From Sedimenticola sp. (GTDB lineage Bacteria; Pseudomonadota; Gammaproteobacteria; Chromatiales; Chromatiaceae): a stretch of DNA of 42,651 nucleotides. A model generated the notes under the pieces. It had not been told where the DNA came from and did no database searches. It worked only from the letters and a program-made list of their open reading frames with translations. Positions within the stretch are counted from its first letter, which is position 1; every line of letters begins with the position of its first letter. The position numbers were made by a program, and so were the translations under genes. This document shows, piece after piece, positions 1-42,651 of this stretch. Where the stretch lies: NCBI GenBank assembly GCA_026984055.1, contig JALSSX010000224.1, positions 1 to 42,651 on the forward strand. The letters run 5' to 3'.

Positions 1-210
1 CCGGTTGTTGGGACGCTTGCCGCGGCGGCGGGAAATCAGTCCAGCCGCTCCCTCGGCCCGGTAGCGCTGCACCAGACGCCGGATCTGGCGCACACTCAGG
101 CCCATCTGCCGGGCCGCCGCTTTCTGCCGGAGTCGTTTCTCCGCCACCTGCCGGATGACGCCCAATCGATCTGCCTCTTTATGACTCATCGTAATCTGCT
201 CCTCTGCCAC
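1..210 (-). CDS. IS transposase (IS1202/ISNCY group), N-terminal part
   Basis: This is the first 70 codons of a transposase that continues past the left edge. GTG at 210 follows a strong AGGAGG with good spacing; an in-frame ATG lies at 189. From that ATG the product begins MSHKEADRLGVIRQVAE, followed by a helix-turn-helix (KAAARQMGLSVRQIRRLV) and the basic stretch SRRRGKRPNN. This N-terminal layout is typical of IS1202/ISNCY-family DDE transposases, where the HTH recognises the element's ends. The catalytic domain is not visible, so activity cannot be judged. The same reading frame starts at the right-hand end of the window. Confidence 0.8.
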   Translation of the reverse strand, partial: MAEEQITMSHKEADRLGVIRQVAEKRLRQKAAARQMGLSVRQIRRLVQRYRAEGAAGLISRRRGKRPNNR

Positions 211-281
211 GGGCCCCTCCTGAAACCAAAAGGGGACATTTTAGAATTGGACAAAGAGGACATTACTGCTTTGGGCTAACA
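1..281 (-). mobile_element. IS1202/ISNCY-type insertion sequence, left copy, partial
   Basis: The element reads leftwards off the window. Its terminus begins TGTTAGCCCAAAGCAG (reverse complement of 266-281), followed by repeated ATGTCC/TTTGTCC words (about 220-262) that look like transposase-binding repeats, then the transposase start. Positions 171-281 are the exact reverse complement of 42541-42651 (111 of 111 bp). The family call rests on the transposase N-terminus and the TGT terminus. The other end of the element is outside the window. Confidence 0.85.
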
Positions 282-477
282 CTTTTTCTTCCCGCTTGCG
301 CTAGTCTTCAGCTCCGGTTAAGATTGTCACGTAAAAGTTAATTAATTTAACAAAGATAGGGAATAATCTTCCCCATGTGGTATGGCCAGTGGTCGGGATG
401 GCGTCGGCAGAAGTCGTTCCTGGGCTGAGGTGGGAGTCATGGATGAGTGATACAGAAATCAACCAAGGATTAGTAGC
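282..477. other. Intergenic region between the IS and the first gene
   Basis: This stretch is AT-richer than its surroundings and probably carries the promoter of the gene at 478. A TTGTCA hexamer lies at 324-329, followed by an AT-rich palindrome-like GTTAATTAATTTAAC. No convincing -10 box stands at the right distance. AAGG at 465-468 is the likely ribosome binding site for the ATG at 478. No gene is seen. Confidence 0.4.
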
Positions 478-1527
478 ATGACTCGATATCAGTTATTGTG
501 TGCCGTTACGCGGATTTCAGAAATACTCGATACCTGTGGTTTGAAAGGGGTGCTCAAGCAAACGATCCAAGCTGAAGGCAAGAGTGATCAGGCCAGGGCG
601 AATCCGATGATCATCGAAACCTACCAAGCCTTCACTTCGTATTCTCGTCAGTTCGGCAAGGCCGAACGGCGTGTCTTGAAAGCGCTGAAGCTCGGTTTTC
701 TCCAGCATACCGATTTCTGGGTGCAGTTTCTGCAAGGGAAGCTTGGCCGGGATGCGGTTCGTAACGTGCTAGAGCGCATCTATGTTGCGCAGAAGTACCT
801 CCCGGGCTTGACTGGGCTGCTGCAAAGCGAGGCCGAGATGCAGATTGAGAAACCCAATGCCGACCGTTCCGAGGTCTTCCGCGATCTGGAGATCCTCACG
901 GTCATTTTTTCTCGCCAGTCCAATGCGTTGCCGCCAGTGCGCCAGGTGCAGGAACTCTTGACTGCGGTGGACGCCTTCTACGAAGCCTGCGCGATGTTGA
1001 TCGGAACGGGCACGGAGTTGTCCTTTCTCGGCCTGGATAGCGGCGAGGACACGCGAGTGCAATTCGTTGGCGCCCAGGAGCCGGTGACCTTGATAAAGAA
1101 CTCTATCCTCGCGGTGTGGGACAGGCGGGCGCTATTGGCGGAAAACGAGGCGGGATTCTGCACCTCGGAGCAGGTCGACGATCTACCGGTTTTCTCGCTG
1201 CTGAATGAGAAATCCAGCAAGGGCGCGATCAGCGAGTCCCGCTCCGAACAGATCCACGCCATGCTGTGCGAGGCGTTCGAATTGTTCTTGAATGCCGACG
1301 CGGTGATTCCTGAGGTGGAGGATATCGTGGCGGACGAAGACCCGGATCTGCTGATGAACTTGCGCCAGGTGGAAAAGCCTCTCGCCAAGCCGAAAGTTGT
1401 CGTGCTGCATCCCGACACGGCGGCGGAGACCTCCGATGAGGCGCCGACGGGCTTGTTGGTATCGGACGATGCCTGGGACAAGGAAAGGGATATGTTGTTG
1501 AAGCTCGTCGAGGAACGTCGCGCCTGA
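478..1527 (+). CDS. Unknown protein, 349 aa, soluble and acidic
   Basis: I do not recognise a family. The predicted protein has no signal peptide and no membrane segment. It looks mostly helical in residues 1-180, becomes acidic around 275-295 (VEDIVADEDPD), and ends in a Pro/Ala/Thr-rich linker followed by a charged tail. Codon use is like the neighbouring genes, and an AAGG ribosome site precedes ATG 478 at suitable distance, so it is probably expressed. It stands alone between the IS element and a convergent membrane-protein gene, so context gives no function. It is more likely chromosomal than IS cargo, because the IS end lies almost 200 bp upstream and the gene has no transposition-related motifs. 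Confidence 0.7.
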   Translation: MTRYQLLCAVTRISEILDTCGLKGVLKQTIQAEGKSDQARANPMIIETYQAFTSYSRQFGKAERRVLKALKLGFLQHTDFWVQFLQGKLGRDAVRNVLERIYVAQKYLPGLTGLLQSEAEMQIEKPNADRSEVFRDLEILTVIFSRQSNALPPVRQVQELLTAVDAFYEACAMLIGTGTELSFLGLDSGEDTRVQFVGAQEPVTLIKNSILAVWDRRALLAENEAGFCTSEQVDDLPVFSLLNEKSSKGAISESRSEQIHAMLCEAFELFLNADAVIPEVEDIVADEDPDLLMNLRQVEKPLAKPKVVVLHPDTAAETSDEAPTGLLVSDDAWDKERDMLLKLVEERRA

Positions 1528-1574
1528 TGAGTCCGGCCGCTTCGGATTTCCCCGCCGAGGGAACCGCCCGGCGG

Positions 1575-1690
1575 TAATCCGTGATTCGTCCACGGGAACG
1601 CCGGACAGATTCCCTTGCCCGCTTGGCCTCGGTGTCCTGTGGCGAACTCCTGACAACTTCGATCATGGCCGCAAGTGGGTGTTCGTTCCG
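1575..1690 (+). repeat. Family C repeat, degenerate partial copy (C0)
   Basis: This degraded copy of the repeat family is seen better at 16923, 17863, 22128 and 23672. Shared words are GTGATTCGTCCACGGGAACG, GCTTGGCCTCGG, and the CCTGACAACTTCGATCATGG arm. It fills most of the 223-bp gap between the convergent genes ending at 1527 and 1751. Confidence 0.5.
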
Positions 1691-1714
1691 AGCCTTGGCT
1701 GGCCGTAACGATAG

Positions 1715-4430
<2,716 letters not shown>

Positions 4431-5738
4431 ATGGCTGATATCACCAGACTTTCCGCCAGTGACACGGATTTCCAGGCGCGCCTGGATGCACTGCTCGCCT
4501 GGGAATCGGTGTCTGACAGGGCGGTCAACCAGACCGTCGAGGACATCATCGCGGCGGTTCGCGAACGTGGCGACGCGGCGTTGCTGGAATTCACCCGGCG
4601 TTTCGACGGCTGGCGGGCCGAAACGCCGGCCGACCTGGAGATATCGCCGGCGCGTCTTGCGCGGGCATGGAACAGCATTCCGGCGTCGTGGCAAGCGGCA
4701 CTGCGCAACGCCGCCGAACGTATCCGCGCCTATGCCGAGCATCAGAAATTGGCTTCCTGGACCTATACCGAGGACGACGGCACCTTGCTCGGTCAGCAGA
4801 TCACGCCGCTGGATCGTGTCGGGTTGTACGTGCCCGGTGGCAAGGCGGCCTATCCGTCGTCGGTATTGATGAACGCGATCCCGGCGAAGGTCGCCGGCGT
4901 GCCGGAATTGATCATGGTCGTGCCGACCCCCGCGGGCGAGCTGAACGATCTGGTGCTGGCCGCCGCCCACGAAGCCGGTGTCGATCGGGTGTTCGCGATC
5001 GGCGGCGCGCAGGCGGTCGCGGCGCTGGCCTGGGGTAGCGACAGCGTGCCGCCGGTGGACAAAATCGTTGGTCCGGGAAATATCTACGTTGCCACCGCGA
5101 AGCGCGCGGTCTATGGCAAGGTGGGCATCGACATGATTGCCGGACCCTCCGAGATACTGGTGATCTGCGACGGTCAGGCCGACCCAGACTGGATCGCGAT
5201 GGATCTTTTCTCGCAGGCTGAGCACGATGAAGATGCGCAATCCATCCTGATCTCGCCGGACAGCGCCTTCCTCGAACAGGTCGAGGCGAGCATCGACAGG
5301 CTGTTGCCGACGATGCCGCGCCGCGAGATCATTGCCACCGCGCTGCGCGTGCGCGGCGCCTTGATAAGAGTTGCGGACATGAGGCAGGCGGTCGATGTGG
5401 CCAACCACATCGCGCCGGAACATCTGGAACTGTCGGTCTCCGACCCCCAGGCGATGGCCGCCCGGATCCGCCATGCCGGCGCGATCTTCATGGGCCGTTA
5501 CACCGCCGAGGCGATGGGTGACTACTGCGCCGGGCCGAACCACGTGTTGCCGACCAGCCGTACCGCGCGCTTCTCGTCGCCGTTGGGTGTCTATGATTTT
5601 CAGAAACGCAGCAGTCTGATCATGGCGTCGCCCGTGGGCGCGGCCAAGATGGCCGAAGTCGCTTGCGTGCTTGCCGAGGGCGAAGGGCTGATCGCGCATG
5701 CTGAATCGGCGCGCTACCGGATCGGCGGCGATGAGTGA
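4431..5738 (+). CDS. hisD: Histidinol dehydrogenase
   Basis: HisD carries out the last two steps of histidine synthesis, oxidising L-histidinol to L-histidine with two NAD+ and a zinc ion. The 435-residue length is normal. Visible signatures are the NAD/substrate region [14 protein letters not shown], the zinc ligands in [11 protein letters not shown] (Gln and His), the catalytic pair in [10 protein letters not shown] (Glu-His), [11 protein letters not shown], and the C-terminal His of [10 protein letters not shown] 4431 abuts the hisG stop, and the gene overlaps hisC by 8 nt. All key residues are intact. Confidence 0.97.
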
Positions 5739-6810
5739 GTCTACGATCCGGCGTTGGGTGCGCCCCGAGATCCACGCGATGTCCGCCTATCACGTCGCCG
5801 ATCCCGGCGGTATGTTGAAGATGGACATGATGGAGAATCCCTACGCCTGGAGCGAATCCTTGCGCGATGACTGGCTGGCGCGCTTGCGCCAGGTCGATGT
5901 GAACCGCTATCCCGACCCCCAGGCGCGCGCGCTGAAGGAACGTCTCGGCGAGGCATTTGCGATTCCACCGGATGCCGGCATTCTGCTTGGCAACGGCTCC
6001 GACGAGCTGATCCAGATGATCCTGATGGCGGTCGCCGCGCCGGGCAGGGTCGTGTTGTCGGTCGATCCCGGTTTCGTCATGTATCGCATCATCGCAACCT
6101 TTACCGGCATGGATTATGTTGGCGTGCCACTGCGCGAGGCCGATTTCGCGCTGGATGTCGGGGCGCTGCTGGCGGCCATCGCCGAGCACGATCCGGCGGT
6201 GGTGTTTCTCGCTTATCCGAACAACCCGACCGGCAACCTGCTTCCTGCCGACGCTCTACGGACCGTCATCCAGGCGGCGAATGGCTTGGTGGTCATCGAC
6301 GAAGCCTACGCGCCCTTTACCGACGCCAGCTTCATGCCAGAACTGTTGGATCACGACAATCTCCTGGTGATGCGCACCGTGTCGAAGATGGGCCTTGCCG
6401 GGCTGCGTCTAGGCTACATGGCTGGACATCCGGAATGGATCGTCGAGATCGACAAGACCCGCCTGCCGTTCAACATCAATTCACTGACGCAGATTAGCGC
6501 CGAGTTCGCGCTGGAGCGCAAGACTGAATTGGACGCCCAGACCCAGGCGATCCGCGAACAACGGGCCGATCTGTTCGCCCGGCTGCAAGCCCTGGATGGG
6601 CTGCGGCCGTACCCCAGCGAGGCCAACTTCATACTCGCGCGCGTCGCGCCGGGCCACGCCGATGCCATCCATCACGGTCTGCGTAAGCGTGGCATACTGA
6701 TCAAGAATCTACATGGCGCGCATCCGATGCTGGCGGATTGTCTGCGGATTACCGTGGGGACGCCGGAGGAGAACGGGTTGTTGGTGGATGCGTTGAAAAG
6801 CCTTGTATGA
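5731..6810 (+). CDS. hisC: Histidinol-phosphate aminotransferase
   Basis: HisC is a PLP-dependent class II aminotransferase acting on imidazole acetol phosphate and glutamate. The protein is 359 residues. Signatures are [19 protein letters not shown] (PLP phosphate contact), [19 protein letters not shown], and the PLP-lysine motif [15 protein letters not shown] chose ATG 5731 ([13 protein letters not shown]), which overlaps the hisD stop as ATGAGTGA. An earlier in-frame ATG at 5698 would add 11 residues inside hisD and is less likely. It is the last histidine gene of the operon; arnT starts a few bases downstream, so the two pathways may be co-transcribed. Confidence 0.95.
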
Positions 6811-6813
6811 GCG

Positions 6814-8511
6814 ATGGCGGATCCTTGCTCCTCAACCCAGAAGAGACATTCATCATCCATGATAAACGACGACACGCCATCCTGGCCTTTCATCATCGTG
6901 GTCATTGCCTTGGTCGCGATCACCTGGTTTCATGCCCTGGGCCAGCGCCCGCTGGCCGAGCCGGATGAAGGTCGTTATGCCGAGATCCCGCGCGAGATGG
7001 TCGCCAGCGGTGATTGGTTGACGCCTCGGCTGAACGGCTTCAAGTACTTCGAGAAGCCAGCCTTGCAATATTGGCTGACTGCCGCTGGTTTCGAACTGTT
7101 CGGTCAGTCGAACGCGGTGGCGCGCCTGTGGCCGGCCTTGCTCGGGTTTCTCGGGGCGTTGTGGGCGGGCTTCGTCGGTCTGAAGCTGTACGGCCGCGCG
7201 ACCGGTTTTCATGCCTTCCTGCTGACCGCCGGATCGTTGCTGTATTTCGCGCTCGGGCATATCTTGACGCTGGACATGAGCTTCAGTGTGTTCATGGCCT
7301 TCGGCGTCGGCGCCTTGGTGCTCGCGCAATGCCGGCGCGAGGAGGCGCCAAGGGTGTCGCGTAACTGGATGCTATTCGGCTGGTTGATGCTTGGCCTGGC
7401 GGTGTTGACCAAGGGGCTGGCCGGTGTGGTGTTGCCTGGTGCGGCGGTTTTCCTGTACATGCTCTGGCAACGCGACTGGCGGTTGCTTCGTAGCCTACAC
7501 CTTGGCAAGGGCGTGCTGTTGCTCTTGGCCGTGACCGCGCCCTGGTTCTTTGAGGCGAGTCGCCAGAACCCAACCTTTGCCTGGTTCTTCTTCGTCCATG
7601 AGCACTTCGAGCGCTATCTGACCACGGTGCATCACCGTGACGCGCCCTTGTGGTACTTCGCACCGATCTTCCTGCTCGGCGTGATGCCCTGGCTGGTCAG
7701 CTATCTGCGAGGCTTGCTGGCGCCGTTCGCATCCCGCTTCGATGGCCAGCCGGCCGGCGAGTTCGATGCTGCGCGCTTGTTGTGGGTCTACGCGGTGTTC
7801 ATCTTTGTGTTCTTTTCCCTCAGCGACTCGAAATTGCCCGCCTATATCTTGCCGATCACGCCGATGCTTGCAATCCTGGCTGGCCGCCAGCTCGCGGAGC
7901 GGGGTAATCCGGCCTCGGACAGCCTGGTGCTTGCGCTATTCGGCCTGTTTCTGGTCGTCGTCGGCACCCAGGCTGGGCGTTTTGCCACCGAAACCGTGAC
8001 ACAGGAGATGCTGCATGCCTATCGGATCTGGTTTTTCGGTGCTGGCGCGCTGATGTTCAGCATCGGCCTGCTGGCCTGGGTCATCGATTTTCGCGCGGAT
8101 TTCAAGGTCGCGATGATCGCATTGACCGCGATGGTTGGTTTCTCGTTGCTGTTCGCCGGCTACCCGACGATCGGCAAGACCCGGACCAGCAGGGCATTGG
8201 CCGACGCGATTCGCCCATGGCTGGATGACCAGACCCCGGTCTACAGCGTGGGTATCTATCCACAGTCTCTGCCGTTCTATCTGAAACGCAAGGTGCGGCT
8301 GGTGCAATACAAGGGTGAACTGGAGATGGGTATCGATCTGGAACCGGTGCGTTATATCGCCACGGTGGACAAGTTTCTGCCACGCTGGCAAGCCGCCGAC
8401 CGCGCGATCGCCGTACTCGGCGCGGAAGACGCGAAAGCGCTTGGTCTGTCGATACTCGGTGGCCGGGTGATCTACCAGGACGAGGCGCGAGTCGCGGTCG
8501 TGAAGCCATGA
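6814..8511 (+). CDS. arnT: Undecaprenyl phosphate-Ara4N transferase ArnT (GT83)
   Basis: ArnT is an inner-membrane glycosyltransferase that moves 4-amino-4-deoxy-L-arabinose from undecaprenyl phosphate to lipid A on the periplasmic face, reducing the negative charge that polymyxin and other cationic peptides bind. The 565-residue protein has an N-terminal membrane helix, then the GT-C first loop LAEPDEGRYAEIPREM holding the catalytic acidic pair (Asp51-Glu52), RLNGFKYFEKPALQYW, and about a dozen hydrophobic segments. ATG 6814 lies 3 bp after the hisC stop; ATG 6859 (MINDDTPSWP) would remove 15 hydrophilic residues and is equally possible. Its end overlaps the next gene as ATGA. Here arnT leads the operon, whereas in enterics it comes after arnBCAD. 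Confidence 0.93.
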   Translation: MADPCSSTQKRHSSSMINDDTPSWPFIIVVIALVAITWFHALGQRPLAEPDEGRYAEIPREMVASGDWLTPRLNGFKYFEKPALQYWLTAAGFELFGQSNAVARLWPALLGFLGALWAGFVGLKLYGRATGFHAFLLTAGSLLYFALGHILTLDMSFSVFMAFGVGALVLAQCRREEAPRVSRNWMLFGWLMLGLAVLTKGLAGVVLPGAAVFLYMLWQRDWRLLRSLHLGKGVLLLLAVTAPWFFEASRQNPTFAWFFFVHEHFERYLTTVHHRDAPLWYFAPIFLLGVMPWLVSYLRGLLAPFASRFDGQPAGEFDAARLLWVYAVFIFVFFSLSDSKLPAYILPITPMLAILAGRQLAERGNPASDSLVLALFGLFLVVVGTQAGRFATETVTQEMLHAYRIWFFGAGALMFSIGLLAWVIDFRADFKVAMIALTAMVGFSLLFAGYPTIGKTRTSRALADAIRPWLDDQTPVYSVGIYPQSLPFYLKRKVRLVQYKGELEMGIDLEPVRYIATVDKFLPRWQAADRAIAVLGAEDAKALGLSILGGRVIYQDEARVAVVKP

Positions 8512-8879
8512 CGCCGCAGGCTTTCGGTCTGATCATCACCGGCGTGCTACTGAACGCCTTCGCACAACTGGCGCTGAAGGCCAGCGTGCGCGACATGGGT
8601 GAGATCCACATGAGCGCCGCCACCGCGATGCCAGTGGCGATGCGTCTCGCCAGCGAACCCTGGCTGTGGCTCGGATTGGTGCTGTACGGCATCTCGGTGA
8701 TCGTCTGGATACTCGCGTTGTCGCGCGTCGATGTCAGTATTGCCTATCCGATGCTGTCGATCGGCTACGTCGTCAATGCGGTGATCGCCTGGGCCTGGCT
8801 CGGCGAGGTGTTGTCGATGACGCGGATGCTCGGTATTGGAGTCATCATCGTTGGCGTTGTCATTTTAGCGAGAGGATGA
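8508..8879 (+). CDS. arnE: SMR-family protein, ArnE/ArnF-like flippase subunit
   Basis: This is a 123-residue, four-helix small multidrug resistance (EmrE) superfamily protein. WLWLGLVLYGISVIVWILALSRVDVS followed by IAYPMLSIGYVVNAVIAW closely matches the ArnE type, which with ArnF moves undecaprenyl phosphate-Ara4N across the inner membrane. Only one such gene is seen here, so it either acts as a homodimer or has its partner elsewhere. The start ATG overlaps the arnT stop (ATGA). The stop in turn overlaps the ATG of a truncated small reading frame. The symbol is by position and similarity; ArnF would fit almost as well. Confidence 0.8.
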   Translation: MTPQAFGLIITGVLLNAFAQLALKASVRDMGEIHMSAATAMPVAMRLASEPWLWLGLVLYGISVIVWILALSRVDVSIAYPMLSIGYVVNAVIAWAWLGEVLSMTRMLGIGVIIVGVVILARG

Positions 8880-9139
8880 CAGCGCGGGATTTCGCTCCCG
8901 CGTGGCCGGAGAACGATGGCCCATTGCTTGACGGAGAGGCCTTTGTCGTTGAAGAAAGCACTTTGTTTCGTGACGCGATTGCGACCTTTTTGTCGATGCC
9001 GGGGCTGTTGTCTCCTGGCTGGGAAATCGGCTTGAACAGGATGTTGAAAAAGTCCTTCTGTGGACTTTTTCAACGACGGAACCGGAAAATGCCATTTTTC
9101 AACGGGCTGCTAGCCCGGATTTCTCACCGGGTCGCGTAG
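8876..9139 (+). pseudogene. Small gene coupled to arnE, truncated by MITEs
   Basis: An ATG at 8876 overlaps the arnE stop (ATGA), as in the other junctions of this operon. The frame then reads about 53 plausible residues (MTARDFAPAWPENDG..., acidic, with ESTLFRDAIATFLSMPGL) up to about 9035. There it runs into the family B and family A repeats and continues in repeat sequence until a stop at 9137-9139. The likely history is a small arn-linked gene whose 3' part was displaced by the repeat insertions. I do not recognise the product. It could also be a chance open frame, so confidence is moderate. Confidence 0.4.
9035..9112 (+). repeat. Family B MITE, internally deleted copy (B1)
   Basis: Compared with the full copy at 24054-24220, this keeps the left hairpin (GTTGAAAAAGTCC / GGACTTTTTCAAC), the GGAACCGGAAAATGC word and the right end (CATTTTTCAA...GCTGCTA). 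It lacks about 90 bp in between. Its final TA at 9111-9112 is also the first TA of the family A copy next to it. Confidence 0.75.
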
Positions 9140-9226
9140 CGAGGCGAGGCCGCTCAACCGAGTGAACGCCAGTCAGTGCGCCGCATTGGGTGGTCGCAGT
9201 AGTGAACGGGTGAGAAATCCGGGCTA
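9111..9226 (-). repeat. Family A MITE, short inverted copy (A1)
   Basis: The ends are TAGCCCGGATTTCTCACC and GGTGAGAAATCCGGGCTA, an 18-bp perfect terminal inverted repeat. The interior (CACTACTGCGACCACCCAATG when read on the minus strand) matches the left parts of copies at 15815 and 26071, so this copy lies in the opposite orientation and carries an internal deletion. It sits inside the arn operon. Confidence 0.85.
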
Positions 9227-9257
9227 GAGGACCTGACTTTGATGCGGTGAAACCGCT

Positions 9258-9633
9258 ATGATCAAAATCCTGCTTGCTGGATTCCTGCTCGTGGGTATCG
9301 CCTTCGCGGTCTATTTCAAATGGATGTTCAGCGATTCACTGTACTTCGATGGTCATTCGGTGAAGTATTGGTTGCTGGTGCCCGAGCTGGTACGGGAAGC
9401 ACCCGTATTTGGCGAGGGTCTCCGTTACTATTACAGTGCCGGAGACGGTAGCTGGGTCGGGGGGTTCCTCCGTATCCTTTGTGTCGACAGAGACACGCGA
9501 TGCCCTGGTCTCGCGCTATCGAGAATATTATGCCGCGCGGGGTGGGTGCCTGATCGCGGATGGTGAAGCCTGGCGGATCGAGTTGGGCGATGATGGTTGC
9601 TTGGATCTGCGTGTCGTCGACGAGGGCGGGTAG
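9258..9633 (+). pseudogene. Unknown membrane-anchored small protein, frameshifted
   Basis: From ATG 9258 the frame reads MIKILLAGFLLVGIAFAVYF, a signal-anchor helix, then a soluble part ...YYSAGDGSWVGG. At the G6 run (9459-9464) it shifts into a frame that ends early at 9566. Skipping one G restores ...WVGGSSVSFVSTETRD and runs on to a natural stop at 9633, giving about 125 residues. The two frames fit together without gap, so this is one gene with a +1 base, either a homopolymer sequencing error, a slippage allele or a recent mutation. The product family is unknown. Its place inside the arn operon, between MITEs and arnB, suggests recent insertion or local rearrangement. Confidence 0.6.
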
Positions 9634-9668
9634 AGGCGTGCCGAGATTATGCGTTACAGGAACTGAAG

Positions 9669-10478
9669 ATGTCGAATAAGGCAGATATCGAAACGGGTCG
9701 GTTGGTCTCTACTTGTAATTGCGGGTGGTTGGACCGGAATCATTTGGAAGATCCTTCGGCTTGTCCTTTCGTGGGCGCGAAAAACCCCTGGAAGCCGTTC
9801 GTTGACGAGAAGGTATCCTTGGTCAATGGCTGGTGTATGGAGCCGACTTCCGATCAGTTATCTCCTTTTGTTCAAGGTTATCGTTCCTACCGTGCCCAGG
9901 CCGAGGCGCGTTTCCCCGATGGTTCGCCCGGTTTCAACGTGACCTACAAGCAGGATATGGGAGGCTACGGACCGACATTCGGTATTGATCGATCCTATCT
10001 GGTACGCTTCGATCTGACCCACAGTCAGAAGAAATCGGTGGCTCTTACCATTTTCATGGCGCCTTTTTCGCGAGGCTTTGATGCCTACCAGGCTAATAGG
10101 TTCTGGAGATGGTTCACCGACAGCGGTTTCAGTCAGGAAGATCTTGTTTCGGATCTGCTTGGTTTTCATGTGGCGATTGGCGAGGTGACGCAGAGGCAGG
10201 TTCTGGATGCCTGCCAGCCGGTCTCCAAGGCGGCGTCCTTGGCGGTTTGGGATGCCAATGGCGTGGTGGGGAATCACAAGAAAAAGACCTTTGATCCGAT
10301 GCTCATTGATCAGCCGCCATCGGAATGTGTTGGGCAACCCAAGGCTTTTCCCTTGCAATTCAAAAAGATCACCCCAGTCTCCAAGGGCAAACTGTTCGTC
10401 GATTTTCCCGGCTTGCCTGATGATGCTTGCGCCGATGCGCCCGCCAGGGGATGGCGCGCGCCGGTGCTCGGCCTGTAG
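9669..10478 (+). CDS. Unknown protein, 269 aa, Cys-containing N-terminus
   Basis: I do not recognise a family. ATG 9669 (MSNKADIETGRLV) is preferred because AGGA stands 7 nt upstream; the open frame begins earlier at 9597. The N-terminus carries STCNCGWLDRNHL and a further Cys at PSACPF, possibly a metal or disulfide site. The middle has NVTYKQDMGGYGPTFG and YLVRFDLTHSQKKSVALTIFMAPF, suggesting a beta-rich domain. No signal peptide or membrane helix is seen. Codon use is less GC-biased in the third position than in arnB next to it. It lies with the preceding small gene as a two-gene block inside the arn operon. Confidence 0.75.
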   Translation: MSNKADIETGRLVSTCNCGWLDRNHLEDPSACPFVGAKNPWKPFVDEKVSLVNGWCMEPTSDQLSPFVQGYRSYRAQAEARFPDGSPGFNVTYKQDMGGYGPTFGIDRSYLVRFDLTHSQKKSVALTIFMAPFSRGFDAYQANRFWRWFTDSGFSQEDLVSDLLGFHVAIGEVTQRQVLDACQPVSKAASLAVWDANGVVGNHKKKTFDPMLIDQPPSECVGQPKAFPLQFKKITPVSKGKLFVDFPGLPDDACADAPARGWRAPVLGL

Positions 10479-10506
10479 ACTGCACTGTTTTATGGGACGA
10501 TCCCTG

Positions 10507-11616
10507 ATGCTGCCATTCACCCGACCGACCCTGACGGAACAAGACGAACAAGCCGTGCTGGAGGTCATGCGCTCCGGCTGGATCACCACTGGGCCTAAGG
10601 TACTGGCCTTCGAGCAGGCGCTGGCCGATTACCTGGGAGGCGATGTTACCGTGCGCGCCTTCAATTCGGCGACCAGCGCCTTGGAGGCGGTGTTGCTTGC
10701 CACCGGCATCGGTCCGGGCGACGAGGTCATTGTGCCGGCGATGAGTTTTACCGCGACGGCGAATGTCGTCGTGCGCGCCGGCGCGCGGCCGGTGTTCGTC
10801 GATGTCGATCTGGACAGCCGCAATACCGATGCCGATTATGTCGAGGCGGCGCTGACGCCGCGTACCCGCGCGGTCATTCCGGTGCATTTCGCCGGCTTGT
10901 CGGTGGACATGGCGCCGCTGCGTGATCTGGCCGAGCATCACCGCCTGCTGTTGCTGGAGGATGCCGCGCAGGCGATCGGCACGCGGCATGCCGGTCGGCA
11001 TACAGGAAGCAGCGGCAATCCCACCTGTTTCAGCTTTCATCCGAACAAGAACATCACGACCATCGAGGGCGGCGCGGTGGCGACCGACGATGCGGCGCTG
11101 ATCCGGCGCTTGGAGCGTATCCGTTTCCATGGGATCGAAAGAAACACCGATGGCGACATGAATGTGCCGCTGTGGGGCGGTAAGATGAATCTGCCGGACA
11201 TGCATGCGGCGCTGGGCCTCAGTCAGCTCGCGCGCTTGGATGCATTCAACCGCAAACGGCGTAAGCTGGCGGAGCGTTATTTGGAACAGTTGCCGGTTCA
11301 CGATGCATTGCATCCGCCGGAGGGCGGGCCGGGCCACAGTTGGCATATGTTCTGCGTGCGCGTGGACTACGGTGCGCTTGGCACGACACGGGCGGCGTTT
11401 CAGCAGGCATTGGCCGATCGCGATATCGGTAGCGGCGTGCATTACCCGGCGATGCATCTGTTCGGTCTGTATCGGAGCCATGGCTATGCGCCGGGTGATT
11501 TTCCGCATGCCGAAGCCATCGGCGAACAGACCCTGACCCTGCCACTGTTCCCCGGCATGGCGGTGGAAGATGTCGACAAGGTGTGCGTCGCGCTCGAAGA
11601 GGTGCTGAATGACTGA
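10507..11616 (+). CDS. arnB: UDP-Ara4O aminotransferase ArnB (DegT/DnrJ/EryC1)
   Basis: ArnB is the PLP enzyme that transaminates UDP-4-keto-L-arabinose to UDP-Ara4N using glutamate. The product is 369 residues from ATG 10507 (MLPFTRPTLTEQDEQ), close to the enteric length. An ATG at 10492 would add five residues; GGGACG just upstream of 10507 is the better ribosome site. Signatures are SGWITTGPK at the N-terminus, LLLLEDAAQAIG, and the PLP-lysine motif FSFHPNKNITTIEGGA with Lys181. The stop overlaps arnC (ATG at 11609). It restarts the arn gene series after the inserted block. Confidence 0.95.
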   Translation: MLPFTRPTLTEQDEQAVLEVMRSGWITTGPKVLAFEQALADYLGGDVTVRAFNSATSALEAVLLATGIGPGDEVIVPAMSFTATANVVVRAGARPVFVDVDLDSRNTDADYVEAALTPRTRAVIPVHFAGLSVDMAPLRDLAEHHRLLLLEDAAQAIGTRHAGRHTGSSGNPTCFSFHPNKNITTIEGGAVATDDAALIRRLERIRFHGIERNTDGDMNVPLWGGKMNLPDMHAALGLSQLARLDAFNRKRRKLAERYLEQLPVHDALHPPEGGPGHSWHMFCVRVDYGALGTTRAAFQQALADRDIGSGVHYPAMHLFGLYRSHGYAPGDFPHAEAIGEQTLTLPLFPGMAVEDVDKVCVALEEVLND

Positions 11617-12583
11617 AGATCGCGCTATGCCGGCGCTGGAACTCAGCGTCGTGATCCCGGTGTACAATGAACAGGATGTCTTGCAGGCTTTGTTCGAACG
11701 CCTGTATCCGGCGCTGGATGCGCTCGGACGCTCCCATGAGGTGATCTTCGTCGACGATGGCAGTCGCGACCGATCGGCGGCGATGCTGCGCCAGCAGTAC
11801 CAGCGACGCCCGGATGTCACCCGGGTGATCTTTCTGCGCGCGAACGCCGGCCAGCATGCGGCGCTGATGGCTGGCTTCGAGTACACGCGCGGCAAGACGG
11901 TGGTCACGCTGGATGCTGATCTGCAAAATCCCCCGGAAGAGATCGCTCGATTGCTGGAACAGATCGATGCCGGCCATGACTATGTCGGTTCGATACGCCG
12001 TCAGCGACAGGACAGTTGGTGGCGCGACAAGGCGTCGAAGTTGATGAACCGGTTGCGCGAGAAGATCACCAGCATCCATATGACCGATCAGGGTTGCATG
12101 CTGCGCGCCTACGATCGCGATATCGTGCAAGCGATGCTGGATTCACATGAGGCGCAGACCTTCATCCCGGCGCTGGGCTATCTGTATGCGGCGCGTCCCA
12201 CGGAGGTGGTCGTAGAGCATGAGGAGCGCGCCGCCGGCGAGTCTAAGTATCCGCTGTACAAGCTGATCCATCTGAATTTCGATCTGATGACCGGTTTCTC
12301 GCTGGCGCCGCTGCAAATCTTCTCGGTGGTTGGTTTCTTCATCTCGGCGGTGTCGTTTTTCTTCGTGATCTATCTGGTATTGCGGCGCTTGATCGTCGGG
12401 CCGGAGGTCGAGGGCGTGTTCACGCTATTCGCAATCCTGTTCTTCGTTGCCGGTATCATTCTTTTCGGTATCGGTTTGCTCGGCGAATACGTCGGTCGCA
12501 TCCTGGTGCAGTCGCGTGGCCGGCCGCGCTATCTGGTCGGTTGCGTGCTGAGCCGGGACAGCGAACAGGATTGTCCAGAATGA
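11609..12583 (+). CDS. arnC: Undecaprenyl-phosphate Ara4FN transferase ArnC (GT2)
   Basis: ArnC attaches the formylated aminoarabinose to undecaprenyl phosphate at the inner membrane. The 324-residue protein has a cytoplasmic GT2 domain (LSVVIPVYNEQ, VIFVDDGSRDRS, and the metal-binding VVTLDADLQNPPEEI) followed by two C-terminal membrane helices (about residues 228-255 and 270-295) and a basic tail. It overlaps arnB by 8 nt and the formyltransferase gene by an ATGA. All expected features are present. Confidence 0.95.
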   Translation: MTEDRAMPALELSVVIPVYNEQDVLQALFERLYPALDALGRSHEVIFVDDGSRDRSAAMLRQQYQRRPDVTRVIFLRANAGQHAALMAGFEYTRGKTVVTLDADLQNPPEEIARLLEQIDAGHDYVGSIRRQRQDSWWRDKASKLMNRLREKITSIHMTDQGCMLRAYDRDIVQAMLDSHEAQTFIPALGYLYAARPTEVVVEHEERAAGESKYPLYKLIHLNFDLMTGFSLAPLQIFSVVGFFISAVSFFFVIYLVLRRLIVGPEVEGVFTLFAILFFVAGIILFGIGLLGEYVGRILVQSRGRPRYLVGCVLSRDSEQDCPE

Positions 12584-13518
12584 AGCCAGCGGGCAGGGCG
12601 GTGGTATTCGCCTATCACGATGTTGGCGCGCGTTGCCTGTCCATGCTGCTGGCGCATGATGTCGATGTCGCGCTGGTGGTCACGCATCGCGACGATCCCG
12701 ACGAAAACATCTTCTTCGACAGTGTCGCCGGGCTGGCCGGGTTGGCCGGTATTCCGGTCGTCATGCCAGACGATCCAAAAGCCCCGGCGCTGCTCGATCG
12801 CCTGCTTGCCATCGCGCCGGATTGGTTGTTCTCGTTCTACTATCGCCGCCTGCTCGGCCAGGCGATTCTCGATACACCGCGCGCTGGCGCGTTCAACCTG
12901 CATGGTTCGCTACTGCCGAAATATCGCGGCCGGGTGCCGATCAACTGGGCGGTCTTACATGGCGAGAGCGAAACCGGCGCGACCCTGCATCGCATGGAAC
13001 TCAAGCCGGATGCCGGCGCGCTCGTCTCCCAGCGGCGCGTACCCATCCTACCGAACGACACCGCCTACCGGGTATTCGGCAAGGTCGTGGTTGCCGCCGA
13101 GCTGGCGTTGGAGCACGCCTTGCCCGGCATCCTGCGGGGCGACATCGAAGAGACACCGCTCGACCTGTCAGCGGGCAGTTACTTTGGCGGCAGGAGACCG
13201 GAGGATGGCCGGATTTCATGGCATAATGGCGCGTGGTCGATCCACAACCTGATCCGCGCCGTTGCCCCCCCCTATCCGGGCGCATTCTGTGATGTGTCGG
13301 GCGATGCAGGCGAGCAGCGCCTGCAATTGCTCGGCAGCTACTATCGTGGTGAGCCGGCGCGCGGCGACCGGGCGCGTATCTATTGGGAACGGGGTCGCTG
13401 CCATGCCGATTGTGTCGACGGCGAGCGCCTGCTGTTGACATCGCTGGCGCTGGACGGCGTGCTGTTGGATGAGGCTGCGTTCCGTGCCCGTTTCGGCGAA
13501 GAGATTCCTTTCAACTAG
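12580..13518 (+). CDS. UDP-Ara4N formyltransferase (ArnA N-terminal half as a separate gene)
   Basis: This 312-residue protein corresponds to the N-terminal domain of enteric ArnA: it formylates UDP-Ara4N with N10-formyl-tetrahydrofolate. The catalytic triad is visible as Asn106 and His108 (FNLHGSLLPKYRGR) and Asp144 (LKPDAGALV). After the formyltransferase core comes the OB-like C-terminal subdomain (YPGAFCDVSG...). ATG 12580 overlaps the arnC stop (ATGA); the frame is open 13 codons earlier, inside arnC. In enterics this domain is fused to the decarboxylating dehydrogenase, but here an in-frame TAG and 13 bp separate them. Confidence 0.93.
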   Translation: MKPAGRAVVFAYHDVGARCLSMLLAHDVDVALVVTHRDDPDENIFFDSVAGLAGLAGIPVVMPDDPKAPALLDRLLAIAPDWLFSFYYRRLLGQAILDTPRAGAFNLHGSLLPKYRGRVPINWAVLHGESETGATLHRMELKPDAGALVSQRRVPILPNDTAYRVFGKVVVAAELALEHALPGILRGDIEETPLDLSAGSYFGGRRPEDGRISWHNGAWSIHNLIRAVAPPYPGAFCDVSGDAGEQRLQLLGSYYRGEPARGDRARIYWERGRCHADCVDGERLLLTSLALDGVLLDEAAFRARFGEEIPFN

Positions 13519-13531
13519 CTTTGGAGCCCGC

Positions 13532-14575
13532 ATGAATATCCTGATCCTTGGTGTCAATGGCTTTATCGGACATCATCTGTCACAACGCATCATCGACACC
13601 ACAGACTGGAACGTCTACGGCATGGACATGCAGTCCGATCGCCTTTCCGGCCTGCTGGATCACGAGCGCTTCCATTTCTTCGAGGGCGATATCACCATCA
13701 ACCATGAATGGGTGGAGTATCACATCAAGAAATGCGATGTGCTGCTGCCGCTGGTCGCGATCGCCACGCCGGCGACCTATGTGAAGAATCCGCTGGCGGT
13801 GTTCGAGCTGGACTTCGAGGCCAATCTGCCATTGATCCGCGCCTGCGTGAAGCATGGCAAGCGCGTGCTGTTTCCGTCGACTTCCGAGGTCTATGGTATG
13901 TGTCGCGACGAGGCCTTTCATCCGTATGAATCCGAGCTGGTGCTGGGTCCGATCACCAAGCCGCGCTGGATCTATTCCTGTTCCAAGCAATTGTTGGATC
14001 GGGTGATCGCCGCCTACGGTCAGCAGGCGGGTCTGGAATATACCCTGTTTCGACCGTTCAACTGGATCGGCGAGGGACTGGACAGCCTGCATACCGCGAA
14101 GGAGGGCAGCTCGCGCGTGGTCACCCAGTTTCTTGGCCATATCGCCCGTGGCGAGCCGATTCAACTGGTCGACGGTGGCATGCAGCGGCGTAGTTTCACC
14201 GATGTCTCCGATGGAATCACGGCATTGATGAAGATCATCGAGAACAAGGGGGGGCGGGCTTCGGGCAGCATCTACAATATTGGTAACCCAGCGAACGATC
14301 TGTCCATCCGTGAACTCGCCGAGCTGATGCTGGAGATTGCCCGCGAGTTTCCGGAATACCAGCCCGGCGCGGCCAGGACCACCATTGTCGAGACCTCTTC
14401 CGGCAAATACTATGGCGAGGGCTATCAGGATATCCAGACGCGCGTGCCATGGATAGAGAATACCAAGGCGGACCTGGACTGGTCGCCCCGGGTCGATGTG
14501 AAGAATGCGCTGCGCGGGATCTTCGATGCCTACCGCGACCAAGTCGCCGAGGCGCGCGCTTTGCTCGACAGCTGA
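13532..14575 (+). CDS. UDP-glucuronate decarboxylating dehydrogenase (ArnA C-terminal half as a separate gene)
   Basis: This 347-residue extended SDR enzyme corresponds to the C-terminal domain of ArnA. It oxidises and decarboxylates UDP-glucuronate to UDP-4-keto-L-arabinose with NAD+. The Rossmann motif ILGVNGFIGHH is at residues 5-15, the catalytic Ser/Thr in LFPSTSEVYG, the Tyr-x3-Lys in IYSCSKQLLD, and TLFRPFNWIGEGLD follows. GGAG lies 6 nt before ATG 13532. Its last base starts arnD (TGATG). The split of ArnA into two adjacent genes is complete, with both halves intact. Confidence 0.93.
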   Translation: MNILILGVNGFIGHHLSQRIIDTTDWNVYGMDMQSDRLSGLLDHERFHFFEGDITINHEWVEYHIKKCDVLLPLVAIATPATYVKNPLAVFELDFEANLPLIRACVKHGKRVLFPSTSEVYGMCRDEAFHPYESELVLGPITKPRWIYSCSKQLLDRVIAAYGQQAGLEYTLFRPFNWIGEGLDSLHTAKEGSSRVVTQFLGHIARGEPIQLVDGGMQRRSFTDVSDGITALMKIIENKGGRASGSIYNIGNPANDLSIRELAELMLEIAREFPEYQPGAARTTIVETSSGKYYGEGYQDIQTRVPWIENTKADLDWSPRVDVKNALRGIFDAYRDQVAEARALLDS

Positions 14576-15507
14576 TGCGTATCGGTCTGAAGGTCGATGT
14601 CGACACCCTGCGTGGTACGCGCGAGGGCGTGCCGGCGCTGTTGCGCCTGTTCGACGAATACGACGTCAAGGCGACTTTTCTGTTCAGCCTGGGGCCGGAT
14701 CATACCGGCCGCGCGCTGAAGCGGGTGTTCCGGCCGGGGTTTCTGAGCAAGGTCAGCCGCACCTCGGTGACCAGTCATTATGGTATCAAGACCCTGCTGT
14801 ATGGCACCTTGCTGCCTGGTCCGAACATCGCGAAACACGCTGGCGACATCATGCGCGCGGCGCGCGACGCCGGCCACGAGGTCGGCATCCATTGCCACGA
14901 CCATATCAAATGGCAGGACTATGTTGCGTGTCAGGATGCCGACTGGACCCGGCGCGAATTCGTCAAGGCAGTCGAGGCGTTCGAGCAGGTCTTCGACGAG
15001 GCGCCGCGCACCCACGGCGCGGCTGGCTGGCAGATCAACCCGCACGTCCTGACGCTAGAGGAAGAGTTTGGCCTGGACTATGCCAGCGATGGGCGCGGCA
15101 AGACGCCATTCTATCCAGTGTTGCAAGGCGTGCGCGCGCGCGTGCCGCAGATTCCGACCACCTTGCCGACCCTGGATGAGCTGATCGGTATTGGCGACAT
15201 CAGCGAGGACAATGTGCATGAATATGTCTTCGTCGAGAGTCAAAAGCCGTTGCCGTTTCACGTCTATACCTTGCATGCTGAGTTGGAAGGCATGAAGCTG
15301 TTGCCGGTGATGGAGAAGCTGTTGGTGATGTGGAAAGGCTCGCAGCGTGAACTCGGCAGCGTGCGCGATATCCATGATCAACTGCCGCTGGACGAACTGG
15401 CCGTTCACGAACTTGGTTGGGGTGAGTTGCCCGGCCGTTCCGGCCATTTGATCATGCAGGGCAGACTGCTGGTGAGAAATCTCGATGCGGAAGCGAATCA
15501 AGAATAA
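14575..15507 (+). CDS. arnD: 4-deoxy-4-formamido-L-arabinose-phosphoundecaprenol deformylase ArnD
   Basis: ArnD is a NodB-type polysaccharide deacetylase that removes the formyl group from undecaprenyl phosphate-Ara4FN before export. The 310-residue product has the metal/catalytic Asp pair in GLKVDVDTLRG (Asp8, Asp10), the metal-binding HEVGIHCHDHIKWQD (His101, His106, His108), and TFLFSLGPDHTGRA. It starts with TGATG coupling to the dehydrogenase gene and overlaps the SET-domain gene by 23 nt. Length and motifs match the family. Confidence 0.95.
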   Translation: MRIGLKVDVDTLRGTREGVPALLRLFDEYDVKATFLFSLGPDHTGRALKRVFRPGFLSKVSRTSVTSHYGIKTLLYGTLLPGPNIAKHAGDIMRAARDAGHEVGIHCHDHIKWQDYVACQDADWTRREFVKAVEAFEQVFDEAPRTHGAAGWQINPHVLTLEEEFGLDYASDGRGKTPFYPVLQGVRARVPQIPTTLPTLDELIGIGDISEDNVHEYVFVESQKPLPFHVYTLHAELEGMKLLPVMEKLLVMWKGSQRELGSVRDIHDQLPLDELAVHELGWGELPGRSGHLIMQGRLLVRNLDAEANQE

Positions 15508-15817
15508 GGAGCTGCGTGACACCGTCTATTCCGCGCCATCCAGGATTCATGGCACTGGCTTGTTCGCCGCGCGGCGCATAGAGAGAGGCGAGTACATTGG
15601 CACCTATGGCGGCCCATCGGCGAAGCGCGATGGCACCTATGTACTCTGGGTGTACAACGAGGATGGCACGGTCGCCGAGGCGCGCAGCGGCCGTAATCTG
15701 CTGCGTTACCTGAACCACGCCAAGCCCGGCAACGCCGAGTTCGATGGTTTCGATCTGTATGCAACCAAGGTGATTCGCAAGGACAGGGAGATTACATTTG
15801 ATTATGATGGTGACTAG
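15485..15817 (+). CDS. SET-domain protein (putative protein lysine methyltransferase)
   Basis: This 110-residue protein is almost entirely a SET domain: HGTGLFAARRIERGEYIGTYGG (residues about 22-43, SAM-binding Gly and core strand), LLRYLNHAKPGNAEFDGF (pseudoknot NH motif, about 72-89), and REITFDYDGD at the C-terminus. SET proteins methylate lysine using SAM; the substrate here is unknown. It starts inside arnD (23-nt overlap), so it is translated with the arn operon. The stop codon TAG is formed where the family A repeat begins, so the natural C-terminus may once have been a little longer. No Cys-rich post-SET region is present. Confidence 0.85.
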   Translation: MRKRIKNKELRDTVYSAPSRIHGTGLFAARRIERGEYIGTYGGPSAKRDGTYVLWVYNEDGTVAEARSGRNLLRYLNHAKPGNAEFDGFDLYATKVIRKDREITFDYDGD

Positions 15818-15976
15818 CCCGGATTTCTCACCCGTTCACGACTGCGACCGCCCAATGCGGCGCGCTGAGCTGCTCAACGTAGTGTCGACTACGCCTGCGT
15901 GGCCCTCGGTCGCGAATGCCAGCCATCACACCACCTTGAGCGGCCTCGCTCGCGACCCGGTGAGAAATCCGGGCTA
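15815..15976 (+). repeat. Family A MITE, copy A2
   Basis: This 162-bp element has 18-bp terminal inverted repeats (TAGCCCGGATTTCTCACC and its complement). The interior (CCCGTTCACGACTGCGACC..., ...CATCACACCACCTTGAGC) matches the copy at 26071. The first three bases are the stop codon of the SET gene. Confidence 0.88.
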
Positions 15977-15991
15977 GGAGTCTGTCGGACT

Positions 15992-16102
15992 TAGCAGGAT
16001 GTTGAAAAAGTCCTTCCACGAACTTTTTCAACGACGGAACCGTAAAATGCGATTTCCCGGTTCCTTCATTTTCAATGACTTGCAGTCATCGAAAATGGCG
16101 GG
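15992..16102 (+). repeat. Family B MITE, copy truncated at right (B2)
   Basis: It begins TAGCAGGATGTTGAAAAAG, carries the first hairpin, the CGGTTCC word and the third hairpin (CATTTTCAATGACT ... AGTCATCGAAAATGG), then stops matching after GGCGGG. The right third, including the CCTGCTA end, is missing. It lies 15 bp after copy A2. Confidence 0.78.
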
Positions 16103-16311
16103 TTAATCGTGGCGCGGGGATACGCCATCGTTAGTGACATTCGATGTAAGTTATTGTCCATAAATAGGTTATGCGCAATATTGCCGATGGACGAGGGCGC
16201 GCAATCAACAGATCAGGATGGCCTGTTTGATTACCGGGTCGAAACGACGTCTCTGTAACGAGTCAGCTCACTACTGAAATTTGCCTTTCGGGGATGAGCT
16301 GATGCCTTGCT
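16103..16311. other. Intergenic, no gene seen
   Basis: This is about 209 bp between the truncated family B repeat and the convergent decarboxylase-like gene. I see no open frame with coding character, no tRNA and no clear terminator. Confidence 0.4.
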
Positions 16312-16860
16312 TCAGGCAAATGCGCCTTGTGACTCTACATCGAATGCCTTCAGCATGGTGCTGAAACTCCGGTTGTTGCTACCAACCAACAACGCTTCGA
16401 AGATCTCACGTTCCGTCCAGCCTGTCTGTTTCAAGCTTTCCAGTGAGGTCCTCGTTTGATATGCCGGGTCGTTCAATGTCGCCAGCACATGCTTCAGCAA
16501 GGTTTTTTCTCTATCGTTCAACGGTGCCATGTCAGGGTTGTCGCGCGCCGCGTGAACGGCCCCGATATCGACGCCGAGGTTACCCAGGATTGCCTCGTTG
16601 AAATCGATGCAGAAATTGCACTCGCTTTTCGACGCCACCAAGTAACGCACCATGGCAAGAAATTCCTGCCGGAAACTCGGATGCGCCATGAAGTACCCTA
16701 CGTTGCCAAGAAACGCTTCGAGCAATGGCGGACTGACGCTGTACAGTTTGAGTCCGTCGGGAACGAAGCCCATGCGCTCCTCGACGGCCGCGAGCATGGC
16801 GTCGACCTGGGTTTGTTCGTCGCGGCTCAGGGTTGATGTGATCAATGCGGATTGTGTCAT
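16312..16860 (-). CDS. Carboxymuconolactone decarboxylase/AhpD-family protein
   Basis: This 182-residue protein has the AhpD/CMD-type helical fold with the redox motif SECNFCIDFNEAILG (Cys81-x-x-Cys84). By family knowledge such proteins act as peroxidase-linked alkylhydroperoxidases or related disulfide enzymes; the true substrate is unknown. An AAGGAG ribosome site precedes ATG 16860. An AGACCG-GT-CGGTCT palindrome at 16885-16898 overlaps the promoter, and a related site lies before the tetR-type gene upstream, so the gene is probably repressed by that regulator and induced by an electrophile or oxidant. Confidence 0.85.
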   Translation of the reverse strand: MTQSALITSTLSRDEQTQVDAMLAAVEERMGFVPDGLKLYSVSPPLLEAFLGNVGYFMAHPSFRQEFLAMVRYLVASKSECNFCIDFNEAILGNLGVDIGAVHAARDNPDMAPLNDREKTLLKHVLATLNDPAYQTRTSLESLKQTGWTEREIFEALLVGSNNRSFSTMLKAFDVESQGAFA

Positions 16861-16883
16861 CGTCTTCTCCTTTGAATAAATTA

Positions 16884-16906
16884 CAGACCGGTCGGTCTAT
16901 ATTATG
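16884..16906 (-). promoter_or_regulatory. Promoter -10 with TetR-type operator of the AhpD-like gene
   Basis: Read on the minus strand, CATAAT (16906-16901) is a likely -10 box. It is followed directly by a perfect 6-2-6 palindrome with half-site AGACCG (plus-strand 16885-16898 reads AGACCGGTCGGTCT). AGACCGGTC is repeated just before the tetR-type gene (17742-17750). Spacing and symmetry fit a TetR-family repressor operator. Confidence 0.72.
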
Positions 16907-16922
16907 GTTAAAAACTCCATCT

Positions 16923-17137
16923 GTTAGCGTGAGAGCATGCAGTCGGTTGTCCGGGGTCCGTCCGTGGGAACGCCGCGAATGCGTCCGGGTAGACTGATTT
17001 GGCCTCGCTATCACCCACTGGGAGTGTGGGAATGCGGGAAGTGCTGGAGGCATTTCCAGTGTCCTGGCTCGGACATCCCGTGGCCGAGTCACAGACAACA
17101 TTCATGACGGGGGAGGTGCTGTGTTCGTCATGGGGAT
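16923..17137 (+). repeat. Family C repeat, copy C1
   Basis: It begins GTTAGCGTGAGAGCATGCAG and contains CCGTCCGTGGGAACGCCG, GGCATTTCCAGTGTCCTGG and CGGACATCCCGTGGCCGAG. Its right arm ends near TTCGTCATGGGGATTAG. The last codons and the stop of the tetR-type gene lie within this right arm. Confidence 0.75.
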
Positions 17138-17736
17138 TAGATGGGTCTTCAAAAACTGAATCGCTTGCCCAAGCGCTTTCGGTTCTTGCCTGGCCTTGTC
17201 GAGCAGCAGTGCGCCCTCGATCAGACTGAGAATGGCTTCGGCTTCGTCGTCCGCTTCCAGGTGTTTGTCGATTTCCCCGCGCTGCATGGCTTCCTCCAGT
17301 AGTCCGCTGAAAAGCCGGCGGTAGCGCGAAAAACATCATTGAGTTTCTTGCGCGCCAAGCGGCTATCGGTGCTCAGTTCCAGGGTGAAATTACCAAAGAG
17401 ACAGCCACATATGTGTCCTTGTGTATACTGCGCCTTATGTCTTGTCAGGATCACGTCCAATATCGTGAACAAGCGTTCCAATGGCCCTGTCCGCTTGCTC
17501 GACAATGCACTCCGCATCTCGGCCTGGACCTTGTCGAAGTGCCACTCGATCACCTCTACCGCAAGCTGCTCCTTGCTTTTGACGTAGTAATAAAAGTTGT
17601 TCTTGGTAACACCCGCCGCGCCGATGGTGGCATCCAGACCGGTGGCGTTGTAGCCACGCAGGTAGAACAGTTCATCGGCGGTGCGAAGAATCTTCTCCCG
17701 GGTGGCTGCGGCTTTGGCGGAGAGTGCGTTCATCAT
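17102..17736 (-). pseudogene. TetR/AcrR-family regulator, frameshifted in C-terminal half
   Basis: The N-terminus is a classical TetR DNA-binding domain: TREKILRTADELFYLRGYNATGLDAI-like helices, with ATIGAAGVTKNNFYYYVKSKEQLAVEVIE (about residues 37-65). The frame as given runs to 17221 with an aberrant tail after KKLNDVF. One missing base in the five-A run at 17329-17333 (plus strand) explains it: restoring one gives NDVFSRYRRLFSGLLEEAMQRGEIDKHLE and continues to the stop at 17102, about 211 residues, the usual TetR length. The restored C-terminus ends inside repeat C1. If the shift is real the ligand domain is ruined and the regulator is probably inactive; if a sequencing error, it is an intact repressor of the AhpD-like gene and itself. 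Confidence 0.8.
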
Positions 17737-17740
17737 TAAA

Positions 17741-17755
17741 CAGACCGGTCAGTAT
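17741..17755 (-). promoter_or_regulatory. TetR-type operator before the regulator gene
   Basis: The plus strand reads CAGACCGGTCAGTATAA directly upstream of ATG 17736. It shares CAGACCGGTC with the operator at 16884-16898, with a less perfect second half-site. Autoregulation is inferred from position and sequence match. Confidence 0.6.
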
Positions 17756-17862
17756 AAATTAGATTCAGGCATTCGAGTCGTGGCTTGTCAAGACTTGCTT
17801 CGATGCATGGGATTGCAATTCGTGTCGCGCAGAATGGCTCGGTGTGGCGAGGTCTGGCAGGG

Positions 17863-18075
17863 TGATTAGCGTGAAAGTGCGAGGTCGGTTGCCAGTGATT
17901 CGTCCGTGGGAATGCCGTGAATACGTCCGTGTAGGCTTGGCCTCGGTATAATCCATGGGGAAGTGGGGAATGCTGGAGATGGCGGGAGCATTTTCAGTGC
18001 CTCGGCTTGCACATCCCACGGCCAAATCACGGGCAGTCTTTCATGGCAGTGGAGATGTTTCCTCATCGTGAAAGT
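17863..18075 (+). repeat. Family C repeat, copy C2
   Basis: It runs from GATTAGCGTGAAAGTGCGAG to CCTCATCGTGAAAGTGG. It shares CGTGGGAATGCCGTGAATACG, GTAGGCTTGGCCTCGG and CACATCCCACGGCCAAATC with the other copies. The left arm (CGGTTGCCAGTGATTCG) and right arm (CAAATCACGGGCAGTC) are partly complementary. The stop codon of gph (18063-18065) lies in its right end. Confidence 0.78.
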
Positions 18076-18767
18076 GGATCAGTATCTCCCGGTTCTATCG
18101 TAGGATACTCTCGTTCCAGCCATGCCGATAAGTTATTAGGCGCGGCGATCATCCCTTCCGCTCCCCACTCTCCGGGCCTGTCTTCTTCGCCGATATAGCC
18201 GAACAATGCGACCAGAGCTGGCATGCCGGCGTTGTGCGCGGCTTGGATATCGCGCTCGGCGTCGCCGATATACAGGGTTTCACGAGGTTCGGAGCCAAGT
18301 TGCCGACAGGCAGTCAGCATCGGCAAGGGATGTGGCTTGCGCTCGGCGGTGGTGTCGCTGCTGATGATGCTGGCGGCGCGCCTGTCCAGTTTCATCGCGG
18401 CAAGTAATGGGTTGGTCAACCAAGCGGGTTTGTTGGTGACGATGCCCCAGGGGATGGCGCGTTGCTCCAGTTCGTCGAGTACCTCGGCCATGCCGGGGAA
18501 AAGCCGGGTTTGGCGGCAGATGTTGTCTTGGTAGATGCGCAAAAATGTCTGGCGCAGCGGTTCAAAATCGGGGTTATCTGATTCGATGCCGAAGCCGAGG
18601 TGGATCAAGGCGATGCCGCCATGCGATACCGCGGGGCGGATGGTCTCGAAGGGTAGCGGTTTGCGGCCGTTCAGATGCAATGTCTCGTTCAATGCCCAGG
18701 CCAGGTCGGGGGCCGTGTCGGCGAGGGTGCCGTCCAGATCGAACAGCACGCCCTGAATGCGTGTCAT
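18063..18767 (-). CDS. gph: Phosphoglycolate phosphatase (HAD family)
   Basis: This 234-residue HAD hydrolase has the nucleophile motif [16 protein letters not shown] (Asp10, Asp12), a cap domain, [10 protein letters not shown] (motif II Thr/Ser), RKPHPLPM (motif III Lys) and [17 protein letters not shown] (motif IV). It dephosphorylates 2-phosphoglycolate, from oxidative DNA repair or from Rubisco oxygenase activity in autotrophs. ATG 18767 overlaps the ubiG stop (ATGA); ubiG-gph is a common gammaproteobacterial pair. The last codons (DPLSR) and stop are in repeat C2, so the original C-terminus may differ slightly. Confidence 0.92.
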
Positions 18768-19474
18768 GCTTTTTCGGTACAGGATAGGTAGTTCACAGAG
18801 ACATCGCGCGGGTCGAGCTTATAGGTGTCCGTCAATGGGTTGTAGGTCATGCCGCTCAGATCCCGGGTCGTCAGCCCGGCGCGGCGCGCCCAGGCGTCGA
18901 GTTCGGACGGACGGATGAAACGCGCGTATTCATGCGTGCCGCGTGGCAGCAGGCCGAGTACGTATTCGGCACCGATGATCGCGTACAGGTAGGATTTCGG
19001 ATTCCGGTTCAGGGTCGAGAAGAGTACCTTGCCGCCGGGCTTGACCAGTGTCGCACAGGCGCGAATGACCGATTCCGGGTCAGGCACATGTTCCAGCATT
19101 TCCATGCAGGTGACGACATCGAAGCTGCCGGGCCGTTCCTCCGCCAGCGTTTCGACCGGTTGCTGGTGGTAGTCTACCTCCCGTCCACTTTCGAGCAGAT
19201 GCAGTCGGGCGACGCGGATATTCGCCTCGCCCATGTCGATGCCGGTGACATGCGCGCCGCGCGCGGCCATGCTCTCGGCGAGTATCCCGCCGCCGCAGCC
19301 GACATCTAGCACTTGTTTGTCTTCGAGCCTCGCATGGCTATCGATAAAGTCGAGGCGTAGCGGGTTGATCTCGTGTAACGGCTTGAATTCGCTGTGTGGG
19401 TCCCACCAACGAGAGGCGAGAGCTTCGAATTTGCCGATCTCGGCGGGATCGACATTGGCGGCGGTTTCGGACAT
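18764..19474 (-). CDS. ubiG: Ubiquinone biosynthesis O-methyltransferase UbiG
   Basis: UbiG carries out both O-methylations in ubiquinone synthesis using SAM. From ATG 19474 ([16 protein letters not shown]) the protein is 236 residues, as expected. The SAM site [16 protein letters not shown] is at about residues 55-70, with GIDMGEANI and [13 protein letters not shown] following. The frame is open upstream to 19546, but those residues cross the promoter region and do not resemble UbiG. It is divergent from icd and overlaps gph by ATGA. Confidence 0.94.
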
Positions 19475-19504
19475 CGCGAGCATCCTGAATAGGGGCGTGG
19501 CGCC

Positions 19505-19537
19505 ATTATATAGCCGTCGTTCGCGATGAGGTACAAT
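19505..19537. promoter_or_regulatory. Divergent promoter region of ubiG and icd
   Basis: On the minus strand a perfect TATAAT lies at 19510-19505, about 30 bp before ubiG. On the plus strand TACAAT at 19532-19537 lies about 35 bp before icd. The -35 boxes are weak. The two -10 boxes are only about 20 bp apart, so polymerase binding on one strand may affect the other. Confidence 0.5.
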
Positions 19538-19571
19538 AGCGCGCATTTATCCGATGCAAACAAGGTAAACG

Positions 19572-20789
19572 ATGGACAAAATCAAGGTGGACAACCCGGT
19601 CGTCGAACTCGACGGCGACGAGATGACGCGCATCATCTGGCACTTCATCAAGGAGAAACTGATTCTCCCGTATGTGGATCTGGACATTCGCTATTTCGAT
19701 CTGAGCATTCAGAAACGCGATGAAAGCGACGACCAGATAACCCTCGACGCGGCCAACGCGATCAAGGAGGTCGGCGTCGGTATCAAGTGCGCGACCATCA
19801 CGCCGGACGAGGCGCGGGTCGAAGAATTCGGCCTGAAGAAGATGTGGCGCAGCCCGAATGGCACTATCCGCAATATCCTGGGCGGCACGGTGTTCCGCGA
19901 GCCAATCATCTGCAAGAATATTCCACGTTATGTCGGTGGTTGGACGAATCCCATAGTGATCGGTCGTCACGCCTTCGGCGACCAGTATCGCGCGACCGAT
20001 TTCACGGTGCCCGGCGCGGGCCGTCTGATGATGAAGTTCGAGCCGGCCGATGGTGGCGAGGCGATAGAACACGAGGTCTTCGAGTTCCCCGAGGCCGGCG
20101 TCGCGATGGGCATGTACAACCTCGATGAATCCATCCGTGGCTTTGCGCGCTCGTGCATGCATTTTGCCCTGGCGCGTAAGTGGCCGCTGTACCTGTCTAC
20201 CAAGAATACTATTCTCAAGGTCTACGATGGTCGCTTCAAGGATCTGTTCCAAGAGGTCTACGAGGCCGAATTCAAGACCGACTATGAAGTCGCCGGTATC
20301 TGGTATGAACACCGCCTGATCGACGACATGGTCGCCTTTGCGATCAAGACCAGCGGTAAGTTCGTCTGGGCATGTAAGAACTACGATGGTGATGTGCAGT
20401 CCGACGTGGTCGCGCAGGGCTTTGGCTCGCTCGGATTGATGACCTCTGTGCTGCTGACGCCGGATGGCAAGGTTGCCGAGGCCGAGGCCGCGCATGGCAC
20501 CGTCACGCGCCATTACCGTCAGCATCAGCAGGGTAAGAAGACCTCAACCAACCCGATTGCATCGATCTTTGCCTGGACGCGTGGCCTGCTGCATCGTGCC
20601 AAGTTGGACGGCAACGATGCGCTGAAGGCTTTTGTGGAAACCTTGGAAAAGGTCTGCGTGGATACCGTCGAAGCCGGCTATATGACCAAGGATCTGGCCC
20701 TGTTGGTCGGCGATGACACGCCGTTCATGACCACAGAGGAATTCCTCGCCAAGCTCGATGAAGGCTTGCAAGCCCGGATGGCTGGCTGA
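19572..20789 (+). CDS. icd: NADP-dependent isocitrate dehydrogenase, eukaryote-like (subfamily II)
   Basis: This enzyme converts isocitrate to 2-oxoglutarate and CO2 with NADP+ in the TCA cycle. The 405-residue protein is of the homodimeric type found in eukaryotes and some bacteria, not the E. coli AceK-regulated type. Signs are [14 protein letters not shown] at the start, [54 protein letters not shown], and [22 protein letters not shown] near the NADP site. ATG 19572 is 97 bp from ubiG, divergently. The next gene follows 9 bp downstream on the same strand. Confidence 0.96.
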
Positions 20790-20798
20790 GTCTTCGAC

Positions 20799-21593
20799 GT
20801 GCTGAATCCGCTCGGCGCACTGTTGCGCGATGCCGGCCGGCAACTGCTGTTGCCGCGCCTGAATCGCGTGTCGCGTGACTACAAGGCCGATGGTAGCCTC
20901 GTCACCGGGGCTGATCTCGCCCTGCAGGATCATCTGTTGCGTGAGCTGAATCATCGTTGGCCTGACATCTCGCTATTGTCCGAGGAGATGTCGGAGGCCG
21001 AACGCAGGCGAGCATTGGACAATGCCGCGCATGGTGTCTGGGTGTTGGATCCACTCGATGGCACGACCAACTTCGCCAGCGGCATCCCGTATTTCTGTAT
21101 CTCGGTGGCGCTGATACGCCACAGAGAACTGGAGCTGGGTGTCGTCTATGATCCGAATCGTGACGAACTCTTTACCGCCGAGCGGGGGCGGGGCGCCGAG
21201 CTGAACGGTGAGTCGTTGTGCTTGATACCCTCCGATCTGGCATTGCGTCAGGTGGCGGCGATCGTCGATCTCAAACGCCTGCCGAGCGCGATGGCGACAC
21301 ATTTGGCCACTGCTCCACCTTATTGTTCGCAACGCAGTTTCGGTTCGGTTGCGCTGGACTGGTGCTGGCTGGCGGCTGGGCGCGGGCAGTTGTATCTGCA
21401 TGGCGGCATGAACCTCTGGGACTATGCGGCAGGTCTGCTGATCTTCCAGGAATCCGGCGGTCACGCCAGTACCCTGGATGGCGAAGCGGTATTTCTTCCG
21501 CGACTTGAGAAGCGCTCCGCCGTGGCCGCCGTGGACCGACACCTGTTTGATGCTTGGCGGCGGGGATTGGCCGAATACCATCAAGGCGCCTGA
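20799..21593 (+). CDS. Inositol monophosphatase family protein
   Basis: This 264-residue Mg-dependent phosphatase of the SuhB/IMPase/CysQ superfamily shows the expected metal ligands: KADGSLVTGADLA, Glu62-Glu63 (LLSEEMSE), WVLDPLDGTTNFASG (Asp84, Asp87) and NLWDYAAGLLIFQESGG. Possible substrates are inositol phosphates, 3'-phosphoadenosine 5'-phosphate or fructose 1,6-bisphosphate; the sequence does not decide. The start is GTG 20799, 9 bp after icd, so the two are probably co-transcribed. Confidence 0.9.
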   Translation: MLNPLGALLRDAGRQLLLPRLNRVSRDYKADGSLVTGADLALQDHLLRELNHRWPDISLLSEEMSEAERRRALDNAAHGVWVLDPLDGTTNFASGIPYFCISVALIRHRELELGVVYDPNRDELFTAERGRGAELNGESLCLIPSDLALRQVAAIVDLKRLPSAMATHLATAPPYCSQRSFGSVALDWCWLAAGRGQLYLHGGMNLWDYAAGLLIFQESGGHASTLDGEAVFLPRLEKRSAVAAVDRHLFDAWRRGLAEYHQGA

Positions 21594-21613
21594 TCATGCT
21601 CGACACAGGCAGT

Positions 21614-21643
21614 TTTCAGCGACTTACGTGATCATGCTAGAAT
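21614..21643 (+). promoter_or_regulatory. Promoter of the thioredoxin gene
   Basis: TTTCAG (21614-21619) and TAGAAT (21638-21643) are separated by 18 bp, with an extended -10 TGC directly before TAGAAT. The same TGCTAGAAT word occurs before cysS. The start codon is about 33 bp downstream. Confidence 0.5.
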
Positions 21644-21675
21644 ATTAGACTTTTAAAATATACGGGAGAGAGTCC

Positions 21676-22035
21676 GTGGCAGTGGTTGAGTTGAATAAAA
21701 ATACCTTTGAAGATGCGGTGAAGGACAACAGTTTTGTCATCGTCGATTTCTGGGCGCCCTGGTGCGGCCCATGCCGCAGCTTCGCGCCGACCTACGAAAA
21801 GGTTTCGGAAGAGTTCCCGGACATCGTGTTCGCCAAGGTCAATACAGAGGATGAACAAGAGATTGCGGCGCATTTCAGTATCCGCTCCATCCCCACATTG
21901 ATGGTTTTTCGCGACAATATCATCATTTACAGCGAAGCCGGCGCGCTGCCGGAGGCCGCGTTCCGTGAGCTGGTCTCCAAGGCTGGTGAGCTGGACATGG
22001 ATGAGGTGCGCAAGCAGGTCGAAGAACAACAATGA
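21676..22035 (+). CDS. Thioredoxin-family protein
   Basis: This 119-residue cytoplasmic thioredoxin has VIVDFWAPWCGPCRSFAPTYE with the redox pair Cys30-Gly-Pro-Cys33, the central Asp, and the cis-Pro region FSIRSIPTLMVF. It reduces disulfides of client enzymes using thioredoxin reductase. The GTG start at 21676 follows GGGAGAGA. Compared with TrxA it has a slightly longer C-terminal helix (DMDEVRKQVEEQQ). It is a single-gene unit, with a family C repeat downstream. Confidence 0.93.
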   Translation: MAVVELNKNTFEDAVKDNSFVIVDFWAPWCGPCRSFAPTYEKVSEEFPDIVFAKVNTEDEQEIAAHFSIRSIPTLMVFRDNIIIYSEAGALPEAAFRELVSKAGELDMDEVRKQVEEQQ

Positions 22036-22127
22036 TCACCGTGGGGTCGTCGTCGGCCAATGTTTGGCTGGCGATGCCCTCTTGTTGTAGGCTGTGCTGT
22101 TCCCGTATATTCAAGCAGTACGGATAT

Positions 22128-22328
22128 ATGCGTGAAAGCACGTAATCCGTTGCCTGTGATTCGTTCGTGGGAATATCGTGAATACCTCCCTGTAGGCTTG
22201 ATTTTGGCATAACCCATGGGGAGGCTGGAAATGCAGAGGGCATTTCCAGCGTCTTTCCTTGGACATCCCGCAGCCGAACCCCAGGTAACCTTTATGACGA
22301 TGGAGTGCGCTCCTATCATGAAAGTTAG
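22128..22328 (+). repeat. Family C repeat, copy C3
   Basis: It runs from TATGCGTGAAAGCACG to ATCATGAAAGTTAG. It carries TCGTGAATACCTCCCTGTAG, CATAACCCATGGGGAGGC, a hairpin GGAAATGCAGAGGGCATTTCC-like word (22227-22248) and GGACATCCCGCAGCCGAAC. It occupies the gap between the thioredoxin and AT-hook genes. Confidence 0.78.
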
Positions 22329-22459
22329 TCGCTCCCAACTTGGCATCGGCTATTTAGCTCCTGTTTTTATTCGATTTCAGTAATTTTTGTAACGATTTAT
22401 CTTGCGACAAGGGAGCGATAGCCGAACCGAATTATCTTTAATCAGTAAGTATTGCCCAA
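22329..22459. other. AT-rich leader upstream of the AT-hook gene
   Basis: This AT-rich 130-bp stretch probably contains the promoter of the gene at 22506. No well-spaced -35/-10 pair stands out. TCGCTCCC and GGGAGCGA, and ATCGGCTAT and ATAGCCG, occur as inverted words, but their order would not allow a simple nested hairpin. Confidence 0.35.
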
Positions 22460-22491
22460 GGACGTGGGCTGGCGGTGGAATCGCCACGTCC
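22460..22491 (+). promoter_or_regulatory. Hairpin just upstream of a ribosome binding site
   Basis: GGACGTGG (22460-22467) pairs with CCACGTCC (22484-22491); an alternative inner stem GGCG/CGCC lies in the loop. The ribosome site GGGGAAGGTGG begins at the next base and ATG is at 22506. The hairpin may tune translation or be an RNA-binding site; no U-run follows, so it is not a typical terminator. Confidence 0.5.
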
Positions 22492-22505
22492 GGGGAAGGT
22501 GGATT

Positions 22506-22997
22506 ATGAAAAAACAGAACGACGTTGGAGACGTGGAAAACAGCGCACAAACGTCATCGTACGACCCTTTGTTGGAGGAGCGGAGTGATACTCCGCGTCG
22601 GGGGCGTCCGATTTCGATCGAGGTGCTGAAGAGGAAACTCGCGGAGGCCGAGCAACGCGCTGTGATCGAGCGAGACAAGCGAAGGACGCAGGTGGCGCAA
22701 GCGCGTGACAAAGCCGCGCGTGCTGTCGCCGAGAAAATGGTGATGCGTGGCGAGTTGGCCGAGATCCGGCGAGAGCTGGCGGCGATTACCCGGCAATGGG
22801 CGGCAGAGAAAAAGGAAGCCGCGCGCGCTGCCAAGAAGGAAGCTGCCTGGGAGATTGCGCTAGAACGGTTTCGTCGCCGCTGGGACAAGGAATACCAGGA
22901 AAAAGAAGCGCGCGCGCACAAGCGGGGACCTGGTCGGCCAAGGAAACGTGGGCGTCCGAAAGGTTCGCGGAACAAGCCGAAGACATCTTCGGACTGA
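22506..22997 (+). CDS. AT-hook coiled-coil protein, putative DNA-binding
   Basis: This 163-residue highly charged protein has three parts. The N-terminus carries a GRP core in PRRGRPISIEVLKRKLAEAE (about 31-50). The middle, about residues 38-135, is a continuous Ala/Glu/Arg/Lys helix that looks like a coiled coil. The C-terminus is KRGPGRPRKRGRPKGSRNK (139-157), containing two AT-hook GRP cores of the kind that bind the minor groove of AT-rich DNA. It has no signal peptide. It could be a nucleoid-associated or silencing protein, comparable in style to AlgP/H1-like proteins, but I cannot assign a family. ATG 22506 follows GGAAGGTGG. The open frame begins earlier at 22452, but that part overlaps the hairpin. 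Confidence 0.78.
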   Translation: MKKQNDVGDVENSAQTSSYDPLLEERSDTPRRGRPISIEVLKRKLAEAEQRAVIERDKRRTQVAQARDKAARAVAEKMVMRGELAEIRRELAAITRQWAAEKKEAARAAKKEAAWEIALERFRRRWDKEYQEKEARAHKRGPGRPRKRGRPKGSRNKPKTSSD

Positions 22998-23127
22998 ATC
23001 TTCCGTTCCATTCCCGATGCGGGTGGCCGGTTCTGTCCCGTGCCAAGGCAATAGCCAGATCGGAGCGGCATGAATCCCTGGGTTGCCGGTCCGGTGGACT
23101 CCGAACAACCCTGTATCGAGGAGTGGA

Positions 23128-23622
23128 ATGCGACAAGGCTATCCCTGGCTAGACCCGGACATCCTGTCCGGTCGGCCCAACGTGGGCGCGATGCTGGACC
23201 TCTGCGAGGAGAACTACGCCTGCCTGCTGCGCCTGATTCCCGGACTCCGGCGGTTGCGGGTCGGTGAGCAGGCCTGGATTGAGAAGAACGCGCTACTCTA
23301 TGTGTTGGTTCAGGAGCAGACTCCCTATACCACCACGATACGCCTGACCTATCTATTTGCATCCAGCGATTCGGCACGTTCTTCTCCAATGGGAGCTGAC
23401 CCCGATGCCCGTATCCGCCTCTATCACGATGCGCGTCAGATCGAGGTGCTGGGCCTGGAACAGAATGCCTTGCCGATTCGCGCGGGCTATCAAGCCCCTT
23501 CATTACTGATCAAGTGGCGACTCAACCTGTTTCTTTCCAAATGGCTGGGTTACTGTTGGCGGCAAGGCTATTGTTTCGACACGGCCTGTTTTGGCGAACT
23601 CGACGAGAATTGCATGGGTTGA
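23128..23622 (+). CDS. DUF1249 (YqiB-like) protein
   Basis: This 164-residue cytoplasmic protein of unknown function belongs to the DUF1249/YqiB family. The conserved words are PNVGAMLDLCEENYACLLRLIP near the N-terminus, TTIRLTYLF, RIRLYHDARQIEVL (the family hallmark RLYHDA..EV), and LNLFLSKWLGYCWRQGY at the C-terminus. Residues about 85-100 look like a short insertion compared with E. coli YqiB. ATG 23128 follows GGAGTGG; the frame is open upstream from 23083 without family similarity. It often sits near cpdA and nudF in other gammaproteobacteria; here it is alone, which suggests local rearrangement. Confidence 0.88.
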   Translation: MRQGYPWLDPDILSGRPNVGAMLDLCEENYACLLRLIPGLRRLRVGEQAWIEKNALLYVLVQEQTPYTTTIRLTYLFASSDSARSSPMGADPDARIRLYHDARQIEVLGLEQNALPIRAGYQAPSLLIKWRLNLFLSKWLGYCWRQGYCFDTACFGELDENCMG

Positions 23623-23671
23623 CAGCGGCGAGCCAGGAACCCAATGGCGCGCATGCGATAATCCGACGTTC

Positions 23672-23884
23672 GATTAGCGTGAAGGTATGTGGTCGGTTGC
23701 CTGTGATCCGTCGGCGGAATGCCGTGAATACGTTCCTGTGGGCTTGGCCTCGGCATAACCTACGGGGAAGCGGGTCATGCTGGAAACGTCGGGAGCATTG
23801 CCAGTGTCCTGCGTCCGATATTCCTCGGTCGAACCACAGGCAACCCTTGGCAGGGGTGTTTCAGCCCCCATCGTGGAAGTTAGG
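23672..23884 (+). repeat. Family C repeat, copy C4
   Basis: It runs from GATTAGCGTGAAGGTATG to ATCGTGGAAGTTAGG. This copy shows the long-range pairing best: GGTTGCCTGTG (about 23694) is the exact complement of CACAGGCAACC (about 23834). Together with smaller inner pairings this suggests a long folded structure when transcribed. Confidence 0.78.
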
Positions 23885-23907
23885 GGATCTCGAAAAATCG
23901 AGATTCC
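23884..23907. repeat. Short perfect hairpin after repeat C4
   Basis: ATCTCGA-AAAA-TCGAGAT, with flanking GGG/CCC, is a compact stem-loop directly after repeat C4. It has no U-run, so it is not a clear terminator. It may close the transcript of the DUF1249 gene or belong to the repeat. Confidence 0.4.
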
Positions 23908-24053
23908 CGTTAGCCGTAACTGGCTTCCGGTCACCCCTTATCAAGTAATGTAATCAGAATGGAACAGCACATAGAAAATTTGCATTTTACAGTGTAAGTA
24001 TTTGCTTATATATTGAATGTCGGAAAGCGAGAGCAGTTTCACCAAGGGCTTTC
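23908..24053. other. AT-rich spacer upstream of MITE B3 and the sulfur globule genes
   Basis: This AT-rich stretch contains TTGCAT, TTGCTTATATATTGAAT and similar promoter-like words (about 23985-24020). It probably carries the original promoter of the sulfur globule genes, now separated from them by the 167-bp repeat B3. No gene is seen. Confidence 0.4.
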
Positions 24054-24220
24054 TAACAGGATGTTGAAAAAGTCCTTCCATGGACTTTTTCAACGACGGA
24101 ACCGGAAAATGCGATTTCCCGGTTCCTTCATTTTCAATGACTTGTAGTCATCGAAAATGGCGGGACATCCCTGTATCGCACACAGGCTGTTGAGAAATGC
24201 CATTTTTCAATAGCCTGCTA
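24054..24220 (+). repeat. Family B MITE, full-length copy (B3)
   Basis: This is the best full copy. It runs from TAACAGGATGTTGAAAAAG to TTTTTCAATAGCCTGCTA. It folds as successive hairpins: GTTGAAAAAGTCC (24063-24075) with GGACTTTTTCAAC (24082-24094), GGAACCGG with CCGGTTCC, and CATTTTCAATGACT with AGTCATCGAAAATG. It ends 43 bp before the first sulfur globule gene. Confidence 0.85.
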
Positions 24221-24263
24221 AAGCGTGTTTCATAACGAAGACCGATATTGAGGAGAATCAACA

Positions 24264-24647
24264 ATGAAGACGATCGTAAAAGCTGCGGTTACTGCCGTTA
24301 TCCTGGGTGCGTCGGTTTCCGCCAATGCATGGTGGGGACCGTGGAATGATGGCGGTTATGGCAACGGCTACAACAATGGTTGGGGGCGTGGCTGGGGTGA
24401 TGGCAGCGGTGATGTCGACGGCTCGTTCAACATGAGTTTCAGTGGACACGGTCGCGGCAACGCCTATGGTTCGGGTTATGGCTACAATGGCTGGAATGGA
24501 TATAACGGCTATGGCTACTATCCATATGCTCCTTATGGCTACGGCTACGGCTATCCGCCAGTACCACCAGTTGCCCCGGTGGCGCCCGTTGCTCCGCCGG
24601 CGCCTGCTGCCGCACCTGCCGCACCTGCCGCACCTGCCGCACAGTAA
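24264..24647 (+). CDS. Sulfur globule protein (SgpA/SgpB-like)
   Basis: This 127-residue exported structural protein resembles the envelope proteins of intracellular sulfur globules in Chromatiaceae. The signal peptide [22 protein letters not shown] is cleaved after ANA, so the mature protein starts WWGPW. The mature part is Gly/Asn/Trp/Tyr-rich ([34 protein letters not shown]), then a Tyr/Pro stretch and a Pro/Ala tail encoded by tandem 9-bp GCCGCACCT units (about 24606-24642). These proteins coat sulfur stored in the periplasm or its invaginations. GAGGAGA precedes ATG 24264. MITE B3 lies immediately upstream. The second sgp-like gene follows after 68 bp. Confidence 0.82.
24606..24642 (+). 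repeat. Tandem 9-bp repeat in the sulfur globule gene tail
   Basis: GCCGCACCT is repeated three times in a row, with degenerate flanking units, coding for the Ala-Ala-Pro tail. In-frame 9-bp units could change tail length between strains by slippage without breaking the frame. Confidence 0.65.
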
Positions 24648-24715
24648 GGCCAAGGCTTGACAGATAGGATATGGCGCACAGGGACGTGCCTGAACGAATT
24701 CAAGAGGGTGTGATC

Positions 24716-25465
24716 ATGAAGAAACTTGCAATTGTCGTAGCCTTGGCCGCGTTGGGGAGTGTAAATACCGCCAACGCGTGGTGGGGTAATGATGGCTGGG
24801 GTAACAACGGCTGGGGTAACGGTTGGGGTGATGGTGCCTTGGATGGCTCCATGAGCTTCAGCTTCAGTGGTCGCGCCCATGGCAATGCCTATGGCTCTGG
24901 TTATAATGGCTGGGATGGGTATGGCTACGATGCGCCTTACTGGGGTTATGCGCCATATCCCTATGTGATGGCTCCCGTGGTGGCTCCGGCTGTTGCCACG
25001 CCACAATTGACGGAAGAGCAGAAAGATACGCTTCAGGAGCAGGCTAAGGCTTACCAGGAGGCGCAAGCGAAGGCCTACCAGGCAGCCGTCGAAGCGCAGC
25101 GCAAGATGGCAGAGCAGATGACATTGGCGGCGCCTGTCGTCCGCGCGCCGGTAGCGCCGCAATTCACGCCACCTGTGATGCCACAGCCCCCGGCAATGCC
25201 AAGGTTCACGCCACCTCCGATGCTGGACTTCGCGCGGATGGCGCCGCCGACTCCTCCGGAGATGCCGGATTTTTCAGCGGAGATGGCCAAGGCCCAGGCA
25301 GAACGTGATGCCATGTTGAAGGACATGCAGGCGCGCCAAGCCAAGGCAATGGCGGAGATGGAAGCACGCCGCGCAGAAATGGAGAAGAAAATGGAAGCCG
25401 CGCGCAAGGCGGCGTTCGAGCAACGGACCGTCTCTGCCGACGCAAACGGAAATTGCAGCAGTTGA
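24716..25465 (+). CDS. Sulfur globule-type protein with long coiled-coil extension
   Basis: This 249-residue exported protein has a signal peptide (MKKLAIVVALAALGSVNTANA), then an SGP-like start ([40 protein letters not shown], residues 21-67) and a Tyr/Pro stretch to about 95. It differs from typical SgpA/B proteins in what follows: a helix of about 98-137 (LTEEQKDTLQEQAKAYQEAQ), a Pro/Met-rich linker (about 140-183) and a second charged Ala/Met/Glu helix (186-236, AEMEARRAEMEKKMEAARK). It may tether the globule envelope or make a layer between globule and membrane. Coiled-coil globule proteins are known in purple sulfur bacteria, but this one-chain combination is unusual to me. ATG 24716 follows AGAGGGTG; the terminator at 25481 ends the operon. 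Confidence 0.78.
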   Translation: MKKLAIVVALAALGSVNTANAWWGNDGWGNNGWGNGWGDGALDGSMSFSFSGRAHGNAYGSGYNGWDGYGYDAPYWGYAPYPYVMAPVVAPAVATPQLTEEQKDTLQEQAKAYQEAQAKAYQAAVEAQRKMAEQMTLAAPVVRAPVAPQFTPPVMPQPPAMPRFTPPPMLDFARMAPPTPPEMPDFSAEMAKAQAERDAMLKDMQARQAKAMAEMEARRAEMEKKMEAARKAAFEQRTVSADANGNCSS

Positions 25466-25480
25466 ATCTGTAGTCCCACG

Positions 25481-25515
25481 AAAAAGCGCGTGGCTGTTCG
25501 GTTACGCGCTTTTTT
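25481..25515. terminator. Bidirectional Rho-independent terminator
   Basis: AAAAAGCGCGT (25481-25491) pairs with ACGCGCTTTTTT (25504-25515) around a 12-nt loop. The A-run and T-run allow termination of the sulfur globule genes on the plus strand and of the cupin gene on the minus strand. Confidence 0.88.
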
Positions 25516-25539
25516 GTCTGCGGTTTCCGATGGCAGGGT

Positions 25540-26058
25540 TCACCGTCGTCGCGCGATCTCCTTGCCGCGTGGGGCGGTTTTCCACCAGTTTTCGTGCGGA
25601 CTCTCCTGAGTGGAGGTTTCGTGATCCACATAGCGTCTGTTGCCCCGCGCATCGGGTTTCAGAAAGCCCCAAGGCTTGACCTTCGCGCCATGCGCAAACA
25701 GTGTCCAGGCTTCGGGTGTGTCGGCCGGCAGAACGATGCGGTGAAAATCCTCGCCACGAATCAGGTTGAGTTGCCCCGGTTTCAGATGGTGGGTGACGAT
25801 CCTGTCGTCGTCCAGGCGCAGTTCCTGATATCCGCCCGACAGGATGATTCCCAGCGCGCGCTTCCACGGGTGATCGTGCAGGCCACGATCTGGGTCGCTG
25901 GCGAGAAAGCGATGGATGTAGACACCGCCGCCACCCGGCAGGCGGAACAGGTGATAGCGTTCCAGATAGGGTTGACCATCGTTGCCATCGATGATGCGGC
26001 AGCGTAGCCGGCCGCTCAGGCGGCGGAGCAGGCGGGCGATCAGGGATTTTTTCTGCAT
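25540..26058 (-). CDS. Cupin-fold protein, unknown function
   Basis: This 172-residue protein has a single cupin core: YIHRFLASDPDRGLHDHPWKRALGIILSGGYQEL (about 47-80, with His61 and His63 of cupin motif 1 and Glu79), LKPGQLNLIRGEDFHRIVL (about 92-110, with His106 of motif 2) and WTLFAHGAKVKPWGF. The metal-binding residues look complete. The N-terminus is basic (MQKKSLIARLLRRLSGRLR). No substrate can be given. It converges on the sulfur globule operon at the terminator, and repeats A3/B4/C5 lie upstream, so its promoter may be partly repeat-derived. Confidence 0.78.
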   Translation of the reverse strand: MQKKSLIARLLRRLSGRLRCRIIDGNDGQPYLERYHLFRLPGGGGVYIHRFLASDPDRGLHDHPWKRALGIILSGGYQELRLDDDRIVTHHLKPGQLNLIRGEDFHRIVLPADTPEAWTLFAHGAKVKPWGFLKPDARGNRRYVDHETSTQESPHENWWKTAPRGKEIARRR

Positions 26059-26070
26059 GGGCGTGGATTC

Positions 26071-26252
26071 TAGCCCAGATTTCTCACCCGTTCACTACTG
26101 CGACCGCCCAATGCGGCGCGCTGACTGGCGTTCACTCGGTCGGGCTGCTCAACATAGTGTCGACTACGCCTGCGCGGCCCTCGGTCGCGAACGCCAGCCA
26201 TCACACCACCTTGAGCGGCCTCGCTACGCGACCCGGTGAGAAATCCGGGCTA
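26071..26252 (+). repeat. Family A MITE, longest copy (A3)
   Basis: It starts TAGCCCAGATTTCTCACC and ends GGTGAGAAATCCGGGCTA (one mismatch in the left end), 182 bp. It contains ACTGGCGTTCACTCGGTCGG and ATAGTGTCGACTACGCC. The final TA (26251-26252) is also the first TA of the family B copy next to it. Confidence 0.88.
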
Positions 26253-26387
26253 GCAGGTCGTTGAAAAATGGCATTTTTCAACGACCTGTGTGCGCTTCAG
26301 GGATGTACCGCCATTTTCGATGACTACAAGTCATTGAAAATGAAGGAACCGGGAAATCGCATTTTCCGGTTCCGTTGTTGAAAAAGG
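26251..26387 (-). repeat. Family B MITE, inverted copy truncated at one end (B4)
   Basis: Read on the minus strand it matches B3 from the first hairpin's right arm through the CGGTTCC, CATTTTCAATGACT and CATTTTTCAACGACCTGCTA parts. The end that would carry the ATGTTGAAAAAGTCC arm is missing, where family C sequence begins. Confidence 0.78.
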
Positions 26388-26498
26388 CCATGAATACGTC
26401 CGCGTCGGCATTTCCAGCGCCCTGTGTCGGATATCGCGCAGCCGAGCCACGGGCGACTTTCACGGTGGCGGAGGTATTGTCCGCCTCACGAGACTTAG
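26388..26498 (+). repeat. Family C repeat, right half only (C5)
   Basis: CATGAATACGTCCGCG, GGCATTTCCAGCGCCCTGTG, CGGATATCGCGCAGCCGAGC and GACTTTCACGGTGGCGGAGG match the other family C copies. The left arm is absent, apparently lost at the junction with B4. Confidence 0.65.
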
Positions 26499-26558
26499 GC
26501 ATGCGTCTCTCCATTTCTACTGAGTATTGGCGGATACTTCAGTTATCATACGGGCCGG

Positions 26559-28415
26559 ATGGCTCATATCCTGAGTCTGCAACAGAGGTTTTTCCCATTG
26601 GCTGAGTTTTCCGTCGGCAGTCTGGCGCTGTACAAGGTGCGTCCGGCGCGCGTGGTCGCGATCAGCGACAAGATCGAGATCGAACTGAAGGGCGGCAAGA
26701 GCAAGCGCGTGCGCGACAAGGATGTGCGGCTTCTACACCCTGGGCCCTGCCCGGCGCTGTCCGATCTGAAGGCGCGCCAGGCCGATATCGAGGAGAGTTG
26801 GGAATTGCTCGATGGCGAACAGGTGGGGCTGGCCGATCTGGCCGAACTGATCTTTGGTGAGTACACTCCGGCAACTGCGTGGTCGACTTGGCAGTATGTT
26901 GCCGATGGCTTGTATTTCGAGGGGACTCCGGAGCGTATCGTTGCCCGTCCGGCCGAGCGGATTGCCGCCGATCGCGAGGCGCGCGAGCGTAAACAGTTGG
27001 CCAAGCAGGCTTGGGACGAGATGATGGCCCGCTTGAAAACCGGTCGGATGGCGGACGCGGATCGCAAGGCGCTGGCTGAGGTCGAACGCGTCGCGCTGAA
27101 TGCCGCGACCAGCAGCCGGATCATGGAGGCGCTGGGGCAGAGTGTGTCGGCGGAGCAGGCGCATGCCTTGTTGATCCGTATCGGTTACTGGCCGCTGGAA
27201 TTCAACCCGCATCCGTTGCGTTTTGGCCTGGAGATGTCGGAGCCGGATCTGCCGGTGCCGGATCTGCCGGATGAATCACGGCGTGATCTGACCCATCTCG
27301 ATGCCTGGGCGATCGACGATGAAGGCAATACCGATCCGGACGATGCGATCAGCATCGACGGCGATCGCCTGTGGGTGCATGTCGCCGATGTCGCAGCGTT
27401 GGTCCCGCCGGACAGCGAGTTGGATCGCGAGGCGCGCGCGCGCGCCGCCAATCAATACCTGCCCGAGATCACCGTGCACATGCTGCCGGAGGCGATCACC
27501 GAACAACTCGGTATCGGTCTGAGGGAGGTCTCGCCGGCTTTGTCCATCGGCTTTCACATCGATGAGGATGGCTCGCTCAGCGATATCGAGATCACCCCGT
27601 CGCGGGTTCGTGCCAGCCGTATCAGCTATCAGCAGGCCGATCGCCGTCTCGAAGAGGACGTGTTTGCCGCGATCCGGCGGTTGACCGATCGCTATCGTGA
27701 GCGTCGCAAGCGTCAGGGCGCGGCGCGTATCGACCTGCCCGAGGTCAGCGTGCGGGTTGTCGATGGCGAGGTGGTTGTCAAGCCGCTGCCGCGCATCGCC
27801 TCGCGGGACATGGTCACTGATGCGATGTTGGCGGCTGGCGAGGCGGCGGCGCGTTTCGCGCTGGCGCATGATATCCCGGTAGCCTTCGCCACCCAGCCGC
27901 CGCCGACGAGCGAGGTGTTGCCGGAGAACAATCTGCCGGCGATGTATGCTTTTCGGCGTAACTTCAAGCCGAGCCGCTCGCAGACGCAGCCCGAGCCGCA
28001 TGCCGGGCTTGGTCTGGAGGTCTATAGCCGCACCACCAGTCCGTTGCGCCGCTATCTGGATCTGGTCACCCACCAGCAGTTGCGCGCCTTTCTGAAAGGC
28101 GAGACGCCGTTGAATCTTGCGCAACTGACTGAGCGTATCGGCGCCGCGGAGGCGGTCAGCGGCCTGATCCGCAAGGCCGAACGCTTGTCGAATACGCACT
28201 GGAAGCTGATCAAATTGCATCGCGATCCGGCATGGCGGGGCGATGCCGTTGTCGTCGAACTCAATGACAAACGCGCGACCCTGCTGGTGCCGACGCTCGC
28301 ATTGGAGGCGCGATTGCGCACGCAGAAGCCTGTGTCAACCGGTGAGGAACTGACAGTGAAGTGCCGCGAGGCGGATATTCCCGGTTTGGCGGCAAGGTTA
28401 CAGATCGTTTCATGA
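26559..28415 (+). CDS. RNase II/R-family exoribonuclease
   Basis: This 618-residue protein is of the RNB-domain (VacB/RNase II) type that degrades single-stranded RNA 3' to 5'. The N-terminal part (LALYKVRPARVVAISDKIEIELKGGKSKRVRDKDVRLLHPGP) is the form found in a distinct gammaproteobacterial group of RNB proteins rather than E. coli Rnb. The catalytic region is LDAWAIDDEGNTDPDDAISIDGDRLWVHVADVAALV with the Asp cluster, and YSRTTSPLRRYLDLVTHQQLRA is the conserved RNB end. ATG 26559 is taken, but TTG 26598 (then AEFSVGSLALYK) fits homologues better and has AGAGG upstream. mutL follows 78 bp downstream. Confidence 0.9.
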   Translation: MAHILSLQQRFFPLAEFSVGSLALYKVRPARVVAISDKIEIELKGGKSKRVRDKDVRLLHPGPCPALSDLKARQADIEESWELLDGEQVGLADLAELIFGEYTPATAWSTWQYVADGLYFEGTPERIVARPAERIAADREARERKQLAKQAWDEMMARLKTGRMADADRKALAEVERVALNAATSSRIMEALGQSVSAEQAHALLIRIGYWPLEFNPHPLRFGLEMSEPDLPVPDLPDESRRDLTHLDAWAIDDEGNTDPDDAISIDGDRLWVHVADVAALVPPDSELDREARARAANQYLPEITVHMLPEAITEQLGIGLREVSPALSIGFHIDEDGSLSDIEITPSRVRASRISYQQADRRLEEDVFAAIRRLTDRYRERRKRQGAARIDLPEVSVRVVDGEVVVKPLPRIASRDMVTDAMLAAGEAAARFALAHDIPVAFATQPPPTSEVLPENNLPAMYAFRRNFKPSRSQTQPEPHAGLGLEVYSRTTSPLRRYLDLVTHQQLRAFLKGETPLNLAQLTERIGAAEAVSGLIRKAERLSNTHWKLIKLHRDPAWRGDAVVVELNDKRATLLVPTLALEARLRTQKPVSTGEELTVKCREADIPGLAARLQIVS

Positions 28416-28493
28416 TGGCTCGTCTCCCCTGCATGAACGAACATCCGGTCCGTCGCGCCGCTGCCTCACATTCCACGCGACCGGGCTGAGACA

Positions 28494-30302
28494 ATGGGCG
28501 TCATCCAGCCATTGCCGTCTCGATTGGTCAACCAGATCGCCGCTGGCGAGGTGGTAGAGCGGCCGGCCTCGGTGGCCAAGGAACTGATCGAGAACAGCAT
28601 CGATGCTGGCGCCACGCGGATCGATGTCGAGGTTGCGCAAGGCGGCGTCAAACTACTGCGCATCCGTGACAACGGGCGCGGCATCGGACGCGATGATCTG
28701 GCATTGGCGTTGGCGCGTCACGCGACCAGCAAGCTGCGCAGCCTCGAGGAACTGGAGTGCGTCGACAGCATGGGCTTTCGTGGCGAGGCGCTGCCGTCAA
28801 TCGCCTCGGTCTCGCGTCTGACCATCAGCAGTCGCCTTGCTGACGAGGATGAAGCTTGGTTGATCCATGGCGAAACCCTGGAGATAGAACCGGCAGCCCA
28901 GCCGTCTGGCACCACCGTCGAGGTGCGCGATCTGTTCTATAACACACCGGCGCGACGCAAGTTTCTGCGCACCGAGAAGACCGAGTTCTCGCATCTGGAG
29001 CAAGTGGCGCGGCGCATGGCGTTGGCGCGACCGGATATCGGTTTCTCGCTGACACACAACGGCCGCCAAGTGTTCAACCTGACACCCGTCGACGACGTGG
29101 AGCAGCAGCCGAAACGGCTCGCGGCAGTACTCGGCAAGGCCTTCGTCGAGTCCGCCATCCCCTTTACGCGCGAGGCGGCCGGTCTGCGTTTGTATGGTTG
29201 GGTGGCAAAGCCAACCTTCTCGCGCTCGCAGGCCGATATGCAGTACTTCTATGTCAATCGTCGTTTGATCCGCGATAAGCTGGTCAGCCATGCGGTTCGC
29301 CAGGGTTATCAGGACGTGCTCTATCACGGTCGTCATCCGGCCTATGTACTCTACCTGGAGATCGACCCAGCGCTGGTCGATGTCAATGTACATCCGGCCA
29401 AGCACGAAGTGCGCTTTCGCGAATCGCGCATGGTGCATGACATAGTGTTCCGCTCACTGCACCATGCGTTGGCTGAGGCGAAGGCGGGCATGGAGAATCC
29501 GGCCGTCGATGCCGCGCCGGCCGAGGCTTCGACGCCGCCTCCGGCATTTGGCGCTTCATTGGACGATGCGCCTCGGCAACAGCCGATGCGTTTTCCGGTA
29601 CGCGAGAACCACGCGGGCTACAACCAAGCGTTTCAGCAGTATGCGGCGCCGCTGGCTGGCGCGCCTTCCTCAGTGTCGCCGGATGGCCGCGCGCCGGCCG
29701 AACGCGTGACGGAAACTATCCCGCCACTTGGCTTCGCGCTGGCGCAACTGCATGGCGTATATATCCTTGCGCAAAATGCCGAGGGTCTGGTGATTGTCGA
29801 TATGCATGCCGCGCACGAGCGCGTCACCTACGAAGGCTTCAAGCGCGCCTGGGAGGCGGATGGCATCAAATCCCAGCCGCTGTTGGTTCCGGTCAGCCTC
29901 GCGGTCAGCCCGCGCGAGGCCGATCTGGCCGAAGCGCACGCCGAGGTATTCGGTCGGCTGGGCATGGAGATCGCGCGCCTGGGCGAGGAAACCCTGGTGG
30001 TGCGCGCCTTGCCGGCGTTGCTACGTCACGCCGATGCGGAAAGACTGTTGCGCGATCTGTTGTCCGATCTGGCTGTTCATGGGCGTAGTGAGCGGCTGCG
30101 CGAGGAGATCAACCAGATACTCTCGACCATGGCTTGCCACGGCTCGGTGCGCGCCAATCGTAGTCTGAACATCGATGAGATGAACGCCCTGCTACGGGAT
30201 ATGGAAGCAACCGAGCGCAGCGGTCAATGCAATCACGGCCGTCCGACCTGGACCCGGCTCGGCCTGAGCGAGCTGGATAAGCTGTTTTTACGCGGCCAAT
30301 GA
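28494..30302 (+). CDS. mutL: DNA mismatch repair protein MutL
   Basis: MutL links MutS mismatch recognition to strand excision. The 602-residue protein has the GHKL ATPase motifs [38 protein letters not shown] and [19 protein letters not shown], a Pro/Ala-rich linker (about 335-400) and the C-terminal dimerisation domain. The C-terminal half carries an endonuclease-type motif [12 protein letters not shown] (about 436-447; the common form has Gln in place of Met) and QCNHGRPTW (Cys579), so it is likely a nicking MutL of organisms lacking MutH. The 3' end overlaps the DUF455 gene by 4 nt. miaA, the usual next gene, is absent. Confidence 0.95.
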
Positions 30303-31107
30303 GTAGACGTAACCTGCATCCACTGGCGTTGGCGGTGTTGCTGGAACGGGATGTCGCGCGGAAATGTCATCTTGTCGCCGAGCTGCGGCGTGCGTGGCAT
30401 GCTGGAGAATTAGTCAGTGAGTCGGCCAAAGCGCCGGACATCACCACACCCGGCCGTCCCGCCTTGCCGGAGTTGGTCAACCCCCGTCAACTGCCGCGTC
30501 GGCGTCTTGGCAGCGAGGCGGGACGCCTGTCGATGATCCATGCGATCGCGCATATCGAATTCAATGCCATCAATCTTGCGGTCGACGCAGTAACTCGATA
30601 TCCCGGCATGCCGTCCGGGTTTTACACGGACTGGATCGACGTGGCCGCCGACGAGGCGCGGCATTTCGAACTGTTGCGGGCGCGGCTGGCCGAGGCGGGG
30701 GCCGTCTATGGTGACTTTCCCGCGCATGACGGACTCTGGGACATGGCGCTGCGCACGCGTCATGATCCACTCGCGCGCATGGCGTTGGTGCCTCGGGTCA
30801 TGGAAGCACGCGGCCTGGATGTCACGCCAGGAATCATGCGTAAGTTCAGCGGTATCGGCGACCATGCCACGGTAGCGGTGTTGGAGCTCATTCTGCGCGA
30901 GGAGGTCGCTCATGTCGAGGCTGGTCGCGTTGGCTTCGCCATCTATGCCGGCAGCGTGGTCTGGAACCGGAAGCGACCTATTTCAGTCTGTTACGTGAAT
31001 ACCTGCGCGGCGAAATCCGCTGTCCGCTGCATCATGCCGCGAGGCGCGAGGCCGGGTTTAGCGAAAATGAGTTGAAGAAGCTAGAAGAGCTATGCGTAAA
31101 GCACTGA
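30299..31107 (+). pseudogene. DUF455 ferritin-like protein, frameshifted near the 3' end
   Basis: The protein is a DUF455 (COG2833) member with a four-helix ferritin-like core. Carboxylate/His motifs are AHIEFNAINLA, DEARHFELL, RVMEARGLDVTPG and REEVAHVEAG, consistent with a di-metal site; the activity is unknown. As given, the frame changes after VEAG (30923-30925) and ends aberrantly at 31075. Adding one base restores SRWLRHLCRQRGLEPEATYF, SLLREYLRGEIRCPLHHAAR and a stop at 31107, about 269 residues in all, typical of the family. It overlaps mutL by 4 nt and the next gene by 16 nt, so it is operon-coupled. The shift may be a sequencing error. Confidence 0.85.
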
Positions 31108-31838
31108 CTTTTATATTTTTTATCGTTTTCTATCCGCAAAATCTCTGGGCGGTGAAGGCCGATGTGCTGGCGTATCGCGTGCAGGAATCCGGCAGTGAAC
31201 CCTACACCTCGCGTTTCCTGGTCACGCCGCGCTGGCTGCGCCTCGATCAAGGCGAGGGTACCGATGGCTATCTGCTCTACGACCGCGAAAAGCAGATTAT
31301 CCACGATGTGTCGGACGCGGACAGAACGGTTCTGGAGATCGACGCGCCCGCTGGGCGACGCGGTGGCCAGCCGGCCGGACTTCGATTGAGCGTAACACCG
31401 GTTGCCGAACCGGGCGGTCCGTCGATTCGAGGGATCAAGCCACGACATTATCGCTTGCGCGTAAACGGAAAGGATTGCCAGGAGATCGTTGTGTTGCCCG
31501 ATGCGATGTCGAATGCGGTTGGCGCATGGCGGGAGTTTTCATCCCGCCTGGCCGATCAGCAATGGACGACATTGGCCAACATGCCCGCGGGCAGCCAAAG
31601 CGAATGCGACCTGGTGACGCATGTGTATGCGCCGAATCGGGGCTTAAGTCTGGGCTTGCCGGTGTATTGGCATATCCCGGACAAGGACCGCGCGTTGCAG
31701 AACTACGCCAGCGGTCGCCACGTGGCCGATGCGCTGTTCACGCTGCCCAAGGGTTATCGACGTATCGGCTTGCCGACCGCTGGGGAGCGTCATCCCAGCC
31801 GAAAGGATACTTCGATCCAGGGTGACAGTCGCCCATGA
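31092..31838 (+). CDS. Unknown exported protein, 248 aa
   Basis: I do not recognise a family. A signal peptide (MRKALTFIFFIVFYPQNLWA) is followed by a beta-rich protein with VLAYRVQESGSEPYTSRFLVTPRWLRLDQGEG, YLLYDREKQIIHDVSDADRTVLEID and a later pair of Cys (KDCQEIVV, SECDLVTH), probably a periplasmic disulfide. The first part resembles periplasmic or outer-membrane-associated proteins that fold as LolA-like half barrels, but this is only an impression. Its start lies inside the restored end of the DUF455 gene, which supports co-transcription with mutL. Confidence 0.78.
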   Translation: MRKALTFIFFIVFYPQNLWAVKADVLAYRVQESGSEPYTSRFLVTPRWLRLDQGEGTDGYLLYDREKQIIHDVSDADRTVLEIDAPAGRRGGQPAGLRLSVTPVAEPGGPSIRGIKPRHYRLRVNGKDCQEIVVLPDAMSNAVGAWREFSSRLADQQWTTLANMPAGSQSECDLVTHVYAPNRGLSLGLPVYWHIPDKDRALQNYASGRHVADALFTLPKGYRRIGLPTAGERHPSRKDTSIQGDSRP

Positions 31839-31851
31839 GGGACCCGGCGGA

Positions 31852-32919
31852 TCAAGGCGAAACGGTGATGCCGACGGAAAGCATCGCGCTGCTTTCGGCG
31901 TCGAAACTGTAGCCATCCGCGACGATGTTGGTGATGCGCAGTCGATAGTTGCCGGTCATGATCGCCGGCACCCGCATGTCGGCGAACCATTTCCAACTGC
32001 TGGGATCGATATGGCGGCTCTGCTCCACTTCGCTGCCATCCGGCATGGTCCAGACGCAATGCACGGTGACATCCTTCAGCGTGCGGTTGATTTCGTCTTT
32101 TATCCAAATCATGGCGGTTACCCGGCTGGAATTCAGCCCCCAGAGCGGTCGATAGGCGCGCATCGAGATGCGATCGACATGCAGGCAGCGGGAGGTACAG
32201 GGCACGTCTTGCGAGTTGACGGTGATTGCAATACGCTGACTAACGCTGCCGCCTTGGTCGTCGGTCACGGTGAGCACGGCATCGTAGATGCCGGGCGTCG
32301 TGTACGTGTGGGAGGCGTCGGCGGCATCGGCGCTGGCGCCGTCACCAAAATCCCAGTGATAGGCGACGATGGCACCATCCGGGTCGTTAGACGAAGAACC
32401 GCTCAGATTGACCGTCAACGGCGCTCCACCGCTGGTGATGTCCGCATTTGGCACGGCGATCGGCAGAATGTTGTCGGGGTTGACCAGCGCCAACGAGGTT
32501 TCGAGGGCGCCGCTCGAGGCCGAATCGAAATCATAACCGGCCTTCCTGACGTCGATGATGCTGAATCGATACTGTCCATAGTCACCCAGGGTATGCAGGC
32601 GAAACTCGACACGCAGGCGATTTCCCACCACGGCGTACTGGTCGAAGGTGGAACCGTTTGGGCGCGTCCATAACCCATGCACGATAGCGCCACGTGCGCT
32701 GCTGGCGTTACCGGCCTGGTCTAATACCCGGGCCTGTGCGGTGATACGTGTCAGTCCGTGGCCAAGAGAGGCTGCGCTCAGCTGGATTCCGGGTATATGC
32801 AGGCAGTTGCCCACGCATGCCAGGGTGGCGGCGGATATAGGGAAAGCTGGCAAGAGAAAAAGTAGAAAAAAGGTGGCGCGTAGCAGCTTGTTCGAACGGT
32901 CTGTCGAGCGTAAATTCAT
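31852..32919 (-). CDS. Secreted PKD-domain protein with duplicated flanking domains
   Basis: This 355-residue protein has a signal peptide (residues 1-30, ending FPISA), a first domain (about 35-147) starting CVGNCLHIPGIQ and ending AGYDFDSASS, a PKD domain (about 152-236: SGSSSNDPDGAIVAYHWDFG, HTYTTPGIYDAVLTVTDDQG), and a second domain (about 241-353) starting CTSRCLHVDRIS and ending DGYSFDAESS. The outer domains are clearly copies of each other: each has C-x3-CLH, W-T-x-P-(N/D)-G-S and a Tyr-x-Phe-Asp end. PKD domains often mediate protein or polysaccharide binding outside the cell. It is convergent with the unknown exported protein at 31092. Confidence 0.85.
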   Translation of the reverse strand: MNLRSTDRSNKLLRATFFLLFLLPAFPISAATLACVGNCLHIPGIQLSAASLGHGLTRITAQARVLDQAGNASSARGAIVHGLWTRPNGSTFDQYAVVGNRLRVEFRLHTLGDYGQYRFSIIDVRKAGYDFDSASSGALETSLALVNPDNILPIAVPNADITSGGAPLTVNLSGSSSNDPDGAIVAYHWDFGDGASADAADASHTYTTPGIYDAVLTVTDDQGGSVSQRIAITVNSQDVPCTSRCLHVDRISMRAYRPLWGLNSSRVTAMIWIKDEINRTLKDVTVHCVWTMPDGSEVEQSRHIDPSSWKWFADMRVPAIMTGNYRLRITNIVADGYSFDAESSAMLSVGITVSP

Positions 32920-33165
32920 TGTTATCGTCCTCTATCGATACAGCGAGATCGTCATGGAAGTCGCAGGAAGCTCCTGCCACACAAAATCCTAGCCCGTTTA
33001 ACTTAAGTCAAACTTAGTTACGGGACGCCAAATGGATGCTTTGTGACATATGTGGGGCATTTGTTTCTAAAGTGTGAACTCTACCTATGTTTTGTTCATT
33101 CTTACGAATTATAGTCCTAATACGATTTCCTTGGGTAGTACCGGCATCGTGCCGATCAACGGTGC
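32920..33165. other. Intergenic, divergent promoters
   Basis: This is an AT-rich gap of about 280 bp to the cysS start, between the divergent PKD-protein and cysS genes. CCCGT...ACGGG (about 32994-33024) can form a weak hairpin around an AT-rich centre. No gene is seen. Confidence 0.35.
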
Positions 33166-33171
33166 TAGAAT
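33163..33171 (+). promoter_or_regulatory. Extended -10 promoter of cysS
   Basis: TGCTAGAAT lies about 31 bp before the cysS start and is the same word seen before the thioredoxin gene. No good -35 box is seen, which is common for extended -10 promoters. Confidence 0.5.
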
Positions 33172-33201
33172 GCGGATATTTTTGGGCTTGGTGACACACA
33201 C

Positions 33202-34584
33202 ATGCTGAAGATCCATAATGACCTCACTCGCGTCAAGGAGACGTTCGTCCCGATTCAACCGGGGAAAGTGCGCATGTACGTGTGCGGCATGACGGTCTAT
33301 GACTATTGTCATCTGGGACACGCGCGGGTGATGGTGGTATTCGATATCGTCTATCGTTATCTGAGGTTTCTTGGTTACGATGTCACCTACGTGCGTAACA
33401 TCACCGATATCGACGACAAAATCATTCAACGTGCGAATGAGAAAGGTGAGTCTTTCCAGTCGCTTACGCGGCGTTTTATCGATGCGATGCACACAGATGC
33501 CGATGCCCTTGGCGTGTTGCGGCCGGATGCCGAACCACGCGCGACCGATCATATCGACGAGATCGTTGCAATGATCGCGAGCTTGATCGACAACGGGCAC
33601 GCCTATGTCGCAACAACCGGCGATGTCTATTATGCGGTTGGCAGCTTCCCGGGCTATGGAAGACTCTCCGGCAAGAGTATCGAGGATCTGCGCGCTGGCG
33701 CGCGCGTCGCGGTGGGCGAGGACAAGAAGGATCCGCTGGATTTTGCCCTGTGGAAGTCGGCAAAGCCGGATGAGCCGAGCTGGGATTCACCATGGGGAAA
33801 GGGGCGGCCGGGCTGGCACATCGAATGCTCGGCGATGTCTACCCGTGAGTTGGGTAACCATTTCGATATCCACGGAGGCGGCGCTGACCTTACCTTTCCG
33901 CATCACGAGAACGAGATCGCCCAATCCGAGGGCGCAACCTGTGAAAAGTTCGTCAACTATTGGATGCACAACGGTTTCGTGCGCATCAACGATGAAAAGA
34001 TGTCGAAGTCCCTGGGCAATTTCTTCACGGTGCGTGAGATACTCGATCGCTACGATGCGGAAACTGTGCGCTATTTCATCATGACCAGCCAGTACCGCAG
34101 TCCGTTGCACTACGACGATGCACATCTGGACAATGCGCGCGCTGCGCTGGCGCGTTTCTATACCGCGTTGCGCGGTCTGCCGGATGCTGAACCCGGTGGC
34201 GCGGAGGAGATCGTGGAGCGGTTTCATGCCGCGATGCGAGATGACTTCAACACGCCCGAGGCGTTGGCGGCCTTGTTCGATCTGGCGCGGGCGATCAACA
34301 GGGCGCGCGATGCCAATCCAGACGCCGCCGCGTCAATGGCCGGCAGATTGCGGCAACTTGGCGGCGTACTCGGGTTTCTGCAATCTGACGCAGAGACTTG
34401 GCTGCGTGGCGGAAAGCCGTCCGGCGGTCTCGACGACGATCGTATCGAGGCATTGATTGCGCGGCGCCTGGCCGCGCGCAAGGAGAAGGACTGGGTCGAG
34501 GCGGACCGGATTCGCGATCAGTTGCTGGAGCAGGGCATCCTGCTGGAGGATGCTGGCGGCACGACGAGCTGGCGGCGTCATTAG
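33202..34584 (+). CDS. cysS: Cysteinyl-tRNA synthetase
   Basis: CysS charges tRNA-Cys with cysteine. The 460-residue class I synthetase has [18 protein letters not shown] with the zinc Cys and the HLGH form of [17 protein letters not shown], and the KMSKS loop [15 protein letters not shown]. The C-terminal part ends with the tRNA anticodon-binding region ([20 protein letters not shown]). Length and motifs are normal. The next gene begins 14 bp downstream on the same strand, so the polysaccharide block may share its transcript. Confidence 0.96.
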
Positions 34585-34598
34585 CCGGCGGCGCGAAC

Positions 34599-35420
34599 AT
34601 GACGCGAGATGAAGCATCCTTCAATGCACGTTGGTGGCGGGTGCCGGTGGTGATCTTGCTAGGCGTGGCCGCGTTGGTTGCGCTATCCAGCGGCATCGCG
34701 AGTCTTTTGAGCGTGGGACCGCGTGGCCTGCTGGAACGTTGGGACAGCAGTGGCGGGGTCGGTTCGGCGGCGGAATGGCGGGGCGCCATGCGCCTGCTGG
34801 ATCTGGCGGCCAAGCTGAATCCCCTCGATGCTTCCATTCCGTTCGATCAAGGGCGCTTTCATCATTGGCGCGCGGCGGAGTTCGATCTGCTCGACGCGCG
34901 CCGGCACCGTGAATTGGTGCTCGCCGAGCGCGACTACCGGCGGGCATTGTCGCTACGACCGAAATGGGCGTTGGCCTGGGTGTATCTGGCCGATGTCTTG
35001 ACGCTTGACCGACGGCTGTCGAAGGGTGGCTTGGCGGCATTACGCGAGGTGCTGGCGATCGATCCCTACGGTACCTACGCCACGCAGCGGGCCTTGGAAC
35101 TGAGCGCAATGGGCTGGCGGCTGCTGTCCGCCGATGAACGTTGCCGCATCGCTGGTATCATCGCCTATCGGGACGCCTGGAAGGGTAGTTGGTCGTCCAT
35201 TGACGACGATGCGCGTGAAAGGGTGATGCGCCATCTGCCGAAGGGCGCCCTGGATGCGCGACGCTTGGCGGGCATAACCGCCTGGCTGGTCACGTGGCAA
35301 CAGCGCTACAACGCCGCCTCGTTCATCGACAAGCTGCGCATCGGCTTTGCGCGCCGCGAGCGCTTTCTGGATGAACGCTATTGTTCGACGCGGAGACTGT
35401 CCGATGCCGAAAACCGATGA
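34599..35420 (+). CDS. Membrane-anchored TPR-like protein of polysaccharide locus
   Basis: This 273-residue protein has one N-terminal membrane helix (about residues 13-37, VPVVILLGVAALVALSSGIA), then a periplasmic helical part with TPR-like pairs (AMRLLDLAAKLNPLDASIPFD; LAERDYRRALSLRPKWALAW) and a longer helical tail. The placement directly before a Wzy/WaaL-type gene, with a 17-nt overlap, suggests a role in polysaccharide assembly or chain control. I cannot give a family name with confidence. ATG 34599 (MTRDEASFNARW) is the first start after cysS; the frame is open upstream inside cysS but that is a shadow. Confidence 0.78.
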   Translation: MTRDEASFNARWWRVPVVILLGVAALVALSSGIASLLSVGPRGLLERWDSSGGVGSAAEWRGAMRLLDLAAKLNPLDASIPFDQGRFHHWRAAEFDLLDARRHRELVLAERDYRRALSLRPKWALAWVYLADVLTLDRRLSKGGLAALREVLAIDPYGTYATQRALELSAMGWRLLSADERCRIAGIIAYRDAWKGSWSSIDDDARERVMRHLPKGALDARRLAGITAWLVTWQQRYNAASFIDKLRIGFARRERFLDERYCSTRRLSDAENR

Positions 35421-36729
35421 CCGCCACGCGATCTGGCTGCTGCTTGGGCTGCTGTTCGCGATGCCGTTTCCATTGGGCGCGAATCGGCCGGCGATCTGGT
35501 GGTTCTTCGAACTGGCGTTGATTCTGCTGGCTGCCTGGATTCCATTGCGTCGCATGGAGCTGCTCCAGCGGGTCATGGCCTCTGGCGATGCTTTTCGCTG
35601 GCTATTGCCAGCATGTCTTCTGTGGCTGGTATTGCAGATCGTGCTCGGCTTGTTCGCGCCCGGCGTCAATCTGAATCGGAATGCACTCGTCGGTGCCGAA
35701 CTGCTTGCGCTCACTGGGTTTTGCGTGCTGTTCGTCAGCTTCATGCTGTTTCGTTCCTCCGATGACATGCGCGCTTTTGCCTGGATGCTGGTCGTGCTCG
35801 GTGGCGCGCAGGCGGTCATCGGGCTGCTTACCTACAATGATCTTTCGCTCGGCATCTGGGGCGGGCGATCCGATGGCTTCTTCACGGCGAAGGGGACTTA
35901 TCCAAACTACAACCATTTCGCCGGTCTGCTGGAGATGTGCCTGCCTTTTAGCGTGGTTACCCTTGTACGGCAGTTCGTCGATGGCCGGCTGTTCATCTCT
36001 TTTCGCGGTTTGGCGAGCATCGCCGCGGTGTTGCTGATGCTCGTCGCGCTGGTCCTGAGTGGCTCGCGCGCTGGCGTGATGGCTTTCTTCGTCGCCAGCG
36101 GGATGGTTATTCCCTTGTGGGTCCGCGCTTATCGACAACGTCATTCCGCGAAGACAGGTGGGCGCCGTTGGCTTTTCCTCGCAGGCGCCGTGGTTTCGAT
36201 CAGCTTGCTGGTGGCGTTGTTTCAGGGTGATCTGCTCTACCGCTTGGCGACCCGGGGGAGTAATTCGATTCGTCCGGCATTGTGGGGCGATATGATCGCG
36301 GCGTTCCATCGGCACCCCTGGCTGGGGAATGGGGCGGGGGTCTTCGGTGATATTGCCCCGTTGTACAAGAGCTGGCTGTTGTCGATGCTGGATTTTCGCT
36401 ATGCGCATAACGACTATCTCTCCTGGCTGATCGAGAATGGTCTGCCGATGACCTTGCTGCTATTGCTGATCGTCGCGTATCCGGCTTGGCGCTTGGCGCG
36501 TTACCTGTGGCGTGGCGAACAGTCGATCGCGCGCTGGCTTTATGGTGTGGCGGCGCTCTGGGCGTTGTTCGGCCTGGGTATCCATGCTGTGTTTGATTTC
36601 AACTTCCATATTCCCGCCAACGCGGCCTTGTTCATGGCCATCCTGGGCATCGGAATGAGCCTGAGCCATGGATGGCGCAAGGCGCCACGTGGACGTCGGC
36701 GCCGGGCCGTCCCCGCAGAAGACGCCTGA
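35404..36729 (+). CDS. O-antigen ligase/polymerase family protein (Wzy_C/WaaL type), first copy
   Basis: This 441-residue integral membrane protein has about 11-12 hydrophobic segments and a large periplasmic loop with RPALWGDMIAAFHRHPWLGNGAGVF and the end motif AHNDYLSWLIENGLP, both typical of the Wzy_C domain. Such proteins polymerise repeat units on undecaprenyl diphosphate or ligate glycans to lipid A or proteins; sequence alone does not separate these roles. ATG 35404 overlaps the preceding gene. A basic tail (APRGRRRRAVPAEDA) ends the protein. Confidence 0.88.
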   Translation: MPKTDDRHAIWLLLGLLFAMPFPLGANRPAIWWFFELALILLAAWIPLRRMELLQRVMASGDAFRWLLPACLLWLVLQIVLGLFAPGVNLNRNALVGAELLALTGFCVLFVSFMLFRSSDDMRAFAWMLVVLGGAQAVIGLLTYNDLSLGIWGGRSDGFFTAKGTYPNYNHFAGLLEMCLPFSVVTLVRQFVDGRLFISFRGLASIAAVLLMLVALVLSGSRAGVMAFFVASGMVIPLWVRAYRQRHSAKTGGRRWLFLAGAVVSISLLVALFQGDLLYRLATRGSNSIRPALWGDMIAAFHRHPWLGNGAGVFGDIAPLYKSWLLSMLDFRYAHNDYLSWLIENGLPMTLLLLLIVAYPAWRLARYLWRGEQSIARWLYGVAALWALFGLGIHAVFDFNFHIPANAALFMAILGIGMSLSHGWRKAPRGRRRRAVPAEDA

Positions 36730-36742
36730 GCACCGGCCGAGC

Positions 36743-37990
36743 ATGCGCGGGATACACGCCCTGTTATCGCGTAGCGCCGTCGCCCAGGGGTTGTTCAGCC
36801 TGGTCAACCTGGGGTTGTCGGTGTTTGTCTTGATGACCGCCTCTAAGGTGGATTTCGGACGTTACACCCTGGTGCTGGCGGCGGTGGTGTTCTTTGTCGC
36901 CATTGCGAGTTCGCTGATCTATCTGCAATTGCCGATGTGGCGTCGCGGCGGGCACAATCAGGCGTGCTATTTCGCCACGCTGTATCGTCTGTTGATGCAT
37001 GTCGCATGGGCGTTGGCTGCGGCGGTGGCGGTGTTTGCCGGTATCGCGATGGTTCTCGGCTGGCTGGGTCCGCGTGCCGCGTCCCTGACATGTATCGGCG
37101 GTTTGTTGACATTGGCTTATGTCCGCGCGGAGTTCATCAAACAGATGCTCTATGTGCTCGAAGACGTGGCTGCGGTGGTGCGTGTCAATCTGCGCCTGGC
37201 GCTTGGCGTGGGGTCGGGTTGCGGGGCGACGTTGTTGTCTGGGACGGATGAGGTCTTGTTTTCCGTTCTGCTGATATTCTCTCTGGGGCTGTGGCTCTGC
37301 GTGGCAGGTAAGGGGGCGGAGCAACTGAAGTCGTGTCCCCCGGGCAGGCTTCGGGATATGGCGGCGCGGGTCTGGCGTCCCGGGCGCTGGGCCTTGATGA
37401 ATGCATTGTTCGTCTGGCTACCCTCCCAGGGTTACCTCTATCTGTTGGGCGCGGTCGCGGGTCTGGGCACGGTTGCGGAGGTAGGCGCGGCGCGTAACGT
37501 CGTCGCGCCATTGCAAGTCCTTGCGACGAGTTTTCAGCAGGTGGTGTTGCCGCGTTTGGCTACGTTGGGCGATGATGCCATCCGACGCGTGAATCGCATC
37601 CGTCACGATGTGCTGCGCACCCTGCTACTGATCTTCTCCGGCTATGTGTTGCTGCTCTATCTGCTGCAGCCGATGGCGGTCGATTATCTGCTCGCCGAGC
37701 GTGGCTATGCGGCGTTTGAACGCTATGTCGGCTTGTGGGTTCTGGTGACGACAACGACGGTGTATCGCAGTAATCTGGCGGTCATCTATCAGGCATTGAA
37801 CCGCTACGATCTGATTGCCAGACTGGGGCTTGCCTATGCGATCGCGGCAAGCCTGCTGTTTGCCGTGATGATTCCGTTCTGGGGTGGCAGCGGCGCGTTG
37901 CTCGGGTTGGCCTTGGCGGAAGGGGTGTTTGTGATACTGTTGCGTAGTCGACTGCGAGCGGAACAACGACTGACGGCATGGGAATGGTAA
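36743..37990 (+). CDS. Polysaccharide flippase (Wzx/MATE-like superfamily)
   Basis: This 415-residue protein has about 12 predicted membrane helices, starting LLSRSAVAQGLFSLVNLGLSVFVLMTASKVDFGRYTLVL, which is the usual N-terminal pattern of Wzx-type oligosaccharide flippases (MVF/PST superfamily). It likely moves lipid-linked repeat units across the inner membrane. ATG 36743 (MRGIHALLSRS) is 13 bp after the previous stop; an in-frame ATG at 36668 would add 25 hydrophilic residues inside the previous gene. It overlaps the next gene by 13 nt. Confidence 0.85.
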   Translation: MRGIHALLSRSAVAQGLFSLVNLGLSVFVLMTASKVDFGRYTLVLAAVVFFVAIASSLIYLQLPMWRRGGHNQACYFATLYRLLMHVAWALAAAVAVFAGIAMVLGWLGPRAASLTCIGGLLTLAYVRAEFIKQMLYVLEDVAAVVRVNLRLALGVGSGCGATLLSGTDEVLFSVLLIFSLGLWLCVAGKGAEQLKSCPPGRLRDMAARVWRPGRWALMNALFVWLPSQGYLYLLGAVAGLGTVAEVGAARNVVAPLQVLATSFQQVVLPRLATLGDDAIRRVNRIRHDVLRTLLLIFSGYVLLLYLLQPMAVDYLLAERGYAAFERYVGLWVLVTTTTVYRSNLAVIYQALNRYDLIARLGLAYAIAASLLFAVMIPFWGGSGALLGLALAEGVFVILLRSRLRAEQRLTAWEW

Positions 37991-39249
37991 ACGGCGAAGG
38001 TTGGCGTGGCGCCGATATCGGTAATCCAATCATCATCCTGGTATTGCTCACCTCGTTACTTGGAGCCTGGCCGGGACGGATCTCGCTCGGTGGCATATCG
38101 ATGCTCGGTCTGTTGTCCGGAGTGATGGCGGTGCTCGTGGCGCTGGCGGTGATGACCAGCCCCGTTGTGGGCCGGGTGACCCGACGGGTCGTGGGTTTTC
38201 TCTTGCTGTTCTGGTTGTTCGATCTGGCAGGTTTCGCCTGGCAGGATGTCAGCATGGCGGTGTTGCAGGACAACGTCATCTGGGCCGGGTTTCTGTTCAC
38301 TATCGTACTGTCGGTACATGTCGCCGCGCTCGAACCGCGAATCGTGCAAACCCTGGTGAATTTCAAGTGGCTGGTAGTAGTGGTGATCATCACTTATATG
38401 TTGGTCGATCTGGCCTTGTCGATCGAAGATGCCGCGGTACCGCTGCTGGCGCTGTGGGCGACTAGTCAGTTACTTGCCGATTGGCGGCTGCGCAGGGGAA
38501 TGGATATCCTTGCGCTGGTGGTGATTCTGCTTGGCATGGCCTTGCTCGGCGCGCGCATCACGCTGGGAGCGGTATTGCTGATGTTCTTTTTCATTCAGCT
38601 TGTCGAAACGAAACGGTTGAATGTTGTGATGCGATTGCGCCGTAGTGTACTGGCGATCGCGACCATCCTGACCCTGTTCGTGTTGATCTATGTGTATGTG
38701 AGCCAGTTTCGCAGCGCCTTTCTGATGGGCGATCAGGCGCTGACGATAGGCGGTATCACGATCAATACCTCGGGTCGCTGGTATTGGTGGAATGTGGTGT
38801 ACAGCTACGCGGTGGACCGGCCTTTCCTAGGTTGGGGCATGGATGTGCCCGTGGAGATGGAAAGCGTTACCGGCTGGGCGCACCCGCACAACGATTATCT
38901 ACGCATCTTCCATCACCTGGGCTTGGTTGGCTTGGTGTTGTGGATGTTGTTCTATTATCGGGCCTGGCGCCTGTTGTTGGAGATGTCGCGCTATCTGTGG
39001 GCGATTGGCCGCGATAGCTCCGAGGCAAGTATCGTGTATTCGGCTTTTCTGTTTCTTTCCTCGGTTGCGATCACGATGGTCACCGACAATACCATCGTGT
39101 ACAGCTTCATCATGTATCCGCTCGGGGTCTATGTCGGCTTGTCGCTTGGCATCATGGACAGGTACGAGTCTGCTCGCGCGGCCAGCGGGGAGGATGAGAG
39201 ATTGACGGAGCGATATGCTCATGGCCAGTCGGGCGTTGGGTATGACTGA
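37978..39249 (+). CDS. O-antigen ligase/polymerase family protein (Wzy_C/WaaL type), second copy
   Basis: This 423-residue membrane protein has about 11 hydrophobic segments and the Wzy_C pattern GRWYWWNVVYSYAVDRPFLGWG followed by AHPHNDYLRIFHHLGLVGLV. It differs widely from the copy at 35404, so the two probably have separate roles (polymerase and ligase). It overlaps the flippase gene by 13 nt and has a hydrophilic C-terminal tail. A 126-bp gap then separates it from the glycosyltransferase. Confidence 0.87.
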   Translation: MGMVNGEGWRGADIGNPIIILVLLTSLLGAWPGRISLGGISMLGLLSGVMAVLVALAVMTSPVVGRVTRRVVGFLLLFWLFDLAGFAWQDVSMAVLQDNVIWAGFLFTIVLSVHVAALEPRIVQTLVNFKWLVVVVIITYMLVDLALSIEDAAVPLLALWATSQLLADWRLRRGMDILALVVILLGMALLGARITLGAVLLMFFFIQLVETKRLNVVMRLRRSVLAIATILTLFVLIYVYVSQFRSAFLMGDQALTIGGITINTSGRWYWWNVVYSYAVDRPFLGWGMDVPVEMESVTGWAHPHNDYLRIFHHLGLVGLVLWMLFYYRAWRLLLEMSRYLWAIGRDSSEASIVYSAFLFLSSVAITMVTDNTIVYSFIMYPLGVYVGLSLGIMDRYESARAASGEDERLTERYAHGQSGVGYD

Positions 39250-39375
39250 TCTGGTGACTGAATAGATGGTCTTCAGGATTCCAAGAATGATTCGGATCAA
39301 GGTATCGCTTGCGGCCAAGAGTCATGCCGTTGGCAACGGTGATAATGCCGATCGAATGTTTGATTGGCCGGGGCC

Positions 39376-40578
39376 ATGACCTCTTCCGATATGTCTTTCG
39401 ATCAGTGGCGGCGTTTTCTGGTCATCGAAGGTTGTGATTACGAAAACTGTCCTCCGGGCGGTCAACTGAACTTTGCGCGGCAATTGGTCGGCCAGTATCG
39501 TCGCGAGGTTGCGTTGGTTGGGGTGACCTCGGATCCCGCGTTGGCTATCGGCCGGTGGGGTGTCAAAATTGTCGCTGGCGTGGCCGTGCCCTTTCTCCCG
39601 TTCAGGCGGCGCTCTTGTGGTGGTGAACGATCCTTGGTGCCGGAACGTCTGAAGGACTATCTGGCATTGCGCAAACATCGAGATGCCATCCTGGCGACAC
39701 CCATGCGTGATGTATTCATTCAGTCCCCCGAGGTGTTGATGGCGGTATCGGGTTGGGGTTGGAAGAGTTTGTGCTACCTGTTTTCCGGAGTTGAGAACCC
39801 GCTGGCCATGTCACGCTATCGCTGGAGCGGACTGGTGGCGCGCGCCTTCGACCGACGCTTCTTTCATGCACTGCAAACCGCCGAACCGATACTTGCCGCC
39901 GCCGACCGAGAGGCGATCGAAGAACTGACGCGGCGTGGCGCCGGCCTGCTGAGCGGAGCGGGAATCACCTCTTTTCCTACCCGCGTGGACAATGAGGTGT
40001 TCCGCCCGAAATCCCGGCAGGTGGTCGAGCAGGCACTCGGCATCGTGGATGGCGCGCCATTATTGCTCTGCTGCGGGAGAATCAGCCGGGAAAAAGGCTG
40101 GGAGTTGATATTGGCGGCATTCGCGCATTTTCTGCCAGATCATCCCGGATCCCGGCTGTGTTTCGTAGGTGACGGCGAGGACCGGGCGGCGTTGCAGGCC
40201 GCCATCGCGAAAAGGGGGTTATCGCGGCAGGCCTGGATCGTTGGTCTGCAATCGCCCGACGCGGTCTCGGATTGGATGAACCGCGCGGATCTTGTAATAT
40301 CGGGATCGTACCGGGAAGGCTGGCCGACAGTCGTCCTGGAAGCGCTGGCCTGTGGCAAGGCCGTGGTTTCGACCCGGGTCAGCGGGATAGGCGACATGAT
40401 CATGGAAGGCGAGAACGGCTATATTGTGACATCACGAAACCCTCGGGAGTTCGCCGAGGCGATGAGGCGGGCGCTACGTCTTCGAGACCCCGCAACGATA
40501 TCGCAGTCGATTGCGTCCCGTTATGCGCTGACGTCGCTGAAGCGCGACCTCGACCGCCTGTGGCTGAGAGCAGGATGA
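39376..40578 (+). CDS. Glycosyltransferase family 4 protein
   Basis: This 400-residue GT-B enzyme has an N-terminal acceptor domain (FLVIEGCDYENCPPGGQLNFARQLV) and a GT4 donor domain: LLLCCGRISREKGWELILAAF, RLCFVGDGEDRAAL, WMNRADLVISGSYREGWPTV with the E-x7-E motif (EGWPTVVLEALACGKAVV), and NGYIVTSRNPREFAEAMR. It would add a sugar from a nucleotide donor to a lipid-linked acceptor on the cytoplasmic side. ATG 39376 (MTSSDMSFDQWRR) is chosen; an alternative TTG at 39364 is possible. It converges on the AAA+/transposase-like gene, with 19 bp between their ends. Confidence 0.9.
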   Translation: MTSSDMSFDQWRRFLVIEGCDYENCPPGGQLNFARQLVGQYRREVALVGVTSDPALAIGRWGVKIVAGVAVPFLPFRRRSCGGERSLVPERLKDYLALRKHRDAILATPMRDVFIQSPEVLMAVSGWGWKSLCYLFSGVENPLAMSRYRWSGLVARAFDRRFFHALQTAEPILAAADREAIEELTRRGAGLLSGAGITSFPTRVDNEVFRPKSRQVVEQALGIVDGAPLLLCCGRISREKGWELILAAFAHFLPDHPGSRLCFVGDGEDRAALQAAIAKRGLSRQAWIVGLQSPDAVSDWMNRADLVISGSYREGWPTVVLEALACGKAVVSTRVSGIGDMIMEGENGYIVTSRNPREFAEAMRRALRLRDPATISQSIASRYALTSLKRDLDRLWLRAG

Positions 40579-40597
40579 GGCCGGTCGCGCCAAGCAA

Positions 40598-42247
40598 TCA
40601 GGCGTTGGACACCGCATCCTTGTCGTTCGTCAGCAGCGAAAGATAGGGCGTGGCCTCCCATTCTTCTTGTTCCAGGCGCATCAGTGCCGCGGCAAACAAA
40701 TGTTTCCGCGAGCTTTGCGAGGGAAGGGGCGTGACGCTCTCCAGGTTCTTGCTGATATCTTGCAACACCTGCCGGAACGCACCGGCTGATTTGATCTGTT
40801 TTCTCAGCGCCGCCGGATGATCGTAGTAGGCAAGTGATTCATGCGCGTAGCTTGCCAGCAGGGTTGCGGCCTGAGTCAGATTCATCGCGGCCAGCTCCTG
40901 GAAAATCTCGTCCGCCTTGCTTGCCGCCATGTAGGAATCACTCTGCGCGTGGATGACCTTCAGCAGAATCTTCACTTGGGGTTGCTGTTCGTTGGGTACC
41001 TTCGCGAGTATCTCGTGGTAGTAGATATCCAGATCTCGCTGCCAGTTGGCGCTGGGGAAGAGGTCCATGATATCGCCGATCAGCTCGTCGGAGGCGTCGC
41101 AGATGAAAAGCTGAGTGTTGTTCAGACCGCGGTCGGCCAGGTTGCGCAACAGCCGTCCCCACCCATGGTTCCTGTCGGGAGTACCCTGTTGGATACCAAG
41201 GACTTTGCGGTAGCCATGGCTGTCGATGCCGAAGGCGGTGAGCAGGGAATCGCACTGCGCGTTGTTTTGTGCTTGCGGGCACTCCAGCCGGACCAGGAAT
41301 ACATAGCGAAAATCCTCGTCTAGCGAGCGACTCAACCAAGCCGACAAGTCGGCGTCCTCCTGATTTACGCCGACTTTTGAAAGGTTTCCCGACGGCGAGG
41401 ATGTGTACAGGCCGGAGCCGGATGCGTCCTGGGTAGCGGCGGGTAACGTGTCGCTCCTGTCGCGCAGCACGCTGTTGACGATGGAGGCGTCCACCTGCTT
41501 CTTTTCTTCCGCGAAGGCGTAGATCAGCGCGGTATCGCAGATCAGGTTGATGACTCGGGGCGTCCCCTTGCTTGCCTGATAGATCAGCGGGAAGGTATCG
41601 TCGGCAAAGAGTGCTGGGTCGCCTCCAGCCAGTTCCAGGCGGTGGCGGATATAGTTTTGGCTTTCCGCCGCGCTGAGCGGGCCGAGGTGAAAATTCACCG
41701 CGATGCGTTGCGTGAACTGCGCCAGATCGGGATGGCTGAGCTTGTCCCGCAGCTGAGGCTGCCCGATCAGTATGATCTGCAATACCATATTCTTGTCGGC
41801 ATTGATATTCGACAGCATGCGAAGCTCTTCCAGGGTGTCGATATCCAGATTCTGGGCTTCGTCGACGATCAGGATGACATGGTGATTCCGCGAGTACTCG
41901 TCGATGAGGAACTGGGTGAAGGCTTCGAAAAGCGCAACCCGCGAGGTCTCCTGGTAGGGTTGGCCTAGGGCCAACATGACCCACTGGAGTAATTCGTCGG
42001 GACCCGTGTGGGTATTGTTCATCAGGCCAACGGTGAGATTCTTGGGGATCTCGTTGAGCAGGTGACGAACGAGGGTGGTTTTACCGCAGCCGATCTCGCC
42101 GGTGACGACGGTGAAACCCGCTTGGTGCAGCAGCCCGTACTCCAACATGGAGTACGCCAGGCTATGCTTTTCACCAAGGTATAGCATGGTGGGGTCGGGA
42201 AGAAGGGAGAAGGGTTTTTCCTTGAGTCCGAAGAATGCCTCATACAT
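40598..42247 (-). CDS. ExeA-type AAA+ ATPase fused to a dead IS256/Mutator transposase-like domain
   Basis: This 549-residue protein has two clear parts. Residues 1-265 are an ExeA/GspA-like AAA+ ATPase: start MYEAFFGLKEKPFSLLPDP, Walker A GEIGCGKTT (50-58), Walker B VILIVDEAQ (124-132), sensor-1 region LQIILIGQPQLRDKL, and GTPRVINLICD (228-238). After a Ser/Gly linker (about 266-299), residues about 300-540 follow an IS256-type transposase almost from end to end: LSAWLSRSLDEDFRYVFLV, AFGIDSHGYRKVLGIQQG, WGRLLRNLADRGLNNTQLFICDA (Asp384), DLFPSANWQRDLDIYYHEIL, AKVPNEQQPQVKILLKVIHAQ and ALMRLEQEEWEATPYLSL. Catalytic residues are largely lost: the first Asp is replaced near 318-320, WQRC..H reads WQRDLDIYY, and the Glu of NPIERLN is replaced near 491. 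A strong AGGAGG precedes ATG 42247. It may be an ATP-driven regulator or assembly factor linked to polysaccharide export. Confidence 0.85.
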   Translation of the reverse strand: MYEAFFGLKEKPFSLLPDPTMLYLGEKHSLAYSMLEYGLLHQAGFTVVTGEIGCGKTTLVRHLLNEIPKNLTVGLMNNTHTGPDELLQWVMLALGQPYQETSRVALFEAFTQFLIDEYSRNHHVILIVDEAQNLDIDTLEELRMLSNINADKNMVLQIILIGQPQLRDKLSHPDLAQFTQRIAVNFHLGPLSAAESQNYIRHRLELAGGDPALFADDTFPLIYQASKGTPRVINLICDTALIYAFAEEKKQVDASIVNSVLRDRSDTLPAATQDASGSGLYTSSPSGNLSKVGVNQEDADLSAWLSRSLDEDFRYVFLVRLECPQAQNNAQCDSLLTAFGIDSHGYRKVLGIQQGTPDRNHGWGRLLRNLADRGLNNTQLFICDASDELIGDIMDLFPSANWQRDLDIYYHEILAKVPNEQQPQVKILLKVIHAQSDSYMAASKADEIFQELAAMNLTQAATLLASYAHESLAYYDHPAALRKQIKSAGAFRQVLQDISKNLESVTPLPSQSSRKHLFAAALMRLEQEEWEATPYLSLLTNDKDAVSNA

Positions 42248-42540
42248 GTTTCAACCTCCTGTGTGGGCAACTATCCGTGCCGTGCCCGAAATCATGGCGT
42301 TATGGCACCCATGACGGATATTCACGGAACCCTCTGGCCGCAAGGAGTCCGCCAGTTCCTCCTTGCTTGCTTTATAGTCGACAGATGGCGTAATAGCTTG
42401 AAGAGCGAACCGCTGATCAGGTCAAGGCTCCAAGTATTGCATTGCGATCCCGCCACAATTCCCTACGCGGATAACCTTATGTTCGATAGGACTGATTGTC
42501 TCATGCCGGCATGCATCGGACAAGAGGAGGCATAAAGCTG
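42248..42540. other. Upstream region of the fusion gene, up to the right IS
   Basis: This 293-bp gap holds the ribosome site (CCTCCT at 42255-42260, minus-strand AGGAGG) and presumably the promoter of the fusion gene. A minus-strand TTGACC near 42415 is a possible -35 box, but no convincing -10 stands at standard spacing. No gene is seen; the short open frames here lack coding character. Confidence 0.4.
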
Positions 42541-42651
42541 TGTTAGCCCAAAGCAGTAATGTCCTCTTTGTCCAATTCTAAAATGTCCCCTTTTGGTTTC
42601 AGGAGGGGCCCGTGGCAGAGGAGCAGATTACGATGAGTCATAAAGAGGCAG
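42541..42651 (+). mobile_element. IS1202/ISNCY-type insertion sequence, right copy, partial
   Basis: It begins TGTTAGCCCAAAGCAG and runs off the right edge. It is the exact reverse complement of 171-281, so the window is bounded by the same IS end in inverted orientation. Only the terminus and the first transposase codons are visible. Confidence 0.85.
42612..42651 (+). CDS. IS transposase start, right copy (partial)
   Basis: GTG 42612 follows AGGAGG (42601-42606); an in-frame ATG is at 42633. The 13 visible codons (MAEEQITMSHKEA) are identical to the left copy. The gene continues outside the window. Confidence 0.7.
   Translation, partial: MAEEQITMSHKEA

Follow-up and report, generated by a model that had tools for sequence, protein, structure and literature searches.

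A predicted exopolysaccharide-locus AAA+ ATPase fused to a catalytically dead IS256 transposase core in Sedimenticola sp.

Closest described systems and the fusion

Bacterial transposases are mostly viewed as mobile cargo, and the domesticated examples known best remain in contact with nucleic acid. The XrtA/PEP-CTERM-type AAA+ ATPase normally works in exopolysaccharide/exosortase gene clusters, and no functional study of this exosortase-locus ATPase family was found in the papers searched. In transposition, the AAA+ ATPases IstB, TnsC and MuB act on DNA together with the DDE transposases of IS21, Tn7 and Mu (PMC11208146); in the IS21 system, IstA touches the AAA+ domain of its partner IstB through its DDE domain, and the triggering of ATP hydrolysis by IstB requires IstA (PMC11208146). 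Domesticated transposases and multi-domain AAA+ ATPases are both known kinds of protein.

The gene described here was found on the minus strand of the window (the whole stretch of 42,651 nucleotides analysed) and encoded 549 residues plus a stop, beginning with ATG (Table 1). It was compared with genomes of the same GTDB genus (G043 and G084; the window's own genome is G000) and of the same family (G012). The fusion resembled the XrtA/PEP-CTERM ATPase (TIGR03015) in the full-model alignment of its ATPase and in its Walker A and B motifs, with a possibly related EPS setting, but was a separate paralog with a score below the cut-off, a 250-residue transposase-derived extension and no exosortase gene in the window. 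With the GspA/ExeA ATPase it shared an AAA_22-type ATPase, but neither a transmembrane segment nor a peptidoglycan-binding domain. Similarity to IS256/Mutator transposases (PF00872, ISCth4) comprised the fold, 235 profile positions and the insertion domain, whereas Asp1, Glu3, the Cys, the His, the N-terminal DNA-binding domain and the terminal repeats were lacking and the domain was acidic. As in IstA-IstB, TnsB-TnsC and MuA-MuB, a DDE fold was paired with an AAA+ ATPase, but in one chain, with a transposase dead by sequence, in an EPS context and with an ATPase of another family. TldR, a domesticated dead transposon protein derived from TnpB, is likewise a bacterial transposon enzyme retained without its activity; the fusion differed from it in having a DDE fold instead of TnpB, and in evidence that points away from nucleic-acid binding. 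No description of an ATPase/dead-transposase fusion was found in open-licence papers, an absence that is weak evidence. As far as the searches reach, the use of a dead DDE core for an accessory domain on an exopolysaccharide ATPase, with two captures, is new.

Table 1. Positions in the window of the fusion gene, its parts and its conserved neighbours
Feature	Position	Strand	Evidence
Fusion gene (ATPase + dead IS256 transposase)	40598..42247	-	Pfam and NCBIfam profiles; homologs in G043, G084
Ribosome-binding site AGGAGG, 7 nt before ATG	42255..42260	-	sequence
AAA+ ATPase domain, residues 1-265, TIGR03015-like, AAA_22	41453..42247	-	profiles, ATPase tree
Walker A GEIGCGKTT, residues 50-58	42074..42100	-	sequence motif
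Walker B VILIVDE, residues 124-130	41858..41878	-	sequence motif
Variable linker, residues 266-299, 18% identical to G043	41351..41452	-	comparison with G043
Dead IS256/Mutator transposase core, residues 300-531, RNase H fold and all-helical insertion	40655..41350	-	profiles, model, Foldseek
Val319 where catalytic Asp1 expected; Val also in G043	41291..41293	-	alignment
Asp384, kept catalytic Asp2; Glu in G043	41096..41098	-	alignment
Asp405, replaces Cys of WQRC..H; WQRD in 3/3 genus genomes	41033..41035	-	alignment
Arg492 where catalytic Glu3 expected; Arg in G043, Gln in G084	40772..40774	-	alignment
O-antigen ligase/polymerase (Wzy_C), conserved neighbour	35347..36729	+	profile, synteny
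Wzx-like flippase, conserved neighbour	36668..37990	+	by eye, no Pfam match
Second Wzy_C protein, conserved neighbour	37978..39249	+	profile, synteny
Family-4-type glycosyltransferase, in G000 and G084, absent here in G043	39364..40578	+	profile, synteny

The ATPase and the transposase-derived half

The ATPase domain aligned over the full length of the TIGR03015 model with both Walker motifs intact (residues 1-263; 291 bits, below the NCBIfam cut-off of 324.5), and Pfam matched AAA_22 at residues 42-170. A preliminary description had read the gene as an ATPase with intact Walker motifs joined to an IS256 core; its reading frame was exact, and the strong ribosome site that it noted was present. 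Its name for the ATPase, ExeA-type, did not hold: the protein had no hydrophobic or transmembrane segment (maximum KD19 1.04), a peptidoglycan-binding domain of the GspA/ExeA type gave no Pfam match in it, and the ATPase is better named an XrtA/PEP-CTERM-type (TIGR03015) paralog.

The C-terminal half matched Transposase_mut (PF00872; residues 296-531, E = 1.7e-30, 106.6 bits against a cut-off of 21) and the NCBIfam IS256 transposase (residues 281-523, E = 1.6e-31, below the equivalog cut-off), with 235 aligned profile positions that included the insertion domain. The run of IS256 motifs reported earlier was present (SRSLDE 306-311, WQRD 402-405, AKVP 415-418 and RLEQEEWE 524-531). The Pfam match began at profile position 143 of 379, with the ATPase in place of the missing N-terminal DNA-binding domain, as also proposed. 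A single-sequence IS256 query gave no match in viral contigs. Catalytic positions were read from an alignment of 18 rows, in which 16 IS256 transposases taken from viral contigs stood beside the window domain and its homolog in G084. The transposase rows had D, D, E and C..H throughout, except that one stopped before the Glu and one was disrupted there, whereas the window domain did not have a complete D-D-E triad (V319, D384, R492) and had Ile408 for the His of WQRC..H; the losses of the first Asp, the Cys, the His and the final Glu given in the preliminary description were thus all found. At the D1, D2, E3 and Cys positions G043 had Val, Glu, Arg and Asp, Asp384 being kept in two of the three genus genomes.

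An AlphaFold2 model of the transposase domain built from the 18-row alignment had a mean pLDDT of 86.8 and a pTM of 0.84; the alignment consisted mostly of transposases and leans the model to a transposase fold. It replaced a model from two sequences only, which was unusable (pLDDT 38.8). The predicted topology was three strands, helix, strand, helix, strand, followed by an all-helical insertion and more helices. In the PDB, Foldseek ranked chains of the ISCth4 IS256 transposase in each of the first five places (query TM 0.72-0.79; E = 1.9e-12 to 1.5e-10), and the only solved structure matched by sequence was likewise an IS256-family transposase (6xg8/6xgw/6xgx; E = 4e-4 with the single sequence, 2.5e-9 by profile). 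The E-values, the fold match and the recurrence in other species exclude a chance match. No terminal inverted repeats flanked the gene; one chance-like 15-nt pair had both arms within it.

Recurrence, selection and a second capture

The transposase half was present in all three genomes of the genus, and the whole gene was assembled in two (G000 and G043). The fusion was complete in G043 (58% identity over 532 residues), where the Wzy_C/flippase/Wzy_C block likewise adjoined it. In G084, a MAG deposited as Sedimenticola sp. (JALULB010000400.1), identity was 91% over residues 367-549, to the contig edge, and the neighbours matched those in the window; only the C-terminal half lay on the contig, and the ATPase half was not in the assembly (62% complete). 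The polysaccharide surroundings noted earlier were shared within the genus. In the window the fusion gene was oriented opposite to the polysaccharide block. Two Wzy_C genes and a glycosyltransferase adjoined the fusion, and no exosortase gene was found in the window. A second ATPase of the fusion's subfamily was not detected in G000 or G043; in G043 the fusion was the only TIGR03015-type ATPase at E <= 1e-10, an XrtA-type paralog not being detected. Elsewhere in the window, a coiled-coil protein whose C-terminus carries AT-hook-like RGRP repeats (22452-22997) and, by eye, a small exported Gly/Trp/Pro-rich protein resembling a sulfur globule protein (24671-25465) were observed. The contig end (42500-42651) resembled the first part of an insertion sequence, with a ATGTCCCC-type end and a frame that begins VAEEQITMSHKEA; this element probably caused the contig break.

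A single-chain ATPase of transposition or transposon control (IstB/TniB/TnsC-like), serving a mobile element or anti-transposon immunity, would fit the AAA+/DDE partnership in IS21, Tn7 and Mu (PMC11208146) and a weak TniB match in G043 (E = 0.028), but catalytic residues and terminal repeats were lost, the ATPase nested within the EPS/exosortase ATPases and the polysaccharide synteny was conserved; such a role is very unlikely.

Between the window and G084, dN/dS of the transposase half was about 0.07-0.13 (183 transposase-domain codons; dN 0.039 and dS 0.54 by NG86; 0.046 and 0.357 by YN00), a value below 1 as the preliminary description had anticipated, and differences at codon positions 1, 2 and 3 were 7%, 3% and 25%. 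Between the window and G043, dN/dS was about 0.25 with dS saturated, and identity was 67.5% for the ATPase, 18% for the linker and 54% for the transposase domain. Conservation to G043 peaked away from the catalytic face, at 80% in helix B and at 71 and 86% in the helices of the insertion. No frame break occurred across the three genus genomes, and GC3 and codon use of both halves matched host genes. The transposase half is under purifying selection. A random insertion, which the preliminary description had also argued against, was rejected, as were a pseudogene and a mobile element, by dN/dS, host-like codon use and the missing terminal repeats; the fusion was conserved across the genus (transposase half in 3/3 genomes). 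Neither outcome that the preliminary description had named as refuting it, a missing Transposase_mut/IS256 match or a fusion found in no related genome, was observed.

The C-terminal half could instead be a neutral leftover of an IS256 insertion into the 3' end, its tail tolerated or acting as a passive stabiliser. Capture of an IS is the likely mechanism of birth, and the transposase domain evolved faster than the ATPase. Selection largely refutes such a leftover, however, with three genomes free of frame breaks and the low dN/dS against G084; the helices conserved to G043, the host-like codon use, the disappearance of flanking terminal inverted repeats and a parallel case with another transposase family (IS630) also make it quite unlikely.

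That parallel case, known from one genome (G012), was a fusion at L050:4067-5638 (G012:C92; also L017) whose ATPase belonged to the subfamily of the window fusion and was 56% identical to it. It lay in an EPS locus with an outer-membrane barrel, a Wzz-type chain-length protein and a tyrosine kinase; multihaem cytochromes were observed downstream. Its C-terminal domain had HTH_33 and DDE_3 similarity in IS630 order (E = 0.005 and 1e-4, below gathering) and matched genuine IS630 transposases of the order (E down to 1e-16), aligning with the greater part of them. Gly replaced the first Asp and Asn the second, the frame ended before the Glu of NPDE, and the IS630 N-terminal HTH was missing. In the ATPase tree the IS256 and IS630 fusions fell in separate supported clades, and constraining them together cost 64 log-likelihood units (p-AU 4.9e-13), with two changes needed. 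A single origin was rejected, and capture therefore happened twice. Samples of the class (369 genomes) and the phylum (398 genomes) contained many subfamily ATPases, and the long-frame matches examined among them included no further transposase fusion; some 15 long-frame ATPases of the order, considered as fusions, were rejected as ordinary ExeA-like or OmpA/tail types.

Subfamily relatives across Gammaproteobacteria sat after Wzz and a BY-type kinase, and several of their loci carried the exosortase XrtD (TIGR04152, 539-571 bits), a VPLPA-CTERM-like protein and a PrsT-like TPR protein. XrtD was present in G084; in G000 and G043 none was detected, and the fusion is therefore not dependent on XrtD. 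In G084, an XrtD/VPLPA locus with Wzz and kinase (L128; G084:C317) had no ATPase adjoining the kinase, and the only trace of a subfamily ATPase found was the C-terminal half of the fusion. The C-termini of the subfamily included short tails, TPR, a receiver-like domain (by eye, Pfam silent), coiled coil and OmpA, and this variety marks the C-terminus as a slot for swappable modules. The receiver-like domain (about 110 residues, motif PVLFND, no Pfam match) was seen in L054-L056, L059, L060, L062 and L063, and a TPR array occupied the slot in L053 (G372:C85). Neither the slot nor the independent IS630 fusion had been noticed in the preliminary description.

Charge reversal and the likely role of the module

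Net charge per 100 residues was -3.4 in the window domain and -5.6 in G043, against +3.7 in IS256 homologs (sd 1.4, n = 15, minimum +1.3), and was -1.9 in the G012 IS630 domain against +5.1 to +7.6 in IS630 homologs. The pI of both dead domains was 5.2-5.4, against 9-11 for transposases. With acidic charge in both captures, neither domain kept the basic character that a DNA-binding core should have. The preliminary description had proposed a transposase domesticated for binding and not for cutting; the loss of catalysis stood, but binding to DNA was not supported, given the acidic charge of all copies and the absent DNA-binding domain.

A transposase domain kept as a DNA-binding part, which would bring the ATPase ring to DNA or regulate the polysaccharide genes, is unlikely. 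Its ancestry, the action of IstB, TnsC and MuB on DNA with DDE transposases (PMC11208146) and the opposite orientation of the gene to the polysaccharide block are in its favour, and the acidic overall charge is compatible with DNA binding through the AAA+ ring. The main evidence that argues against it is the switch of both independent captures from a basic to an acidic charge, although a net charge is a rough guide and a basic patch may exist locally; the N-terminal DNA-binding domain was also missing in both captures, and the subfamily context is usually membrane and EPS assembly, not regulation. Retained RNA or nucleotide binding by the RNase H fold, as a sensor for the ATPase, would agree with the frequency of nucleic-acid binders among RNase H folds and with Asp384 in two of three genomes. 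The domain was acidic, however, two of its three metal-binding residues were lost and Asp384 was Glu in G043, and a sensor of this kind is very unlikely.

The reading preferred here (probability about 0.6) is that the fusion combines an exopolysaccharide/exosortase-locus AAA+ ATPase with a domesticated, dead IS256 core that most likely serves as an acidic protein-interaction module or a module tuning the ATP cycle. The identity of the module is well supported. The swappable C-terminal slot of the ATPase has been filled by a catalytically dead IS256 core that retains the predicted RNase H fold and helical insertion but no longer has the catalytic residues, its own N-terminal DNA-binding domain or a basic charge. 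We infer a protein-interaction or regulatory function, in which the module would not bind DNA, would have a partner and might affect ATP turnover. The acidic module may dock the ATPase onto a partner in the polysaccharide assembly machinery; alternatively, the C-terminal domain may contact the AAA+ ring and tune its ATP cycle, as active DDE domains do with AAA+ partners, for example IstA on IstB (PMC11208146). The IstA-IstB contact in IS21 makes an in-chain DDE/AAA+ contact plausible and is no proof of one in the fusion (PMC11208146). A wider version, in which DDE folds are recurrently recruited as in-chain AAA+ regulators since the DDE/AAA+ contact pre-exists, two families having independently become dead, acidic controllers of the ATP cycle of an exopolysaccharide/exosortase ATPase, is rather doubtful.

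It appears that an exopolysaccharide ATPase has taken up a dead DDE core as a common type of protein module, and that its subfamily has done so twice, from unrelated transposases. If confirmed, insertion sequences would be a source of ready-folded protein domains, with dead transposases apparently reusable as parts, and genomes could be searched with a simple signature, catalysis lost and charge reversed in parallel. The fusion also gives a handle on the exosortase-locus ATPase family.
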